This document shows positions 1 through 64,000 of a DNA stretch of 64,000 nt, piece by piece. Below the pieces are notes generated by a model. That model ran no database searches, was not told the DNA's origin, and saw nothing but the letters and a program-made list of their open reading frames with translations. The stretch spans positions 2,914,001 to 2,978,000 of the forward strand of contig NZ_JAFBCF010000001.1 of NCBI RefSeq assembly GCF_016907535.1, in the 5' to 3' direction. The stretch's first letter is position 1. Every line of letters starts with the position of its first letter. Source of the stretch: Microlunatus panaciterrae (GTDB taxonomy: Bacteria > Actinomycetota > Actinomycetes > Propionibacteriales > Propionibacteriaceae). The translations under genes and the position numbers were made by a program.

Positions 1-48
1 CTGTTCCTGACTGTCGCCCCGCTGGTCACCTGAACTCGAAAGTGCGGC

Positions 49-672
49 TCAGCGCGTCGTCGACCACAGGTCGCGCCAGGCGATGCCGAGGTCGAGCAGC
101 ATCTCGCGCAGCAGCGGCAGGCTGATCCCGACCACGTTGTGCGGGTCGCCCTCGATGCCGGTGACGAAGGCGCCGCCCAACCCGTCCAGGGTGAAGGCGC
201 CGGCGACGACGAGCGGTTCGCCGGTCTCGACGTACGCGGTGATCTCGGCGTCGCTCAGGTCGGCGAAGTGCACGACGGTTGAAGCCGTCCGCCCCAGCTG
301 CCGGCCGTTGTCAAGGATGACCTGGTGGCCGGTGTGCAGCACCCCGGTACGGCCCCGCATCGCCTGCCAACGCTGGACCGCGATCTCGGCACTGTCCGGC
401 TTCCCGTACGCCTCGCCATCGAGCTCCAGCACCGAGTCGCAGCCGACGATGATCATCGACGGCAGGCCGGTCGGCGCCGGGTCGTCCTGCAGTCCGTCGG
501 CCACCGTGGCCGCCTTCAGCCGGGCCAGCTGCAGGGCCAGCTCTGCGGCGTCAGCGGCGACCACCTGCGACTCGTCGACGCCGGAGACGATCACCTCGGG
601 CGAGAGTCCCGCCTGGCGCAGCGTGCTCAGTCGGGCCGGGGAGGCCGAGGCCAGGATCAGTCGGTAGGGCAC
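49..672 (-). CDS. maf: Maf family nucleotide pyrophosphatase
   Basis: 207 aa, GTG start. The N-terminus [18 protein letters not shown] is the Maf signature loop (usually ASxSPRR), followed by [18 protein letters not shown], the segment holding the catalytic acidic residue, and [14 protein letters not shown]. The family hydrolyses non-canonical or modified NTPs to NMP and pyrophosphate in the cytoplasm. It starts 3 bases after the stop of the upstream DUF885 gene, so the two are probably co-transcribed. Maf commonly lies near acyl-CoA carboxylase genes in actinobacteria, as here. Length is normal for the family. Confidence 0.93.
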
Positions 673-675
673 AGC

Positions 676-2385
676 TCAGATCCGGGCCAGCGCGCGCCGG
701 AGCGGGTCCAGCCCGAGGCAGCCCAGGTTGAGGGCGTCGGCATGGAACCGGCGGAGGTCGAAGCCGGCACCCTTGCGTGCCTTCGCCTCGTCGCGGGCCT
801 GCAGCCAGATCCGCTCGCCCACCTTGTAGGACGGCGCCTGCCCGGGCCAGCCGAGGTAGCGGTCCAGCTCGAAACGGAGCGTCGGCTCGTCGGTGGAGCA
901 GTTGCCGACCAGGAACTCGAAGCCCAGCTCGGGGGTCCAGCGCTCACCGGGATGGAAGCCCCAGGCGTTGCCCTTCGGGATCTCCAGCTGAAGATGCATG
1001 CCGATGTCGATGATCACCCGGACCGCCCGGAAGGCCTGCGCGTCGAGCATGCCCATCTTGTTGCCCGGGTCGTCAAGATAACCCAGGTCATCCATCAGCC
1101 GTTCGGCGTACAGCGCCCAGCCTTCACCGTGGCCCGACACCCAGCACATCTGCCGCTGCCACCGGTTCAGCAGGTCCTTCCGGTAGGCGTTCTGGGCCAC
1201 CTGCAGGTGATGCCCCGGCACGCCCTCGTGGTAGACGGTGGTGACCTCCTTCCAGGTCGAGAAGGCGTCGATGCCGTCCGGCACCGCCCACCACATCCGC
1301 CCCGGTCGGGAGAAGTCCTCGGTCGGTCCGGTGTAGTAGATCGCGCCGTCATGGGTTGGGGCGAGACAGCACTCGATCCGCCGGATCTCGTCCGGGATGT
1401 CGAAGTGCGTGCCGGCGAGATCGGCGACCGCCCGGTCGGCCAGCCCCTGCATCCAGGCGCGGAACTGCTCGGCGCCGCTGATCCGCCGGGTCGGGTCCGC
1501 GTCCAGGAACGCGTAGGCATCGGGGATGCTGTCGGTGCCGACCAGGTCGCGCGCGATGGCGCGCTGCTGGTCCTGCAGCCGGTGCAGCTCATCCCAGCCC
1601 CAGGCGTACGTCTCGCGCAGGTCGATGGTGGCGCCGAGGTAGTACCTCGACTCGAGGGCGTAGCGTTCCTCGCCGACCGCATCCAGCTCGGGAGCGCGGG
1701 GGGACAGCTCGGTCGCCATCCAGCGGCCGAAGTCGGCGAAGGCTGCCCGGGCGGTGTCGGCCGCCTCGCGCACCCGGTGGCTCAGGGCCTCCGGGAAGTC
1801 CGCCGGGATCCGGCCCGCCAGGCCGGCGAAGAAGTCGTCGCTGCCGGTCTCGCCGGTCCAGGAGCGGATCTGCTCGACCGTTCCGGTCATCTGCCGGACC
1901 GCGGAGATGTGGCCGGCGTCCGCCTCGGCCGTCAGCGCCTCCCGGGTCTGTTGCAGCGGCACCGCAATGCTGCTCAGCCTGGCGGCGATGTTGGCCCAGG
2001 CCTGCTCGGTGTCGGTGGGCATCAGGTCGAAGATGGATCGGATCTCCTGCGCGCCGCCGGCGATCACGCTCACCCGGCTGGTGGGGATATGCGCCTCGTA
2101 CTGCTCCACCTCGAGAGACAACCGCTCCAGCATGGCCTCCTGTGCCACCTTCTCGCGGTCGTCGACCGGCGTGGCCTGCTCGAGGGCGGCGATGGTGGCG
2201 CGGACGTGACTGATGCGCTCGGCATGGCCGTTGAGCGAGTAGTCGCTCCACCGGTCGTCGGAGCCCTCCACCCCCAGGTAGGTGGCGAGCTCCGGATAGC
2301 GCTCGGTGCACTCGGTCACGTAGCGGTCGGCGATCGCGTCGATGGTGCGGAGCGGTCGGGCCGGGTCAGTGGGGTGGTGGCTCAC
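676..2385 (-). CDS. DUF885 family putative metallo-hydrolase/peptidase
   Basis: 569 aa from GTG at 2385. The motif VYHEGVPGHHLQV (H386, E387) is the HExxxHH-type zinc-binding signature of DUF885 proteins, followed by GHGEGWALYAERLMDDLG, which supplies a further acidic ligand. No signal peptide is seen, so it should be cytoplasmic. The substrate is unknown; the family is thought to hold peptidases or related amidohydrolases. A longer frame reaches 2460, but that would overlap the upstream gene by 73 bases. The GTG at 2385 lies 2 bases after the VOC gene stop and 7 bases after a TAGGCT box, so I prefer it. Confidence 0.85.
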   Translation of the reverse strand: MSHHPTDPARPLRTIDAIADRYVTECTERYPELATYLGVEGSDDRWSDYSLNGHAERISHVRATIAALEQATPVDDREKVAQEAMLERLSLEVEQYEAHIPTSRVSVIAGGAQEIRSIFDLMPTDTEQAWANIAARLSSIAVPLQQTREALTAEADAGHISAVRQMTGTVEQIRSWTGETGSDDFFAGLAGRIPADFPEALSHRVREAADTARAAFADFGRWMATELSPRAPELDAVGEERYALESRYYLGATIDLRETYAWGWDELHRLQDQQRAIARDLVGTDSIPDAYAFLDADPTRRISGAEQFRAWMQGLADRAVADLAGTHFDIPDEIRRIECCLAPTHDGAIYYTGPTEDFSRPGRMWWAVPDGIDAFSTWKEVTTVYHEGVPGHHLQVAQNAYRKDLLNRWQRQMCWVSGHGEGWALYAERLMDDLGYLDDPGNKMGMLDAQAFRAVRVIIDIGMHLQLEIPKGNAWGFHPGERWTPELGFEFLVGNCSTDEPTLRFELDRYLGWPGQAPSYKVGERIWLQARDEAKARKGAGFDLRRFHADALNLGCLGLDPLRRALARI

Positions 2386-2387
2386 GG

Positions 2388-3119
2388 TCAGCAGCCTAGC
2401 CCCGGTTCCGGCGCCTCCTGCCGGGCCTGGTCGTCGCGCTCCTGCCAGGTGCAGATGCACACCTCGTTGCCCTCAGGGTCGGCCAGCACCCAGAACGACG
2501 GGGCCGCCGCCTCGCTGACCAGCCGACCTCCCGCCTCCAGTGCCGCCCGCAAGCGCCCGGGCGCCTCGTCATGCGGAACGGTGAGGTCGAAGTGGATCCG
2601 GTTGCGCTGTGGCCGGGGTGCGTCCATCTGCTGGAACCAGATCACCGGACCCTGCCAGACGGGGTCGACGATCGAGGCGTTCAGGTCGCCATGGCCCGGT
2701 TCGTCGACGTAGCCCATGACGGCCCTCCAGAACGGACGGATCGCGGGGATGTCGAGCGCGTCGATGGCGATCTCGAGCAGCTGGACGGACCGCCTGCCGT
2801 CGGCTGAGGTGACTCCGCTCGTGCTGCGGCCGAGTGCGGCGACGGCCTCGGTGATCTGACCGGAGAGGTCGACGTCGGTGTCGGTGACATCGGCCGCCCC
2901 GGCCGTCTGCAGGGTCAGCTCCACCCGGTCAGAGCGGAGATGGATACGCAGATGGTCGTCGGCCTGGTCGCCGCACGCGGTGGTGGCCGCCTGCGCCACC
3001 TGGACAGCCTCGGCCAGCGAGCCGACCGGGACGGAGGTCGCCAGACAGGCCAGCAGATAGCGCCAGGAGGAGTCGGCGACGGCTGCGGAGGCGGCGGATC
3101 GGGTAAGGGTTTCAGCCAT
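2388..3119 (-). CDS. VOC (glyoxalase-fold) family protein with an N-terminal extension
   Basis: 243 aa. The C-terminal half (about 110-235) has VOC features: LLEIAIDALDIPAIRPFWRA at the start of the module, RIHFDLTVPH, and a closing FWVLADPEGNEVCICTW, with the His and Glu positions typical of metal-binding glyoxalase-fold proteins. The first ~100 residues may be a degenerate pterin-carbinolamine-dehydratase-like domain; this fusion occurs in actinobacteria, but I am unsure of it here. It leads a probable operon with the DUF885 and maf genes. The reaction is unknown. Confidence 0.75.
   Translation of the reverse strand: MAETLTRSAASAAVADSSWRYLLACLATSVPVGSLAEAVQVAQAATTACGDQADDHLRIHLRSDRVELTLQTAGAADVTDTDVDLSGQITEAVAALGRSTSGVTSADGRRSVQLLEIAIDALDIPAIRPFWRAVMGYVDEPGHGDLNASIVDPVWQGPVIWFQQMDAPRPQRNRIHFDLTVPHDEAPGRLRAALEAGGRLVSEAAAPSFWVLADPEGNEVCICTWQERDDQARQEAPEPGLGC
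2393..2398 (-). promoter_or_regulatory. -10 box, DUF885 gene
   Basis: TAGGCT on the minus strand, 7 bases before GTG 2385. Confidence 0.6.
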
Positions 3120-3125
3120 GCGGCC

Positions 3126-3131
3126 ACTCTG
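3126..3131 (-). promoter_or_regulatory. -10 box, VOC gene
   Basis: CAGAGT on the minus strand, 6 bases before the ATG at 3119; weak match. Confidence 0.4.
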
Positions 3132-3193
3132 ACACCCGACGCTGACAGTTCCGGCACAGAGTCCGTCAGGCTGCTCCTCCGTCGCAGGTGGCC

Positions 3194-4426
3194 TCAGGCC
3201 ACGTCGGCTCCGACCACTGCGCTCTGCTTGGGCTGGACGGCCGACGTGGTCAGCAGGGAGGCCAGCACGACCACCGCAACGGCGAGCAGTGAGTGCCGGA
3301 CGCCGACGTGGTTGCCGATGAAACCGAGCAGCGGGGGACCCATCAGGAACGCGGCGTAGCCGATGGTGGACACCACCGCCACCCGGCCCGCCGCGTAGCG
3401 CGGCTCGTCAGCAGCGGCCGACATTCCGACCGGGAAGCCGAGTGCGGCCCCGATGCCCCAGAGGACGGCGCCGACGGCGGCCAGGTAGATGTTGGGCGCG
3501 AACACGAACAGGACCAGGCCGAGGATGGCCGCAGTCAGGCAGATCCGCAGCACCGCCACCCGGCCCAGCCGGTCGAGCAGGGCACTGCCGGCGAACCGGA
3601 AGCCGGTCATGGCCGCGACGAAGACGCCGAACATGATCGCCCCTGCACTTTCGGAGGCACCCAGCCCGTCCACCGTCGCCTTGGCCACCCAGTCGTTCGC
3701 CGCACCCTCGGTGAACGCGGCGCCCAGCACCACCAACCCGATGACCAGCGTCCTCGGCTCCCGCCAGGCGGCGGTCCGGCGTCTCGGCTCTGCCGGGCCC
3801 TCGGTGTGCTCGGCGTGCGCGGTCGCGGGCAGGAACACCCGGGTACACAGGAAGACCACGACGGCGCCCAGCGCGACCACGCCGAACAGGTGCACCGGCA
3901 GTCCGACGCCGATCCTGGCCATCAGTGAGCCGATCAGGGCACCGACGAAGGCGCCACCACTGAAGGCGGCGTGGAACTTGGGCATGATCGTCCGCCCGAT
4001 CCGGCGCTCCACCTCGGCACCCTCGATGTTCTGCGAGACATCCCAGACGCCCACGCCGAAGCCGAAGAAGAAGAGGGCGATGGCCACCGGGACCAGCCAG
4101 GTCATCAGCAGCGAGACCGCGATCACCAGCAGGCTCAGGCCGATCAGGCTGCCGGTCAGTCGAACGGAGACGGCGGTGCCGAACCTGTCCACGATCACCC
4201 CGGCCAACGGCAGACCGAGCACGGAGCCGAGGCCGATCATCAGCAGCAGCAGTCCGAGACCGCCCGGGGTGAGGTCAAGGGTGATCGCCACCGACGGCAG
4301 CCGACCCGCCCAGCTGGCAAAGACCAGGCCGTTGAGACCGAAGATCGCGTAGGTGCCGACCATGGCCGCGCGTACCCGAAGCGCCGGAGCCGGGGGGGCC
4401 GGCACATCGCCGCTGGAGGAGGTCAC
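3194..4426 (-). CDS. MFS transporter, YbjJ-like
   Basis: 410 aa, about twelve hydrophobic segments. The stretch VWDVSQNIEGAEVERRIGR followed by PKFHAAFSGGAFVGALIG resembles the YbjJ/fucose-permease-like branch of the major facilitator superfamily. The substrate cannot be read from sequence. The start is GTG at 4426, 6 bases downstream of a TATGTT box. The open frame continues upstream to 4648, but that extension is Arg/Pro-rich, non-hydrophobic and covers the promoter, so it was excluded. It follows the acyl-CoA carboxylase pair on the same strand, with a 70-base gap. Confidence 0.85.
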   Translation of the reverse strand: MTSSSGDVPAPPAPALRVRAAMVGTYAIFGLNGLVFASWAGRLPSVAITLDLTPGGLGLLLLMIGLGSVLGLPLAGVIVDRFGTAVSVRLTGSLIGLSLLVIAVSLLMTWLVPVAIALFFFGFGVGVWDVSQNIEGAEVERRIGRTIMPKFHAAFSGGAFVGALIGSLMARIGVGLPVHLFGVVALGAVVVFLCTRVFLPATAHAEHTEGPAEPRRRTAAWREPRTLVIGLVVLGAAFTEGAANDWVAKATVDGLGASESAGAIMFGVFVAAMTGFRFAGSALLDRLGRVAVLRICLTAAILGLVLFVFAPNIYLAAVGAVLWGIGAALGFPVGMSAAADEPRYAAGRVAVVSTIGYAAFLMGPPLLGFIGNHVGVRHSLLAVAVVVLASLLTTSAVQPKQSAVVGADVA

Positions 4427-4432
4427 CGGCCC

Positions 4433-4438
4433 AACATA
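4433..4438 (-). promoter_or_regulatory. -10 box, MFS gene
   Basis: TATGTT on the minus strand, 6 bases before GTG 4426. Confidence 0.6.
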
Positions 4439-4496
4439 GTGGCGCGCGGCCACCGGTCCGGCCGCACCTCCCAGCTGACGAGACCGATCGGCTGGC

Positions 4497-4744
4497 TCAG
4501 CGGCGCCCCGAGGCGCGCCAGGCGCCCGGGCCGGGATGCAGCGGCGCCCGGACCCCGCGCCAGTAGGCCGACCAGCCGGCCGAGTTGGTCCGCGCCGGCT
4601 CGTTCGGCTGCGGCTGCGGCTGCCTGCCGCGGGCCGTGAGTACGGCAACCAGGGCCGCCAGCTCCTCCGGCGTCGGGTTGCCGTGCGTCACGGTGAACAC
4701 CGGCGCCGGTGGCGTCGGAGCGGACTCCGGAACCGAGTCGCTGC

Positions 4745-4748
<4 letters not shown>
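4497..4748 (-). CDS. accE: Acyl-CoA carboxylase epsilon subunit
   Basis: 83 aa. It has the typical epsilon layout: a core [20 protein letters not shown], a Pro/Gln/Arg-rich linker, and a C-terminal [20 protein letters not shown], where the W-x-Y/R-x-x-R-x-x-x-x-PGPGAWR ending is conserved. These small proteins bind the carboxyltransferase beta subunit and stimulate the actinobacterial acyl-CoA carboxylase. The ATG overlaps the stop of the upstream beta-subunit gene by 4 bases (4745-4748), so the two are translationally coupled. Confidence 0.9.
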
Positions 4749-6316
<1,568 letters not shown>

Positions 6317-6323
6317 GGTGTGC

Positions 6324-6329
6324 ACCCTA
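6324..6329 (-). promoter_or_regulatory. -10 box, carboxylase beta gene
   Basis: TAGGGT on the minus strand, 7 bases before ATG 6316. Confidence 0.6.
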
Positions 6330-6409
6330 GTGTTTCCGTCTTCCGATCGGCACGCGGCTGCCCGCCGCGCGAGCCGGATGACGACGTCTGCAGCAGCCGG
6401 ACCGGTGGC

Positions 6410-6415
6410 TACGAT
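6410..6415 (+). promoter_or_regulatory. -10 box, birA
   Basis: TACGAT, 6 bases before GTG 6422. Confidence 0.65.
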
Positions 6416-6421
6416 CGGAGC

Positions 6422-7219
6422 GTGAACCGAGGAGAACCGATCGACCAGTTGCTGCTGACCGAGCTGCTGGTCAAGCCCGGTTCGCTCTGGCGGCGGGTCG
6501 ACGTGGTGGCCAGCACCGGCTCGACCAATGCCGACCTCGCCCAGAAGGCGCGGCACGGTGCCGAGAGCGGCTCGGTGCTCGTCACCGGCTTCCAGTCGGC
6601 GGGCCGGGGACGGCTGGGCCGCAGCTGGGTGGCACCGGCCGAGTCGTCGATCGCCCTCTCCCTGCTGGTCCGTCCCGACCAGGTCGCCTCCTGGCGCTGG
6701 ACCTGGCTGCCGTTGCTGACCGGGCTGGCGGTGGTCGAAGGGTTGCGCCGCGCAGCCGACGTGCCGGCGATGTTGAAGTGGCCGAACGACGTGCTGGTGC
6801 GGGAACGGAAGCTGGCCGGCATTCTCGCCGAGCGGGTGGAGACACCGAGCGGACCGGCCTGTGTGGTCGGGATCGGGCTGAACGTCAGCCTGGCCGAGGA
6901 CGAGCTGCCGGTGCCGACAGCGACGTCACTGCAGCTGGCCGGGGCCGCCACCACCAACCGGAACACGCTGATCGCCACCATCCTGCGGGCCTTCGCGCTG
7001 ATCTACCAGCAGTGGGAGAGCTCCGACGACGACGCCGCCTTCGGCGCCGCCTACATCGCCCGCTGCGCGACCATCGGCCGCCAGGTCAAGGTGGTGCTGG
7101 CCGCCGACTCCGAGGTCACCGGTACGGCGGAGGCGATCGACGGTGACGGTCGGCTGGTGGTGCGTACCGCCGCCGGCCGCCGCACCTTCGGCGCCGCCGA
7201 TATCGTGCACCTGCGCTGA
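6422..7219 (+). CDS. birA: Biotin--[acetyl-CoA-carboxylase] ligase
   Basis: 265 aa, GTG start 6 bases after a TACGAT box. Motifs: [17 protein letters not shown] (biotin/ATP site), [11 protein letters not shown] (the GRGRxGRxW adenylate loop), [18 protein letters not shown] (the KWPND motif and catalytic Lys), then GIGLNVSL. No N-terminal helix-turn-helix is present, so it is a class I enzyme without repressor function. It attaches biotin to the carboxylase alpha subunit. It is divergent from the carboxylase beta gene. Confidence 0.95.
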
Positions 7220-7243
7220 GCCGCCGGCCGCACCGGTCTGTGC

Positions 7244-7249
7244 CAGCAT
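7244..7249 (+). promoter_or_regulatory. -10 box, PH-domain gene
   Basis: CAGCAT, 6 bases before ATG 7256; weak match. Confidence 0.45.
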
Positions 7250-7255
7250 GGGGCC

Positions 7256-7789
7256 ATGGGATTCTCCCCCAAGCTGCTTGGCGCCGACGAGTACGTGGTC
7301 GTGCACATGCGCACCCATGCCAAGGCGCTCATCCTGCCGGCCCTGGTACTGATCCTGGCCGGTGCGGGCTTCGGCGTCGCCGCCGCGCTGATCCCGGCCG
7401 AGTACCACCAGGTCGGCCTGGTGGTGGCCGCCGCGCTGGCCGTGCTGGTCGTGCTGCTCTGGTCAGTGATCCCTTTCCTGCGTTGGCGGACCAGCACCTA
7501 CACGATCACCAACCGTCGGCTGATCACCCGCCGGGGCATCATCAACAGGTCCGGCAAGGACCTGCCGCTGATGCGGATCAATGACGTCAGCTACGAGCGC
7601 AGCCTGACGGACCGGATGCTGGGCTGCGGCACGCTGAACATCCAGACCGCGGCCGAGGGCGGCACCATCGTGCTGTCCGACGTGCCCGACGTCGAGCGGG
7701 TGCACGTGGCGATGACGGAGCTGCTGTTCGGCACCTCCGCGCACCGGCCGGCCGTCGGGGACCAGGAGGACCGTGGCCGTCAGGATTGA
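7256..7789 (+). CDS. PH domain-containing membrane protein
   Basis: 177 aa. Two hydrophobic helices lie at roughly 27-48 and 54-75. A bacterial PH (bPH2/YdbS-like) domain follows: TSTYTITNRRLITRRGII, a basic turn, then DLPLMRINDVSYERSL and LGCGTLNIQTA. The family's role is unknown, though such proteins sit at the cytoplasmic face of the membrane. The start is ATG, 6 bases after a CAGCAT box. Its last 17 bases overlap the next gene. Confidence 0.85.
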   Translation: MGFSPKLLGADEYVVVHMRTHAKALILPALVLILAGAGFGVAAALIPAEYHQVGLVVAAALAVLVVLLWSVIPFLRWRTSTYTITNRRLITRRGIINRSGKDLPLMRINDVSYERSLTDRMLGCGTLNIQTAAEGGTIVLSDVPDVERVHVAMTELLFGTSAHRPAVGDQEDRGRQD

Positions 7790-8594
7790 GCGAACGTCTG
7801 AGTTCGTCGCGGAGATCGTGATGGACCGGCCGGAGGCGTTGAACGCCGTCTCGACCGAGCAGGCGGCCGCCATCGCCGCCGCCTGCGCCGAGCTGGCCTC
7901 CGACCCGTCGGTCCGGGCGGTGGTGTTGTCCAGCTCGGCGTCGCGGGCGTTCTGTGTCGGGGCGGACCTGAAGGAGCGCGCCGGCTTCTCCGACGAGGAC
8001 CTGCGCGCCCAGCGCCCGGTGGCACGGGCGGCGTACGGGGGAGTGCTCGGCCTCCCGGTGCCCGTGATCGCCGCTGTCGAGGGCTATGCCCTCGGCGGTG
8101 GCTGCGAGCTCGCACTGGCCTGCGACCTGATCGTCGCCTCCAATACGGCTGTCTTCGCCCTGCCGGAGGTCGGGGTGGGTCTGATCCCCGGAGGCGGAGG
8201 CACCCAGCTGCTGCCTCGGCGGATCGGCTGGAACCGGGCAGCTGATCTCATCTTCAGCACCCGTCGGGTGGGCGCGGAGGAGGCCCTGCAGATCGGGCTG
8301 GCGGACCGGCGGGTGCCGGCCGGCCTGGCCCGTCTCACGGCTGTCGAGCTGGCCGAAGGAATCGCCACCCGATCGCCGGTAGCGGTACGCAACGCCAAGG
8401 CTGCGCTGCGCCGAGGCTTCGACGTCGGCCTGCCGGCCGGGTTGGAGATCGAGGACCTGGCCTGGGCCGATACGGCGTTCTCGGCCGACCGGGCCGAGGG
8501 GATCGCTGCCTTCAACGAGAAGCGGGCTCCGCGCTGGCCGGATCCTCCGGCGGGGCCGGGCTCGCGCTCTCCGGGCGGCTCGAGTCACCCGTGA
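7773..8594 (+). CDS. Enoyl-CoA hydratase/isomerase (crotonase) family protein
   Basis: 273 aa, GTG start inside the end of the PH-domain gene. Crotonase motifs are intact: SRAFCVGADLKER (first oxyanion-hole strand), GYALGGGCELALACDLIVA, and LPEVGVGLIPGGGGTQLLPR. The Glu in CELAL and the Glu in LPEVG correspond to the two catalytic acids of enoyl-CoA hydratases, so hydratase activity is plausible. The last ~25 residues are Pro/Gly/Ser-rich and lie in a region that overlaps the convergent gtrA-like gene by 83 bases. The physiological acyl-CoA is unknown. Confidence 0.88.
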   Translation: MAVRIERTSEFVAEIVMDRPEALNAVSTEQAAAIAAACAELASDPSVRAVVLSSSASRAFCVGADLKERAGFSDEDLRAQRPVARAAYGGVLGLPVPVIAAVEGYALGGGCELALACDLIVASNTAVFALPEVGVGLIPGGGGTQLLPRRIGWNRAADLIFSTRRVGAEEALQIGLADRRVPAGLARLTAVELAEGIATRSPVAVRNAKAALRRGFDVGLPAGLEIEDLAWADTAFSADRAEGIAAFNEKRAPRWPDPPAGPGSRSPGGSSHP

Positions 8595-9033
8595 AGACGA
8601 ACCGTCGATAGGACCAGAACCGGAACAGCGTGCCCAGGCCCAGCCCGACCACGTTGCCGGACAGGTTGTCGGCCAACGGGCTGGTCAGTCCCAGGACGTA
8701 GTGGCTGAACGCGAGGCAGAGCGCCCCGATCCCGATCGCGATGCCGTTGAGGATCACGAAGATCGGCAGCTCCCGGCCGACCCGGCCCTTCTCCCGGTGC
8801 TGGTAAGTCCAGTGCCGGTTGCCGAGGTAGGTGATCACGGTGGCCAGGCCGATGGCGAGCACCTGGGCGGTGATGGGTTTCGGCTCCAGGACCCCGACCC
8901 CGCCGGGGCCTGCATAGCGGAGCAGGTTGAACGCGACGATCTGGACCGCGACCCCGGTCAGGCCGACGATGCCGAACTTCACCGCCTCCGGGCCGAGATG
9001 GCGCACGCGGTCGAGCAGGGTGGCAAGGGACAT
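8512..9033 (-). CDS. GtrA family membrane protein
   Basis: 173 aa with four predicted membrane helices. Family signatures are FGIVGLTGVAVQIVAFNLL in helix 1, ATVITYLGNRHWTYQH between helices 2 and 3, and the closing LFRFWSYRRFVF. GtrA proteins are thought to move or present polyprenyl-linked sugars for surface glycans. The start is ATG 9033; an AGGCTA box on the top strand (9044-9049) gives a 10-base gap. The frame also opens upstream, but that covers the purK promoter. The tail after residue ~150 is Ser/Pro/Glu-rich and overlaps the convergent crotonase gene. Confidence 0.88.
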   Translation of the reverse strand: MSLATLLDRVRHLGPEAVKFGIVGLTGVAVQIVAFNLLRYAGPGGVGVLEPKPITAQVLAIGLATVITYLGNRHWTYQHREKGRVGRELPIFVILNGIAIGIGALCLAFSHYVLGLTSPLADNLSGNVVGLGLGTLFRFWSYRRFVFTGDSSRPESASPAPPEDPASAEPASR

Positions 9034-9095
9034 GGCAGGGGCAAGGCTACCGGTTTCGGCCTGGACAGCGATCGTCGCCGTTCCGCCGCTTCGGT

Positions 9096-9101
9096 TAGGC
9101 T
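9096..9101 (+). promoter_or_regulatory. -10 box, purK
   Basis: TAGGCT, 8 bases before GTG 9110. Confidence 0.6.
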
Positions 9102-9109
9102 CGACCACC

Positions 9110-10264
9110 GTGACCAACACCCGCCCCTTCGTCGTGGGCATCATCGGCGGCGGCCAGCTGGCCCGGATGATGCATGCGGCCTCCATCGGACTAGGCATCA
9201 AGATCCGACTGCTCGCGGAGGGCCCTGATGTCTCGGCCGCCCACGTCGTCGCCGACGTGACGGTCGGTGACTACACCGACCCGCAGACGGTACGGGAGTT
9301 CGCGGCCGGCTGCGACGTGGTCACCTTCGACCACGAGCATGTGCCACCGGGCATCCTGCGCGACCTCGTGGCCGCCGGGGTCCAGGTCCGTCCAGGGCCG
9401 GAGGCGCTGATCCACGCCCAGGACAAGGCGATCATGCGCGAGCGGCTGGGAGCGATGGGAGCTCCCTGCCCGGTCAACCAGGTCGTCGTCGACGCTGCTG
9501 CGCTGACGGCGTTCGGCGACCGGCACGGATGGCCGCTGATCGCCAAGACGTCCCGAGGCGGCTACGACGGCAAGGGGGTCTGGAAGATCGACGACGCCTC
9601 AGGTGCCGAGCTGCCGTTCGCCGACCTTGCCGAGGGGGTGCAGATCGTCGCCGAGGAGTTCATCCCGTTCGTCCGCGAGCTGAGTGCGCTGGTGGTGCGC
9701 TCGCCGTCCGGCCAGGCTGTCGCCTACCCGATCTCGGAGTCGGTGCAGCGCGACGGCGTGTGCGTCGAGACGACGACGCCGGCGCCCGGCTTCACCGACG
9801 AGCAGGCGATGGCCGCAGAGCAGCTGGCCCTGCGGATCGCCCACGAGCTCGGTGTGGTCGGCGTGCTGGCGGTCGAGCTGATGGAACGCCCCGACGGGTC
9901 GGTGGTCGTCAACGAGCTGGCCATGCGGCCGCACAACACCGGGCACTGGAGCATCGACGGCGCCTACACGTCGCAGTTCGAGAACCACCTCCGGGCCGTG
10001 CTGGACCTGCCGCTGGGTGACCCGAGCGCCAGGAACCGGACGACAGTGATGGTCAACGTGCTGGGTGGCTCGGTCACCGACCTGCCCTCGGCGCTGCTGC
10101 ACTGCTTCGCCCGGGACCGGCAGCTGCGGGTGCAGCTCTACGGCAAGGAGGTCAAGCCCGGACGCAAGGTCGGCCACGTGACCACCGTCGGCGACGAGGT
10201 GGACGAGGTACGGCGACGCGCACGTCACGCGGCCAGCTATCTGATGGGAGACGAGCATGCCTGA
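9110..10264 (+). CDS. purK: 5-(carboxyamino)imidazole ribonucleotide synthase
   Basis: 384 aa ATP-grasp enzyme of de novo purine synthesis: AIR + ATP + bicarbonate gives N5-CAIR. Seen: N-terminal [28 protein letters not shown], the ATP-binding [14 protein letters not shown], and C-terminal [19 protein letters not shown], where the Glu/Asn bind metal. The GTG start lies 8 bases after a TAGGCT box. The stop overlaps purE by 8 bases, so the product goes directly to a translationally coupled partner. Confidence 0.96.
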
Positions 10265-10766
10265 GCACAGCTCCACCGGCCCGGCCCGGGTCGGGATCGT
10301 GATGGGCTCGGACTCCGACTGGCCGGTGATGGAGGCGGCGGCGACCGTGCTGCGCGAGTTCGATGTGGCCTATCAGGCCGACGTCGTGTCGGCGCACCGG
10401 ATGCCCGAGGCGATGGTGAGCTATGGCCGCGGGGCGCACACGCGGGGGATCGAGGTGATCATCGCCGGCGCCGGCGGTGCCGCGCACCTGCCGGGGATGC
10501 TGGCTGCACTGACCCCGCTGCCGGTGATCGGCGTACCGGTCCCGCTGAAGTATCTGGACGGGATGGACTCGCTGCTGTCCATCGTGCAGATGCCGGCGGG
10601 TGTCCCGGTGGCCACGGTGGCGATCGGCAACGCCCGCAACGCCGGCCTGCTCGCGGTCCGGATCCTGGCCGCCGGCGACGCCGAGCTGACCGAGCGGATG
10701 ATCGGGTTCCAGGACGAGCTGCGCCGTGCGGCCGAGGCCAAGGGTGAGCGCGTCCGCAACGGCTGA
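10257..10766 (+). CDS. purE: N5-carboxyaminoimidazole ribonucleotide mutase
   Basis: 169 aa, class I PurE. It isomerises N5-CAIR to CAIR. Diagnostic segments: [34 protein letters not shown] (catalytic His in SAHR), [18 protein letters not shown], and [19 protein letters not shown]. Length matches the family. It is translated from an ATG inside the end of purK. Confidence 0.97.
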
Positions 10767-10796
10767 CTCCATAACGGCTGACAGGGCCGTCGGCGC

Positions 10797-10802
10797 TAAG
10801 GT
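10797..10802 (+). promoter_or_regulatory. -10 box, EI24 gene
   Basis: TAAGGT, 6 bases before GTG 10809. Confidence 0.6.
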
Positions 10803-10808
10803 CGCCGG

Positions 10809-11594
10809 GTGACGAATCACCTGAAGGAGCTGCTCGGCGGCGTCGGCCTGCTGCCGCGCGGTCTCGGGCTGGTCGTCCGGCGACCGCGGCTCTTCCTGTG
10901 GGGGGCGCTGCCGCCGCTGATCACCTCGATCGTGTTCCTGGCCGCGCTGGTGGCGCTCGCGACCCAGATCGAGCCGATCACCGCCTGGCTGACGCCGTTC
11001 GCCGCCGGCTGGAGCCGGGACCTGGCCACAGTGGTCCGGGTACTGGTCGGGGCCGCGCTGATCGGTGGATCGGTGCTGGTGATGGTGATCTCGTTCACCG
11101 CGATCACGCTGGCGGTCGGGTCCCCGCTGTACGACAAGATCGCCGAGTCGGTGGAGGACGAGCTGGGTGACGCCCCCATCCCGACGCCGGAGCCGACCAC
11201 CACCTCCCTGGCCCGCAGCGTCCGGCAGTCGGTTGCCTTCATCGCCGTCTCGCTGCTGGGCAGTGTGGCGCTGTTCCTCACCGGGTTCGTCCCGCTGGTG
11301 GGTCAGCTGGCGGCGCCGGTGCTGTCGGCGGTGTTCGGCGGCTGGATGCTGTGCACCGAGCTCATCGGCACCGCGTTCGAACGCCGCGGTCTCCTCCAGC
11401 TGTCCCAGCGGCGGGCGGCGATGCGCCGCAACCGGGCCCGGGTGCTGGGTTTCGCGGTGCCGACCTTCCTGCTGCTGGCGGTGCCCTTCGCCGCGGTGGT
11501 GGTCTTCCCGGCGGCCGCCGCAGCCGGGACCCTGCTGGCCCGCGACCTGCTGGCCAATGACCGGCATCCCGACAGGCCGGCTGCGCGCCGCTGA
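10809..11594 (+). CDS. EI24 domain-containing membrane protein (CysZ-like)
   Basis: 261 aa, GTG start 6 bases after a TAAGGT box. Hydrophobic helices lie at roughly 30-55, 73-102, 140-185 (a longer pair) and 220-245. GSPLYDKIAESVEDELG after the second helix is the EI24/CysZ family hallmark. E. coli CysZ assists sulfate uptake, but the actinobacterial branch has no proven substrate. No sulfur gene is adjacent. It follows purE by 42 bases, with its own promoter box. Confidence 0.8.
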   Translation: MTNHLKELLGGVGLLPRGLGLVVRRPRLFLWGALPPLITSIVFLAALVALATQIEPITAWLTPFAAGWSRDLATVVRVLVGAALIGGSVLVMVISFTAITLAVGSPLYDKIAESVEDELGDAPIPTPEPTTTSLARSVRQSVAFIAVSLLGSVALFLTGFVPLVGQLAAPVLSAVFGGWMLCTELIGTAFERRGLLQLSQRRAAMRRNRARVLGFAVPTFLLLAVPFAAVVVFPAAAAAGTLLARDLLANDRHPDRPAARR

Positions 11595-11642
11595 GAGCAT
11601 GCTCCACCGGGAGCTGCAGAGGGCCGGTCACGCCTCAGGGCA

Positions 11643-11756
11643 CAGTTGTGCACCAACTGCCTCAGGGTCTGTTGTCCGTGCCGAGGCCGTGCCACCATTG
11701 AGTAGCGGACCGGTAGCCCTGAACGTCCTATCCCCCGAGGACCTGCGGACTACCGG
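11643..11756. other. Structured intergenic segment between convergent genes
   Basis: The 192-base gap after the EI24 gene holds three nested or adjacent inverted repeats: CAGTTG 11643-11648 with CAACTG 11654-11659; CCGGTAG 11710-11716 with CTACCGG 11750-11756; and inside the latter GTCCT 11725-11729 with AGGAC 11738-11742. GCCTCAGGG also occurs twice. It may serve as a terminator region for the convergent flanking genes; there is no U-run, so I cannot call a classic intrinsic terminator. Confidence 0.35.
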
Positions 11757-11786
11757 CCCCCACACGTCCCGGGGCCCTGCGGCAGG

Positions 11787-12065
11787 TCAGGCCGTCCAGC
11801 CGAGCCAGTGCTCGCCTGCGCTGATGACGGCGAACCACAGGGCCACCAGGATGAACGGCATCGCCAGCACCAGGTAGGGCAGTGATCGGCGTAGCAGCAG
11901 GCAGCAGACGAACGCCGCCGCCCAGAGCACCAGCAGGCAGATGACCGCCCAGCCGGGCGCCACCAGCCCGGACACCGCGTACAGCAGCAGCGGCCCCAGC
12001 ATCAGCACCAGGCCCAGCCATGGCGCGACGGTGCGGGCACGCCGTGCAAACGACCCCTCGGACAT
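11787..12065 (-). CDS. Small hypothetical membrane protein
   Basis: 92 aa with about three hydrophobic helices (roughly 14-34, 38-58 and 65-83) and a short basic N-terminus. I do not recognise a family. A CATAAT box read on the minus strand (12072-12077) ends 6 bases before the ATG, which supports expression as a leaderless mRNA. It lies between the EI24 gene (convergent) and the LacI gene (same strand, 43 bases upstream). Confidence 0.65.
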   Translation of the reverse strand: MSEGSFARRARTVAPWLGLVLMLGPLLLYAVSGLVAPGWAVICLLVLWAAAFVCCLLLRRSLPYLVLAMPFILVALWFAVISAGEHWLGWTA

Positions 12066-12071
12066 GCCCCG

Positions 12072-12077
12072 ATTATG
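12072..12077 (-). promoter_or_regulatory. -10 box, small membrane protein
   Basis: CATAAT on the minus strand, close to the TATAAT ideal, 6 bases before ATG 12065. Confidence 0.65.
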
Positions 12078-12108
12078 CTGCCGGGTCGGGGCAATGGCGA
12101 GGTGACAC

Positions 12109-13152
12109 TCAGCCGCCGACCGGCCGGGAAGGCAGCGGGCCGGTCCGGGGCGGGGTGGTGCTGCCCCGACGCCGAAACTGCGGGGTCGAGTCCAGATGGG
12201 CCGCCGGCGGAGCTCCCTCCAGAACGGCGAACAACCGCCGCGCCACGTGCGCGCCGAAAGCGACCACGTCGTGGCTCATGGCCGACAGCTGGGGGTGGGT
12301 GATCGAGCAGAGCGGCGAGTCGTCCCAGGCCAGCAGGGTCACGTCGTCGGGCACCTCGATTCCCAGCTCGGACAGCGCCGCCAGACTGGCGATCGCCATC
12401 AGGTCGTTGTCGAACAGGATCGCGGTCGGGGCGCCGTCGCGCAGCACCAGCTCCCGGGTGGCGCGTTTGCCCTCCTCGCCGGAGAAGTCCGCGTGCAGGA
12501 TCGTCCCCTGGACGCCGGCCCGCTCGACGGCGAGCCCGAACGCCTCGTCCCGGATGGCGACGTGGGCGAAGTCGGAGATGCCCGCCACCCGCGCCAGCCG
12601 GCGATGGCCCAGCTCGACCAGATGAGCGACCGCCTCGGCCATCGCGGTCCGGTCATCGGTCCAGACGCAGGTGTGGCCCGGCACCACGGAGGGGTCGCCG
12701 ACGAACACCGCTGGGATCTCCAACCGGTCGAGCAGGGCCAGCCGCGGGTCGTCCACCCGCAGGTCGACCACCACCACGGCATCCACCCGGCGCTCCGAGG
12801 ACCATTTGCGGTAGGTCTCCAGCTCCACCTCGAGACTCGGCGTCACCTGCAGCAGCAGCGCATAGGAGCGGTCGCCCAGCTCGCTCTCCAGCCCGGCGAC
12901 GAACTCCATGTAGAACGGCTCCAGGCCGAGGGTGCGGGCGTCCCGGGCCAGGATCAGTCCGAAGGTGTCGGTGCGCGATCCCGACAGCAGCCGGGCGGTC
13001 CGGTTCGGCGCCCAGCCCAGCTCCCTAGCGACTGTCAGAATGCGCTCCCTGGTGGCCTCGGAGACCCCTGGTCGGCCGTTCAGCGCGTACGAGACGGCAC
13101 CCTTGGACACACCGGTGCGGCGGGCGATCTCGTTGATCGTGATCCGTGGCAT
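12109..13152 (-). CDS. LacI family transcriptional regulator
   Basis: 347 aa. The N-terminal helix-turn-helix TINEIARRTGVSKGAVSYAL is followed by the hinge helix segment SEATRERILTVARELGWAPN. A periplasmic-binding-protein-like effector domain follows (about 60-330), with LILARDARTLGLEPFYMEF and ILFDNDLMAIASLAALSELG. It is divergent from the isomerase/dehydrogenase/esterase operon, with a perfect GAACCGGTTC palindrome in the 200-base intergenic space. The same operator core lies before the beta-mannosidase gene, so it most likely represses this local sugar regulon until a mannoside-derived inducer binds. Confidence 0.93.
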   Translation of the reverse strand: MPRITINEIARRTGVSKGAVSYALNGRPGVSEATRERILTVARELGWAPNRTARLLSGSRTDTFGLILARDARTLGLEPFYMEFVAGLESELGDRSYALLLQVTPSLEVELETYRKWSSERRVDAVVVVDLRVDDPRLALLDRLEIPAVFVGDPSVVPGHTCVWTDDRTAMAEAVAHLVELGHRRLARVAGISDFAHVAIRDEAFGLAVERAGVQGTILHADFSGEEGKRATRELVLRDGAPTAILFDNDLMAIASLAALSELGIEVPDDVTLLAWDDSPLCSITHPQLSAMSHDVVAFGAHVARRLFAVLEGAPPAAHLDSTPQFRRRGSTTPPRTGPLPSRPVGG

Positions 13153-13203
13153 CCTGGCCGCCTCATATCCCGAAACCGATTGTTGCCCTCACCGTACTGC
13201 ATC

Positions 13204-13217
13204 GCTACTGAACCGGT
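13204..13217 (+). promoter_or_regulatory. LacI-type operator, copy 1
   Basis: GCTACTGAACCGGT, containing most of the palindrome GAACCGGTTC (13210-13219). The same 14 bases recur in inverted orientation at 18511-18524 before the beta-mannosidase gene. A weaker look-alike, GAAACCGATT, sits at 13172-13181, nearer the LacI start. Inference: this is the binding site of the adjacent LacI repressor, controlling both divergent transcripts. Confidence 0.7.
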
Positions 13218-13354
13218 TCGCTAGAGTGCGTCACAGAGTGGGACGTCGCTGTTCATGGACCGCACGCTGTGGAAGGGTTGAATCCGCAGAGAGGGTTCGG
13301 GCGTCAGCTGACCTGCCCGCATTTCTGCACCATCCACCGCTTCAAGGAGACATC

Positions 13355-14113
13355 ATGCTCACTGCCAGCAACCTGTCGCTCCAGCTGTACACGGTTCGTA
13401 ACGCCCTCGCCGAGGACCTGGACGGCACTCTCGGCCGGATCGCCGGTTTCGGTTACACCCAGGTGGAGCCGTTCGCGTTCCTCGACTTCGCCGACGGTCT
13501 CGCGACCGGCTTCGCGAAGTACGGGCTGTCGGCGCCGAGCACCCACGTCGGGCTGCTGAAGGCTGACGAGGCCGGGCAGGAGACGATCTTCGCCGCCGCC
13601 AAGGACCTCGGCATCACGACCGTCATCGACCCGCACACCGACCCGGCACGCTGGCAGACCGCCGAGGGCATCAAGGAGATCGCCGACGGCCTCAACACCG
13701 CCGCCGAGCGCGCTGCGGCTCACGGCCTGACGGTGGGCTACCACAACCACGCCTTCGAACTGGAGTCGATGATCGACGGCCAGCACGGGCTGGAGGTGCT
13801 GGCGGCGCACCTGGCGCCGGAGGTCGTGCTCGAGGTCGACACCTACTGGGCGTTCGCCGGCGGCGCCAACGTCCCCGCCTTGCTGCGCCGGCTCGGCGAC
13901 CGGGTGTACGCGCTGCACATCAAGGACGGCGACGGGTCGATGGACAACAAGAAGCAGGTCGGGGTCGGCGACGGCAGCCTGCCGGTCTGGGACTTCATCG
14001 AGGCCGCTCCGAGCATGAAGCTCGGCGTCGTCGAGCTGGACGACACCTCCGGTGACGTGTTCGAGTGCGTCGAGCGCAGCTTCGCCTACCTGACTGCCGG
14101 AAAGGCCGCGTGA
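13355..14113 (+). CDS. Sugar phosphate isomerase/epimerase (xylose isomerase-like TIM barrel)
   Basis: 252 aa. The start ATG is preceded by AAGGAGA. The sequence reads as an AP-endonuclease-2-type TIM barrel: NLSLQLYTVRNALAEDL, GYTQVEPFAFLDFADGL, VGYHNHAFELE (metal-ligand His/Glu), VVLEVDTYWAFAGGANV (Glu/Asp), ALHIKDGDG and GVVELDD. Such proteins isomerise or epimerise free or keto sugars with a divalent metal. It leads a three-gene coupled operon with a Gfo/Idh dehydrogenase, a pairing often seen in oxidation-isomerisation of sugars. The exact substrate is unknown. Confidence 0.85.
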   Translation: MLTASNLSLQLYTVRNALAEDLDGTLGRIAGFGYTQVEPFAFLDFADGLATGFAKYGLSAPSTHVGLLKADEAGQETIFAAAKDLGITTVIDPHTDPARWQTAEGIKEIADGLNTAAERAAAHGLTVGYHNHAFELESMIDGQHGLEVLAAHLAPEVVLEVDTYWAFAGGANVPALLRRLGDRVYALHIKDGDGSMDNKKQVGVGDGSLPVWDFIEAAPSMKLGVVELDDTSGDVFECVERSFAYLTAGKAA

Positions 14114-14115
14114 TC

Positions 14116-15219
14116 ATGGCGAAGACCGGACCGGTCGGCGTCGGCATCATCGGTGCCGGTGTCATCAGCAAGACCTACCTGGAGAACCTGAACAGCTTCG
14201 CCGACACCAGAGTCGTGGCCATCGGTGACATCGTCACAGAGGCCGCCGAGTCGCGGGCCAAGGAGTTCGACGTCCCCGCCTACGGTGCGATCGATGCTGT
14301 CCTCAAGAACGACGACGTCGAGATCGTCGTCAACCTGACCACCCCGGCGGCGCATGTCGAGGTGGCCACCGCCGCGATCCTGGCCGGCAAGCATGTCTGG
14401 AACGAGAAGCCGTTGTCGCTGGACCGGGAGTCCGGCGGCAAGCTGCTGGCAGCGGCCGAGTCGGCCGGCCTCCGGGTCGGGTGTGCGCCGGACACCTTCC
14501 TCGGTGCCGGGCTGCAGTCCGCCCGCAAGATCATCGACAGCGGCGCGATCGGCACCCCGTTGACAGCGCTGGTGCTGATGCAGAGCCCGGGCCCGGAGTC
14601 CTGGCATCCGAACCCGGCCTTCCTTTTCCAGGAGGGTGCCGGCCCGCTGTTCGACATCGGCCCGTACTACCTGACGGCACTGGTGCAGTCGTTCGGTCCG
14701 GTTGCCTCGATCGCGTCACTGGGCTCGAAGTCGCGCGAGCAGCGGGTGATCGGCTCCGGCCCCAAGGCGGGCGAGAAGTTCGACGTGACGGTGCCGACCC
14801 ATGTCGGCAGTCTGGCCCGGTTCGAGAGCGGGCAGTCGTTCCAGAGCATCTTCAGCTTCGACTCGGCGGTCCGACGGACCCTGCTGGAGATCAACGGGAC
14901 CGAGGGCACCTTGCTGATGCCGGACCCGAACACCTTTGCCGGCGAGATCAAGGTGCGCCGTCCTGCCGGTGAGGACTGGGAGCTGCTGGAGACGACCACC
15001 GAGCTGTCGTCGCGCGGCACCGGCGTCCTGGACATGGCCCGCGCCATTCGGGAGGACCGCCCGCACCGGGCGCAGGGTGCGTTGGCCTACCACGTGCTCG
15101 ACATCATGGTGTCGGCCAGCGAGTCGATGGAGACGAGCGAGTTCGTCAAGGTGCAGAGCACCGTCGAACGCGCCGAGCCACTGCCGGACGACTGGGATCC
15201 GAAGGCGGCGACTGTCTAG
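14116..15219 (+). CDS. Gfo/Idh/MocA family oxidoreductase
   Basis: 367 aa from ATG 14116. A GTG at 14110 that overlaps the previous stop as GTGA is an equally possible start, adding two residues. The Rossmann motif VGIIGAGVISKTYLENL is at the N-terminus, then VNLTTPAAHVEVA and the family motif VWNEKPLSL (EKP, catalytic-loop Lys). The C-terminal domain begins near residue 125. These enzymes oxidise or reduce sugars with NAD(P). Coupling to the isomerase upstream and esterase downstream suggests a mannose or manno-oligosaccharide derivative as substrate (inference). Confidence 0.87.
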   Translation: MAKTGPVGVGIIGAGVISKTYLENLNSFADTRVVAIGDIVTEAAESRAKEFDVPAYGAIDAVLKNDDVEIVVNLTTPAAHVEVATAAILAGKHVWNEKPLSLDRESGGKLLAAAESAGLRVGCAPDTFLGAGLQSARKIIDSGAIGTPLTALVLMQSPGPESWHPNPAFLFQEGAGPLFDIGPYYLTALVQSFGPVASIASLGSKSREQRVIGSGPKAGEKFDVTVPTHVGSLARFESGQSFQSIFSFDSAVRRTLLEINGTEGTLLMPDPNTFAGEIKVRRPAGEDWELLETTTELSSRGTGVLDMARAIREDRPHRAQGALAYHVLDIMVSASESMETSEFVKVQSTVERAEPLPDDWDPKAATV

Positions 15220-15842
15220 TGACGGTTCTGCTGGACGCGCAGTCGACGTTCCTCTTCACCGGGGACAGCGTCACCGACTGCGGTCGCCGCGAGGATGTGG
15301 ACCGACAGCTCGGGCACGGGTACGTACGGGTGCTGACCAGCCTCTGGTCCGAGGCGGCCCCGACCGTGATCAACACCGGGATCGGCGGCAACCGCGCCGT
15401 CGACCTGCAGGGGCGTCTCCAGAGCGACGTACTTGATCATCGTCCCGACCTGGTGTCGATCTTGATCGGGATCAATGACACCTGGCGGCGCTACGACAGC
15501 GATGACCCGACCACGGTGGAGTCCTACGAGAGCTCCTACCGTGCGATTCTGCAGCAGGTGGCCGCCCAAGGGTCGCAGCTCGTGCTGATCGAGCCGTTCC
15601 TGCTCGCCATCGATGATGATCAACACGGCTGGCGGGAGGACCTCGATCCGAAGATCGAAGCCGTCCATCGGCTCGCATCCGAGTTCTCAGCCATTCTGGT
15701 GCCAGCCGACACCGAGCTGAACAGGATCGCCAAGAAGGGTGGTCCGGCGGCGTTGGCGGCCGACGGCGTGCATCCCACTCCGCTAGGCCACGTGGAGCTG
15801 GCCCAGCTGTGGCACCGCACGGTGATCAAGGAGGCCGGCTAG
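15219..15842 (+). CDS. SGNH/GDSL hydrolase, probable carbohydrate esterase
   Basis: 207 aa, GTG start overlapping the upstream stop by one base. All four SGNH blocks are present: FTGDSVTDCGRR (nucleophile Ser), INTGIGGNRAVDL (Gly), ILIGINDTWRR (Asn) and DGVHPTPLGHVELA (catalytic Asp and His). No signal peptide is seen, so it acts inside the cell. In this context (LacI, beta-mannosidase) deacetylation of acetylated manno-oligosaccharides is a reasonable guess. A strong terminator follows. Confidence 0.88.
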   Translation: MTVLLDAQSTFLFTGDSVTDCGRREDVDRQLGHGYVRVLTSLWSEAAPTVINTGIGGNRAVDLQGRLQSDVLDHRPDLVSILIGINDTWRRYDSDDPTTVESYESSYRAILQQVAAQGSQLVLIEPFLLAIDDDQHGWREDLDPKIEAVHRLASEFSAILVPADTELNRIAKKGGPAALAADGVHPTPLGHVELAQLWHRTVIKEAG

Positions 15843-15868
15843 CGGCCGACCCTCTGCACGCGACAGTC

Positions 15869-15916
15869 GAAGGAGCCCCTCCACCCAGCCGACCGGCCGG
15901 GTGGAGGGGCTCCTTC
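15869..15916. terminator. Bidirectional intrinsic terminator hairpin
   Basis: Perfect 18-base-pair stem: left arm 15869-15886, right arm 15899-15916, with a 12-base loop (AGCCGACCGGCC). It lies between the convergent SGNH esterase and beta-mannosidase genes, which end at 15842 and 15929. The right side continues with TCGTAT and the left side reads AAGG, so there is little U-run in either direction, but stem length and position make termination of both operons very likely. Confidence 0.82.
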
Positions 15917-15928
15917 GTATCGCGGTGG

Positions 15929-18451
15929 CTAGCCGGCGACGACGTCGTTGACGCTACGCAGCACCGGCTTGCCGACCAGGGCTTGTGCGTCCAGGTCCGC
16001 GCCGCTCACCGTGAAGGTGTGGCTCTCGCCCGGCAGCAGCGTGACCAGCCCGCTGTCGACCCGGGCCGCGGCATCCAGCCGGTCCGGGAACAACGCCAGG
16101 TCCTTGACCAGGGCGTTGGCCGCCACCGTCACCTGGAAGCCGTCAGGGCCGCGGCTGACACTGACGTCGGCGGCCGAGCCGATCGGCGTCAGCTGCAGTG
16201 CGGTGTCCTCGACGAAGTACCAGAAGGCCGGCGCAATCCCGTCGGCGACGGCGACGACGTACTCGGCGCTGTCCTCGGTGGGCGTGATGACCGCCTCGTC
16301 CAGGGCGATGGTGACCGCGCTCCGCGGGGCGACGTCGAGCGGCACCACCTGGCTGGCCAGGACCTGGCCGCCGGCGCCCGTCCCACGCCGACTGACGACC
16401 AGGTCGCCTGTCCAGCCGTCGGCGGAGTCGTTGTGGGCGATCAGCGTCGGCACCCCGTCCCGCGGCTGGATAGTCACCAGCCGCTCGGCGTAGACCCGGC
16501 GCAGGGCGTGCCACAACGGCTTGCGGATCCCGTCGGCGTCGACCGCAGCCCAGCTCACCACCGGCCAGTTGTCGTTCAACTGCCAGATGATCGCGCCCTG
16601 GTTGAGCGGGAAGTGGCTGCGCAGATGCTCGATCCCGTAGGCCACCGCACGAGCCTGGTTGAGCTGGGTCAACCAGTGCCAGTCGTCCATGTCGGCGACG
16701 CCGTCGACAGTGGACCACTTGGGAAGATGATCACCGAGACCTCGCTCCAGCTTGGCGTTGCCGTCGGCCGCCTTCTGGTGCACCAGCATCTGCGGACCGT
16801 AGGGGTCGAGCGGCTGGTCGTGGACCACCCGGGTCAGCGTCGACCAGGCCGCCGGGCCCTGGAAGCCGAACTCGGAGGCGAACCGGGCGGGGTAGTCGCG
16901 GTAGTGGCTGTAGTCCTTCTGGTTCCAGACGTCCCAGATGTGCATCGTGCCGCTGCGCGGATCGTTGGGGTGGTGGTACTTGGCGTAGGAGAACGGGCTG
17001 CCGGGGGAGTAGGACGTCCGTGGGTCGAGCTCTGCGACCAGGGCGGGCAGCAGCTCGGTGTAGTAGCCGTCGCCCCAGCTGCGGCCGGCCAGCGGTGCCA
17101 GCCAGTTCCACTCCACATAGCCCCAGATGTTCTCGTTGCAGCCGTTCCACAGCGCCAGGCTCGCGTGCCGGCTGAGCCTGGTGATCGCCTGTCGCGCCTC
17201 GGCCTCCACCTCGCTGCGCAACGGCTCGTCCTCGCTGTAGGTGGCGCAGGCGAACAGGAAGTCCTGCCACACCAGCACACCGAGCTCGTCGCAGGTGTTG
17301 TAGAAGTCCTCGCTCTCGTACAGCCCGCCACCCCAGATCCGGAGCATGTTCATCCCCGCCTCGACCGCCTCGCGGATCCCAGCGGTGTACTTCTCGGCGG
17401 TGATCCGGGTGACGAAGGCGTCGTCTGGGATCCAGTTGGCGCCCTTGATGTAGACCGGTTCGCCGTTGACGACGAAGACGAAGCCGACGCCGGTGCTGTC
17501 CGGCTCGGTCCGCAGTTCGATGGTGCGGAAACCGACCCGACCCTGCCAGCCGTCGAGGTCGTCCCCGCCGGAGTGGAGGCCGACGGCCACGTCGTAGAGG
17601 TGCGGGGTGCCGTGGCTGCTAGGCCACCACTGGTCGACCTGCTCGACCTTCGCGGTCAACACGACCGACCGCTGACCGGCCGGGACCTGGGCGGAGGCGG
17701 TGTTGCCGCCGACCTCGACAGTCACTGAGAGCGGCCCGGAGGTGGCGGGATCCTGCCAGTCGAGGTCGACATGGGTCTCGAGGATCCCGTCCGTACCGTC
17801 CAGTGAGGCCAGCGGGCGGACCGCGGCGATCCGCACCCCACTCCAGGACTCGATCCCGATCGACTTCCAGATCCCGACCCCGGCCACGTCCGGACCCCAG
17901 TCCCAGCCGTAGTTGCTGGCCATCTTGCGGATCGCGTTGAACGGGTGCTGGTTGCCCACCTGGGGCCGCGGTCCGATCTCCTCGGACAGCCGCTCGGCTG
18001 CCGTGACGGGAGCCTCGAAGTCGATCACCAGCTCGTTGTCTCCGTCCACCAGCAGGTCGGTCACGTCGAAGCGATAGCTCCGGTGCTGGTTGGCGGTCCG
18101 CGCGACCTCGGTGCCGTTGAGCCGGATGGTCGCCACGGTGTCCAACCCGTCGGCGACCAGGTCGTGACGCTGTTCGTTGCCGCGGCTGAAGGCGAAGGTG
18201 GTCCGGTAGGTCCAGTCCGTACGACCGATCCAGGAGAGCAGGCTCTCGTTGTCGCCGTCGAACGGGTCTGGGATGGCGTTCGCCGCCATCAGGTCGCAAT
18301 ACACCTCGCCAGGAACGGTGGCCTCGGTCGGTGTCGTGGCCAGGCTCGACCAGGTGTCCGGCACGGTGCCGGACGAGGTGGCGAGCACGGTCCAAGCGGC
18401 ACCGGCCGCCGTGGTCAGGGAGCTGGTGCGGATCTTCTGGGAGCTGTTCAC
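15929..18451 (-). CDS. Beta-mannosidase, glycoside hydrolase family 2
   Basis: 840 aa, full length. It has the GH2 mannosidase layout: N-terminal sugar-binding domain, KMASNYGWDWGPDVAG (typical of beta-mannosidases), an immunoglobulin-like domain, then the TIM barrel with LALWNGCNENIWGY (acid/base E440) and ARFASEFGFQGPAAW (nucleophile E527), and a beta-sandwich tail. It removes terminal beta-mannose from oligosaccharides. No signal peptide is seen, so imported oligosaccharides are the likely substrate, though no transporter is in this cluster. The promoter region carries the LacI-type operator at 18511-18524. Confidence 0.93.
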   Translation of the reverse strand: MNSSQKIRTSSLTTAAGAAWTVLATSSGTVPDTWSSLATTPTEATVPGEVYCDLMAANAIPDPFDGDNESLLSWIGRTDWTYRTTFAFSRGNEQRHDLVADGLDTVATIRLNGTEVARTANQHRSYRFDVTDLLVDGDNELVIDFEAPVTAAERLSEEIGPRPQVGNQHPFNAIRKMASNYGWDWGPDVAGVGIWKSIGIESWSGVRIAAVRPLASLDGTDGILETHVDLDWQDPATSGPLSVTVEVGGNTASAQVPAGQRSVVLTAKVEQVDQWWPSSHGTPHLYDVAVGLHSGGDDLDGWQGRVGFRTIELRTEPDSTGVGFVFVVNGEPVYIKGANWIPDDAFVTRITAEKYTAGIREAVEAGMNMLRIWGGGLYESEDFYNTCDELGVLVWQDFLFACATYSEDEPLRSEVEAEARQAITRLSRHASLALWNGCNENIWGYVEWNWLAPLAGRSWGDGYYTELLPALVAELDPRTSYSPGSPFSYAKYHHPNDPRSGTMHIWDVWNQKDYSHYRDYPARFASEFGFQGPAAWSTLTRVVHDQPLDPYGPQMLVHQKAADGNAKLERGLGDHLPKWSTVDGVADMDDWHWLTQLNQARAVAYGIEHLRSHFPLNQGAIIWQLNDNWPVVSWAAVDADGIRKPLWHALRRVYAERLVTIQPRDGVPTLIAHNDSADGWTGDLVVSRRGTGAGGQVLASQVVPLDVAPRSAVTIALDEAVITPTEDSAEYVVAVADGIAPAFWYFVEDTALQLTPIGSAADVSVSRGPDGFQVTVAANALVKDLALFPDRLDAAARVDSGLVTLLPGESHTFTVSGADLDAQALVGKPVLRSVNDVVAG

Positions 18452-18510
18452 AGTTCGGTCCTTCGTCGGGCACGCGGGTTGCTCGTGCAGTTCGGGTTGC
18501 CCGGCACTTT

Positions 18511-18524
18511 ACCGGTTCAGTAGC
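18511..18524 (-). promoter_or_regulatory. LacI-type operator, copy 2
   Basis: Reverse complement of these 14 bases is GCTACTGAACCGGT, identical to 13204-13217. It sits 60 bases upstream of the beta-mannosidase ATG. Only the first half of the 10-base palindrome is perfect here (TTTACCGGTTC). It ties the mannosidase gene to the LacI regulator 5 kb away. Confidence 0.68.
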
Positions 18525-18607
18525 CGAACAGTGAAGCCGTTCGGTCGTTCTTCCCGCGGGTCAGGACCGCAGCTCCGTGTGGGTTACTGGCCGGTAGCAA
18601 GCCGCGT

Positions 18608-18613
18608 TACCCT
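18608..18613 (+). promoter_or_regulatory. -10 box, acyl-CoA dehydrogenase
   Basis: TACCCT, 6 bases before GTG 18620. Confidence 0.6.
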
Positions 18614-18619
18614 GGGTGC

Positions 18620-19789
18620 GTGACCGACTTCACCGATCTCTACACCCCCACCGAGGAGCACCGGGCCTTCCGAGCGGCGGTGCGTGAGGTGTGCGAAGCC
18701 AAGGTGGCCCCGAACGCGGCCGAGGCCGACGAGACCGGGGAGTTCCCCAAGGCCTCCTACGAGGCGCTGCGGGCGGCGGACTTCCACGCCCCCCACATCC
18801 CGGAGGAGTATGACGGCGTCGGTGCCGATGCGCTGGCCACCGTGATCGTGATCGAAGAGGTGGCCCGGGCCTGCGCCGCCAGCTCACTCATCCCGGCGGT
18901 CAACAAGCTCGGAACCCTGCCGATCATCCTGGCCGGTTCGGCCGAGCTCAGGCAGAAGTATCTTCCACCGGTGGCGAGCGGGGACGCCATGTTCTCCTAC
19001 TGCCTGTCCGAACCGGAGGCGGGCTCGGACGCCGTGTCGATGACCACCCGCGCCGTCGCCGACGGTGACGGCTACCTGCTGAACGGGGTGAAGCGCTGGA
19101 TCACCAACGCCGGCCTCTCGGACTTCTACACCGTCTTCGCCGTCACCGACCCCGGAGCACGGTCCAAGGGGATCAGCGCCTTCGTGGTCGAGAAGGCCGA
19201 CGACGGGGTCTCGTTCGGTGCCCCGGAGAAGAAGCTCGGCATCAAGGGCTCTCCGACCCGCGAGGTGTACTTCGACAACGTCCGCATTCCGGCCGACCGG
19301 ATGATCGGCGCTCCGGGCACGGGGTTCGGTACGGCGATGCGGACCCTCGACCACACCCGGGTCACCATCGCCGCGCAGGCGGTCGGGATCGCGCAGGGCG
19401 CGCTGGACTATGCCCTCGGCTACGTTCAGGAGCGCAAGCAGTTCGGCAAGGCGATCGCCGAGTTCCAGGGTCTGCAGTTCATGCTCGCCGACATGGGGAT
19501 GAAGCTCGAGGCGGCCCGCCAGCTGACCTACGCCGCCGCCGCCAAGTCGCAGCGCGGCGATGCCGACCTGACCTACTTCGGCGCCGCCGCCAAGTGCTTC
19601 GCCTCCGATGTGGCGATGGAGATCACCACCGATGCGGTCCAGCTGCTCGGTGGCTATGGCTACACCCGCGACTACCCGGTCGAGCGGATGATGCGGGACG
19701 CCAAGATCACCCAGATCTACGAGGGCACCAACCAGGTCCAGCGAATCGTGATGGCCCGTCAGCTGCTGGCCGGACTGCCGACGAACTAG
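18620..19789 (+). CDS. Acyl-CoA dehydrogenase
   Basis: 389 aa, GTG start 6 bases after a TACCCT box. Signatures: [17 protein letters not shown] (FAD/substrate loop), [16 protein letters not shown], and [20 protein letters not shown] followed by [17 protein letters not shown], with the catalytic base E368 in YEGTNQ. Position and length match short- or branched-chain acyl-CoA dehydrogenases of the FadE25/Bcd type. It catalyses FAD-dependent alpha,beta-desaturation of acyl-CoA in the cytoplasm, passing electrons to ETF. It follows the purK-purE region in many actinobacteria. Confidence 0.95.
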
Positions 19790-19810
19790 TCCCGCCCCTG
19801 AAGCGCGTCC

Positions 19811-19962
19811 CACCGTTCGCGGTACGCCCGTGACCCCCGTCCGGCCGTTCGCGTTTCGCTTCACGCGCGTCTGGCCGTTCGCGTTTTGCGTTACGCGCGT
19901 CCGAGCGTTGGCGTTTCGCGTTACGCGCGTCTGGCCGTTCGCAGTACGCCCGTTCGCTCGCG
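19811..19962. repeat. 30-base GC-rich tandem repeat, about five units
   Basis: Units start at 19843, 19873, 19903 and 19933 with a 30-base period, plus a related unit near 19811 (32 bases earlier). The consensus is close to GGCCGTTCGCGTTTCGCGTT followed by ACGCGCGTCT. Units differ at a few positions. The period is a multiple of three, so open frames cross it, but the implied protein is an Arg/Phe/Thr/Val repeat with no start signal. Treat as non-coding. Confidence 0.85.
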
Positions 19963-19990
19963 ACGCGGGTGCGTCCCCCGTGCGCGCTCC

Positions 19991-20371
19991 ACCTCACCCG
20001 GTCGAAAACTCGACAGAACGCGACTTTTGCGGGCCTTTGGGGCCAGAACGGCGATGGAACTCGCGTTCTGATGAGTTTTCGACCGAGCGGGACAGGCCGG
20101 GCTGCCTGATTGCGCCTGGGGCGCCGTCCACCCACCTCACCCGGTCGAAAACTCGACAGAACGCGACTTTTGCGGGCTATTGGGGCCAGAACGGCGATGG
20201 AACTCGCGTTCTGATGAGTTTTCGACCGAGCGGGACAGGCCGGGCTGCCTGATCGCGTCTGGGGCGCCGTCCACCCACCTCGCCCGGTCGAAAACTCGAC
20301 AGAACGCGACTTTTGCGGGCCTTTGAGGCCAAAACGGCGATGGAACTCGCGTTCTGATGAGTTTTCGTACG
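19991..20371. repeat. 143-base tandem array of hairpin-forming units (2.7 copies)
   Basis: Units begin at 19991, 20134 and 20277, with only scattered substitutions between them. Each holds a 25-base inverted repeat with one 2-base mismatch: left arms 20000-20024, 20143-20167, 20286-20310; right arms 20061-20085, 20204-20228, 20347-20371. The loop is 36 bases. The third unit degenerates after GAGTTTTCG (around 20367), where the array stops. Arms contain GGTCGAAAACTC and CAGAACGCGA. No gene is supported here. Confidence 0.9.
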
Positions 20372-20605
20372 GGCGGGGCCGCGGAACGGGCGGGGCCGCC
20401 GTACGGACGGGGCCGCGGGAGGGGCGGGACAGGGAACGGGCGGGACAGGGAACGGACGGGACCGCGGTAAGGGCGGGACAGGGAACGGGACGGGGCCACC
20501 GGGCGACGGGCACAGGGCGACCGGCGCAAGGACCGGGCCACAGGGCCAGGGGCAGGACGGCGGTCCTAGGGCGACGGGCAGCGGGCGCCAGGGGCCGCAG
20601 CCGTC
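20372..20605. repeat. G-rich low-complexity tract
   Basis: About 230 bases built from short imperfect tandem units such as GGGCGGGGCCGC and GGGCGGGACAGGGAAC on the plus strand. Many closely spaced runs of three or four G give clear quadruplex-forming potential on that strand. I see no gene. It separates the hairpin array from the 3-prime end of the LCP gene. Confidence 0.7.
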
Positions 20606-20620
20606 GCCTGCTCGGGACGC

Positions 20621-21886
20621 CTACTTCTTGGCGAACTTCTTCAAGTTCGAGGTGTCTCCGCGGGCGATGTCGCCGAACATCTCCTTCGCCTGCTGCTGGT
20701 CCCAGAGCACCGCCGACCCTGCGGAGGTGGAGGCGTTCGGGTCCGAGATCGGCACCGTCAGGGTCAGCCCCGTGCCGTTCGACACCTTCCGCATCCCCAG
20801 CGCCAGGGTGACCAGCTGGCGGGCCGAGGTCTTCTCGCCGAGCGTCACCGACTCTGCTGCGGCGTTGTTCAGCTGCCAGTACCGGACGGGGTTGAGCACT
20901 GAGGCGGGGGAGGCACCCTTCTTCACCATGGCCGACAGCATCGCCCGCTGGCGCTCCACCCGCCCGAGGTCGCCGCGCGGGTCGGCCTTGCGCATCCGCA
21001 CGTAGCCCAGCGCGTCGGCACCGGCCAGGTTGTGGCAACCCTTCTTCAGGTTGAGATGGGAGTCCTTGTCCTTGATCGCCTTGGGCAGGCACATCCGGAT
21101 GCCACCGAGCGCGTCGATGACGTTGACGAAACCACCGAAGCCAACCTCCACGTAGCCGTCGACCCGCAGACCCGTGTTCTGCTCCACGGTGTTGACCAGC
21201 AGCTTCGGGCCACCGAAGGAGTAGGCGGCGTTGATCTTGTTCCGGCCGTTGTCCGGGATCGGTACGAACGAGTCGCGGGGGATGGAGATCAGCACGGGGT
21301 CACCACCGACCGGGACGTACATCAGCATGATGGTGTCGGTGCGCCCGCCCGCGGTTCTGCCGGTGCCGAGCTTCTTGCGCTCCGCCTTGGTCAGGCCCTC
21401 CCGCGAGTCCGATCCCACCAGCAGGATCGTGGTGCCGGGCTGGTCGGGGGGCCGGGCGCCGTCGGGTGCCTCGTCGACCCGGCTGACCTTGCTCCAGGCG
21501 TACACCGGGACGGCGACCAGACCCACCACGAAGACGAGCAGCAGGATGCCGAGGGCCCGGAAGGTGGTGCGGACCGGGTGGCGCCGCTTGCCCGGCGTGG
21601 GAACGGGCACCCCACCGCCTCCGGGCGGCGGGCCCTGTGGAGGGAGGCCACCGCCGCCCTGCCAGCCCCCGCTCCGCGGACCCTGCTGAGGAGGCCGGGA
21701 CGCAGCCGGACCAGGCTGCTGTGTGTGTCGGGGGTCACGTACCGGCGGCTGGACCGCCGTCGACGGCCCCGCCGCAGCCTCATCGGCCGGCATCGGCGGC
21801 AGCACCCGGGTGTGCTCCGGCTCGTTGTTCTCCGGCTCTGGACGGCGATAGAGCCAGTCGAGGTCGTCGTTTCGGCTGGTGGCCAT
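20621..21886 (-). CDS. LCP (LytR-CpsA-Psr) family cell-wall glycopolymer ligase
   Basis: 421 aa, ATG start 8 bases after a TAAAGT box. A ~100-residue cytoplasmic Pro/Gly-rich segment precedes one membrane helix (about 109-131). The LCP domain is outside the membrane: ILLVGSDSREGL, GRTDTIMLMYVPVGGDPV, LISIPRDSFVPIP (the conserved Arg-Asp), NKINAAYSFGGP and ALGYVRMRKADPRGDLGR (the R-x-x-x-D-x-x-R phosphate-binding end). LCP proteins move polyprenyl-linked glycopolymers onto peptidoglycan. A second LCP gene is divergent, 132 bases away. Confidence 0.92.
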   Translation of the reverse strand: MATSRNDDLDWLYRRPEPENNEPEHTRVLPPMPADEAAAGPSTAVQPPVRDPRHTQQPGPAASRPPQQGPRSGGWQGGGGLPPQGPPPGGGGVPVPTPGKRRHPVRTTFRALGILLLVFVVGLVAVPVYAWSKVSRVDEAPDGARPPDQPGTTILLVGSDSREGLTKAERKKLGTGRTAGGRTDTIMLMYVPVGGDPVLISIPRDSFVPIPDNGRNKINAAYSFGGPKLLVNTVEQNTGLRVDGYVEVGFGGFVNVIDALGGIRMCLPKAIKDKDSHLNLKKGCHNLAGADALGYVRMRKADPRGDLGRVERQRAMLSAMVKKGASPASVLNPVRYWQLNNAAAESVTLGEKTSARQLVTLALGMRKVSNGTGLTLTVPISDPNASTSAGSAVLWDQQQAKEMFGDIARGDTSNLKKFAKK

Positions 21887-21894
21887 GGATCGAG

Positions 21895-21900
21895 ACTTTA
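21895..21900 (-). promoter_or_regulatory. -10 box, first LCP gene
   Basis: TAAAGT on the minus strand, 8 bases before ATG 21886. Confidence 0.6.
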
Positions 21901-22018
21901 CCCGCCCTAAACCAGTCGGTGCCCGGCGTGGCGGACCCAGCCGGGCCAAAACCGGCAGACATACTGACGAAGGTCTCCCCGGAGATCCCTTCCCCCATCG
22001 CACGTCGAAAGGCCCCAG

Positions 22019-23557
22019 GTGTCGCAACGCGCCGTGGATGCACGCGCTGCCGGATCAGCGCCGCATGCCGCCCAGGATCGCAGTGCCCAGCACCGCAGCG
22101 ACCGGATCAAGCTCCGGCGCGCTCTGACCTACCTCGGGATGACCCTGGTGCTCCCCGGCTCGGCCCAGCTGTCGGCTGGCAACGCGCGGCTGGGTCGGCT
22201 GGCGCTCCGGGTCTGGGCCGGGCTGTGGACGGTCGCTGTGCTGTTCGGGGTGCTGGCGCTGACCTGGCGCAGTGGCGCGGTGGGGCTGCTGACCTTCCCG
22301 CCGACACTGCGCGTGCTCCAGGTGTGCCTGATCGCCCTCGGCATCGGCTGGGGTGCGCTGCTGCTGGACGCCTGGCGGATCGCCCGGCCACCCGAGCTGG
22401 CCCGGCAGCACCGCCTCGGTTTCGCGGTCCTCAACCTGGCCCTGGTCGGTCTGGTCGTCGGCGGCCTGCTCGCCGGCGCCTCGATCGTGTCGTCCCAGCG
22501 GGATTTCATGGCCAGTGTCTTCGCCGGCGGCGGCGACAAACACGCCAAGGACGGCCGGATCAACGTGCTGCTGCTGGGCGGCGACGCCGGTAAGACCCGG
22601 GTCGGGCTCCGGCCCGACAGCCTCACCGTCGCCAGCATCGACGCCGAGACCGGCCGGACCGTCCTGCTGAGCCTGCCCCGCAACATGGAGGACGTACCGT
22701 TCCCCGCCTACTCGCCGCTGCACAAGGTGTTCCCCAAGGGCTACACCTGCGCCGACCACTCCTGCATGCTGAACGCTGTCTACACCTACGCCAGCGAGCA
22801 CAAGGACCTCTACCCCGGAGTCAAGGACCCGGGCGTGCAGGCCACCAAGGAGGCGGTCGAGGGAGTCACCGGCCTGAAGGTGAACTACTACGCCATGATC
22901 GACCTGAAGGGCTTCCAGTCGCTGATCGACGCCGTTGGCGGCATCACCCTCGACATCAACAAGCGGATCCCCATCGGGGGTGGGTCGACCGAGGTGAAGC
23001 ACTACATCGAGCCCGGCAAGGGCGTGAAACTGGACGGCTTCCACGCGCTGTGGTTCGCGCGTTCCCGGCACGACTCGTCCGACTACGAGCGGATGGTACG
23101 GCAGAAGTGCGTGATGAACGCCATGCTCAACCAGCTCGACCCGATGACCGTGCTGACCAAGTTCAACCAGATCGCTGCCGCCGGCAAGGAGATCGTCGAG
23201 ACCGACGTTCCCAGCTCCGAGATCAGCACCCTGATGGACCTGGCCCTCAAGGCGCGACAACTGCCCGTCTCCAGCGTCGCCTTCGTGCCGCCGCTGGTCT
23301 ATCCGGGCAATCCCAAGTTCGACGTGGTCCGGGCCACGGTGCAGAAGAAGATCGTTCAATCCGAGGCCGCCGACAGCGGCGAGCCGACCACCCAGCCCAA
23401 GGCCAAGCCGGCCGGCGCCACCAGCGCACCCAGCGGCTCCGCCGACTCTACCCCCGCCACCAAGCCGACGAAGAAGAGCGCGGAGTCGACTGCCAGCGAC
23501 GCTCCCTACTCCGGGTCCGAGACCAGCGACCTCGAGAATGTCTGCCACGCCTCCTGA
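22019..23557 (+). CDS. LCP family protein with a multi-helix N-terminus
   Basis: 512 aa, GTG start. Unlike the neighbour, it has about four hydrophobic segments (roughly 35-50, 60-82, 95-115, 138-160) before the LCP domain (NVLLLGGDAGKTRVGLRPDS, LLSLPRNMEDVPF, VNYYAMIDLKGFQSLIDAV, ALWFARSRHDSSDYERM). The closing tail is Ser/Thr/Lys/Pro-rich (about 445-505). This multi-helix architecture is known in actinobacterial LCP proteins. Likely role: attachment of a wall glycopolymer. It is followed 45 bases later by a GT2 gene, possibly in the same pathway. Confidence 0.9.
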   Translation: MSQRAVDARAAGSAPHAAQDRSAQHRSDRIKLRRALTYLGMTLVLPGSAQLSAGNARLGRLALRVWAGLWTVAVLFGVLALTWRSGAVGLLTFPPTLRVLQVCLIALGIGWGALLLDAWRIARPPELARQHRLGFAVLNLALVGLVVGGLLAGASIVSSQRDFMASVFAGGGDKHAKDGRINVLLLGGDAGKTRVGLRPDSLTVASIDAETGRTVLLSLPRNMEDVPFPAYSPLHKVFPKGYTCADHSCMLNAVYTYASEHKDLYPGVKDPGVQATKEAVEGVTGLKVNYYAMIDLKGFQSLIDAVGGITLDINKRIPIGGGSTEVKHYIEPGKGVKLDGFHALWFARSRHDSSDYERMVRQKCVMNAMLNQLDPMTVLTKFNQIAAAGKEIVETDVPSSEISTLMDLALKARQLPVSSVAFVPPLVYPGNPKFDVVRATVQKKIVQSEAADSGEPTTQPKAKPAGATSAPSGSADSTPATKPTKKSAESTASDAPYSGSETSDLENVCHAS

Positions 23558-23589
23558 CGTGCAGCCGAGGCTCCAGAGCCGGCTCAGGG

Positions 23590-23595
23590 CAGAAT
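23590..23595 (+). promoter_or_regulatory. -10 box, GT2 gene
   Basis: CAGAAT, 7 bases before ATG 23603. Confidence 0.5.
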
Positions 23596-23602
23596 GTCGG
23601 CC

Positions 23603-24667
23603 ATGACCTCGACCTCCTCGCGGCCCGCCGAGAGCTCTGACTCTCCGACGACGATGCCGCCGGTCAGTGTGGTGATGCCGGTTCTCAACGAGGAACGGCA
23701 CCTGGCCGCGGCCGTCGGTCGGGTGCTCGACCAGCACTACCCGGGTGAGCTGGAGGTGATCATGGCGGTCGGCCCCAGCTCGGACCGGACCGCGGAGATC
23801 GCCGCCGGGCTGGCCGCAGCCGACCCTCGGCTGCGGGTGGTCGAGAACCCCGCCGGCCGGACCCCGCACGCCCTGAACCTGGCCATCGCGGCGGCCAGTC
23901 ACGACATCATCGTCCGGGTCGACGGGCACGGCGAGCTCACCGACGGCTACATCGAGCGGGCGGTCCAGCTGCTGGGGCGGACCGGCGCGGCCAACGTCGG
24001 GGGAGTGATGGACGCTCAGGGCCAGTCCCCGTTCGAAGAGGCGGTCGCCTGTGCCTACACCAGCCGGCTCGGGCTCGGCGGCTCGACCTTCCACCACGAG
24101 GACAGCCCGGAGGGCCCGGCCGACACGGTCTTCCTCGGGGTCTTCCGCAAGGAGGCGCTGACCAGGGTCGGCGGCTTCGACGAGACGATGCACAGGGCGC
24201 AGGACTGGGAGCTGAACTACCGGCTGCGACGCGGCGGAGAGACGGTGTGGTTCTCGCCGGAGCTGAAGGTCACCTACCGGCCGCGGTCGAGTCTGAAGGC
24301 TCTCGTCTCGCAGTTCTACGAAACCGGGAAGTGGCGTCGCGAGGTGGTCCGGCGCTATCCCGAGACGGCGGGCAGCCGCTATCTGGCTCCTCCGGTGATG
24401 GTGGTGGGTGTCGGCGTCGGTACGTTGGCCGGTCTGCTCGGCACGGTGCTGGGCAGGTCGTGGCTGAGGCTGGGACTGCTGGCGCCGCTGGGCTACCTGG
24501 TGCTGGTCGTACTCGGCGCCGCCACGGCCCGCCGCACGCTGAGCCCGGCTGCCCGAGCGCGGCTGCCGCTGGTCTATGCAGCCATGCACTTCGCCTGGGG
24601 CCTGGGCTTCCTCGTCGGCCTGCCGCAAGGGCTGCGCCGGCCGCCTCCACCGCGTCGCGCCGGCTGA
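23603..24667 (+). CDS. Glycosyltransferase family 2, ExoA-like
   Basis: 354 aa from ATG 23603, 7 bases after a CAGAAT box; an ATG at 23594 lies inside that box. GT-A fold: VSVVMPVLNEERHLAAAVGR, VIMAVGPSSDRTAEIA, HDIIVRVDGHGELTDGYI (DxD-like VDGH), GVFRKEALTRVGGFDE and RAQDWELNYRLRRGGETV. C-terminal membrane helices at about 265-285, 292-312 and 330-348 anchor it. It resembles succinoglycan glucosyltransferase ExoA. Donor and acceptor are unknown; the LCP neighbours suggest a wall polymer. Confidence 0.88.
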   Translation: MTSTSSRPAESSDSPTTMPPVSVVMPVLNEERHLAAAVGRVLDQHYPGELEVIMAVGPSSDRTAEIAAGLAAADPRLRVVENPAGRTPHALNLAIAAASHDIIVRVDGHGELTDGYIERAVQLLGRTGAANVGGVMDAQGQSPFEEAVACAYTSRLGLGGSTFHHEDSPEGPADTVFLGVFRKEALTRVGGFDETMHRAQDWELNYRLRRGGETVWFSPELKVTYRPRSSLKALVSQFYETGKWRREVVRRYPETAGSRYLAPPVMVVGVGVGTLAGLLGTVLGRSWLRLGLLAPLGYLVLVVLGAATARRTLSPAARARLPLVYAAMHFAWGLGFLVGLPQGLRRPPPPRRAG

Positions 24668-24800
24668 ACGAGTCTGCCCGCCGGGACCACCCAGGCCGTG
24701 ATCAAGTTGTGTCCAGGCGGCACTATCGGGCCGCCGTCAGGGGTCCCTACTGTGAGCGCATAGCGCGCACATCGACCAGGGATCGCCGCGCACAGGGTTT

Positions 24801-24835
24801 GGGGGATCAATGTTGTCTGGGGGATCAGGCTTGTC
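24801..24835 (+). repeat. Tandem 18-base duplication across the hydrolase start
   Basis: GGGGGATCA-ATG-TTGTC (24801-24817) and GGGGGATCA-GGC-TTGTC (24819-24835). The first copy contains the start codon of the secreted hydrolase; the second encodes residues 4-9. A short slippage-type duplication. Confidence 0.7.
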
Positions 24836-26636
24836 CGAGCGATCAGGGCGAGCACGACGACTTCTACGCACTCTCGCGGTGGCGACCGCGCTCACCTTGG
24901 CGACCGGGTCGGCCCTGCTGTCCGCGCCCACCGCCACCGCACTGACCGGATCGGCGAAGACCTCGAAGGTGGAGGCCAGACGCGTCGACTCGGTCAAGAC
25001 CCCGCGCTTGGGCTGGTACACCTGCTACTCCTATGCCCAGTGCGCCATCGTCAAGCTTCCCCGCGACTACGACCACCCCAACGGGACCAAGGTCGAGGTG
25101 GCCCTGCTGCGGGTGAAGGCCCGTGACCAGCGGCACAAGATCGGCAGCCTCTTCGTCAACCCCGGCGGTCCCGGTGGTTCGGCCACCGAGCTCGCCTACA
25201 ACGCACCTTCGTTCCTGGGCAGCGACATCCTGGACCGCTTCGACATTGTGGGGATGGACCCGCGGGGGACCAACTTCAGCGACCAGGTCGCCTGTTTCCC
25301 CGACGCCGGCAAGCAGGCGACGGTGCTGGCCGACCTGTCGATTCCATTCCCCGTGACCTCAGCCGAGGAGCACGCCTTCATCCGCGGGTCGAAGCGGCTG
25401 GGCCGCGCCTGCTCCAGCGCCGGCCGACCGCTCTCGGCCTCGATGTCCACTGCCGAGGTGGCCCGCGATATGGACGTGATCAGGAGGGCGGTCGGCGACA
25501 GGCGGCTGACCTATCTCGGCTTCTCTTACGGCACCTACCTTGGCCAGGTCTACGCCAACCTGTTCCCCGACCGGGTGCGCGCGCTGGCTATCGACGGCGT
25601 GGTCGACCCGGTCGCCTGGGCGGGCACCCGCAGCACCCGGAACCGGCCGGAGACCGACCGGATCCGCTCCGCCGACGGCGCGACCAAGGCGCTGCACGAG
25701 ATCCTGGTGCGCTGCGACCGGGCTGGTGGGACGCGCTGCAGCTTCGCCCCCGGCAACCCGGTGGCCAACTTCGACCTGATCGCCCGCCGGCTGAGAAGCA
25801 AGCCGCTGGTGGAGACCGATCCGTTCACCGGGGAGGTGTTCCGGTTCGGCTACGCCGAGCTGGTCTCGTCCGTCCTCGGAATGCTGTACGACCCGATGGG
25901 CTACGCCTACATCAGCGACATGCTGTCGCAGTTGATCATCATGACCGAGCCGCCGGCGGCGACGGCGAAGGCCGCGTCGGTCCGGAAGGCCGCAGCGAAA
26001 CGCAGAGCCACGGCCACCCGGCGGTTGGTCAAGATCCTCGACCGGCAACGCCAACAGGCCAAGCCCAGGCAGATCGACCCGGGTCGGACCCTGACCTCGC
26101 GCTTCGGCTTCCCGTACGACAACTCGCTGGAGGCGTTCACGACGGTGCTGTGCACCGACTCGGTCAACCCGATCAGCGCCGAGTCCTGGCCGGCAGCGGC
26201 CGACGCCGCCGATCGGCGGGCCAAATACTTCGGTCGCGCCTGGATCTGGTCATCGGCTCCGTGTGCCCGGCGCACCTGGACAGCAGGAGACGAGGACGGC
26301 TATCACGGACCGTTCAACCGTGCCACCCTCGGGCCAGTGCTGGTCGTCGGCAACCTGTGGGACCCGGCGACCAACTTCGCGGGCGCCCGCAAGGCGGCCG
26401 CGCTGCTGCCGAACAGCCGGCTGCTGACCAGCGACAGCTGGGGTCACACCGCCTACGGAACCTCCGCGTGCGTGACGACGGCGATGGAAAGCTTCCTGCT
26501 CAAGGTCCGACTGCCGGCCCGGGGCAAGCGCTGCGTCGGCGACATCCAGCCGTTCCGCGACGACACCGGCAACGGCAGCGGCTCGGTGCAGAGGCTCCTG
26601 CGGCCGGTCGGCCGCATCACCCCGCTGGGCGGCTGA
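24810..26636 (+). CDS. Secreted alpha/beta-hydrolase, tripeptidyl-aminopeptidase-like
   Basis: 608 aa. A twin-basic signal peptide region (RSGRARRLLR, a hydrophobic stretch, then SAPTATA, cleavage near residue 45) directs export. The mature protein has the SlpD/SlpE-type (peptidase S33) layout: SLFVNPGGPGGSATE (oxyanion loop), DIVGMDPRGTNFS, YLGFSYGTYLGQVYANLF (nucleophile S239), and the C-terminal domain VLVVGNLWDPATNF (D518) and SWGHTAYGTSACV (H546). Such enzymes release short peptides from N-termini. The ATG lies in a duplicated 18-base segment. The gene ends 53 bases before the convergent GntR gene. Confidence 0.9.
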   Translation: MLSGGSGLSERSGRARRLLRTLAVATALTLATGSALLSAPTATALTGSAKTSKVEARRVDSVKTPRLGWYTCYSYAQCAIVKLPRDYDHPNGTKVEVALLRVKARDQRHKIGSLFVNPGGPGGSATELAYNAPSFLGSDILDRFDIVGMDPRGTNFSDQVACFPDAGKQATVLADLSIPFPVTSAEEHAFIRGSKRLGRACSSAGRPLSASMSTAEVARDMDVIRRAVGDRRLTYLGFSYGTYLGQVYANLFPDRVRALAIDGVVDPVAWAGTRSTRNRPETDRIRSADGATKALHEILVRCDRAGGTRCSFAPGNPVANFDLIARRLRSKPLVETDPFTGEVFRFGYAELVSSVLGMLYDPMGYAYISDMLSQLIIMTEPPAATAKAASVRKAAAKRRATATRRLVKILDRQRQQAKPRQIDPGRTLTSRFGFPYDNSLEAFTTVLCTDSVNPISAESWPAAADAADRRAKYFGRAWIWSSAPCARRTWTAGDEDGYHGPFNRATLGPVLVVGNLWDPATNFAGARKAAALLPNSRLLTSDSWGHTAYGTSACVTTAMESFLLKVRLPARGKRCVGDIQPFRDDTGNGSGSVQRLLRPVGRITPLGG

Positions 26637-26689
26637 CCGGTCCGGTCCGCGCCGGCCTCTCGCGGGTCGAGTCGCGGGTTCAGCGCGGC

Positions 26690-27436
26690 TCAGGGGACCA
26701 GCGAGATCTCCAGCGAGTAGTGCGAAGCCCGGTAGACGTGGTGGCCCATCTCGACGAACCGCCCTGCGTCGTCGTAGACGGTGCGCTCGGCGGTGAGGCA
26801 GGCGGCCGGCTCGGTCTCGTCCAGCAACGTCGCCTCCTCTTCAGTCATCAGCCGGGCGCGGACCGACTGGTGCGCCACCCTAAGGTTGACGCCGCGGCTG
26901 CGCAGCGCCGCATACAAACCGGCGTTCTCGAGGATGCTCGCGGTCAGCTCGAACCGGACCGGGAGATAGTTGGTGAGGATCGCGATCGGAGTGCCGTCCG
27001 CGCTGCGGAGCCGGCGGACCTTGACGAACCTGCCATCGGGAGCGGACGTCAACAGGGTGGCCAGCACGTCCTCGTCGATGTCCTCGGAGAACTCCAGCAG
27101 CCGGGTGGACGGCTTCTTGCCCGTCTTCACCAGATCGTCGAAGAGGCTGCTGAGCTTCGTGTCCCGGCTGATCCGCGGATGCAGGACCTGAGTCCCGACC
27201 CCCCGCTTGCGGACCACCAGCCCCTTCCTGGTCAGCTCCTGGATCGCCTGCCGCGCCGTCGGCCGGGCCAGCCCCAGCCGGCTGGTCAGTGAGAGCTCAT
27301 TCTCCAGCCGATCACCCGGCACCAGGTGCCCGTCGGTGATCGCCGCCTCGATCGCCTGGGCGAGCTGATGATAGAGCGGGACCGGACTGCTGCGGTCCAG
27401 CACCACGTCGATCTCCTTGGGTACGGTGCGATCCAT
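26690..27436 (-). CDS. GntR/HutC family regulator, probable inositol-cluster repressor
   Basis: 248 aa. The N-terminal winged helix (about 15-80) contains VPLYHQLAQAIEAAI, LENELSLTSRLGLARPTARQ and GLVVRKRGVGTQV. A UTRA effector domain (about 95-245) follows. It is divergent from the iolC operon, with two inverted repeats in the intergenic region. The position strongly suggests it controls inositol genes and itself, but the effector is not proven by sequence. Confidence 0.9.
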   Translation of the reverse strand: MDRTVPKEIDVVLDRSSPVPLYHQLAQAIEAAITDGHLVPGDRLENELSLTSRLGLARPTARQAIQELTRKGLVVRKRGVGTQVLHPRISRDTKLSSLFDDLVKTGKKPSTRLLEFSEDIDEDVLATLLTSAPDGRFVKVRRLRSADGTPIAILTNYLPVRFELTASILENAGLYAALRSRGVNLRVAHQSVRARLMTEEEATLLDETEPAACLTAERTVYDDAGRFVEMGHHVYRASHYSLEISLVP

Positions 27437-27443
27437 GTCACAA

Positions 27444-27473
27444 CTCTAGTGGGAGCTGACCGCACCACTAGAG
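27444..27473. promoter_or_regulatory. Inverted repeat, candidate GntR operator
   Basis: CTCTAGTGG (27444-27452) and CCACTAGAG (27465-27473), 12 bases apart, starting 8 bases upstream of the regulator ATG. The position over the regulator promoter/leader suggests autoregulation. Confidence 0.5.
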
Positions 27474-27484
27474 CAACTATTGAT

Positions 27485-27511
27485 ATTTTGTCTGGACAAA
27501 ATCTGGACAAA
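27485..27511. promoter_or_regulatory. Perfect 18-base palindrome plus half-site upstream of iolC
   Basis: ATTTTGTCTGGACAAAAT (27485-27502): eight-base arms around TG. The half TCTGGACAAA recurs directly at 27502-27511. The TGTCTGGACA core resembles the Corynebacterium IolR consensus as I recall it (KGWCHTRACA, one mismatch). It is very AT-rich for this genome. Candidate operator for the iol operon, about 100 bases before iolC. Confidence 0.6.
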
Positions 27512-27602
27512 CTCACCGGTTCGTCCTAACGTGTTGCCTGTCGTCTCATGGCCGGCAGCAGAGTTGATGGGGAATTCCACCCGGATCACACCTAGGAGAG
27601 CA

Positions 27603-28625
27603 GTGGGCAGCCATCCCGCTCTAGAAGTCCTGACCTTCGGTCGCAGCGGCGTCGACATCTACCCGCACCAGATCGGCGTGGGCCTCGAGGATGTCGAGAC
27701 CTTCGGCAAGTTCCTCGGTGGCACGACGGCCAACGTCGCGGTGGCCGCGGCCCGGCTCGGACGCCGGGCGGCCATCATCACCGGCGTCGGAGACGACCCG
27801 TTCGGCCGCTTCGTGCGGCGGGCGCTTCGCGACCTCGGGGTGGACGACCGCCACGTGGTCGTCAACGCCGACTACCCGACGCCGGTCACCTTCTGCGAGA
27901 TCTTCCCACCTGACGACTTCCCGTTGTGGTTCTACCGTCGGCCCACGGCGCCCGACCTGCAGGTCCGACCGGCCGACCTTGACCTGGATGCCGTTCGGGC
28001 TGCCGACCTGTTCTGGATCTCCACCACCGGGCTGAGCGAAGAGCCGAGTCGGGCCGCGCACTTCGCGGCTCTCGGGGCCAGGAACCGAAAGTCGTTCACT
28101 GTGCTCGACCTGGACTACCGGCCGATGTTCTGGGACTCACCGGCCGCTGCTGCCGAACAGATCCAGCACGCCCTGGCACAGGTGACGGTGGCAGTGGGGA
28201 ACCGCGAGGAGTGCGAGGTCGCGGTCGGCGAGACCGACCCGGAACGGGCCGCCGACGCGCTGCTGGCCGCCGGCGTCGAGCTGGCCATCGTCAAGCAGGG
28301 GCCCCGGGGCGTACTGGCGAAGACCCGTGACGAACGCGTCGAGTCGCCGCCGATCCTGATCGCGCCGGTCAACGGTCTCGGCGCCGGCGACAGCTTCGGC
28401 GGTTCGCTGGCCCACGGGCTGTTGTCCGGCTGGTCGCTGGAGAAGGTGCTGCACCACGCCAACGCGGCCGGGGCGATCGTCGCCTCTCGACTGGAGTGCT
28501 CAACCGCCATGCCGACCCAGGCGGAGATCGAGTTGCTGCTCGCCGGCGGGGACCCCAACCAGGGCCGGCCCGAGTCCCGGTCGCACGGAGCCGTACTCGG
28601 GCTCAGGGACGGCGGCGCCGCATGA
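27603..28625 (+). CDS. iolC: 5-dehydro-2-deoxygluconokinase
   Basis: 340 aa from GTG 27603, with AGGAG at 27593-27597. Ribokinase (PfkB) fold: EVLTFGRSGVDIYPHQIGVG, KFLGGTTANVAVAAARLG, and the signature NGLGAGDSFGGSLAHGL with the catalytic Asp. The IGVGLEDVETFGKFLGG run is typical of IolC. It phosphorylates 5-dehydro-2-deoxy-D-gluconate in inositol catabolism. It overlaps the following aldolase by 4 bases (ATGA). Confidence 0.93.
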   Translation: MGSHPALEVLTFGRSGVDIYPHQIGVGLEDVETFGKFLGGTTANVAVAAARLGRRAAIITGVGDDPFGRFVRRALRDLGVDDRHVVVNADYPTPVTFCEIFPPDDFPLWFYRRPTAPDLQVRPADLDLDAVRAADLFWISTTGLSEEPSRAAHFAALGARNRKSFTVLDLDYRPMFWDSPAAAAEQIQHALAQVTVAVGNREECEVAVGETDPERAADALLAAGVELAIVKQGPRGVLAKTRDERVESPPILIAPVNGLGAGDSFGGSLAHGLLSGWSLEKVLHHANAAGAIVASRLECSTAMPTQAEIELLLAGGDPNQGRPESRSHGAVLGLRDGGAA

Positions 28626-29611
28626 CCGGCCTCGCGGCCGTGGACTTCGCCACCAGCGTCGCCGAGCTCAACGACATCAGGTTCTCCGAGCCGCAGCGGA
28701 TCCGGAAGCTGCTGCTGGCCCGCAAGCGCCGCCCGGTGGTCCCGGCCGACGGCCGGTTGATGATCGTGGCCTGCGACCATCCGGCCCGAGGCGCGCTGGC
28801 CGCGGCGGGTCGACCGGACGCCATGGCCAGCCGGGTCGATCTGCTGGCCCGGCTGCAGACCGCCCTGTCCAGGCCCGGCGTGGACGGGCTGCTCGCCACC
28901 GCTGACATCGCCGAGGACCTGCTGCTGCTGGGGGCGTTGGAGGACAAGGTCGTCTTCGCCTCGCTGAACCGGGGCGGGCTGGCCGGATCCGTCTTCGAGC
29001 TGGACGACCGGATGACCGGTTACGACGTCCGCGGCACCATCGAGGCGTGCTTCGACGGGGCCAAGATGCTGGCCCGGATCGATCTCGCAGATCCGGCCAC
29101 GGTGGCCACCCTGGATGCCTGCGGCCGCGCCGTTTCCGAGCTCAACCGTGCCGAGCTGGTGGCCCTGGTCGAGCCTTTCCTGTCCCGCCGGGTCGACGGC
29201 CGGGTGGTCAACGACCTGACCCCCGAGGCGGTGGTCAAATCCGTGCACATCGCCCAGGGGCTGGGCGCCTCGAGCGCCTACACCTGGCTGAAGTTGCCCG
29301 TCGTGGCGCAGATGGAACGGGTGATGGAGGCCACCACGCTGCCGACGCTGCTGCTCGGCGGGGACCCTGACGGCGCCCCCGACGAGACGTACGCCCAGTG
29401 GCGCGCGGCGCTGGCGCTGCCGTCCGTGCGTGGCCTGGTGGTCGGCCGCAGCCTGCTCTACCCGGCGGACGACGACGTCGCCGCCGCTGTCGACACGGCC
29501 GCGGGCCTGGTCCGGCAGGCCGGTCACGCGGCCGCACCGCAGAGGCCGGCCGCCGAGCCGCCCACCGACACGCACGGGCCCACTGGATCACCCGACCAGG
29601 AGGAGTCATGA
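28622..29611 (+). CDS. Class I aldolase-like TIM-barrel protein (Cgl0158 type) of the inositol operon
   Basis: 329 aa. RLMIVACDHPARGALAAAG at about residues 47-65 and SSAYTWLKLPVVAQMERVM, with a Lys in the WLKLP strand, fit a DeoC/LacD-type Schiff-base aldolase barrel. Proteins of this type sit between iolC and iolB in actinobacteria and are proposed to cleave the phosphorylated product of IolC to dihydroxyacetone phosphate and malonic semialdehyde, replacing the class II IolJ enzyme. The reaction is inferred from position. The C-terminal ~30 residues are Pro/Thr/Glu-rich. Confidence 0.8.
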   Translation: MTGLAAVDFATSVAELNDIRFSEPQRIRKLLLARKRRPVVPADGRLMIVACDHPARGALAAAGRPDAMASRVDLLARLQTALSRPGVDGLLATADIAEDLLLLGALEDKVVFASLNRGGLAGSVFELDDRMTGYDVRGTIEACFDGAKMLARIDLADPATVATLDACGRAVSELNRAELVALVEPFLSRRVDGRVVNDLTPEAVVKSVHIAQGLGASSAYTWLKLPVVAQMERVMEATTLPTLLLGGDPDGAPDETYAQWRAALALPSVRGLVVGRSLLYPADDDVAAAVDTAAGLVRQAGHAAAPQRPAAEPPTDTHGPTGSPDQEES

Positions 29612-30501
29612 GCAGGGCAGACGGACTGGTGCTGGCCGCCGGCTCGGCCGCCAGCGCCGACTTCGACCTGGTCGTGACACCGGAGTCGGCGGGCTGGGGG
29701 TACTCCAGTCTGCGGGTGCTGACCCTGGCCGTCGGCGGTGGTCGGGAGATCGAGACCGACCGGGACGAGATGTTCGTGGTGCCGTTGCAGGGCTCGGTCG
29801 AGGTGACCCTGGGCGCCGAGACGTTCCTGCTGGCCGGCCGGCCGAACGTCTTCGCGGGCCCGACCGACGTCGCCTACCTTCCGATCGACTCGACGGTCCG
29901 GCTCCAGAGCGCCGAGGGTGGCCGGTTCGCCCTCGCCGGCGCCAGAACCAGCAGCAGGCTGCCGTTCCGCTACGGACCCCGGGCCGAGGTGCCGGTGGAG
30001 CTGAGAGGGGCCGGCCGGTGCAGCCGCCAGGTCCGCAACTTCGGCACCGTCGAGGCCTTCGACACCGGCGCAGTGATCGCCTGCGAGGTGATCACCCCCG
30101 GTGGCAACTGGTCCAGCTATCCGGCCCACAAGCATGACCAGGCCAGCGCCACCGAGTCCGAGCTGGAGGAGATCTACTATTTCGAGATCGCCGACGGCCC
30201 GAACGCTGAGCCCGGCTTCGGCTACCACCGCACCAGCTCCTCGCCGGCCGGAGAGATCGACATCCTGGCCGAGGTGCACGACCGCGACACCGTGCTGGTT
30301 CCCTATGGGTGGCATGGGCCGTGTATGGCGGCCCCCGGCTTCGACATGTACTACCTCAATGTGATGGCCGGGCCGGCCGAGCAGCGTGCCTGGCTCATCT
30401 CCGACCACCCTGACCACGCCTGGGTTCGGGCCAGCTGGGCCGACCAGCCGGTGGACCCCCGGCTGCTCGCCGACACCCCAGCCGAGAAGGAGAACGACTG
30501 A
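29608..30501 (+). CDS. iolB: 5-deoxy-glucuronate isomerase
   Basis: 297 aa, ATGA overlap with the previous gene and a good AGGAGG upstream. Bicupin protein: GWGYSSLRVLTLAVGGGREI and VVPLQGSVEVTLGAETFLL in the first cupin; GGNWSSYPAHKHDQ (metal-binding His) and SELEEIYYFEI in the second, with VLVPYGWHGPCMAAPGFDMYY (length trimmed). It converts 5-deoxy-D-glucuronate to 5-dehydro-2-deoxy-D-gluconate. Length is normal. Confidence 0.95.
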   Translation: MSRADGLVLAAGSAASADFDLVVTPESAGWGYSSLRVLTLAVGGGREIETDRDEMFVVPLQGSVEVTLGAETFLLAGRPNVFAGPTDVAYLPIDSTVRLQSAEGGRFALAGARTSSRLPFRYGPRAEVPVELRGAGRCSRQVRNFGTVEAFDTGAVIACEVITPGGNWSSYPAHKHDQASATESELEEIYYFEIADGPNAEPGFGYHRTSSSPAGEIDILAEVHDRDTVLVPYGWHGPCMAAPGFDMYYLNVMAGPAEQRAWLISDHPDHAWVRASWADQPVDPRLLADTPAEKEND

Positions 30502-32456
30502 TGTCCGCACCGGTCCGCCTGACCGTAGCCCAGGCCCTGGTCCTGTTCCTGTCCCGCCAGTACTCCGAACGGGACGGCGTCCGTCAGCGGCTGTTCGCCG
30601 GCTGCTTCGGCATCTTCGGCCACGGCAACGTCGCGGGCGTCGGGCAGGCCCTGCTCCAGGCCGAGCTGACGGACCCGGACGCGTTGCCGTACGTGCTGGG
30701 CCGCAATGAGCAGGCGATGGTGCACTCGGCCGTCGGCTTCGCCCGGATGAAGGACCGGCTGCAGACCTATGCCGTCACCAGCAGCGTCGGCCCGGGCGCC
30801 ACCAACATGGTCACCGGGGCGGCGCTGGCCACCATCAACCGGCTGCCGGTGCTGCTGCTCCCGTCGGACACCTTCGCCGACCGGGCCGCCTCACCCCTGC
30901 TGCAGGAACTGGAGGCCCCGCAGGCCGGTGACCTCAGCGTCAATGACTGCTTCCGGCCGGTGTCGAGGTACTTCGACCGGATCTGGCGGCCGGAGCAGCT
31001 GCCGGCTGCGCTGCTGTCGGCGATGCGGGTGCTGACGGACCCGGTCGAGACCGGCGCGGTGACCCTCTGCCTGCCGCAGGACGTCCAGGCGCAGGCCCAC
31101 GAATGGCCCGCCGAGCTGTTCGCGGAGCGGACCTGGCACGTCGCCCGGCCACTGCCGGAGGCCGGTCCGCTGCAGCAGGCGGTCGAGCTGATCCGGAAGG
31201 CCGAGCGGCCGCTGGTGGTCGCCGGGGGCGGCGTCATCTACTCCGGTGCCACCGACGCCCTGGCCCGGTTCGTCGAGGCCACCGGCATCCCGGTCGGCCA
31301 GAGCCAGGCCGGCAAGGGGTCGCTGCTGTACGACCACCCTCAGTGCGTCGGTGCGATCGGGTCAACCGGCACCACCGCTGCCAACGCGATCGCCCGCGAG
31401 GCCGACCTGGTGATCGGCATCGGCACCCGGTATTCCGACTTCACCACGGCCAGCCGGACCGCCTTCCAGCACCCCGGAGTCCGGTTCGTCAACATCAACG
31501 TGGCCGCCATCGACTCGGTGAAGCACTCCGGCGTCAGCGTCGTCGCCGACGCCCGGGAGGCGTTGGACGCCCTCGGCCGCGAGCTGTCCGGCTATCGGGT
31601 CGCTGCGGAGTACGCCGACCGGATCGCCCGGTTGGCAGCCGACTGGGAGGCCGCCGTGGAGGCCACCTACCGCCCCGCCACACCGAACGCGGGCGCCGGT
31701 GGTCTGCTCACCCAGGGCGAGGTGATCGGGATGGTCAACGAGCTGTCCGACCCGCGTGATGTGGTGGTCTGCGCGGCCGGGTCGATGCCTGGCGACCTGC
31801 ACAAGCTGTGGCGCACCCGGGACCCCAAGGGCTACCACGTCGAGTACGGCTACTCCTGCATGGGCTACGAGGTAGCCGGCGGGCTGGGTGTGAAGCTGGC
31901 CTGCCCGGACCGGGACGTCTTCGTCCTGGTCGGCGACGGCTCCTACCTGATGATGGCGACCGAGCTGGTCACCGCGGTCCAGGAGGGGCTCAAGATCATC
32001 TGCGTACTGGTGCAGAACCACGGCTTCGCCTCCATCGGGTCGTTGTCGGAGTCGCTCGGCTCGCAGCGGTTCGGCACCCGCTATCGGCAGCGGTCGGCGA
32101 GCGGCCGGCTGGACGGTGAGCTGCTGCCGGTCGACCTGGCCGCCAACGCCGCCAGCCTGGGCGTGGACGTGGTCAGAGTCGGCTCCGCCGACGAGCTCGC
32201 CGCCGCGATCAAAACCGCCAAGCAGGCCGAGCACAGCATTGTCATCCACGTCGAGACCGATCCGCTGGTCAGCGCACCCGACTCGGAGTCCTGGTGGGAC
32301 GTCCCGGTCAGCGAGACCTCGACGCTGGAGTCGACCCAGCAGGCGCGAAGGGTCTACGAGCAGCACAAGGCCACCCAGCGATCGTTCCTGGCGCCCGACG
32401 TTCAGGCGTCAGCCGACCCCATCCACCAACGACAGCCAGCAGGAGAGACAGCGTGA
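30501..32456 (+). CDS. iolD: 3D-(3,5/4)-trihydroxycyclohexane-1,2-dione hydrolase
   Basis: 651 aa ThDP enzyme, ATG overlapping the iolB stop by one base with AAGGAG 10 bases upstream. The Glu in LGRNEQAMVHSAVGFARM activates the cofactor. The central domain has ERPLVVAGGGVIYSGA. The C-terminal domain has LVGDGSYLMMATELVTA and the Asn in VQNHGFASIG, completing the ThDP/Mg motif. It opens the inositol-derived ring to 5-deoxy-glucuronate. Length matches IolD. Confidence 0.96.
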   Translation: MSAPVRLTVAQALVLFLSRQYSERDGVRQRLFAGCFGIFGHGNVAGVGQALLQAELTDPDALPYVLGRNEQAMVHSAVGFARMKDRLQTYAVTSSVGPGATNMVTGAALATINRLPVLLLPSDTFADRAASPLLQELEAPQAGDLSVNDCFRPVSRYFDRIWRPEQLPAALLSAMRVLTDPVETGAVTLCLPQDVQAQAHEWPAELFAERTWHVARPLPEAGPLQQAVELIRKAERPLVVAGGGVIYSGATDALARFVEATGIPVGQSQAGKGSLLYDHPQCVGAIGSTGTTAANAIAREADLVIGIGTRYSDFTTASRTAFQHPGVRFVNINVAAIDSVKHSGVSVVADAREALDALGRELSGYRVAAEYADRIARLAADWEAAVEATYRPATPNAGAGGLLTQGEVIGMVNELSDPRDVVVCAAGSMPGDLHKLWRTRDPKGYHVEYGYSCMGYEVAGGLGVKLACPDRDVFVLVGDGSYLMMATELVTAVQEGLKIICVLVQNHGFASIGSLSESLGSQRFGTRYRQRSASGRLDGELLPVDLAANAASLGVDVVRVGSADELAAAIKTAKQAEHSIVIHVETDPLVSAPDSESWWDVPVSETSTLESTQQARRVYEQHKATQRSFLAPDVQASADPIHQRQPAGETA

Positions 32457-33391
32457 GCACTTCCACCATCCGTGTCGGGTCCGCCCCTGATTCGTGGGGG
32501 GTCTGGTTTGCCGACGACCCGGAGCAGACACCGGCCAGCCGGTTCTTCGACGAGGTCTCCCGGGCCGGTTACGAGTGGATCGAGATCGGACCGTACGGCT
32601 ACCTGCCGACCGACCCGGCCGAGCTCCAGGAACAGTTGGACGCGCACGGGCTCAAGGTGTCGGCCGGAACCGTCTTCGAGCACCTGCATCACGAGAACTC
32701 GTGGGACGACGTCTGGAAGCAGGTGAGCGACGTCGCTGCCCTGACCCAGGCAGTCGGCGGCAAGCACATCGTCGTCATCCCCGACACCTGGCGCGACCAC
32801 AAGACCGGTGCGCCCAAGGAGAGCCGCGAGCTGACCGAGGACCAGTGGGTGCGGCTGGTCAGTGGCATGGATGAGCTCGGCCGCCGGATCCTGGACGAGT
32901 ATGGGCTGAAGGTGCAGTTCCACTCCCACGCCGACAGCCACATCGGCTACCAGCAGGACATCCAGCGGTTCGTGGAATCCACCAACCCCGCCTACGTCAA
33001 CCTCTGTCTGGATACCGGCCACGTGGCCTACTACGGCGGCGACAACCTGGAGCTGATCCGCAAGTACCCGGAGCGGATCGGCTACCTGCACCTCAAGCAG
33101 GTGGACCCTGCCATCGTGGCCCGGGTCGAGGCGGAGGACCTGCCGTTCCCCGAGGCCGTCCGGCTGGGCGTGATGATCGAGCCGCCGAACGGGCTGCCGG
33201 AGATGCCGCCGGTGCTCGAGGCCGTGGAGCAGCTCGGCGTGGACATCTTCGCGATCGTCGAGCAGGACCTCTACCCCTGCGCGCCGGAGGTGCCGCTGCC
33301 GATCGCCCAACGGACCCACACCTATCTGCGGTCGTGCGGTGGCGCCTCGCTGGAGATCGGCACGCCGAAGGCGGCGGACCGCCGTGGCTGA
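32453..33391 (+). CDS. iolE: Myo-inosose-2 dehydratase-like TIM-barrel protein
   Basis: 312 aa, GTG start overlapping iolD by 4 bases (GTGA) with AGGAGA upstream. N-terminus RVGSAPDSWGVWFADDPEQT is characteristic of IolE-like proteins (the G-x-x-P/D-x-W-G start). Metal ligands are suggested by VQFHSHADSHI, LCLDTGHVAYYGG and YLHLKQVD. It should dehydrate 2-keto-myo-inositol to the diketone used by IolD. IolH or inosose isomerase functions share this fold, so specificity rests partly on context. Confidence 0.85.
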   Translation: MSTSTIRVGSAPDSWGVWFADDPEQTPASRFFDEVSRAGYEWIEIGPYGYLPTDPAELQEQLDAHGLKVSAGTVFEHLHHENSWDDVWKQVSDVAALTQAVGGKHIVVIPDTWRDHKTGAPKESRELTEDQWVRLVSGMDELGRRILDEYGLKVQFHSHADSHIGYQQDIQRFVESTNPAYVNLCLDTGHVAYYGGDNLELIRKYPERIGYLHLKQVDPAIVARVEAEDLPFPEAVRLGVMIEPPNGLPEMPPVLEAVEQLGVDIFAIVEQDLYPCAPEVPLPIAQRTHTYLRSCGGASLEIGTPKAADRRG

Positions 33392-34439
33392 GACCTCCAC
33401 CGCGGTCGAGTCCAGGCCGGCCGCTGCCGTCCCTGCCGGTGCTGAGCTGCGGGTCGCGGTCCTCGGCGTCGGCGTGATGGGCGCCTTTCATGTGGAGGGG
33501 CTGAGCAGCCGGGTCCGCGGCGCCCGCGTGACCGTGGTCAACGACTACGCCGCTGACCGGGCCGAGCAGGTCGCCGCGTCCGTGCCCGGCGCTCGGGTCG
33601 AGGCCGACCCGCTGGCGGCCATCGATGCTCCCGACGTGGACGCCGTGCTGATCGCCAGCCCGGGCCCCGCGCACGACGAGCAGGTCCGGGCGTGCCTGGC
33701 CCGGCAGCTGCCGGTCCTGTGTGAGAAGCCGCTGACCACCGACATCGACTCGGCCTACCGCATCGTGCAGGCCGAGGCGGAGCTCGGGCGGCAGCTGATC
33801 CAGGTGGGCTTCATGCGCCGGTTCGACAGCGAGTACGTCCGGCTGCGCCAGCTGGTGGTCAGCGGCGAGCTCGGCAACCCGCTGATGCTGCACTGCACGC
33901 ACCGTAACGCGGGCGTTCCGGCGACGTTCGACTCCGAGATGATGATCAGGGACTCGGTCGTGCATGAGGTCGACGTCGCACGGTTCCTGCTGGGGGAGGA
34001 GATCGCCACCGTCCAGGTGATCAAGGGTGCCGCGACGCGCCGGGCGCCGGAGGGCTTCAACGACCCGATGCTGGTGATCTTCGAGACCGAGTCGGGCCGG
34101 GTGGTGACCGACGAGATCTTCGTCCGTACCGGTGTCGGCTACGAGGTGCGGACCGAGCTTGTCGGCGAGCTCGGCAGTGCCACCATCGGACTCGACCACA
34201 ACGTGGTCCGGACCGGCGCCGACGGCCGATGGGGTGGCGAGATCACCCCGGGTTTCATCGAGCGTTTCGGTGCGGCCTATGACCGTGAGCTGCAGCACTG
34301 GGTGAACGCCGCCCGGCGGGGAACCATCGACGGTCCAGGGTCCTGGGACGGCTATGCCGCTGTGGCGGTGTGCGAGGCCGGCGTCGAGGCCGTCCGGACC
34401 GGCGAGCGGGTCACCGTCACGATGGGCAGACGGCCGTGA
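33384..34439 (+). CDS. iolG: Inositol 2-dehydrogenase-like Gfo/Idh/MocA oxidoreductase
   Basis: 351 aa from GTG 33384, overlapping iolE by 8 bases. After a 25-residue Ala/Pro leader comes the Rossmann segment LRVAVLGVGVMGAFHVEGL; then VLIASPGPAHDEQVRACL, PVLCEKPLTTDID (EKP) and QVGFMRRFDSEYVRL. The latter, and MIRDSVVHEVDVARFLLG (catalytic His near Asp), are typical of inositol dehydrogenases. It oxidises myo-inositol to 2-keto-myo-inositol with NAD. The N-terminal extension is unusual and may be shorter if translation starts downstream. Confidence 0.82.
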   Translation: MAETSTAVESRPAAAVPAGAELRVAVLGVGVMGAFHVEGLSSRVRGARVTVVNDYAADRAEQVAASVPGARVEADPLAAIDAPDVDAVLIASPGPAHDEQVRACLARQLPVLCEKPLTTDIDSAYRIVQAEAELGRQLIQVGFMRRFDSEYVRLRQLVVSGELGNPLMLHCTHRNAGVPATFDSEMMIRDSVVHEVDVARFLLGEEIATVQVIKGAATRRAPEGFNDPMLVIFETESGRVVTDEIFVRTGVGYEVRTELVGELGSATIGLDHNVVRTGADGRWGGEITPGFIERFGAAYDRELQHWVNAARRGTIDGPGSWDGYAAVAVCEAGVEAVRTGERVTVTMGRRP

Positions 34440-34477
34440 GGCTCACCCTCGACCCGCAAGAGGTGCCCTGCTCAACT

Positions 34478-34540
34478 ATCAAGACCGCCCCGAACGATCA
34501 AGACCCGCGAAACGATCGAGACTCCCAAGATGATCAAGGT
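34478..34540 (+). repeat. Degenerate 18-19-base tandem repeat before iolA
   Basis: ATCAAGAC or its variants recur at 34478, 34497, 34515 (ATCGAGAC) and 34533 (ATCAAGG), with periods of 19, 18 and 18 bases. It fills most of the 114-base gap between iolG and iolA. The last copy overlaps an upstream in-frame ATG at 34530. Confidence 0.6.
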
Positions 34541-34553
34541 ACTGGAGGACGAC

Positions 34554-36047
34554 ATGGCTGACACTCTGTTCCACTGGAAGGCCGGGGCACCGTTCAGCGG
34601 CGACAGCGGCGCCTTCGCCGACGTCACCAATCCCGCCACCGGCGAGGTGACCGCGCATCTGCCGCTGGCCTCGACCCAGGACGTCGACGCCGTGGTCGGC
34701 GCTGCCGCAGCGGCCTTCCCCGGTTGGCGGGACCTGTCGCTGACCCGACGCACCATGATCATGTTCAGGTTCCGGGAGCTGCTCAACGAGCGCAAGGAGG
34801 AGCTCGCGGCGATCATCACCGCCGAGCACGGCAAGGTGCTCTCCGATGCTCTGGGCGAGGTCAGCCGCGGCCAGGAGGTGGTCGAGTTCGCCTGTGGGAT
34901 CGCCCATCTGCTGAAGGGGTCGTTCACCGAGAACGCGTCCACCGGCGTCGACGTGCACTCGGTCCGGCAGCCGCTGGGCCCGGTCGCGATCATCAGCCCG
35001 TTCAACTTCCCGGCAATGGTGCCGATGTGGTTCTTCCCGATCGCGATCGCGGCCGGGAACACGGTGGTGCTGAAGCCCAGCGAGAAGGTCCCGACCGCCG
35101 CCCTGTGGATGGCCCGGCTCTGGCAGGAGGCCGGCCTGCCAGACGGAGTCTTCAACGTGCTCAACGGTGACAAGACCGCCGTCGACGGATTGCTCACCCA
35201 CCCGAGCATCAAGTCGGTCTCGTTCGTCGGCTCGACACCGATCGCCCGCTACGTCTACGAGACCGGCACCAGCCACGGCAAACGGGTGCAGGCACTGGGC
35301 GGGGCGAAGAACCACATGGTGGTGTTGCCGGACGCCGACCTCGACCTCGCCGCCGACCAGGCGGTGAACGCAGGCTACGGATCGGCGGGGGAGCGGTGCA
35401 TGGCCATCTCAGCGGTACTGGCGGTCGGGCCGATCGCCGACGAGCTCGTCTCCAAGATCAAGGACCGTACCGGGAAGCTGCGGACCGGTGACGGCACCCG
35501 CGGCTGCGACATGGGTCCGCTGGTGACGGCCGCTGCCCGGGACCGGGTGAGTGGCTACATCGACGCCGGCGAGGCGGCCGGAGCCGAGCTGGTGGTCGAC
35601 GGTCGGCGGGTGCAGCCGGATGCGGACGGCTCCGGGTTCTTCGTCGGGCCGACGCTGTTCGACCGGGTCCGCACCGACATGTCGATCTACACCGACGAGA
35701 TCTTCGGCCCGGTGCTCTCAGTGGTCCGGGTGGACAGTTACGAGGAGGCTGTCCGCCTGATCAACGAGAACCCGTACGGCAACGGCACTGCGATCTTCAC
35801 CAACGACGGCGGCGCGGCCCGCAGGTTCCAGAACGAGATCGAGGTGGGCATGGTCGGGATCAATGTGCCGGTCCCGGTGCCGATGGCCTACTTCTCCTTC
35901 GGTGGTTGGAAGTCCTCGCTGTTCGGCGACACCCACGCGCACGGTACCGAGGGCGTGCACTTCTTCACCCGGGGCAAGGTCATCACCTCACGCTGGCTCG
36001 ATCCCAGCCACGGCGGTATCAACCTCGGCTTCCCCCAAAACCACTGA
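34554..36047 (+). CDS. iolA: CoA-acylating (methyl)malonate-semialdehyde dehydrogenase
   Basis: 497 aa. The start at ATG 34554 has GGAGGA 8-13 bases upstream; an in-frame ATG at 34530 is less likely. Aldehyde dehydrogenase fold: PLGPVAIISPFNFPAMVPMW (NAD site), VGSTPIARYVYETG, LGGAKNHMVVLPDAD, YGSAGERCMAIS (nucleophile C282) and TDEIFGPVLSVVRV. The GAKNH and ERCMA runs are typical of MmsA/IolA. It converts malonate semialdehyde to acetyl-CoA (or the methyl form to propionyl-CoA), the last step of inositol breakdown. Confidence 0.95.
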   Translation: MADTLFHWKAGAPFSGDSGAFADVTNPATGEVTAHLPLASTQDVDAVVGAAAAAFPGWRDLSLTRRTMIMFRFRELLNERKEELAAIITAEHGKVLSDALGEVSRGQEVVEFACGIAHLLKGSFTENASTGVDVHSVRQPLGPVAIISPFNFPAMVPMWFFPIAIAAGNTVVLKPSEKVPTAALWMARLWQEAGLPDGVFNVLNGDKTAVDGLLTHPSIKSVSFVGSTPIARYVYETGTSHGKRVQALGGAKNHMVVLPDADLDLAADQAVNAGYGSAGERCMAISAVLAVGPIADELVSKIKDRTGKLRTGDGTRGCDMGPLVTAAARDRVSGYIDAGEAAGAELVVDGRRVQPDADGSGFFVGPTLFDRVRTDMSIYTDEIFGPVLSVVRVDSYEEAVRLINENPYGNGTAIFTNDGGAARRFQNEIEVGMVGINVPVPVPMAYFSFGGWKSSLFGDTHAHGTEGVHFFTRGKVITSRWLDPSHGGINLGFPQNH

Positions 36048-36080
36048 GGACCCAAAACCACTGACGACACGAACCACTGA
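36039..36080 (+). repeat. Triplicated tail segment over the iolA stop codon
   Basis: AACCACTGA occurs at 36039-36047 (end of iolA including its stop), 36056-36064 and 36072-36080, spaced 17 and 16 bases. The copies look like slippage duplications of the gene end. Confidence 0.65.
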
Positions 36081-36124
36081 GGGCAGGCCGACCGGACAGC
36101 GTGACCGCTGGCGGCAGGGGACGG

Positions 36125-36868
36125 TCAGCCGACCCGTTCGGTCTCGATGATGCGATCCAGCCGATCCGGGGCGGCCTCGTCGGCACCGACCACGATCACC
36201 GCCGATCCGCCGGTCAGCACCGGCCTGAGCAGTCCCTCCAGCGCGCCCTGCCACGCCTCCGTTGGCTGCACCAGCCGACGGGCGGGCGGGCCGCCCGAGG
36301 CGGCGACAACCAGCTCGGCCTGGCTCAGGTGCCGGCCCTGCTGCAACCAGGCCCGGCTGTCCGGTCGGACCGGTGCGGGGACGTGTTGGTCGGGCTGCGT
36401 CCGCACCTCCAGGGCGTAGTCGACCACATCGTCGGGGAGGCGCTGGGCGAAACCGAGGCCCAACGGGTGCAGGGCGCACGCCACCCACGCGCCAGCACCG
36501 CTGCGGTCGGCCGAGGCCCAGTCGGGGCCGAGCACGGTCATCGATGGGCCAGCGGCAGGTCCCTGCGCCCCGATCGACACCGGGTCGCCGATCAGGACCG
36601 TTGCGCCGACCTGCCAGATGGCGGCGTGCCAGATCAGCGTGACCCAGTGGCCCGGGTGAGCATCGGCCAGAGCCATCCGCACCACGTCACCGGGGTCCAA
36701 GGTGTACTCGTCCAGCAACCAGTTGGAGGTCTTATCGACCCAGTTGAGGAACGAGACGCCCGACAGCTCGGTGCGCTCGCCCGAGCCGAGGTCGTAGTAG
36801 GTGATCAGCGGGTCGGGCCCGGCCGTCCGGGCCCGTGCTCGCAGGTGATCAGTGAAGGTTCGCGCCAC
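36125..36868 (-). CDS. TIGR03089 family protein (AMP-ligase N-terminal-like)
   Basis: 247 aa from GTG 36868, 8 bases after a TAGGAT box read on this strand. The sequence resembles the N-terminal part of acyl/aryl-CoA synthetases (DPLITYYDLGSGERTELSG, FLNWVDKTSNWLLDEY, LIWHAAIWQVGATVLI) but is too short for the ATP-binding core and C-terminal lid, so ligase activity is unlikely. Function is unknown. TIGR03089 genes are confined to actinobacteria and lie near LCP and GDP-mannose genes, as here. Confidence 0.85.
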   Translation of the reverse strand: MARTFTDHLRARARTAGPDPLITYYDLGSGERTELSGVSFLNWVDKTSNWLLDEYTLDPGDVVRMALADAHPGHWVTLIWHAAIWQVGATVLIGDPVSIGAQGPAAGPSMTVLGPDWASADRSGAGAWVACALHPLGLGFAQRLPDDVVDYALEVRTQPDQHVPAPVRPDSRAWLQQGRHLSQAELVVAASGGPPARRLVQPTEAWQGALEGLLRPVLTGGSAVIVVGADEAAPDRLDRIIETERVG

Positions 36869-36876
36869 GACGTTCG

Positions 36877-36882
36877 ATCCTA
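36877..36882 (-). promoter_or_regulatory. -10 box, TIGR03089 gene
   Basis: TAGGAT on the minus strand, 8 bases before GTG 36868. The manC box lies only 20 bases away on the other strand. Confidence 0.6.
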
Positions 36883-36902
36883 GCCCTGTCAGACCCACCG
36901 GC

Positions 36903-36908
36903 TAGGCT
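36903..36908 (+). promoter_or_regulatory. -10 box, manC
   Basis: TAGGCT, 7 bases before ATG 36916. Confidence 0.65.
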
Positions 36909-36915
36909 GACGCCC

Positions 36916-37995
36916 ATGCGTTACGTGGTGATCATGGCGGGTGGCTCGGGCAAACGACTGTGGCCGCTGTCGCGACAGGATATGCCGAAGCAGCTGTTGA
37001 ACCTGGTCGGCGGCAAGAGCCTGCTGCGGATCGCGTTCGAGCGGGTCAGTGGGCTGGTGGAACCGGACCGGATCCTCGTCTGCACCGGCGCCGACTACGC
37101 CGACGTCGTCCAGTCCGAGCTGCCCGAGGTCGAGGCCGGCAACATCCTCGGGGAGCCGGTCGGACGCGACTCGCTCAACGCGGTCGCCTGGCCGGCGGCG
37201 GTGCTGGCGCAGCGTGACCCGGACGCGGTCGTGGCGATGCTGACCGCCGACCACATCATGCATCCAGTGTCGGAGTTCCAGAGCGCGCTGCGTCAGGCAT
37301 TCGAGGTGGCCGAGGCCGACCAGCACGCGCTGGTCACCTTCGGTGTGGTGCCGACCACCGCGCACACCGGCTACGGCTACCTGCACCGCGGCGACGCCGT
37401 CAGCGGCTTCACCGACGTCTGCGAGGTCCAGGCGTTCCGGGAGAAGCCGGACCTGGTGACGGCCCAGAGCTATCTCGAGTCCGGCGCCTACTGGTGGAAC
37501 TCAGGGATGTTCGTCTGGCGGGCCTCGACTCTGCTGGACCAGCTGTCGATCCTGCTGCCCGACACCCACCGCGCCGTTGTCGAGCTGGCCGTGCACCCCG
37601 ACCGGCTGGCGGACATCTACCCGCGGCTGGAGAAGATCAGCGTCGACTACGCCGTGATGGAGCCGGTGTCGCAGGGCCGGGGCAGCGCACACGTGCTGGC
37701 CGTCCGGCTGCCGATCACGTGGCACGACGTCGGCGGCTTCGCCGCACTGGGGGAGCACCTGCCCAGGGACGCGACCGGCAACGCCCTGCAGGGCACCAGT
37801 GTGCTGGTCGACAGCAGCGACAACCTGGTGATCAACCAGTCAGAGGACGGCAGGGTCGTCGCCGTCGTCGGTCTGCGGGACACCGTCATCGTCCAGACGC
37901 CCGACATCACGCTGGTCTGCCCGATGGGACAGGCCGAACGGATCAAGGAGCTGGTGGCCGCGGTGACCGATCAGCTGGGCGGCAACTATGCCTGA
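36916..37995 (+). CDS. manC: Mannose-1-phosphate guanylyltransferase
   Basis: 359 aa, ATG 7 bases after a TAGGCT box. Nucleotidyltransferase motifs: VVIMAGGSGKRLWPLSR (pyrophosphorylase loop), MPKQLLNLVGGKSLL, VAMLTADHIM, GYLHRGD, FREKPD (Glu-Lys) and YWWNSGMFVWRAS. The tail ITWHDVGGFAALGEHLP and the following left-handed helix fit ManC enzymes without a C-terminal isomerase domain. It makes GDP-mannose from GTP and mannose-1-phosphate. Phosphomannomutase is encoded 12 kb downstream. Confidence 0.95.
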   Translation: MRYVVIMAGGSGKRLWPLSRQDMPKQLLNLVGGKSLLRIAFERVSGLVEPDRILVCTGADYADVVQSELPEVEAGNILGEPVGRDSLNAVAWPAAVLAQRDPDAVVAMLTADHIMHPVSEFQSALRQAFEVAEADQHALVTFGVVPTTAHTGYGYLHRGDAVSGFTDVCEVQAFREKPDLVTAQSYLESGAYWWNSGMFVWRASTLLDQLSILLPDTHRAVVELAVHPDRLADIYPRLEKISVDYAVMEPVSQGRGSAHVLAVRLPITWHDVGGFAALGEHLPRDATGNALQGTSVLVDSSDNLVINQSEDGRVVAVVGLRDTVIVQTPDITLVCPMGQAERIKELVAAVTDQLGGNYA

Positions 37996-38025
37996 AAAAG
38001 GGCTATGGGTGAAGACCGAGGCCGG

Positions 38026-38775
38026 TCAGCCGCCCTGCGGCTCAGGGGCGCTGGTCGACGGGTACTTGGCCATGAAGTCCTTGATCGCCTGACCGCTGAC
38101 ACCGCCGCAGCCCATCCGGACCCCCTTCTGGGTGGCCGCGTTGCCCGGGTCCTGGGGGTTGGCGTACCAGTGCGTCAGGATGATGTTCTGACCGGCGGGG
38201 AACGCTTTGCCGTCTGCCGGGGTCCAGGGCGCAGCAATGAACTTGTCCTTGACATAGTCGCCGCCGTTGAAGGTCTTGGCGATCCACTCCAGGTCCTTCA
38301 GCTGGTCCTTCGGCATGTCCGGGTTGTACCAGGCGATGGTGTAGCCGTGCTCGAGGTTGTGCACCAGCTCCTCGACCACCGGCCGCTCCTCAGCGGTGTA
38401 GAACTTCTTGGCGAATGGCGCCCAGTGGTTGAGGTGGGCGCCGGAGTCCGGCGGCAGCCGGTCGTAGTTGACCTTGGTGCCGTCCGCGACATGCTGCTGG
38501 TTGCCGGTGGCCGGGTTCTCCTGCACCGGCTGGCAGGCCGCGGCTGCCGGGCTGAGTCCCAGCTCCGCGATCGAGGCAGAGCGCATCCGGGCGTCCTGGG
38601 CGAACAGGTAGACCGGGTAGGCCAGCAGCAGCGCTGCGAGCACGAGGCAGGTCGACAGCAGGATGACCGTCCGACGTCGCTGCTCCGACTTGCGGGCCGC
38701 CTCCAGGGATGCCAGCTTGTCGCGTCGGCTGTTGCCCGCGACGGGCTCGGACTTGTTCGGTTTGGACTTGGCCAC
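38026..38775 (-). CDS. DUF3105 domain-containing membrane protein
   Basis: 249 aa from GTG 38775, with AGGAGA just upstream. A basic cytoplasmic N-terminus is followed by one helix (about 36-58) and an extracellular DUF3105 domain with NYDRLPPDSGAHLNHWAPF, EELVHNLEHGYTIAWYNPD (the VHNLEHG hallmark) and MGCGGVSGQAIKDFMAKYPS. The His-rich motif could bind a metal; no function is established. It is convergent with manC, separated by 30 bases. Confidence 0.87.
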   Translation of the reverse strand: MAKSKPNKSEPVAGNSRRDKLASLEAARKSEQRRRTVILLSTCLVLAALLLAYPVYLFAQDARMRSASIAELGLSPAAAACQPVQENPATGNQQHVADGTKVNYDRLPPDSGAHLNHWAPFAKKFYTAEERPVVEELVHNLEHGYTIAWYNPDMPKDQLKDLEWIAKTFNGGDYVKDKFIAAPWTPADGKAFPAGQNIILTHWYANPQDPGNAATQKGVRMGCGGVSGQAIKDFMAKYPSTSAPEPQGG

Positions 38776-38894
38776 CGATGGTCTCCTACGTCTGTACGGC
38801 TTGCGGCTCGGAAAACGCACCGGGTCGTGGTACGCGCAAGATGAGAAGAGTTTAGCCGCACTGCCGGAGGGGCTCCGAAGCCCGCTTTTCGCGG

Positions 38895-39809
38895 CTACCC
38901 CGAGCCGCCCTGGAGGACGGCGGTGAGCAGCTCGGCCTGAGCCGCCGGCAGCGTCGTCCCGTCCGGACCGGCACCGTCGAGTGCCGCCGCGGCGCGCTCG
39001 GTCGGGTCGTCGATGGCGATCACCTCGGCGTAGCGCTCGGGCCGGCCGAGCGCCGTCAGCACGGCCAGTACGACCGCCTCCCGACTGCCGGTGCGGAACA
39101 TGTCACCGGCCGCGGGCCGGATCAGGGCCGCTGCGCCGGGCTGACAATCATCGGCGTCGGCGACGAAGCGGCCCAACCCGCGCACCACGGCTACCGGGCG
39201 CCCGTCCAGCTTGCCCTTGGCCAGGTCGGCTGCTGCGGCCAGCTCGTCGGCGATGGCGATGGAGGTCACCTGCAGCTCGTTGCCGTAGCCGTCCTGCCGA
39301 CCGGCGTAGTGGTCGATGACGCACAGGCCGGCGGCGCCGATGGCGATATCGGTCTGGCCCACCCGCCAGGCTCGCCCGGCGGTGTCGGAGATGACCACCC
39401 CGACCCGGGCACCGGTCCGCCCGGTCAGCTCGGAGCGCAACCGCGCTGCGCTGGCGTCCGGGTCGACGGGCAGCAACAGGATCTCACCGGTGGGCACGTT
39501 GGAGTTGTCGACGCCGGCGGCGGCCATCGTGAGGCCGTGCCGGGTCTGCACGATCCTGGTCTCGCCGCGCTGCGCGACGACCCGCACAGCCTCCTCGGAG
39601 ATGGCCTGTTGACGCTCGTCCGCAGGACGGGTCCTGCCCTCGGACTTGCTGACGACCTTCGAGGTGACGACCACGATGTCGCCATCGGTCAACGGGCCCT
39701 GGGGGTCCGAGGCGATCGCGGCGACGACGGCTCCGGCCAGATCGGTCGTCGCGGTCACCTCGCCGATGCCGTCCGGGGCGAAGACGGTGAGCAGTGCCGA
39801 GGGCGTCAT
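38895..39809 (-). CDS. cofE: Coenzyme F420-0:L-glutamate ligase
   Basis: 304 aa. Matches the CofE fold: [58 protein letters not shown] (GTP/metal region) and [20 protein letters not shown]. It adds glutamates to F420-0 using GTP. Mycobacterial FbiB is longer, with a C-terminal FMN-binding reductase-like domain that completes the pathway; that domain is absent here, the protein ending in ~50 residues of Ala/Gly-rich tail. The ATG overlaps the cofD stop by 4 bases. Confidence 0.92.
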
Positions 39810-40819
39810 GACGCGTCCCGCACCTGGCCGAGCTGCATCCTCTGCGCCCGCACCGAAAGGCCGAAATCGACTCCGCTGCGGATGAAGCGGGCGGTGGTGG
39901 CCGGGTCGTGCATGACCAGGTCCACGGCCCGGGTGGGCAGCCCGGCGGCGGTGGCGGTCCGGGCCGCGGCGGCGTCGCCGCTGTCCACCAGCCAGGCGTC
40001 CAGCAGGCCTCCGGCGGGCCTTGCGCCATAGTGCAGGCCGACCGCTGCCGCATCCACCTCGACGCCGATCACGGGGAGCAGCCGATGGGCCATCCCGAGC
40101 ACCGGTGCGCCGCCGAGGATTCCCGAGAAGCCGACCACCGGTGCCTGGGCCGACTGCAGCGCTGCCCGGATACCCGGCACCGCCAGGATCGGACCGATGG
40201 ACACCACCGGGTTGCTGGGTCCGACCAAGATCAGGTCCGCATCGGCCAGGGCGCGCAGCACCCCCGGCGCGGCAGTGGCCTGGTCGATGCCTACCCGCAC
40301 CATGTCCAGCGCGTCCGGCACGGCGTGCAGTCGCACCCAGTACTCCTGGAAGTGGATGGCTCGACGGCCGGAGCCATCGTCGATGACGATATGGGTCTCG
40401 ACCCGGTCATCCGACATGGGCAGCAGCCGCAGCTGTGGCTGTTCCCTCAGCCATCGGGTGCAGAGCGCTGCAGTCACGGCCGACAAGGGGTAGCCGGCGT
40501 CCAGCATCTGGGTCCGGACCAGGTGCGTCGCCAGGTCGAGATCGCCGAGGCCGAACCAGGACGGCTCGACTCCGTAGGCCGCCAGTTCATCCTTCACCCG
40601 CCAGGTCTCCTCGGTCCGACCCCAGCCGCGCTCGGAGTCGATGCCGCCGCCGAGGGTGTACATCATGGTGTCGAGGTCGGGGCAGATGCGCAGGCCGTGC
40701 AGGGTGATGTCGTCGGCGGTGTTGACGATGACGCTGATGTCGGCCTCGGGATAGGCCGAGCGGGCCCCGGACACGAACCTGGACCCACCGACGCCGCCTG
40801 CCAAGATCACGATCTGCAC
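39806..40819 (-). CDS. cofD: 2-phospho-L-lactate transferase (FbiA/CofD)
   Basis: 337 aa, GTG start 6 bases after a GAGGAT box. [16 protein letters not shown] is the CofD nucleotide-binding motif; [21 protein letters not shown] (trimmed: [15 protein letters not shown]) and [31 protein letters not shown] and [16 protein letters not shown] are all conserved. It transfers a phospholactyl-type group to the deazaflavin Fo, giving F420-0 or its dehydro form. It is coupled to cofE. Fo synthase and CofC are not in this window. Confidence 0.94.
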
Positions 40820-40825
40820 GCCGAC

Positions 40826-40831
40826 ATCCTC
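40826..40831 (-). promoter_or_regulatory. -10 box, cofD
   Basis: GAGGAT on the minus strand, 6 bases before GTG 40819. Confidence 0.5.
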
Positions 40832-40906
40832 TCAGAGCAGCACCGCAGCCCTGGCGGCAGGCGCGGAGGGCTGCGGTACCGGGGCGGCGGGCAGGCCGCT
40901 CTTCGC

Positions 40907-40912
40907 TAGGCT
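40907..40912 (+). promoter_or_regulatory. -10 box, Pro/Gln-tail membrane protein
   Basis: TAGGCT, ~65 bases before the chosen GTG; this is a leadered transcript with AGGAG at 40961. Confidence 0.55.
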
Positions 40913-40976
40913 GGCGATGGCGTTCAGCCCGTTCGCCGATGGTCGACCGGCCAAGGTCCGAGGAGATGGAAACGAC

Positions 40977-42008
40977 GTGGTGACGAGTCTGAAGAAGTTT
41001 CGTGAGGTGGCCGCCTTCGTGCTGCTGGGCGCCCTGGCGTTGACCATGCTGATGGGGCTGGTCAGCCTGATCTACCTCGCGACCCTCGACGGGTACGGCT
41101 TCGCCTCCGCTTCTGCGGTGGCCGGAGACTATTTCTCCAGCGCGGTGCTGGTCGTCCTGTTGACCCTGGTCGTCGCCAGCTGCGTGCTGGTGGAGCCGAC
41201 CCCGCATGCGCGGCTGCTGACGTTGCTGTCGCTGATCGCGGTCGGCGGTGGGGTGCTGCTGTCGTTGCTTTTCGCGGTGATCGGCCTGGCGGCCCCGGGC
41301 GGTCCAACCGTGGTGATGTCGTTCTTCGCCTACCTCGCCGGTCTCGCCCCCGCGGTGTTGGCTGCGATCGTGCTCTTCCGGCTGCTGCAGGGCCAGCCCG
41401 CCCAGGTCCGGCAGCGCCAGGCCGCACCCGGATATCCGCAGGGCCAGCTGGGCGGCCCCTACGCCCAGCCCGGCTATCACCCCCAGTCGGGCCGCTACCC
41501 GGGATCGGACCAGGGCCCGGGACAGGTGCAGCCGACCTGGCAGCCGGATCAGGCCTCCGGCGCCAGCTGGCAGACCGCCGGCCATGCGGCCTCGGGCGCG
41601 TCGGCGTCGAGCTGGGGCGCACCGGGCGACACCAGCGGCTGGAACGCCCCGTCGGCCGGCCAGCCGTCTGCCTCCCAGCCCACGGCAGGCTCAGACTGGC
41701 AGCCACAGCACGCGCCGCAACAGCCGTACTCGCCGATCCAGCCGGCGCAGCCGGGGCAGGCTCGGCAGGGCCAGTTCCCGCCCGCACAGCAGCCCGCCCA
41801 GAACCGGCCCGCCCAGAACCAGCCCGCCCAGAACCAGCCTGCCCAGAACCGTTATGAACAGCACAACCCCGAGAGCGCCCAGGAGACGAGAGTGTTGCCG
41901 GTGCAGTCGCAGCCCAGCGCAACAGGCAACGAGGGCCCTGCACCGACCGACCAGCAGGGCCGCGACGACCAGCCGGGCCAGGACTGGTGGAGTGCTCCGC
42001 GGCAGTAG
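40977..42008 (+). CDS. Membrane protein with Pro/Gln-rich cytoplasmic tail
   Basis: 343 aa. GTG starts lie at 40977 and 40980; AGGAG at 40961-40965 decides this region, and a TAGGCT box at 40907-40912 would give a ~60-base leader. Four hydrophobic helices (about 11-35, 50-70, 80-100, 110-130) precede a 210-residue low-complexity tail rich in Gln, Pro, Ala, Gly and Ser, containing four PAQN(R/Q) repeats. I recognise no family. It lies between the F420 genes (divergent) and whiB. Confidence 0.75.
   Translation: MVTSLKKFREVAAFVLLGALALTMLMGLVSLIYLATLDGYGFASASAVAGDYFSSAVLVVLLTLVVASCVLVEPTPHARLLTLLSLIAVGGGVLLSLLFAVIGLAAPGGPTVVMSFFAYLAGLAPAVLAAIVLFRLLQGQPAQVRQRQAAPGYPQGQLGGPYAQPGYHPQSGRYPGSDQGPGQVQPTWQPDQASGASWQTAGHAASGASASSWGAPGDTSGWNAPSAGQPSASQPTAGSDWQPQHAPQQPYSPIQPAQPGQARQGQFPPAQQPAQNRPAQNQPAQNQPAQNRYEQHNPESAQETRVLPVQSQPSATGNEGPAPTDQQGRDDQPGQDWWSAPRQ
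41793..41852 (+). repeat. 15-base tandem repeat, four units, coding
   Basis: CCCGCCCAGAACC plus two variable bases, repeated at 41793, 41808, 41823 and 41838. It encodes PAQNR-PAQNQ-PAQNQ-PAQNR in the cytoplasmic tail of the membrane protein. Length variation between strains would be expected. Confidence 0.9.
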
Positions 42009-42341
42009 CGCAGAAGCGGTTTCATGATCATCGCCGGGCTGCGGCCGGTTCTCCCCTTGCGTCGCGGACTCCTTTGCTGATAAGCGAAATCGCCTCTGCA
42101 GCCGACCCGACGACGGAAATGATCACAAGTGCGGAGAGATTGCCGGGATGCGGGCGCAATATCAGGTCCGGGCTTGACTTATGGGTAGTGACAGGCATGT
42201 AATTTCATTTATGTTCTTCGTTGATCGCGGTGCCCGACCGGGCCGTCGGTCGTCGAACGATCGAGCAGTGCTTCCGGGATCCGCGAAATCTCGGTGCGCG
42301 ACGTGAACCAGGCAGTCATCGGGGTCGAGGAGGCACAGGAG
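42009..42341 (+). promoter_or_regulatory. Long leader/promoter region of whiB
   Basis: 333 bases without a gene. The segment 42090-42225 is more AT-rich than its surroundings and holds TTGACT (42174-42179) and TAATTT (42200-42205), a possible -35/-10 pair with a long 20-base spacer, so the promoter call is tentative. The end carries GAGGAGG (42327-42333), the Shine-Dalgarno for whiB. Long leaders are common for whiB genes. Confidence 0.35.
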
Positions 42342-42593
42342 ATGCACGAAGTAGAGGACCTTGGCGACGAGGGCGCGCTCAGCTGGCAGGAACGGGCGCT
42401 GTGCGCCCAGACCGACCCGGAGGCGTTCTTCCCCGAGAAGGGTGGGTCCACCCGCGAGGCCAAGAAGGTCTGCCTGTCGTGCGACGTGCGCGGCGAGTGC
42501 CTGGAGTACGCGCTGGCCCATGACGAGCGGTTCGGCATCTGGGGCGGACTGAGCGAGAGGGAACGGCGAAAGCTGAAGAAGCGCGCCGTCTGA
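42342..42593 (+). CDS. whiB: WhiB-family iron-sulfur transcription factor (WhiB2/WhmD type)
   Basis: 83 aa from ATG 42342, with AGGAGG 8 bases upstream; in-frame GTGs at 42294 and 42303 would extend it to 99 aa or so, but Streptomyces WhiB and M. tuberculosis WhiB2 are 87-89 aa. Four cysteines in ERALCAQTDPEAFFPEKGGS and KKVCLSCDVRGECLEYAL bind a [4Fe-4S] cluster; FGIWGGLSERERRKLKK is the turn and basic DNA-contact segment. This subgroup governs septation in actinobacteria. A strong terminator follows. Confidence 0.95.
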   Translation: MHEVEDLGDEGALSWQERALCAQTDPEAFFPEKGGSTREAKKVCLSCDVRGECLEYALAHDERFGIWGGLSERERRKLKKRAV

Positions 42594-42675
42594 GCTCCCG
42601 CCCGGTATCGAGGGAGTCCGGGCTGTGAGGGGTCCGGCTCGGAATGGAGTCTGGCGGCCACCTCGCCTAAAGTAG

Positions 42676-42698
42676 GGGCGCCCCGTCGTGGGGCGCCC
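42676..42698 (+). terminator. Intrinsic terminator after whiB
   Basis: GGGCGCCCC (42676-42684), loop GTCGT, GGGGCGCCC (42690-42698), followed by TTGTTGTTG. It ends the whiB transcript; the next gene starts 56 bases downstream. Confidence 0.8.
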
Positions 42699-42754
42699 TT
42701 GTTGTTGCCCATGCACAGGGACCACACGAAGTCGCAGAGGTAACCCGGACGTCC

Positions 42755-45700
42755 ATGGATAGAGATGCCGCTCCAGCGGAGGCCTCTGGTCTTCACCCAG
42801 ACGCAGCCCCGAACGACCCCCAGGTCATGGCGGAGCAGGCCACGGTGGGGAAGGATCTGTGGGCCTGGGCCGAGTTCGACGATGACGAGACCGACGTCGA
42901 CATCTCCGGCTGCGTCGTCACTGCGGTGCTGGTCACCCACGACGCGGCCCCTTGGCTGCCGGACACGCTGGCCGGGATAGCCGCGCTCTCGCATCGGCCG
43001 AACCGGCTGGTCGCCATTGACAACGAGAGCACCGATCAGACCCGGCAGCTGCTGGACGGGGCCGCCCGGGTCGGTCTGATCGATGCGGTCTACACCGGCA
43101 GCAGGACGCACGGGTTCGGCGCGGCGGTGCAGGACGCACTCCGCCAGGACCGTGGGCACACCCGCTCAGCCGGGCAGCCGGCTGACGAGTGGCTGTGGTT
43201 GCTGCACGACGACGCCGTCCCGGCTCCGGACACCCTGGACGCGTTGCTGACACATGTCTGCCGGGACAGCTCCATCGACGTCACCGGACCCAAGCTGCTG
43301 CTGCCGAAGCGGCGCCAGCTGCCGCAGCAGATCAGCGAGGTCGGCATCTCCATCTCCGGTACCGGCCGGCGTGAGCTCTACCTCGAACAGGGCGAGATCG
43401 ACCAGGGCCAGCGGGACAAGCCGGCGGACCGGCTCGCGGTGTCCACCTGCGGCATGCTGGTCCGGTTCCCGGTCTGGCAGCGGCTCGCTGGGTTCGACCC
43501 GATGCTGCCGGTCTTCCGCGACGGCGTTGAGTTCGGCTGGCGTGCTCACCTCGCCGGCTTCCGGGTGATGACCACACCGGCAGCGGAGATGGTTCACCGC
43601 CAGGTCGGTCGGGCTGGTCTGCGTCCGGACAGCGCCGCCGGCAGCAGGCCCGGCCGGACCGATCGGCTGCTCGGCATGCTGGTGGTGGCGGGTCATGCGC
43701 CGCTGGCGGCGTTGCCCGTGGTGTGGCTCCGGCTGGTCTGGAGCTGTCTGGTCCATGCGGTCGGATACCTGGTCGGGAAGGTGCCCGGCCGCGCCCTGGA
43801 CGAGCTGCTGGCTCTGGGGTCGTTCCTGGCCCACCCCGGACGGATCCATGAGCTGCGTGCCAAGGTCGGCTCGATCGAGGCCCCGCCCGGCGCTCGAGAC
43901 AGGGTCGATGCGCTCCGACCGCCCTGGTGGTCCAGCCTGCGGGTCGCGGTCGAGACTGTCTCGGCCGCCGTCGCCGACCGCTATCACTCGGTGGCCGGCG
44001 ACAGTGACTCCGCGTCCCTGGACGAGCTGACCGGCGATGACTTCAGCGCTGTCGCCGAGGAGAGGCGTTCCAGCCCCTGGTTCTCGCCGGTGGTGATCGC
44101 CACCGGACTGGCGGTGGTCGCCAGTCTGTTCGCCGCCAGGCGGTTGTTCGGGTCGGGGTCCCTGACGTCCCCGGTCCTGCTGCCGGCCCGCAGCACCGCC
44201 GCTGACGCCTGGAGCGCCTTCCTGGCCCCGATCGTCGGAGCACCGCAGCTGTCCTCGCCGCCGTGGCTGGGGTTGGTCGCGGTCGGCGCGACACTGACCG
44301 CCGGGCATCCGGAGTGGCTGGTCACCCTGCTGCTGTGCGGCATCGTCCCGTTGTCGCTGCTCAGTGCCTACCCGGTGGTCCGCAGAGCCGTCGCCGACGG
44401 CCGGGTCCGGCTCTGGGTCGCCGCCACCTACGCGCTGCTGCCGGCACTGCTCGGCGGTACCAACCAGGGTCGGCTGGCGATGAGCATTGTTGCCGTGTCC
44501 CTGCCGCTGCTCGTGCTGGCAGGGCGAGCGCTGGTGCTGCGCCGCCCGCGCAACCCGGAAGCCTGGCGCGGTGGCTGGGGTGCGGGCCTGGTGCTGGTGG
44601 TGCTGGTGGCCTTCGAGCCGTCGATGATGATCATGGCGTTGCTGCTCGGCGCTATCGGTGCCGTGACGATGCTCCGGACCCCGCGCAAGGTCGGCCGGAT
44701 CGGTATCGCCCTGGCGGTGCCGCTGGTGGTGCTGGCTCCGTGGTGGCCGAGCCTCGCCGCCCACTGGGGAAGGGCGCTGGCCGGTCCTGACTCCGCGCTG
44801 GACGGTGCGCCCGCGGCACCGTCGCCGTGGGCGCTGCTGCTCGGCCGGGACCTCGGGTCGGGTCTGCCGCCCCTGTGGCTGACAGTCACGGTCTTCGGCG
44901 TGGTCTGGCTGGTTGCCCTGGTCGGGCTGGCCCGGCGTCCGCGCAGCCGTGCCGTGGTGGCCGGCTGGACGGTGGCCCTGGTCGCACTGATGATGGCCGT
45001 GCTGATCTCACGGGTGGTCGTCACGCTCCCTCCGGTGGGGACCGAGCTGCGCCCATGGCCCGGGACCTACCTGCTGATCGCCTTCGGCGCACTGCTCGTG
45101 GCCGGTGGCGCCGGGGTCGACGGACTGACCGACGACCTGGGGTCGCGCAGTTTCTCCTTCGTCCAGCCCGCGGTCGTGATGGCCGGTGCCGCCATTGCGC
45201 TGGTCAGCCTGGTGGCTGCCGGCTGGTGGATCTGGGCAGGTCTGGCCGGTCCCGTCACTCGAACCAGCCTGACCGCCATCCCGCCATACGTGCTGAACGC
45301 CCAGCAGTCCGACCTGAGAGTACGCACGCTGGCCATCGACCTGACCCAGGACATCGGCCGATACCAGGTCGTGGCCGATGACCAGGTGCGGCTCGGCGAC
45401 GCCGACCGCGGCTTCACCTTCGGCGCCTCAACCACAGCCCGGAGTCAGACCGAGGACGTCGTGATCCGGCTGCTGGCCGGAACCGGAGACGAGGAGATCG
45501 CCCCGGAGCTGGTCAACCTCGGCATCGGCTATATCTGGGTCACCGGCGCCACCCCTGAGGAGCGGTCATTGATCAACAACACGCCCGGGCTCGGCACCGC
45601 GAGCGGCAACCGACGGGGCGTGGTCTGGCAGCTCGAGCAGCCGGTGGGCCGGGTGATGCTGGTGGACGGCGACCGGGAGATCCCGGTGGCCGGACCGGCG

Positions 45701-46021
45701 ATCACCGTCGGTGCCTCCAACCAGGCCCGCGAGCTGCGGATCAGTGAGCCGAAGGACCCGCGCTGGTCGGCCAGCTTCAACGGCCGGCCGCTCCGAGCTG
45801 TCGACCCCGGCAGCTGGCAACAGGTTTTCGAGGTGCCGGCTGCAGCAGGTCGGGTCGAGTTCTCGCTCCGGTCGAGCGGGCCCGGCTGGGTGCTGGTCCA
45901 GGGCCTGCTGCTCGTCGTGGTCGCCGTTCTGGCCGCACCCGCGGTCCGCCGGCCGGAGGTGCGCGACCCGGCCCGGTCAGCCCGCCGGGCCGCGACGGTG
46001 ATCGGGGCGCAGCCACGATGA
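42755..46021 (+). CDS. Large membrane glycosyltransferase family 2 protein
   Basis: 1088 aa. Residues ~50-300 form a GT-A domain: VVTAVLVTHDAAPWLPDTL, RLVAIDNESTDQTRQLL, WLLHDDAVPAPDTLDALL (the HDDA acidic motif) and STCGMLVRFPVWQRLAGFDP. About ten membrane helices follow (roughly 315-820), then an outside domain ending in a final helix near 1045-1065. Such large GT2 proteins next to whiB2 are typical of actinobacteria and are assumed to build an envelope glycan; donor and acceptor are unknown. The stop overlaps the DUF5719 start by 4 bases. Confidence 0.85.
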   Translation: MDRDAAPAEASGLHPDAAPNDPQVMAEQATVGKDLWAWAEFDDDETDVDISGCVVTAVLVTHDAAPWLPDTLAGIAALSHRPNRLVAIDNESTDQTRQLLDGAARVGLIDAVYTGSRTHGFGAAVQDALRQDRGHTRSAGQPADEWLWLLHDDAVPAPDTLDALLTHVCRDSSIDVTGPKLLLPKRRQLPQQISEVGISISGTGRRELYLEQGEIDQGQRDKPADRLAVSTCGMLVRFPVWQRLAGFDPMLPVFRDGVEFGWRAHLAGFRVMTTPAAEMVHRQVGRAGLRPDSAAGSRPGRTDRLLGMLVVAGHAPLAALPVVWLRLVWSCLVHAVGYLVGKVPGRALDELLALGSFLAHPGRIHELRAKVGSIEAPPGARDRVDALRPPWWSSLRVAVETVSAAVADRYHSVAGDSDSASLDELTGDDFSAVAEERRSSPWFSPVVIATGLAVVASLFAARRLFGSGSLTSPVLLPARSTAADAWSAFLAPIVGAPQLSSPPWLGLVAVGATLTAGHPEWLVTLLLCGIVPLSLLSAYPVVRRAVADGRVRLWVAATYALLPALLGGTNQGRLAMSIVAVSLPLLVLAGRALVLRRPRNPEAWRGGWGAGLVLVVLVAFEPSMMIMALLLGAIGAVTMLRTPRKVGRIGIALAVPLVVLAPWWPSLAAHWGRALAGPDSALDGAPAAPSPWALLLGRDLGSGLPPLWLTVTVFGVVWLVALVGLARRPRSRAVVAGWTVALVALMMAVLISRVVVTLPPVGTELRPWPGTYLLIAFGALLVAGGAGVDGLTDDLGSRSFSFVQPAVVMAGAAIALVSLVAAGWWIWAGLAGPVTRTSLTAIPPYVLNAQQSDLRVRTLAIDLTQDIGRYQVVADDQVRLGDADRGFTFGASTTARSQTEDVVIRLLAGTGDEEIAPELVNLGIGYIWVTGATPEERSLINNTPGLGTASGNRRGVVWQLEQPVGRVMLVDGDREIPVAGPAITVGASNQARELRISEPKDPRWSASFNGRPLRAVDPGSWQQVFEVPAAAGRVEFSLRSSGPGWVLVQGLLLVVVAVLAAPAVRRPEVRDPARSARRAATVIGAQPR

Positions 46022-47490
46022 GACGCTCGACCGGACGGGCCGCCGGCTGGCAGTTGCGCAGCGTCGTGACGCTGGCGACCGCGCTGCTGGCGGCGATCCT
46101 GATCGCTGCCGGCGGGTCCTTCATCGGTGCCCAGTCCGCGACGTTCGACCCGGGACGGATCCCGCTGGTCGGTCGGACCCGGTCCGTGTGCACGGTCCCT
46201 GATGGGGACGAGGGCACCGCCTCGGACCAGCGCAGGACCGAGATCGGTGCAGTGGTGATGCGCAAGGCTCCGGGCCGTGAGGGTCGGCTCGACGGCGGCC
46301 CGCTCACCGGCGACGAGAAGCTCTTCACCCTTGACGAGCAGGGCACGGGCGAGCTGCTCCGCAAGCCCGCAGCGTCCGTGCTGCTGTCCGGAGAAGGGGT
46401 GATGGCCACCGCCAGTGCAGGATCGGTGATCACCACCGCGGCGTCGGGTGATGATCAAGGGATCAGCGTCGCACCGTGCACTGCTCCCGCCGTCGACCAC
46501 TGGTTCGTCGGCGTCGGTCACAGTGACCAGCAGCAGAGCACGTTGATCCTGACCAATGTCGACGAGACCCAGGCCGAGGTCGATCTCAGGTTCTTCGGCG
46601 CGAAGGGGATGATCATCGTCCCGGGCAGCCCGGGCATGATCGTTCCCGGTAGGTCCTCGGTCACGGTCGGGCTGGCGTCGTTGGTGGACGCCCAGGGTCC
46701 GCTCACCGTCTCGGTCCACGCCACCAAGGGAAGGGTCGCCGCGATCAGCCGCGACCAGCGCAGTGTCGGCGACGAGCCGGCCGGCGCGGACTGGCACCCC
46801 AGCGCCATCAGCCCCCGCCGGCAGGTCGTCGTCCCTGGTCTCCCCAGTGGTGCCGGTGGCCGCGAGCTCCTCGTCGTCAACCCCGGCGATCGGCGGGCCG
46901 TGGTGAAAGTGGAGGTGCTGGGTGCGGGTGGCAGCTATGCCCCGATCGGCGCCGAGACCGTCGATGTGGCTCCGGAGAGCACGGCCTCGGTGGACCTTGC
47001 CGACGCCCTGGGCGGTGAGGCGGCCGGCCTGCGGCTGAGCAGCGACCAGCCGGTCACCGCGACCGTGCAGTCGACCAGCAGCCGGTCGGGCGCCTCCAGT
47101 GACCTGGCGTTCGAGGTCGCGGACCCGCCGGTGATCCGCAGCGGAATCGCTGCTGCGGCCATCCTCGACGGCGCCGCCAGCACGCTGCAGTTGGCCAACA
47201 ACGGCCCTTCCGAGGTCACGGTCTCCTTTGACGTCGTCTCCTACGCCGGTCGGATCCTGCGGCAGGACGATGTACCGATGGCGGCCGGCAGCTCTGACAC
47301 TCGGGTGCTGACACAGACACCTCCGGCCTACCTGGTGGTGCGGACCCCGGAGGGGGCGGACGTGCACGCCTCGGTAACGCAGGAACAGAACGAGGGGGAC
47401 GTCGCCGGCCTCACCACGCCGAGCCTGGTCTCGCCGGACCTCGCCAGCCGAGCACCGCAGGTCAGGCAGGATCCGGCCGCCGGCCGCTGA
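46018..47490 (+). CDS. DUF5719 family exported protein
   Basis: 490 aa. One N-terminal helix (about 15-38), a signal anchor or uncleaved signal, is followed by an all-beta extracellular region with STLILTNVDETQAEVDLRF, ELLVVNPGDRRAVVKVEVLG and STLQLANNGPSEVTVSFDVV, which look like repeated immunoglobulin-like or adhesion-type strands. Function is unknown. ATGA coupling to the large GT2 gene suggests they act together at the envelope, perhaps as a partner of the glycosyltransferase (inference). Confidence 0.8.
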   Translation: MRRSTGRAAGWQLRSVVTLATALLAAILIAAGGSFIGAQSATFDPGRIPLVGRTRSVCTVPDGDEGTASDQRRTEIGAVVMRKAPGREGRLDGGPLTGDEKLFTLDEQGTGELLRKPAASVLLSGEGVMATASAGSVITTAASGDDQGISVAPCTAPAVDHWFVGVGHSDQQQSTLILTNVDETQAEVDLRFFGAKGMIIVPGSPGMIVPGRSSVTVGLASLVDAQGPLTVSVHATKGRVAAISRDQRSVGDEPAGADWHPSAISPRRQVVVPGLPSGAGGRELLVVNPGDRRAVVKVEVLGAGGSYAPIGAETVDVAPESTASVDLADALGGEAAGLRLSSDQPVTATVQSTSSRSGASSDLAFEVADPPVIRSGIAAAAILDGAASTLQLANNGPSEVTVSFDVVSYAGRILRQDDVPMAAGSSDTRVLTQTPPAYLVVRTPEGADVHASVTQEQNEGDVAGLTTPSLVSPDLASRAPQVRQDPAAGR

Positions 47491-47513
47491 GAGCCGGCGC
47501 AGCCGAACAGCGG

Positions 47514-48353
47514 TCAGCCGACGAAGAACTGCTGGGTGTACAGCAGGCGGAACCCGTGCCGGCCGAGGTTGCGTTCGGAGACCGAGCCGGGTGTCGCGGT
47601 GACCGCCACCACGTCACACCCGAGTTCGGCCGCCAGCGTCAGCCGCCGTTCGATCAGGGCGGACTGGCAGCCGCGGTTGCGGGCCCACGGGGCGGTGGCC
47701 GCGCCGCCGAGCCACCCGACCCCGGAGACCACCTGCAGTGAGCCGCAGGCGGCCGGTCGGCCGGCGAGCCACCCCAGCAGGTGGAGTGACTCGGGCATCA
47801 CCTGCAGCGCCGAGCTGTGCTCGTCACACACCGCCCGGGCCGCCTCTTCGACCGCCCCGAACCCGGTCGCCATCACCTCCCGCCAGCGGCCGACCGACTG
47901 GTCGTCCACCTCGGTCACCTGCACCATGGCCTCGGCGCCATCCGGCTGCGACACGCGGTCCGCGAGCTCATGAACCAGGACCGAACGGACCGCGTCCGGC
48001 CGGTAGCCCCGCTCGTCCAGAGCCTGGCGCAGGGTGGCCGGTGCCAGGTTCGACAGCTCCAGCGCGGGTGGTGCGGTCGGCTCGAAGAAGTCGGCCAGCT
48101 GATCCAGATCCACCTGGTCCGGCTCGGCCAGCCCGAAGCCGATCGCCCGGTTGACGTAACGGCCCGGTCCCAGAGCGCAGAAGGCGCCGATGCCGTGCCG
48201 GACGCCGGTTGCCGGGCTGAGCGGGGAGGCGCGCCGGTACGCCTGCACCAGCGCCAGGCCCTGCTCCGCGGCGGACGCCTCCAGCCGCAGCGCCAGCGCC
48301 CGCCTCGCACGGTCAGGACCGGCCCGACCGTCAGGACTGGTCGTCGTCGTCAC
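47514..48353 (-). CDS. GNAT-family N-acetyltransferase-like protein
   Basis: 279 aa from GTG 48353, overlapping the zincin-like gene by 23 bases. The N-terminal half is a divergent GNAT-like lobe; the C-terminal half carries LGGAATAPWARNRGCQSALI, in which the R-x-x-G-C-Q/x-A run is a recognisable acetyl-CoA loop, and ELGCDVVAVTATPGSVSERN then HGFRLLYTQQFF, the closing GNAT strands. The substrate is unknown. ATG 48377 would be an alternative start. Confidence 0.72.
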   Translation of the reverse strand: MTTTTSPDGRAGPDRARRALALRLEASAAEQGLALVQAYRRASPLSPATGVRHGIGAFCALGPGRYVNRAIGFGLAEPDQVDLDQLADFFEPTAPPALELSNLAPATLRQALDERGYRPDAVRSVLVHELADRVSQPDGAEAMVQVTEVDDQSVGRWREVMATGFGAVEEAARAVCDEHSSALQVMPESLHLLGWLAGRPAACGSLQVVSGVGWLGGAATAPWARNRGCQSALIERRLTLAAELGCDVVAVTATPGSVSERNLGRHGFRLLYTQQFFVG

Positions 48354-48780
48354 CCGCGCCCTCCGGATCGATCTCATCCACGCTGCGCCCGGTCAGCGCG
48401 GACAGCTGCTCGACGATCGTGCGATAGACCAGGATCCGCAGACCGCGCCGGGATGCGGCCCGGTGCTCGAGCGGCCGGCGGTAGACGACCACCTGGCTGA
48501 GCTGGTCGGGGGTCGCCTCCAGCGCAGCAGCCAACGGGACCCGGCCACCGGACCAGGCGGTCTCGAGGTGCGGCACGTCCTCGATGCCGAAGGTGACACC
48601 GACCAGGGCATCCGGACAGTGCTGGGCAATCCGGTCGACCGCCCCATGGACCGCCTCGGCGAAGTAGTCCGCCTTGCTCTGTGGTCGAGGTGGCGTCGCC
48701 GGCCGACCGGACAGCGGGTTGGGCAGCGCCAGCGGCCCACGCATTCCCCGGCCATGGCGATCGCGCTGACGACTGGACAT
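48331..48780 (-). CDS. Metallopeptidase-family (zincin-like) protein lacking HExxH
   Basis: 149 aa from ATG 48780, 7 bases after a TAGGGT box. DYFAEAVHGAVDRIAQHCPD, LVGVTFGIEDVPHLETAW and QVVVYRRPLEHRAASRRG follow the actinobacterial zincin-like family (PF06262 type). In active relatives the helix reads HEIGHH; here the equivalent LRILVYRTIVEQLSALTGRS has Val and Ser in place of the zinc histidines. It is therefore probably not a protease. It forms a divergent pair with the DUF3499 gene, as in other actinobacteria. Confidence 0.8.
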   Translation of the reverse strand: MSSRQRDRHGRGMRGPLALPNPLSGRPATPPRPQSKADYFAEAVHGAVDRIAQHCPDALVGVTFGIEDVPHLETAWSGGRVPLAAALEATPDQLSQVVVYRRPLEHRAASRRGLRILVYRTIVEQLSALTGRSVDEIDPEGAGDDDDQS

Positions 48781-48787
48781 GACCTCA

Positions 48788-48793
48788 ACCCTA
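48788..48793 (-). promoter_or_regulatory. -10 box, zincin-like gene
   Basis: TAGGGT on the minus strand, 7 bases before ATG 48780. Confidence 0.6.
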
Positions 48794-48858
48794 GTCGGGG
48801 TTGGCGACACGTCGCTCGACACGGCCGGACAATGCAGCCGAAGCCGCGCGGTCGCCGG

Positions 48859-48864
48859 TAGCGT
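48859..48864 (+). promoter_or_regulatory. -10 box, DUF3499 gene
   Basis: TAGCGT, 7 bases before GTG 48872. Confidence 0.6.
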
Positions 48865-48871
48865 CAACCTG

Positions 48872-49246
48872 GTGAGGTCCAGGCGTTGTTCCCGTGCCGG
48901 CTGCAGCCGTGCCGCCACAGCGACCTTGACCTACGTCTACCTCGACTCCACGGCCGTCCTCGGTCCGTTGGCGACCCGGGCGGAACCGCACTGCTACGAC
49001 CTGTGCGAGCTGCACTCCCAGGCGCTGTCGGCGCCCCGCGGCTGGGAGGTCATCCGGCTCTGCGGCGCGGAGGACCCGCAGCCGAACAGTGACGACCTGC
49101 TGGCGCTCGCCGACGCCGTCCGTGAGGTCGGCCTCGGCTATGAGGATGCGGCGGAGACTCCGACTGAGACGGTGCGCCGCAGGTCGGGAATCGTCGAGCT
49201 GGGTCGGCGTGGCCACCTCACCGTGCTGGCCGACCCGGACGCCTGA
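48872..49246 (+). CDS. DUF3499 family small zinc-ribbon-like protein
   Basis: 124 aa from GTG 48872, 7 bases after a TAGCGT box. CSRAGCSRAATATLTYVY and HCYDLCELHSQALSAPRGWE give a Cys4/His zinc-binding N-terminal module, the DUF3499 hallmark. The C-terminal half is acidic and less ordered. It is an actinobacterial conserved protein of unknown role, encoded just before phosphomannomutase. A hairpin follows the stop directly. Confidence 0.88.
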   Translation: MRSRRCSRAGCSRAATATLTYVYLDSTAVLGPLATRAEPHCYDLCELHSQALSAPRGWEVIRLCGAEDPQPNSDDLLALADAVREVGLGYEDAAETPTETVRRRSGIVELGRRGHLTVLADPDA

Positions 49247-49269
49247 GCCCAGCCCGATCCGGGTTGGGC
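49247..49269 (+). terminator. Hairpin after DUF3499 gene
   Basis: GCCCAGCCCG (49247-49256), loop ATC, CGGGTTGGGC (49260-49269); a 10-pair stem with one G-U. It begins on the base after the stop codon; there is no U-run, so termination efficiency is uncertain. Confidence 0.45.
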
Positions 49270-49336
49270 GCTGGCAGAGGCGAGGGAAAGATCAGACCTC
49301 TTGACCGCATCCCGCCCGGGCCAGACGCCGGACGGA

Positions 49337-49342
49337 TAGGAT
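49337..49342 (+). promoter_or_regulatory. -10 box, phosphomannomutase
   Basis: TAGGAT, 7 bases before GTG 49350. Confidence 0.65.
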
Positions 49343-49349
49343 TCGGGCG

Positions 49350-50744
49350 GTGATCACCCGAGGAGTTTTCAAGGCCAACGACATCCGCGGCATCGCCGTC
49401 GGCCCGTCGCCGGAGTGGGATGCCGACGGCGCCTTCGCCGTCGGCGCGGCGCTGGTGGACACGCTCGACCTGGTGGCCGCCGAGGGCGCGCTGGTGCTGG
49501 GCCGCGACATGCGGGTGACCAGCCCCGAGTTCGCGGCCGCCTTCGCTCGAGGCGTGCTGAGCCGCGGAGCCGATGTCGTCGACATCGGTCTGGCGAGCAC
49601 CGACGAGCTCTGGTTCGCCTCCGGACGGCTCGGTCTGCCTGGTGCGATGTTCACCGCCAGCCACAATCCGGCCAGCTACAACGGGGTGAAGTTCTGCCTC
49701 GCCGGCGCCCGCCCGATCGCCTCCGCGACCCTGGTCGAGATCGCCGACCGGGCGATCAACGATGTGCCGGTGACCGCACCTGCCCTGGGCGAACTGTCCG
49801 AACTGGACCTGCTGCCCGCCTACGCCGACCACCTCCACACCCTGGTGGACCTCAGCGGCTGCCGTCGGCTGCGGGTCGTCGCCGACGCCGGCAACGGGAT
49901 GGCTGGCCACACCCTGCCGGCCGTGCTCGGGTCGGCCAACGTCGACCTGATCGGCCTGTACACCGACCTGGACGGCACCTTCCCCCACCACCCGCCCAAC
50001 CCGCTCGAGCCGGAGAACCTGCGTGACGCGCAGGCTGCCGTGCTCGAGCACCAGGCCGATCTTGCCCTGGTGTTCGACGGGGACGCCGACCGCTGTTTCA
50101 TCATCGACGAGCGGGGCGAGGTGGTCAGCCCCTCGGTGGTGACCGCCATGATCGCCAGCCAGGAGCTGGCGCGCGAGCCGGGCGCGACGATCGTCCGCAA
50201 CACCATCACCTCACGGGCGGTGTCCGAGCTGGTGGAACGGCTCGGCGGCCACATCGTCACGACCAGGGTGGGGCACACCTTCGTCAAGGCCGCCATGGCC
50301 GAACACGACGCCATCTTCGGCGGCGAGCACTCGGCGCACTACTACTTCCGGGACTTCTGGGGTGCCGATACCGGCATGCTCGCCGGGCTGCACGTGCTGG
50401 CCCTGGTCGGCAACAGCGACAAACCGCTGTCGGAGCTGGCCGGCAGCTACAGCAGGTACGTCGAGTCCGGTGAGCTCAACAGCGTGGTCGTCGACACAGC
50501 CCAGGTGACCGACGCCGTGGCGGAGCGGTTTGCCGACCGGGCCGCGCTCGAGCGTCTGGACGGGCTGACCGTCGCGGCTGACGACTGGTGGTTCAACCTC
50601 CGACCCAGCAACACCGAGCCGTTGCTGCGGCTGAACGTGGAAGCCGCCGACCACGACACGATGGTTGCTGTGCGTGACGAGGTGCTCGCCGTCATCCAGG
50701 ACACGGCCCGGGGGCCGGCGGTAGAACAATCGCCCCTGCTGTAG
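49350..50744 (+). CDS. manB: Phosphomannomutase/phosphoglucomutase
   Basis: 464 aa, GTG start 7 bases after a TAGGAT box. Four alpha-D-phosphohexomutase signatures: N-terminal VFKANDIRGIAVG, GAMFTASHNPASYNGVKF (phosphoserine in TASHNP), LVFDGDADRCFIID (metal-binding DGDADR), GGEHSAHYYFRDFWGADTG (sugar-binding GGExS) and FNLRPSNTEPLLRLNVE (phosphate-binding RPSNTEP). It interconverts mannose-6- and -1-phosphate, feeding ManC. Length is typical. Confidence 0.95.
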   Translation: MITRGVFKANDIRGIAVGPSPEWDADGAFAVGAALVDTLDLVAAEGALVLGRDMRVTSPEFAAAFARGVLSRGADVVDIGLASTDELWFASGRLGLPGAMFTASHNPASYNGVKFCLAGARPIASATLVEIADRAINDVPVTAPALGELSELDLLPAYADHLHTLVDLSGCRRLRVVADAGNGMAGHTLPAVLGSANVDLIGLYTDLDGTFPHHPPNPLEPENLRDAQAAVLEHQADLALVFDGDADRCFIIDERGEVVSPSVVTAMIASQELAREPGATIVRNTITSRAVSELVERLGGHIVTTRVGHTFVKAAMAEHDAIFGGEHSAHYYFRDFWGADTGMLAGLHVLALVGNSDKPLSELAGSYSRYVESGELNSVVVDTAQVTDAVAERFADRAALERLDGLTVAADDWWFNLRPSNTEPLLRLNVEAADHDTMVAVRDEVLAVIQDTARGPAVEQSPLL

Positions 50745-50794
50745 AACAATCGGGTCAGACCGAGCCGCTGGCCCGGCCGAAACAGAGGAGATTC

Positions 50795-50983
50795 ATGGCT
50801 GTCGACCTAGCCCCCGAGCTCTTGCAGATCCTGGCCTGTCCGAACTGCCACGCCTCGCTCGCGGTCGACCACGAACGTGAGGAGCTCGTCTGCACTGCGG
50901 CCGACTGCGCCCTGGCGTACCCGGTCCGCGACGGCATCCCCGTGCTGCTGATCGACGAGGCCCGCCGACCCGAGTCCCAGTAG
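50795..50983 (+). CDS. Trm112-like small zinc-binding protein
   Basis: 62 aa. LLQILACPNCHASLAVDHE and ELVCTAADCALAYPVRDGIP form a Cys4 ribbon, with IPVLLIDEARR as the closing helix/strand of Trm112/YcaR proteins. In eukaryotes Trm112 activates methyltransferases; bacterial members are small helpers of unknown partner. It begins 50 bases after phosphomannomutase and 15 bases before the SIS-like gene, so it probably belongs to the mannose phosphate operon. Confidence 0.9.
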   Translation: MAVDLAPELLQILACPNCHASLAVDHEREELVCTAADCALAYPVRDGIPVLLIDEARRPESQ

Positions 50984-50998
50984 CGGCAAGCACCGAGC

Positions 50999-52027
50999 AT
51001 GTCGGTATTCGATGACGCCCGGCTGGACGACCGTGCAGCGCTGGCGGGGGCCGACGAGGTACTCCGCAGGCTGGCCTCTGCGGGCGCCCGGTTGCGCCGA
51101 GAGGCCGGCGAGGCACTCCGGGCGACCACCACCCTGGCCGACACGCCACGTCCGCGGGCTGTCGTCGCGGCCGGAGCCGAGGCCCGGTTCATCCGGGCGA
51201 TAGTCGAACCGGTCTGCCCGGTCCCGTTCGTGGCCTGGCCCACCCATGGACTGCCGGGCTGGGTGGGTGCACTGGACCTGGTGGTGGTGCTGGCCAGCGA
51301 CGCCGCCCATGCCGGGCTGATCTCGACCGTGCACGAGGCTGTCCGCCGAGGCGCCCAGGTGGTGATCGCCTGCCCGGGACACTCACCAATCGCCGAGCAC
51401 GCCGCCGGTTCCTCGACCACGCTGCTGCCGACCAGCACCGGGGACACGCTGGCCGCTGCGATCGTGGCACTGACGGCGATGCACGTGATGCAGCTCGGCC
51501 CCTCGGTCGACTCCGAGCTGGTCGCCGAGGCGATGGACAAGGTCGCCGAGGACTGCTCGCCGTCCGTCGAGACCATCGAGAACCCTGCCAAGGAGGTGGC
51601 GTTGGGGCTGGCCGACACGCAGCCCCTGGTCTGGGGTGGTTCGGTGCTGGCGGCCCGGGCCAGCCGGAGGGTCGCGGAGGCCTTCCGTGCGGCCAGCGGA
51701 CGGGCTGCGCTGGCCGCCGACGTCGAGGAGCTGCTGCCGGTGCTGGACGCCGCCGCCCCGCGGGACCCGTTTGCGGACCCGTTCGAGGACCTCGGCAGCG
51801 CCGACCGGCGTCCGTGCCTGGTGGTGCTCGACGACGGCAACGGTGACGAGCTGGTGCGGTCCGGGCAGACCCGGCTGCTGGCCGCCGCCGAGCGCAACGA
51901 CATCCGGGTGTGCGTGATCGCCCATCAGAGCGGCTCGGCGGTGGAGCGCTATGCAGCCCTGCTGCAGACCGGGATGTACGCGTCGGTCTATCTCGCCGTC
52001 GGACTGGGCCGCTACCACGACCTGTGA
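50999..52027 (+). CDS. SIS-domain, phosphomannose isomerase C-terminal-like (TobH type) protein
   Basis: 342 aa. Two lobes resemble the two halves of bifunctional phosphoglucose/phosphomannose isomerase: the first has VALDLVVVLASDAAHAGLIS and VVIACPGHSPIAEHA, the second LPVLDAAAPRDPFADPFED and SAVERYAALLQTGMYASVYLAVGLG, where the conserved C-terminal PMI residues are recognisable but incomplete. It corresponds in position to Rv3256c. It may be an isomerase-like accessory rather than an active enzyme, since classic manA is not seen in the window. Confidence 0.78.
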   Translation: MSVFDDARLDDRAALAGADEVLRRLASAGARLRREAGEALRATTTLADTPRPRAVVAAGAEARFIRAIVEPVCPVPFVAWPTHGLPGWVGALDLVVVLASDAAHAGLISTVHEAVRRGAQVVIACPGHSPIAEHAAGSSTTLLPTSTGDTLAAAIVALTAMHVMQLGPSVDSELVAEAMDKVAEDCSPSVETIENPAKEVALGLADTQPLVWGGSVLAARASRRVAEAFRAASGRAALAADVEELLPVLDAAAPRDPFADPFEDLGSADRRPCLVVLDDGNGDELVRSGQTRLLAAAERNDIRVCVIAHQSGSAVERYAALLQTGMYASVYLAVGLGRYHDL

Positions 52028-52076
52028 TCCCACTCGACCGGCGCCTTCGGGTTGGTTGAGCCTGACCCGTCTCTGG

Positions 52077-52082
52077 CAGGAT
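52077..52082 (+). promoter_or_regulatory. -10 box, CDF transporter
   Basis: CAGGAT, 8 bases before GTG 52091; TTGAGC at 52056-52061 may be the -35. Confidence 0.5.
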
Positions 52083-52090
52083 GAGGCCTT

Positions 52091-53074
52091 GTGAGTGCAG
52101 AAGGTGGGAACAAGGCGGTCGTCGCCGCGCTGGCGGCGAACACGTTCATCGCGCTGACCAAGTTCGGCGCCTGGCTGCTGACCGGTGCCTCGTCGCTGCT
52201 GGCGGAGGCGATCCACTCGGTGGCGGACGCCGGCAACCAGGCGTTGCTGCTGGTCGGCAGCAGACGGGCCAAGCGCGGCGCGTCGGATGAGCATCCGTTC
52301 GGCTACGGCCGGGAACGCTACATCTTCGCCTTCATCGTCAGCATCGTGCTGTTCAGCGTCGGTGGGCTGTTCGCCCTGTACGAGGCGTACCACAAGTACC
52401 ACGAGATCGCCCAGGGTCATCCGAACCAGCTGCTGGAGAGCCGTTGGTGGTGGGTCCCGATCGCCATCCTGCTCGCCGCGATCGTCGCCGAGGGGCTGTC
52501 CTTCCGAACCGCGATCAGGGAGTCCAACCGGAGCCGCGGCTCGGTCTCGTGGATACGTTTCATCCGGTCGGCCAAGGCGCCCGAGCTGCCGGTGATCCTG
52601 CTGGAGGACTTCGCTGCACTGCTGGGGCTGGTGTTCGCGCTGCTGGGCGTGGGGCTGACGCTGATCACCCAGAACGGGTACTTCGACGTCGGTGGCACCG
52701 CCCTGATCGGCCTGCTGCTGGTGGCTGTCGCGGTCGCCCTGGCGATCGAGACCAAGAGCCTGCTGCTGGGGGAGTCGGCGACCAGGGATGCGGTGGCCAG
52801 GATCGAGGCCGCGCTGAACGGCACCCCGGGGATCGAGCGGATCATCCACATGAAGACACTGCACCTGGGTCCGGAGGAAGTGCTGGTGGCCGCCAAGATC
52901 GGGGTCAGGTCCGGTGACACCGCAGTCGAGGTGGCCGAGGTGATCGACCGGGCCGAGGTGCAGATCCGCCAGGCCGAGCCGATGGTCACCGCGCTCTATC
53001 TCGAGCCCGACATCTACGACCCCGGCTACGTCCCCGCAGCCCGCCCCGAGCCGCCGGCCGCCGCCGGCCACTGA
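52091..53074 (+). CDS. Cation diffusion facilitator family transporter
   Basis: 327 aa, GTG start 8 bases after CAGGAT, with TTGAGC at 52056-52061 as a possible -35. Six helices; the metal site is seen as AEAIHSVADAGNQALLL (H-x-x-x-D in helix 2) and LEDFAALLGLVFALLGVG (E/D pair in helix 5). RRAKRGASDEHPFGYGRERY is the cytoplasmic H-P-F-G-Y-G-R hallmark. The C-terminal domain (about 235-305) is the cytoplasmic metal-sensing dimer. It exports divalent metal (Zn, Fe or Mn) in exchange for protons. Confidence 0.93.
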   Translation: MSAEGGNKAVVAALAANTFIALTKFGAWLLTGASSLLAEAIHSVADAGNQALLLVGSRRAKRGASDEHPFGYGRERYIFAFIVSIVLFSVGGLFALYEAYHKYHEIAQGHPNQLLESRWWWVPIAILLAAIVAEGLSFRTAIRESNRSRGSVSWIRFIRSAKAPELPVILLEDFAALLGLVFALLGVGLTLITQNGYFDVGGTALIGLLLVAVAVALAIETKSLLLGESATRDAVARIEAALNGTPGIERIIHMKTLHLGPEEVLVAAKIGVRSGDTAVEVAEVIDRAEVQIRQAEPMVTALYLEPDIYDPGYVPAARPEPPAAAGH

Positions 53075-53095
53075 CCTGTAGGAGCCGATCCAGCG

Positions 53096-53605
53096 ATGGC
53101 CGCCGACCTGACCCCACCCGCCGACCTGACCCCGCCCGCGGAGCCGACCCCCACCGCAGCCCCGGGGGCAGCGGCGCCCACCGCGGTGCTGGTGCTCAAC
53201 GGCGTCAACCTCGGTCGGCTCGGCACCCGAGAGCCGGGCATCTACGGCACCACCAGCTATCAGCAGCTGGCCGACCTGTGCCGTTCGGCCGGGGCCGGGC
53301 TGGGGCTGGAGGTGGAGGTGCGCCAGACCGACTCCGAGGCCGAGATGGTGGGGTGGCTGCATGAGGCGGCCGACCGGCGGACGCCGGTGGTGCTGAACCC
53401 TGCCGCCTGGACCCACTACTCGATCGCCGTCGCCGACGCGGTCGCGCAGCGGACGGCCGACCTGATCGAGGTGCACCTGTCCAACGTGCACGCCAGAGAG
53501 GACTTCCGGCGCCATTCGGTCATCACGCCGTACGCCACCGGCGTCATCGCCGGGCTCGGCCCGCAGGGCTACGTGCTGGCCCTGACCAGGCTCGCCGCCG
53601 GCTGA
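53096..53605 (+). CDS. aroQ: Type II 3-dehydroquinate dehydratase
   Basis: 169 aa. After a 25-residue Pro/Ala leader come [20 protein letters not shown] (catalytic Tyr in GIYG), [19 protein letters not shown] (NPxAxTHxSxA motif) and [19 protein letters not shown] (substrate-binding SN and HARE). It removes water from 3-dehydroquinate in the shikimate pathway. The leader is longer than usual and may be an upstream start choice; the ATG at 53096 has TAGGAG 13 bases upstream. Confidence 0.95.
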
Positions 53606-53616
53606 CCGCCGGCGGC
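53594..53616. terminator. Possible bidirectional terminator between aroQ and the PfkB gene
   Basis: GCCGCCGG (53594-53601), loop CTGACCG, CCGGCGGC (53609-53616). The stem includes the aroQ stop codon and touches the start of the convergent gene's stop. Strong GC stem, no U-run. Confidence 0.4.
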
Positions 53617-53618
53617 GG

Positions 53619-54668
53619 TCAGGTCAGGCGACGGTGCAGCCCGCCGAGGCCCAACGTCGGCCTGGCGCGGTGACGGTCGGCGATCTTCTCGGCCGGCAGC
53701 AGCCCGGCCAGGAACTCGTAGCGGTCCAGCACCTCGGGCCCCTGGGTCATCGACCACTCGCCGATCTCGTGCCAGCAGGGCGAGCCGAACGATCCCGACA
53801 CGTTGCGGACCGAGAGCCCGGCGCAGAGGTTGGCGAACCGCAGCCGGTCGGCCAGCGACCAGCCGGTCAGGGTGGCGAAGACGAACGCCCCGGCGAAAAC
53901 GTCGCCGGCTCCGGTGGCGTCGACAGCATCGACCTGGATGGCCGGCTCGAACAGGATCGTGCCGGTGGACCGGTCGGCGGCCAGCACACCGTCCGCGCCG
54001 GTCTTCACCACGGCCGTCTGGACGAAGTCCATCAACCGCTCCACCGCAGCCTCCGGAGACGTGGTCCTGGTGTACGCCATCGCCTCGGTGGCGTTTGGCA
54101 GGAAGACGTCCACGTCAACCAGAGAGTCCAGCACCGCCGGTGACCAGGTCCCGGTGGGATCCCAGGCGGTGTCGCCGAACACGAGGGCGCCGTCGCGTTT
54201 CATCTGGCGCAGCCAGCCGGGAGCGCTGGTGCCGACCTCGACGAAGCAGCTGCGCGACTGAGGCGGGTTCAGCGCCAGGGTCTCCAGCGGCTCCGGCATC
54301 GGTCGCTCATAGGTGATCATGGACCGGTCGCCGCCGTGCGAGAGAGACACGGTGACCGGGGTGGGCCAGTCGTCGAACTGGCGGGAGCGACTCAGGTCGA
54401 TCTCCTCCTGGTCGGCGAGCGTCTCCCAGAGGAAGTCACCGAACCAGTCACCGCCGAACGGGGCGGCCAGGCTGACGTGCAGTCCGAGCCGGCTCATCGC
54501 CACCGCCATGTTGGCCATCCCGCCAGGCGCCGAGCCCAGACCCTCGGTCCACAGCTCCGTCCCGGGCGTCGGCGAGGAGGGCAGGCCGGAGAAGATCATG
54601 TCCATGAACACCATGCCGGTGAGGAACGCGTCCACCGGTGGGGTGGGACAGCTCTCAGCGTCGGTCAT
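53619..54668 (-). CDS. PfkB-family carbohydrate kinase
   Basis: 349 aa from ATG 54668; the frame also opens upstream to 54755 without a good signal. Ribokinase fold: VDAFLTGMVFMDMIFSGLPS, GLGSAPGGMANMAVAMSRLG (sugar-binding GG-x-x-x-N), VFLPNATEAMAYT and VDAVDATGAGDVFAGAFVF (catalytic Asp in GAGD). The sugar substrate is not evident. It is divergent from a GH4 phospho-glycosidase with a 151-base space between, so it may phosphorylate the sugar released or taken up by that pathway. Confidence 0.88.
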   Translation of the reverse strand: MTDAESCPTPPVDAFLTGMVFMDMIFSGLPSSPTPGTELWTEGLGSAPGGMANMAVAMSRLGLHVSLAAPFGGDWFGDFLWETLADQEEIDLSRSRQFDDWPTPVTVSLSHGGDRSMITYERPMPEPLETLALNPPQSRSCFVEVGTSAPGWLRQMKRDGALVFGDTAWDPTGTWSPAVLDSLVDVDVFLPNATEAMAYTRTTSPEAAVERLMDFVQTAVVKTGADGVLAADRSTGTILFEPAIQVDAVDATGAGDVFAGAFVFATLTGWSLADRLRFANLCAGLSVRNVSGSFGSPCWHEIGEWSMTQGPEVLDRYEFLAGLLPAEKIADRHRARPTLGLGGLHRRLT

Positions 54669-54721
54669 GGCAGGCTCCGGAGTTCGGTGCGGCCCGGCGG
54701 GCGAGCCGCCGCCAGGCACGG

Positions 54722-54787
54722 GATGATAGAGATCATCATCGCAGTTCGCGACCATCGGGGCTGCCGATTCGTGTGCGCGTACCGCAC
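54722..54787. promoter_or_regulatory. Inverted repeats between the divergent PfkB and GH4 genes
   Basis: GATGAT-agag-ATCATC (54722-54737) and GTGCG-CGTAC-CGCAC (54773-54787). Position between divergent genes makes either a possible operator; no regulator is encoded next to them. Confidence 0.35.
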
Positions 54788-54819
54788 GACAGCGCAGAAG
54801 TTATCGACAGGGACGAGGT

Positions 54820-56142
54820 GTGCCGGTGAAGATCGCGATCCTGGGCGGCGGCGGCTTCCGGGTGCCGATCGTCTACGAGGCCCTGGTGCGCCAGCTGGAC
54901 CGGCTGGCCGTGGACGAGGTGGCCCTGTTCGACACCGACCAGCGCCGGGTCGCCGCGATCGCGGCCGTACTGGAGCAGCTGAACGCGCCGGTTCGTCGAC
55001 CCCCGAGGGTCCGCCGCTGCGACCGGCTGGTCGATGCCCTCGGCGGGGCCGACTTCGTCTTCTCCGCGGTCCGGGTCGGGGGCCTGAGTGGACGCACCGG
55101 CGACGAACGCCGCGCGCTGGCCGCCGGAGTGCTCGGCCAGGAGACGATCGGCGCGGGTGGGGTCACCTACGGACTGCGGACCGTGCCGGTGGCGACCCGG
55201 ATCGCGGAGGCGTGCGCAGCCGTCGCGCCCGACGCGTGGTTCGTCAACTTCACCAACCCGGCCGGGATGGTGACGGAGGCGATCTCGCGGGTGCTGGGCG
55301 ACCGGGTGATCGGCATCTGTGACTCACCGGCTGGGCTGTGCCGCCGGATCGCGGTCGCGCTCGGCGTCGACGAGCGGGACGCCTGGTTCGACTATGTCGG
55401 GCTCAACCACCTGGGCTGGGTGCGCCAGGTGCTGGTCGACGGCCGCGACCGGCTGCCGGGGCTGCTGGTCGACGAGCCGCGGCTGGCGAGGATCGAGGAG
55501 GGACGGCTGTTCGGCGCGGACTGGCTGCAGACGCTGGGTGCGATACCCAATGAGTACCTCTACTACTTCTACTGCGCCGACGTCGCGGTGGAGGCGATCC
55601 GAGCCGAGCCGGAGACACGCGGGGAATACCTGCTGCGGCAGCAGAGCGCGTTCTACGACGCGGTCGAGGCGGACCCGGCCGCGGCCCTCACGTTGTGGCG
55701 GCAGGCCCGGGCCGAGCGGGACTCCAGCTATATGAAGGAGACCCGGCCGGCGGACCAGGAGCGTGACGCGGACGACATCCAGCTCGGCGGCTACGAACGG
55801 GTCGCGCTGGCGTTGATGAACGGGATCGCCGGCAACGAGCAGTCGACCATCATCCTCAACGTCCGCAACCGGCACGCGCTGTCCGACCTCGACGACGACG
55901 CCGTGGTGGAGGTGCCGTGTCTGGTCGGCGCCAACGGGGCCCAGCCGCTGTCGGCCCGCCGGCTGGACGAGCACATGTCCGGCCTAATCCGCGCGGTCAA
56001 GTCGGTCGAGCGGCAGACCATCGAGGCTGCCCTGAGCGGATCGCGCCGGGCGGCGGTGCGGGCACTGGCCGACCATCCGCTGGTCGCCTCGGTGGGTGCC
56101 GCCCGTCGGATCCTGGCAGATTACGCCTGGCCCGAGGCCTGA
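54820..56142 (+). CDS. Glycoside hydrolase family 4, 6-phospho-beta-glucosidase-like
   Basis: 440 aa, GTG start (a second in-frame GTG at 54826 is possible). NAD-binding IAILGGGGFRVPIVYEAL is at the N-terminus, followed by WFVNFTNPAGMVTEAISR, VIGICDSPAGLCRRIA (metal Cys) and FDYVGLNHLGWVRQVLVDG (metal His). GH4 enzymes cleave glycosides by an NAD/metal redox mechanism. Many phospho-beta-glucosidases have Asn where this has Asp after GIC; the effect on specificity is unknown. No PTS gene is in the window, so the source of a phosphorylated substrate is open. Confidence 0.9.
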   Translation: MPVKIAILGGGGFRVPIVYEALVRQLDRLAVDEVALFDTDQRRVAAIAAVLEQLNAPVRRPPRVRRCDRLVDALGGADFVFSAVRVGGLSGRTGDERRALAAGVLGQETIGAGGVTYGLRTVPVATRIAEACAAVAPDAWFVNFTNPAGMVTEAISRVLGDRVIGICDSPAGLCRRIAVALGVDERDAWFDYVGLNHLGWVRQVLVDGRDRLPGLLVDEPRLARIEEGRLFGADWLQTLGAIPNEYLYYFYCADVAVEAIRAEPETRGEYLLRQQSAFYDAVEADPAAALTLWRQARAERDSSYMKETRPADQERDADDIQLGGYERVALALMNGIAGNEQSTIILNVRNRHALSDLDDDAVVEVPCLVGANGAQPLSARRLDEHMSGLIRAVKSVERQTIEAALSGSRRAAVRALADHPLVASVGAARRILADYAWPEA

Positions 56143-56181
56143 TTTTCCGTCTCCAGTTCGAATCTGAGCGACCCTAGCCCC

Positions 56182-56187
56182 TAGGCT
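56182..56187 (+). promoter_or_regulatory. -10 box, sahH
   Basis: TAGGCT, 6 bases before ATG 56194. Confidence 0.65.
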
Positions 56188-56193
56188 GCAGTC

Positions 56194-57648
56194 ATGGATT
56201 ATCGCGTCGCCGACCTGACCCTGGCCGAGTTCGGCCGGAAAGAGATCAACCTGGCCGAGCATGAGATGCCCGGACTGATGGCCATGCGGGAACAGTACGG
56301 TCAGCGCCAGCCGCTGAAGGGCGCCCGGATCGCCGGCTCCCTGCACATGACGGTGCAGACCGCGGTGCTGATCGAGACCCTGGTGGCGCTGGGCGCCGAG
56401 GTGCGCTGGGCCAGCTGCAACATCTTCTCCACCCAGGACCACGCCGCCGCCGCCGTCGTGGTCGGCGACGGGTCGCCGGAGGCGCCGGGCGGTGTTCCGG
56501 TGTTCGCCTGGAAGGGCGAGACGCTGGAAGAGTACTGGTGGTGCACCGAGCAGATCCTCAACTGGCCGGACGGCCGACTGCCCAACATGATCCTGGACGA
56601 CGGCGGCGACGCCACCATGCTCGTCCACAAGGGTGTCGAGTATGAGAAGGCCGGTGCTGTGCCGGACGCGACCGACGAGCACCCGGAGGAGTTCAGGGTC
56701 TTCCTCGGGCTGCTCAAGACGTCACTGGCCGAGGGCCGGACCAACTGGACCGAGGTGGCCAACTCCATCAAGGGAGTCACCGAGGAGACCACCACCGGGG
56801 TGCACCGGCTGTACGAGATGCACCGCCAGCAGGCGCTGATGTTCCCCGCGATCAACGTCAACGACTCGGTCACGAAGTCCAAGTTCGACAACAGGTACGG
56901 CTGCCGCCACTCGCTGATCGACGGTCTCAACCGGGCGACCGACGTGCTGATCGGCGGCAAGGTCGCGGTCGTGTGCGGCTACGGCGACGTCGGCAAGGGC
57001 TGCGCCGAGTCGCTGCGCGGCCAGGGTGCGCGGGTGATCATCACCGAGGTGGACCCGATCTGCGCCCTGCAGGCCGCCATGGACGGCTACCAGGTGACCA
57101 CCCTCGAGGATGCGCTGCCGATCGCCGACATCTACATCACCGCGACCGGCTGCCTGAACGTGATCAGCGCCGACCAGATGAGCCGGATGAAGCACCAGGC
57201 CATCGTCGCCAACATCGGCCACTTCGACAACGAGATCGACATCGCCGGGGTGGAGAAGTGGCCCGGAGTGACCCGCAACAACATCAAGCCGCAGGTCGAC
57301 GAGTGGATCTTCCCCGGCCCGGACGGATCCGCCGACGGCGCGGGTCGGCACTCGGTGATCGTGCTCAGCGAGGGCCGGCTGATGAACCTGGGCAATGCGA
57401 CCGGACACCCCAGTTTCGTGATGAGCAACTCGTTCACCAATCAGGTGCTCGCGCAGATCGAGATCTTCACCAAGCCCGAGGAGTACCCGGTCGGCGTGCA
57501 CGTCCTGCCCAAGCACCTCGACGAAGCGGTGGCCAGGCTGCACCTGGGCTCGCTGGGCGTGAAGCTCACCGAGCTGTCGGCCAAGCAGGCCGCCTACCTC
57601 GGCGTACCGGTCGAGGGCCCCTACAAGCCCGACCACTACCGCTACTGA
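56194..57648 (+). CDS. sahH: Adenosylhomocysteinase
   Basis: 484 aa, ATG 6 bases after TAGGCT. The actinobacterial SAHase length with its insertion is present. [78 protein letters not shown] (NAD site) and [17 protein letters not shown] are all conserved, ending in the typical Lys-Pro-Asp-His-Tyr-Arg-Tyr tail. It splits S-adenosylhomocysteine to homocysteine and adenosine, sustaining methyl transfer. Only 51 bases precede it, too few for an SAH riboswitch. Confidence 0.98.
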
Positions 57649-57674
57649 GCCGTGGCCGCTGACGTCAGCCGTCG

Positions 57675-60218
57675 ATGAATCTGCTCGCCGACGGGTCCCC
57701 CGGGGCCGGCTGGCAGGACCTGCTCGAGGGGATCCGGGACCTCGGCGCTGAGGACCTGGGGCGGGTGCGGCGCGAGGTGGCCCGGCTGTTGGAGGACGAC
57801 GGGGTCAGCTACACCCCGAGCCCGCCACTGACGGTGGCGGCGACCGGGGCGTCGGCCGCGGAGCCGCCGCTGACCGAACCCACCGCCTGGCGGCTGGACC
57901 CGGTGCCGCTGGTGTTGGACGAATGGGAGTGGGCCACCCTCGAGGTGGGCCTGGTCCAGCGGGCCGAGCTGCTGAACGCGGTCCTGGCCGACCTGTACGG
58001 TGAGCGCCGGCTGATCGCCGACGGTCTGCTGCCGCCGGCGGTGGTGTTCGGTCACCGGGAGTACCTCCGCTCCTCGGTGGGCATCGACCACCTCGGACCC
58101 CAGCTCATCCTGGCGGCCGCCGATCTGGGCCGGGACGCGGGTGGGGAGTGGCGAGTACTGGGGGACCGTACCCAGGCGCCGTCCGGCGCCGGTTACGCGA
58201 TGGAGAACCGTCGGGTCATCTCCAGGGCGCTCCCCGAGCTGTACGGTCGCGCGCACCTGCACCGGCTGACCCCGTTCTTCCAGTCCATGCGCGCCGCCCT
58301 GGCCGATGCCGCCGCAGGCCAGGTCGAGGATCCGCGGGTGGTCGTACTCAGTCCCGGGACCCACTCCGAAACCGCCTTCGACCAGGCCTTCCTGGCGTCC
58401 CTGCTGGGCTTCCCGCTGCTGGAGGGCAACGACCTGACGGTCCGTGACGGCAAGGTCTGGATGCGCGGGCTCGGCAAGCTGGAAAGGGTGGATGTGATCC
58501 TGCGCCGGGTCGACGCCGCCTGGTCCGACCCGCTCGAGCTGCGGCCCAACTCCCAGCTCGGCGTACCGGGTCTGCTGGAGTGCGTCCGGCAGGGCAGTGT
58601 CACGTTGGCCAACGGACTGGGCGCCGGGGTGGTGGAGAACCCGGCCTTGCTGCCGTTCCTGCCCGAGATCTGCCAACGGCTGCTGGGCGAGCCGCTGCGG
58701 CTGCCGTCGGTGGAGACCTTCTGGTGCGGCGACCGGACGGCACGCAGCCATGTGCTGGCCAGCCTGGACTCCCTGGTGATCCGCCCCATCTCCCGGGCCG
58801 ACGGCAGGAGCGTCATCGGCGCGTCGCTGACCAGGGCCGAGCGGGAGAGGCTGGCCGACAGGATCGAGGCCACGCCGTACGCGTTCGTCGGTCAGCGGCA
58901 GCTCAGCCTGTCGCCGCCCCCGAGCGCCGACGACGACCGCCTGGAGCCGCGGAGCGTCGTGCTGCGCAGCTTCGCCGTCCGTCGCGGCGCCTCCTACGCC
59001 GCCATGCCGGGTGGGATGGCGACCAGCCGTGAGCGCACCCTCGACGACTCCGGCGGGGCGGACGGCGCCACGGAGGGGTCATGGACCGCAAGGGACGTCT
59101 GGGTGGTGGGTGGCCGACGCCCCGCACCGAGTGCGCCGAGCGGGCTGCCGGAACGCGCTCAGCTGCACGTCGCCGAGGCACCTGCGGCGATGGTGCCGCG
59201 CGTGCTCAGCGACCTGTTCTGGTTCGGCCGCTATGCCGAGCGGGCGGAGGACCTGCTGCGGCTGATCCTGGCGACCAGACAGGTCGCGGTCGAGACCGAC
59301 GGCGATCGAACCACCGGCCAGCCCCTGGATGCCCTGCTCAGGGCCGTCACCCATGTCAGCGCCGCCTATCCCGGCTACACCGAGCAGACCGACGCGTGGC
59401 TGACCGAGCTGCGTTCGATGGTCCTCGACCGGCGTCGGACCGGCACGGTGGCGCAGTCCGTTGCTGCGCTGACCAACGCCGCCCAGGGTGTCCGCGACCA
59501 GCTGTCGCAGGATGTCTGGATGGTGCTGGCCGGGGTCGACCGGGCGCTGGCCGCGCTGACCGTCGCGCCGTACGACCAGGGCCCGCAACTCTATGACACC
59601 AGTGAGCGGTTGCTGTCGGGCTTGCTGGCCCTGACCGGCATCACCAGCGAGAACATGGTGCGCGATCCGGGCTGGTATCTGCTGGACAGTGGCCGCGGCA
59701 TCGAGCGCGGTCTTCAGGTGCTGGCCCTGCTGCGCTCGACCGTCTGCCGACCGCATGCCGACAGCGCCGAGCGGATGGTCATCGAGGCAGCCCTCTCCGC
59801 GGCCGAGAGCATCGTCACCTATCGCCGCCGCTACCGCGGCCAGACCCGGGTGGCCCCGATGCTGGAGCTGCTGGTGCTGGACCGGCACAACCCGCGAGCG
59901 GTCGCCTACCAGGTCGACCGGGTGGCGGCTGACCTCCGTTCGCTGCCCGGCTCGAGCGGCACGTCCCGGCCGGTGCGGCTGGTGTCCGACCTCGCCGAGC
60001 GACTGGCGGGGGCCTCGCCGACGGAGTTGGTGGCGGCGGGCGACGCCGGCGGATACGACCAGCTGGCCTCCTTCCTGGGTGAGCTCCAGGAGCAGCTCCG
60101 GCGGCTCGCCGAGGCCATTGCCGAGGAGTACCTGACCCAACCGCCACAGCCACAGCCGCTCTGGCGTCCGCTGCTGACCGACTCCCGGCTCACTGTGCGG
60201 GTGGAGCCGACACCATGA
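57675..60218 (+). CDS. Circularly permuted ATP-grasp protein fused to an alpha-E domain
   Basis: 847 aa. Residues ~70-470 are a circularly permuted type 2 ATP-grasp domain: LLNAVLADLYGERRLIADGL, VLGDRTQAPSGAGYAMENRR (nucleotide loop), VVVLSPGTHSETAFDQAFLA and ETFWCGDRTARSHVLASLD. Residues ~515-825 are the all-helical alpha-E domain (VPRVLSDLFWFGRYAERAED at its start). In many genomes these are separate adjacent genes; here they are one protein. The family is predicted to form amide bonds in peptide-like products; no substrate is known. It overlaps the transglutaminase gene by 4 bases. Confidence 0.9.
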   Translation: MNLLADGSPGAGWQDLLEGIRDLGAEDLGRVRREVARLLEDDGVSYTPSPPLTVAATGASAAEPPLTEPTAWRLDPVPLVLDEWEWATLEVGLVQRAELLNAVLADLYGERRLIADGLLPPAVVFGHREYLRSSVGIDHLGPQLILAAADLGRDAGGEWRVLGDRTQAPSGAGYAMENRRVISRALPELYGRAHLHRLTPFFQSMRAALADAAAGQVEDPRVVVLSPGTHSETAFDQAFLASLLGFPLLEGNDLTVRDGKVWMRGLGKLERVDVILRRVDAAWSDPLELRPNSQLGVPGLLECVRQGSVTLANGLGAGVVENPALLPFLPEICQRLLGEPLRLPSVETFWCGDRTARSHVLASLDSLVIRPISRADGRSVIGASLTRAERERLADRIEATPYAFVGQRQLSLSPPPSADDDRLEPRSVVLRSFAVRRGASYAAMPGGMATSRERTLDDSGGADGATEGSWTARDVWVVGGRRPAPSAPSGLPERAQLHVAEAPAAMVPRVLSDLFWFGRYAERAEDLLRLILATRQVAVETDGDRTTGQPLDALLRAVTHVSAAYPGYTEQTDAWLTELRSMVLDRRRTGTVAQSVAALTNAAQGVRDQLSQDVWMVLAGVDRALAALTVAPYDQGPQLYDTSERLLSGLLALTGITSENMVRDPGWYLLDSGRGIERGLQVLALLRSTVCRPHADSAERMVIEAALSAAESIVTYRRRYRGQTRVAPMLELLVLDRHNPRAVAYQVDRVAADLRSLPGSSGTSRPVRLVSDLAERLAGASPTELVAAGDAGGYDQLASFLGELQEQLRRLAEAIAEEYLTQPPQPQPLWRPLLTDSRLTVRVEPTP

Positions 60219-61114
60219 CCGACTACCGGATCCGGCACACCACCCGCTACAGCTACGACGGACCGGTCAGTGGTTCCTACGGGCTGTTCCATCTCCGTCC
60301 GCGGGACCTGCCCTGGCAGCAGTGCCGCAGCCACGACGTGCGGATCGAGCCCGCTGCCGCCGATGTCTTCCGGCACTGTGACGTCTTCGGCAACGACAAG
60401 ACCTACTTCCACGTCATCGAGCCGCACACCGTGCTGGAGGTCACCGCGGTCAGCGAGGTGCAGATCTCGCCCCAGCAGCTGCCGCCCGACCGACTGTCCA
60501 TCGCCTGGGAACGGGCCCGGCCGGATCAGCGGCTGGAGCTGCCCGATGCCTGGCAGGCGGTGGACTACACCTTCGCCACGCCGCTGGTCGACCTGCCCGA
60601 CGAGGTGCACGACTACGCTCGCCGTTCGTTCCCGGCCGGCCGGCCGCTGGGTGAGGCGGCCACCGAACTGATGCACCGGATTCACGCCGACTTCGACTAC
60701 CAGTCGGGCTCGAGCTCGGTCACCTCCCGCGTCACCGACCTGTTGCGCAGCCGCAGCGGAGTCTGCCAGGACTTCGCCCACTTCCTGGTCGCCTGTCTGC
60801 GCAGCCAGGGACTGGCGGGCCGGTACGTCAGCGGTTATCTGGCCACCCGGCCGCCGCCGGGACAGCCGCGGCTCGTCGGAGCCGACGCCAGCCATGCCTG
60901 GGCCGGCTGCTGGGTGCCCGGTGCCGGGTGGCTCTACCTGGACCCGACCAACGACCGGCTGACCGACGAGGCCCACGCCACCGTCGCGTTCGGTCGGGAC
61001 TACGGCGACGTACCGCCGGTGAAGGGCGTGATCTTCACCAAGGCGAAGGAGTCGAACATGACGGTCAGCGTCGACATGGCACCGGTGCCCCGCGCCGACT
61101 CTGCCGGCCGTTAG
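60215..61114 (+). CDS. Transglutaminase-like cysteine protease-fold protein
   Basis: 299 aa, ATG coupled to the ATP-grasp/alpha-E gene. The N-terminal beta region (about 1-85, TTRYSYDGPVSGSYGLFHLR) is the usual companion domain. The catalytic triad is C184 in SGVCQDFAHF, H227 in ASHAWAGCW and D243 in YLDPTND. Members hydrolyse or transfer amides. The constant pairing with ATP-grasp and alpha-E genes implies a shared peptide-modifying pathway, perhaps processing the ligase product (inference). It converges on sixA with 9 bases between. Confidence 0.92.
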   Translation: MTDYRIRHTTRYSYDGPVSGSYGLFHLRPRDLPWQQCRSHDVRIEPAAADVFRHCDVFGNDKTYFHVIEPHTVLEVTAVSEVQISPQQLPPDRLSIAWERARPDQRLELPDAWQAVDYTFATPLVDLPDEVHDYARRSFPAGRPLGEAATELMHRIHADFDYQSGSSSVTSRVTDLLRSRSGVCQDFAHFLVACLRSQGLAGRYVSGYLATRPPPGQPRLVGADASHAWAGCWVPGAGWLYLDPTNDRLTDEAHATVAFGRDYGDVPPVKGVIFTKAKESNMTVSVDMAPVPRADSAGR

Positions 61115-61123
61115 CGGCGACGG

Positions 61124-61672
61124 CTACTTCTTCGCCCTCTTCTTGGCGGCCCCACGCGGCACGTCGAAACCGACCAGGGTCGCCGAGCCGGCGCTGAGAC
61201 CGGCCCAGCTGCCGTCGTACCGCAGCGTGGCCAACCCGCTGGTCGGGAACTTGTCGTCCAAGGCCCGCCACAGGTCCGGCCGCCCGTCCCGGTTGCCGAT
61301 CTTGTCCACCAGATCCGGGATGCCCGGCGCGTGGCCGACCAGCAACACCGTGGACACCTGCTCCGAGAGACCCCGGAGTACGGCCATCAGCTCCGGCACC
61401 CAGGCCTCGTAGATGGAGTCGTCATAACTGACCTCGCACGTCGGAGCACCGCCCTTGACGGCCCGGCGCCAGGTCTGCTGCGCCCGGGTCGCCGTCGAAC
61501 AGACGACCAGGTCGGGCCGGATGTCGTGGTCGGCCAGGAAGGCGCCGACGGCAAGGCTGTCACGGCGTCCGCGGCCCGACAGCGGCCGTTCGTGGTCGTC
61601 AACGTCCAGGCCCCAGGCGGACTTGGCGTGCCGCAGCAGCATGATCGTCTTCGAGGCGGCGGAGTCACTCAT
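61124..61672 (-). CDS. sixA: SixA-like histidine phosphatase
   Basis: 182 aa, ATG 6 bases after a TAGGCT box. The N-terminal IMLLRHAKSAWGLDVDDHER is the RHG/RHAKS signature of phosphohistidine phosphatases; VVCSTATRAQQTW (the second Arg) and LLVGHAPGIPDLV (second catalytic His) complete the site. It removes phosphate from a phosphohistidine or another small phospho-substrate in the cytoplasm. The basic tail AAKKRAKK is unusual. Confidence 0.92.
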   Translation of the reverse strand: MSDSAASKTIMLLRHAKSAWGLDVDDHERPLSGRGRRDSLAVGAFLADHDIRPDLVVCSTATRAQQTWRRAVKGGAPTCEVSYDDSIYEAWVPELMAVLRGLSEQVSTVLLVGHAPGIPDLVDKIGNRDGRPDLWRALDDKFPTSGLATLRYDGSWAGLSAGSATLVGFDVPRGAAKKRAKK

Positions 61673-61678
61673 GCGGCG

Positions 61679-61684
61679 AGCCTA
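61679..61684 (-). promoter_or_regulatory. -10 box, sixA
   Basis: TAGGCT on the minus strand, 6 bases before ATG 61672. Confidence 0.65.
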
Positions 61685-61757
61685 CGGCTGCCGGGTTGAC
61701 GGAAGGTTACGAGCGCCGCTTGACGCCCGGTGGTGACCCCGCCGCCCGGAGGAAGGC

Positions 61758-62189
61758 TCAGTCCAGCAGCCGGCGCAGCAGCTCAGCCAGGGTCGCCCGC
61801 TCGTCCGGACGGAGGGCGGACAGGAACGTCTCAGCCTGGGCGGCGCGCATCTCTTCGACCTCGCGGGCCACTGTGCGGCCAGCCTCGGTGAGCCGAAGAC
61901 AGGTGGCCCGCCGGTCGCTCTCATCCGGTAACCGTTCGAGCAGCCCCTTGGCCTCGAGGGCATCGACCACCTCGGTCGCCGACCGCGGCGCGATGTGCAA
62001 CGCCTCAGCCAACGCGGACACCCGCAGCGGCTCGGTGGCGGGGAGGTCGTCCCGGCCGGCCACCACCCGTAGCGCCCGGGACTGGTGCGGGGACAGCTCC
62101 CAGGGCTCCAGCGACACCGCGAACCGGTGCCGAAGCGTGCGGGCAGCCCGCATGATCAGTTCGCTCGCATGGTCCGATGGTGCCGCCAT
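61758..62189 (-). CDS. MarR family transcriptional regulator
   Basis: 143 aa from ATG 62189, 6 bases after a TACGCT box; another in-frame ATG at 62216 lies over the promoter. Winged helix: QSRALRVVAGRDDLP, LRVSALAEALHIAPRSATEV (recognition helix) and GLLERLPDESDRRATCLRLT (wing). The closing helices make the dimer interface. It is divergent from an ABC exporter, with a 23-base palindrome between them. It probably represses the exporter and itself until a ligand binds. Confidence 0.92.
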   Translation of the reverse strand: MAAPSDHASELIMRAARTLRHRFAVSLEPWELSPHQSRALRVVAGRDDLPATEPLRVSALAEALHIAPRSATEVVDALEAKGLLERLPDESDRRATCLRLTEAGRTVAREVEEMRAAQAETFLSALRPDERATLAELLRRLLD

Positions 62190-62195
62190 GGCCCC

Positions 62196-62201
62196 AGCGT
62201 A
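62196..62201 (-). promoter_or_regulatory. -10 box, marR
   Basis: TACGCT on the minus strand, 6 bases before ATG 62189; it supports the shorter start. Confidence 0.6.
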
Positions 62202-62229
62202 GAGGTGGACCCGCATCCAGAGTTTGTCG

Positions 62230-62252
62230 GGCTACCACATAATGAGGTAGCC
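62230..62252. promoter_or_regulatory. 23-base palindrome, MarR operator candidate
   Basis: GGCTACC-A-CAT-A-ATG-A-GGTAGCC, a near-perfect palindrome with one mismatched pair around a central A at 62241. It lies between the divergent MarR and ABC genes. It fits the length and symmetry of MarR-dimer sites. Confidence 0.7.
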
Positions 62253-62298
62253 TCACCAACATGAGTTGCTGACGAGATGAAAGACCGAGGTGGTGCGC

Positions 62299-64000
62299 AT
62301 GAGCAGCCCTGACACCCGAAATCCTGACGCCGACCTGTCCGGCCGCGGCGGTCGTGGCGGCGGCCAACGTCCAGATCCCCGAGATCTGGCCCAGCTCGAC
62401 TCCCACCCGGTCAGCCTCCGCCGGGTCGCCGCGCTGTTCGCGCCGTACCGACTGCAGCTCGGCCTGGTGATGGCGCTGATCGCCGCCACCTCGGCGGTGG
62501 GACTGGCTATTCCCTTCCTCACCCGCCGGATCATCGACGAGGCGATCCCGCAGCGCGACGGCGCCCTGCTCGCCCTGCTGGTCGGCGGCATGCTTGCGGT
62601 CACCGTGGTCGGAGCCGTTCTCGGGGTGCTGCAGACCTGGTTGTCCACCACGATCGGACAGCGGGTCATGCACACCCTGCGCAGCCGGGTCTTCGGACAC
62701 CTGCAACGCCAGTCGTTGGACTTCTTCACCCGCACCCGGGGCGGCGAGGTGCAGTCGCGGCTGATCAACGACATCGCCGGGATGCAGAACGTCGTCACCA
62801 CCGCAGCCACCTCGTCCGCCTCCAACGTCACGGCGGCAGTCGGCACGGCCGTGGCGATGGCGGCCCTCAGCTGGCGGCTCTCATTGCTGTCCTTGGTCGT
62901 GCTGCCGCCGGCGATCTGGCTGACCCGGAAGGTGGGAACGATGCGGCGTGACGTCACCGCCAGGAGGCAGCGGGCCGTGGCCGGCCTGCACGCGCAGGTG
63001 GAGGAGTCCCTGTCCGTCAGCGGTGTGCTGCTCGGAAAGACCCTCGGCGCCGGCCCGGCGCTGACGAAGCGCTTCACCACCTCGTCGGCGGGACTGCTCT
63101 CGCTCGAGGTCGCCGCCCAGCTGGCCGGTCGCTGGCGGATGGCCACCACGAGCATCGTCTTCGCCGCCATTCCGGCACTGATCTACCTCTTCGGCGGCCA
63201 CCCCGCGACTTCCGGTGGGATGTCCATCGGCACTCTGGTGGCCTTCACGGCACTTCAGGCCGGTCTGTTCCGTCCGCTGATGGGGGTCCTCAACGTCGGC
63301 GTCCAGGTGACCGGCTCGATGGCGCTGTTCAGCCGGATCTTCGAGTACCTCGACCTGCCGGTGGAGATCGACGACCCGAGCGTGCCGGCCGAGGTGGATC
63401 CGGAAGGCCTCAGCGGTCACCTCCGCTTCACCGAGGTGGGCTTTCGCTACCGCGGCGCCGACCGGGATGCCCTGAACGGGATCACCCTGGAGGTGCCGGC
63501 CGGCACCCATCTGGCGCTGGTGGGGCTCACCGGCTCCGGCAAGAGCACGCTGGCTGCGCTGGTGGCCCGGCTGCACGATCCGACCAGTGGTGTGGTCAGC
63601 ATCGACGGCGTCGACCTGCGCCTTCTTCCGCTGCAGACCCTGGCCCGGGTGGTCGGTGTGGTCTCCCAGGAGACCTATCTGCTGCACGCCAGCATCGCTG
63701 ACAACCTCCGCTACGCCAGGCCTGAGGCCACCGACGACGAGCTGGTCGAGGCGTGTCGAGCGGCTCAGATCCACGACGTGATCATGGCTCTTCCCGACCG
63801 CTACGAGACGGTGGTCGGTGCTCGCGGCTACCGGTTCTCCGGGGGTGAGAAGCAGCGGTTGGCGATCGCCCGGACCCTGCTGCGGGACCCTCGGGTGCTC
63901 GTTCTGGACGAGGCGACCAGTGCGCTGGACAACAGCACTGAGGCCGCCGTCCAGCAGGCACTGGAGACGCTGAGCCGTGGCCGCACGACACTCACCATCG
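62299..64000 (+). CDS. ABC exporter, fused membrane and ATPase domains (3-prime end outside window)
   Basis: 567 codons visible, cut at the window edge. ATG 62299 has GAGG 8 bases upstream; GTGs at 62290 and 62293 are alternatives. A basic Gly/Arg-rich N-terminus precedes six membrane helices (about 55-330), then the ATPase: ALVGLTGSGKSTLAALVARL (Walker A), VVSQETYLLHASIADNLRYA (Q-loop), YRFSGGEKQRLAIARTLLRD (ABC signature), VLVLDEATSALDNSTEAAVQ (Walker B and D-loop). The layout fits a half-size multidrug or lipid exporter, likely controlled by the divergent MarR protein. Confidence 0.95.
   Translation, partial: MSSPDTRNPDADLSGRGGRGGGQRPDPRDLAQLDSHPVSLRRVAALFAPYRLQLGLVMALIAATSAVGLAIPFLTRRIIDEAIPQRDGALLALLVGGMLAVTVVGAVLGVLQTWLSTTIGQRVMHTLRSRVFGHLQRQSLDFFTRTRGGEVQSRLINDIAGMQNVVTTAATSSASNVTAAVGTAVAMAALSWRLSLLSLVVLPPAIWLTRKVGTMRRDVTARRQRAVAGLHAQVEESLSVSGVLLGKTLGAGPALTKRFTTSSAGLLSLEVAAQLAGRWRMATTSIVFAAIPALIYLFGGHPATSGGMSIGTLVAFTALQAGLFRPLMGVLNVGVQVTGSMALFSRIFEYLDLPVEIDDPSVPAEVDPEGLSGHLRFTEVGFRYRGADRDALNGITLEVPAGTHLALVGLTGSGKSTLAALVARLHDPTSGVVSIDGVDLRLLPLQTLARVVGVVSQETYLLHASIADNLRYARPEATDDELVEACRAAQIHDVIMALPDRYETVVGARGYRFSGGEKQRLAIARTLLRDPRVLVLDEATSALDNSTEAAVQQALETLSRGRTTLTI

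Follow-up and report, generated by a model that had tools for sequence, protein, structure and literature searches.

A lineage-specific family of intergenic repeats with dyad-symmetric cores and regular spacing in Microlunatus panaciterrae

An array of facing cores between convergent genes

The window, by which we mean the whole 64,000-nucleotide stretch of Microlunatus panaciterrae DNA analyzed here, contains a gap between an acyl-CoA dehydrogenase gene and a LytR-CpsA-Psr (LCP) family gene (Table 1). The initial annotation of this gap, made from the sequence by itself, described a tandem array with a 143-base period lying between convergent genes, and both points are borne out: the flanking genes do converge, and TRF recovers an array of 2.7 copies with that period (score 709). 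Copies 1 and 2 are whole; the outer 3′ arm of copy 3 diverges past GAGTTTTCG (20367). The annotation also described a hairpin in each unit. In copy 1, the arms (19999–20023 and 20061–20085) are, as stated, 25 bases long with one 2-base mismatch, while the loop is 37 rather than 36 bases. The 87-nt hairpin at 20000–20086 folds at −47.7 kcal/mol (z −6.7), and none of 200 shuffled sequences folds equally low.

Each 143-bp unit consists of two 28-bp cores in opposite orientation. The hairpin in the window arises locally where two cores face each other, and duplication has tripled it; the repeated element is not the hairpin, it is the 28-bp core. The 143-bp unit is itself exceptional for the family, which is normally built of 28-bp cores spaced about 51 bp apart. 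Two more tandem arrays flank this one within the same gap, at 19803–19942 and 20369–20494, with 30-bp and 17/49-bp periods.

Table 1. Features of the array and its neighboring genes, in window coordinates
Feature	Position	Strand	Evidence
Acyl-CoA dehydrogenase gene, left neighbor (context only)	18620..19789	+	PF00441, PF02771, PF02770
Tandem triplication, 143-bp period: converging core pair plus ~57 bp of flanking sequence	19989..20367	.	TRF 96% matches; spacings 58 and 85
Core, copy 1, rightward	20003..20030	+	matrix score 51.3 bits
Core, copy 1, leftward (start-to-start 58 bp from partner)	20054..20081	-	43.2 bits
Core, copy 2, rightward	20146..20173	+	51.3 bits
Core, copy 2, leftward	20197..20224	-	43.2 bits
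Core, copy 3, rightward	20289..20316	+	51.3 bits
Core, copy 3, leftward	20340..20367	-	39.1 bits
LytR-CpsA-Psr family gene, right neighbor (context only)	20621..22027	-	PF03816

A dispersed intergenic family

The 87-bp hairpin, used as a query, matched this chromosome (4,068,014 bases in one contig) 105 times, and the core pattern, at up to 3 mismatches, matched 166 times in the genome against once in the backward control. According to the annotation, the lack of a second locus, together with a lack of compensatory changes in the arms, would leave only a local duplication; the core is present at many loci of this genome, so the part of this refutation that rests on a missing second locus fails. 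With a 28-position matrix at a threshold of 14 bits, at least 195 sites were recovered in 40 fetched stretches and none on the reversed sequence, and the count was still 195 once overlaps were removed at 10 bits. Because the stretches were selected for holding copies, and 174 copies in 37 of the 40 served to train the matrix, this figure is a minimum rather than a full count of the genome. In a profile search of this genome, all of the best 150 candidates scored were matches.

The family occupies at least 40 loci, which hold 1–12 cores each, arranged as arrays everywhere except at one single-core locus. None of the 195 sites falls inside a called gene, though called genes (from a codon model made for this analysis) occupy 81% of the fetched DNA. 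The flanking genes are functionally unrelated: of the up to 80 flanks, 40 ORFs were compared with Pfam, and 37 were assigned a family at E up to 0.001; these include Rho, NusA, RNase J, BipA, PEP carboxykinase, and Ddl, among others. The gene pairs around the 40 arrays are convergent in 14 cases, co-directional in 21, and divergent in 5. A replication-linked distribution was rejected, since the arrays show no chromosomal position bias (Rayleigh p = 0.26) and the one-directional arrays divide 14 to 11 if the contig start is assumed to be the origin.

A second dispersed family, GCCCTTCGACAGGCTCAGGGC, often lies beside core arrays. It occurs in 17 of the 40 fetched loci (L081 and L101, for example), with 60 copies at up to 4 mismatches; a 15-mer search allowing 1 mismatch found none in the window.

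Core anatomy

The 28-bp consensus is CGARAASTCR-NCAGAACG-CGASTTYTCG. In the locus-weighted matrix, its arms mirror each other about axis 13.5 (r = 0.93, against at most 0.15 at six other axes tried), and the core carries 40.1 bits of information versus 4.7 bits in the 24 linker positions. Mirrored positions share their ambiguity as well, A/G with T/C and C/G with C/G. The 8-bp center is asymmetric and nearly invariant save for its first base, and every core therefore has a direction. The 40.1 bits far exceed the 15.3 bits needed for locating 195 sites, which indicates that shared ancestry or homogenization inflates the information in the core.

The mirrored arms do not behave as paired strands. 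The two sides of the C/G pair vary independently (Fisher p = 0.67); those of the A/G–T/C pair depart from independence (p = 0.03), in a direction away from Watson–Crick pairing. No covariation was found in 60 aligned cores, where 74.1% of cells pair versus 74.9% after shuffling. Single units fold slightly better than shuffles (mean z −0.74), and the folding of head-to-tail pairs resembles that of shuffles (z −0.9 and −1.3); converging pairs fold strongly, with z values of −10.6 at L095 and −4.3 at L093 beside the −6.7 in the window. Mirror arms that vary independently are expected if each is read by half of a protein dimer, and are unlike a maintained hairpin. Our best reading of the sequence is that the core is a putative protein site on duplex DNA and not a hairpin preserved in RNA.

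Spacing, linkers, and helical phase

Neighboring cores lie on the same strand in 132 cases and on opposite strands in 23. Outside the window array, cores lie mostly head to tail. Same-strand neighbors are 50–52 bp apart in 111 of the 132 cases, and 12 of 19 converging neighbors are 57–59 bp apart; diverging neighbors number four, two of them in the window duplication. Between loci, cores are 80% identical and linkers 36% (chance 30%); between neighbors (110 pairs), the values are 89% and 56%. Linker length is held, and linker sequence is largely lost.

What the linkers do share is a distribution of A/T. Along the unit, A/T peaks fall within the core (AAAA, AGAA, TTYT) and at two linker positions. 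The dominant component has a period of 10.2 bp, which is the fifth harmonic of 51 bp; its value is 0.89, and no other component computed exceeds 0.21. Power at this period is 2.23 as observed and 1.30 when cores are kept and linkers shuffled, and random windows drawn from these loci average 0.22; none of 300 linker shuffles attains the observed value, and in 43 of 48 runs the power is above the mean of that run's own shuffles. Among the periods tried, power peaks at 10.2 and is lower at 10.5. The linker A/T profile has a split-half correlation of 0.90 over 35 loci, a measure independent of the choice of linker peaks; A/T is also higher at the linker peaks than elsewhere in 33 of the 35 loci, with the peak positions taken from the same data.

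Differences between linkers are class-preserving in 274 of 601 cases within loci, compared with 23 of 122 in the 60 strict copies of the GCCCTTCGACAGGCTCAGGGC family. A looser set of that family, chance matches included, gives 244 of 654, a random linker comparison gives 43%, and low-divergence linker pairs with 1–5 differences (34 pairs from 18 loci, non-independent) give 43 of 100. In light of the looser set and the random comparison, we count the C-to-G excess of the linkers as support for selection and not as proof of it. Within-class letter agreement is above chance, and the linker pattern is therefore partly inherited from a common unit. Selection on helical phase is likely, though not proven, alongside this inheritance.

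Orientation of the arrays

Cores point in one direction at 25 of the 40 loci (one of these a single core) and in both directions at the remaining 15. All 15 mixed loci start rightward and end leftward, although in two of them (L094 and L106) an insertion or a gene stands between the parts counted as one locus. This polarity is independent of gene direction, as the genes on either side of the converging arrays at L088 and L096 diverge. The occurrence of arrays near stop codons had raised the idea of a 3′-UTR element oriented with its gene; the independence of orientation from gene strand, and the same converging arrays between divergent genes, led us to reject it. In several one-directional arrays the last core is followed by a common trailer, about 100 bp long and loosely conserved.

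Distribution outside the genome

The repeat family is lineage-specific within the sets searched. Among 19 congeners, the core profile found no match in the best 150 candidates scored per genome, and the core pattern found none when 1 mismatch was allowed. With 2 mismatches allowed, it matches once or twice in each of 4 genomes out of 390 others in the order. An exact scan of the GTDB collection, which may omit this genome and its nearest kin, returned three contigs with a single match each (Synergistaceae, Helicobacteraceae, and Thermoplasmata assemblies). The L105 array has no match in plasmid and phage records, and 24 stretches of IMG/VR viral contigs contain one exact match each to a 15-base pattern, a number not above chance by our own estimate.

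For an empty-site comparison at the window locus, the acyl-CoA dehydrogenase was matched in 17 of the 19 congeners. At none of these 17 loci does the fetched DNA include the LCP gene, and synteny has therefore been lost; the exact decamer CAGAACGCGA is likewise absent from all 17. We recognized no description of this repeat in the literature searched, as judged by titles and the starts of abstracts.

Interpretation and alternative explanations

We tentatively interpret the family, at a probability of roughly 0.4, as a lineage-specific intergenic repeat whose units are helically phased, putative protein-binding and DNA-bending sites. The core would serve as the duplex binding site of a dimeric, sequence-specific protein; the spacing of approximately five turns would set each bound dimer on the same face of the bendable DNA as the one before, and the array may then wrap or loop as one unit, acting as a local chromosome-organizing or supercoil-handling site. 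Copies would multiply inside loci by unequal duplication, in steps of about 51, 102, and 143 bp. Gyrase or a nucleoid-associated protein is, purely by analogy, a candidate binder, and the best reading is that the family works like BIME-2 or strong gyrase sites, from which its sequence and geometry differ. Its absence from the relatives searched hints at a home-grown means of binding or bending the chromosome. Several observations count against this interpretation: the linker pattern is partly inherited, shared ancestry or homogenization inflates the information in the core, the gene context has neither a common function nor a positional bias, and the 10.2-bp period differs from the 10.75 bp reported for E. 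coli gyrase.

REPs are the best-understood bacterial interspersed repeats. REP/BIME sequences, and BIME-2 especially, resemble the present family in being short, dyad-symmetric, intergenic, clustered, and species-specific, with more than 100 copies, and BIMEs bind proteins including gyrase (PMC2817692; PMC6379681). The high copy number and extragenic position of REPs are both found here. The REP/RAYT model, which explains REPs by a transposase (RAYT) and a palindrome (PMC2817692), was nevertheless rejected: the genome has no match to Y1_Tnp (PF01797) at E up to 0.001, in a search whose control was positive in 5 of 14 genomes; the core (compared as the consensus letters CGARAASTCRNCAGAACGCGASTTYTCG) lacks the GTAG/GTGG head of the REPs listed in PMC2817692; and the arrays do not alternate. 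BIMEs alternate, whereas same-strand neighbors prevail in this family, the array in the window being one that does alternate. Further, unlike in REPs, the arms of most copies do not pair as a hairpin and the asymmetric center is nearly invariant. The "REP/MITE-like" element of the initial annotation is therefore upheld as a dispersed intergenic repeat family and not as a true REP; the nucleoid or recombinase site that it also listed may still apply.

Two other array types invite comparison. Mycobacterial interspersed repetitive units (MIRU) are actinobacterial, intergenic tandem units of ~50–100 bp at ~40 loci and in this resemble the family; we know of no conserved 28-bp dyad core or five-turn phase in them. 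In CRISPR arrays, short repeats with partial symmetry alternate with spacers of constant length, and the present arrays likewise combine partly symmetric repeats with linkers of constant length. A CRISPR array was rejected because neighboring linkers are 56% identical, unlike unique spacers.

It is possible, if doubtful, that the family is instead a selfish repeat of the MITE or satellite kind, whose ~51-bp unit spreads between genes and expands locally without a host role, its core conserved through recognition by an enzyme that moves or copies the unit. In favor of this are the confinement to intergenic DNA beside functionally unrelated genes, the presence in one species only among those searched, higher-order duplications such as the window array, the loosely conserved trailer past unidirectional arrays, and other repeat families in the same gaps. 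However, inspection by eye found neither element ends nor target duplications, the genome has no Y1 transposase, and a passive element has no need of fixed spacing with diverged linkers.

A bolder form of the protein-binding interpretation, which we think unlikely, is a chromatin-like, lineage-specific system in which a protein new to one species decorates the ~40 intergenic arrays, dimers stacked on one face wrap helically phased five-turn units, and polarity (rightward at the opening, leftward at the close) marks the ends of the wrapped units.

The arrays could also be strong DNA gyrase sites, in which, by analogy with BIME-2, the core would be the cleavage segment and the linker with the adjacent core the wrapped DNA. 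The E. coli gyrase motif spans 130 bp, with a 36-bp center and 47-bp flanks in which G/C content has a period of 10.75 bp, and BIME-2 is enriched in sites of gyrase cleavage (PMC6379681); DNA deformability and gyrase are the subject of a preprint (PMC12393610). The arrays here likewise carry helix-phased A/T and G/C blocks around a symmetric center, at 10.2 bp. We nonetheless consider this quite improbable: the period is not 10.75 bp, the periodicity continues through the core, the tandem 51-bp units and strict core letters differ from the E. coli motif, and a nearly invariant asymmetric center is unexpected in a degenerate motif.

Tyrosine-recombinase core sites such as lox and dif have mirror arms and an asymmetric spacer of 6–8 bp, and the core shows the same layout, with its conserved 8-bp center as a would-be crossover region that sets direction. 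The genome has nine Phage_integrase (PF00589) matches, eight of them above the cut-off and one ~1.8 kb from the L109 array; the two best look, from our reading of the ORFs, like housekeeping XerC and XerD. A recombinase site fits the core and not the array geometry: ~200 sites with identical centers in both orientations would scramble the chromosome, and regular, phased 51-bp arrays are unlike known sites, so that this explanation is very improbable.

Least probable of all, by a small margin, is a structured RNA, terminator, or RNA-processing element (the initial annotation had listed a structured RNA and a processing signal), which would account for the strong folding of converging pairs and for the many arrays that start shortly after a stop codon, but which is contradicted by the absence of covariation in the arms, by the weak folding of single units and head-to-tail pairs, by the converging arrays between divergent genes, by a sole Rfam match at 25.1 bits against a 200-bit threshold, and by the 25 one-orientation loci, where a large hairpin is impossible.

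The family is a bacterial interspersed repeat of unusual geometry: a strict core, strict spacing, and helical phase are retained with no RAYT found and without hairpin behavior. If a protein binds these arrays, they would offer a natural test of selection on DNA geometry, beyond sequence, in building chromosome-organizing sites, as well as of how fast such a system arises in one species.

Insertions and other neighboring elements

A transposase insertion of the integrase-core family splits the array in L094, and identical bordering sequence occurs in L098. The split arrays have spacings of 1315 and 1307 bp, which, less the usual 58 and 51 bp, leave excesses of 1257 and 1256 bp; their equality to within one base fits one insertion sequence entering pre-existing arrays. 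The two copies lie in array linkers at genome positions ~1388116–1389405 (L094) and ~1598654–1599935 (L098). It is possible that this insertion sequence prefers arrays as its target.

At L106, in the gap between nusA and an apparent ylxR, a DUF559/MTES_1575 nuclease-like gene (genome 3573246–3574286) lies between six rightward and six leftward cores. A homing link to this nuclease was rejected, as just this one among the six DUF559 matches in the genome is within 10 kb of a known array.

Upstream of the arrays at L099 and L084, inspection by eye suggests that another element may be present, its ends inverted and resembling AACACACGAATCAGCGCGTCA ... TGACGTGCCGATTCGTGTGTT. Finally, degenerate units with a palindromic center such as TCGTCACGTGACGA occur amid normal cores at L112 (genome 3891312 to 3891596), and are possibly a variant subfamily.
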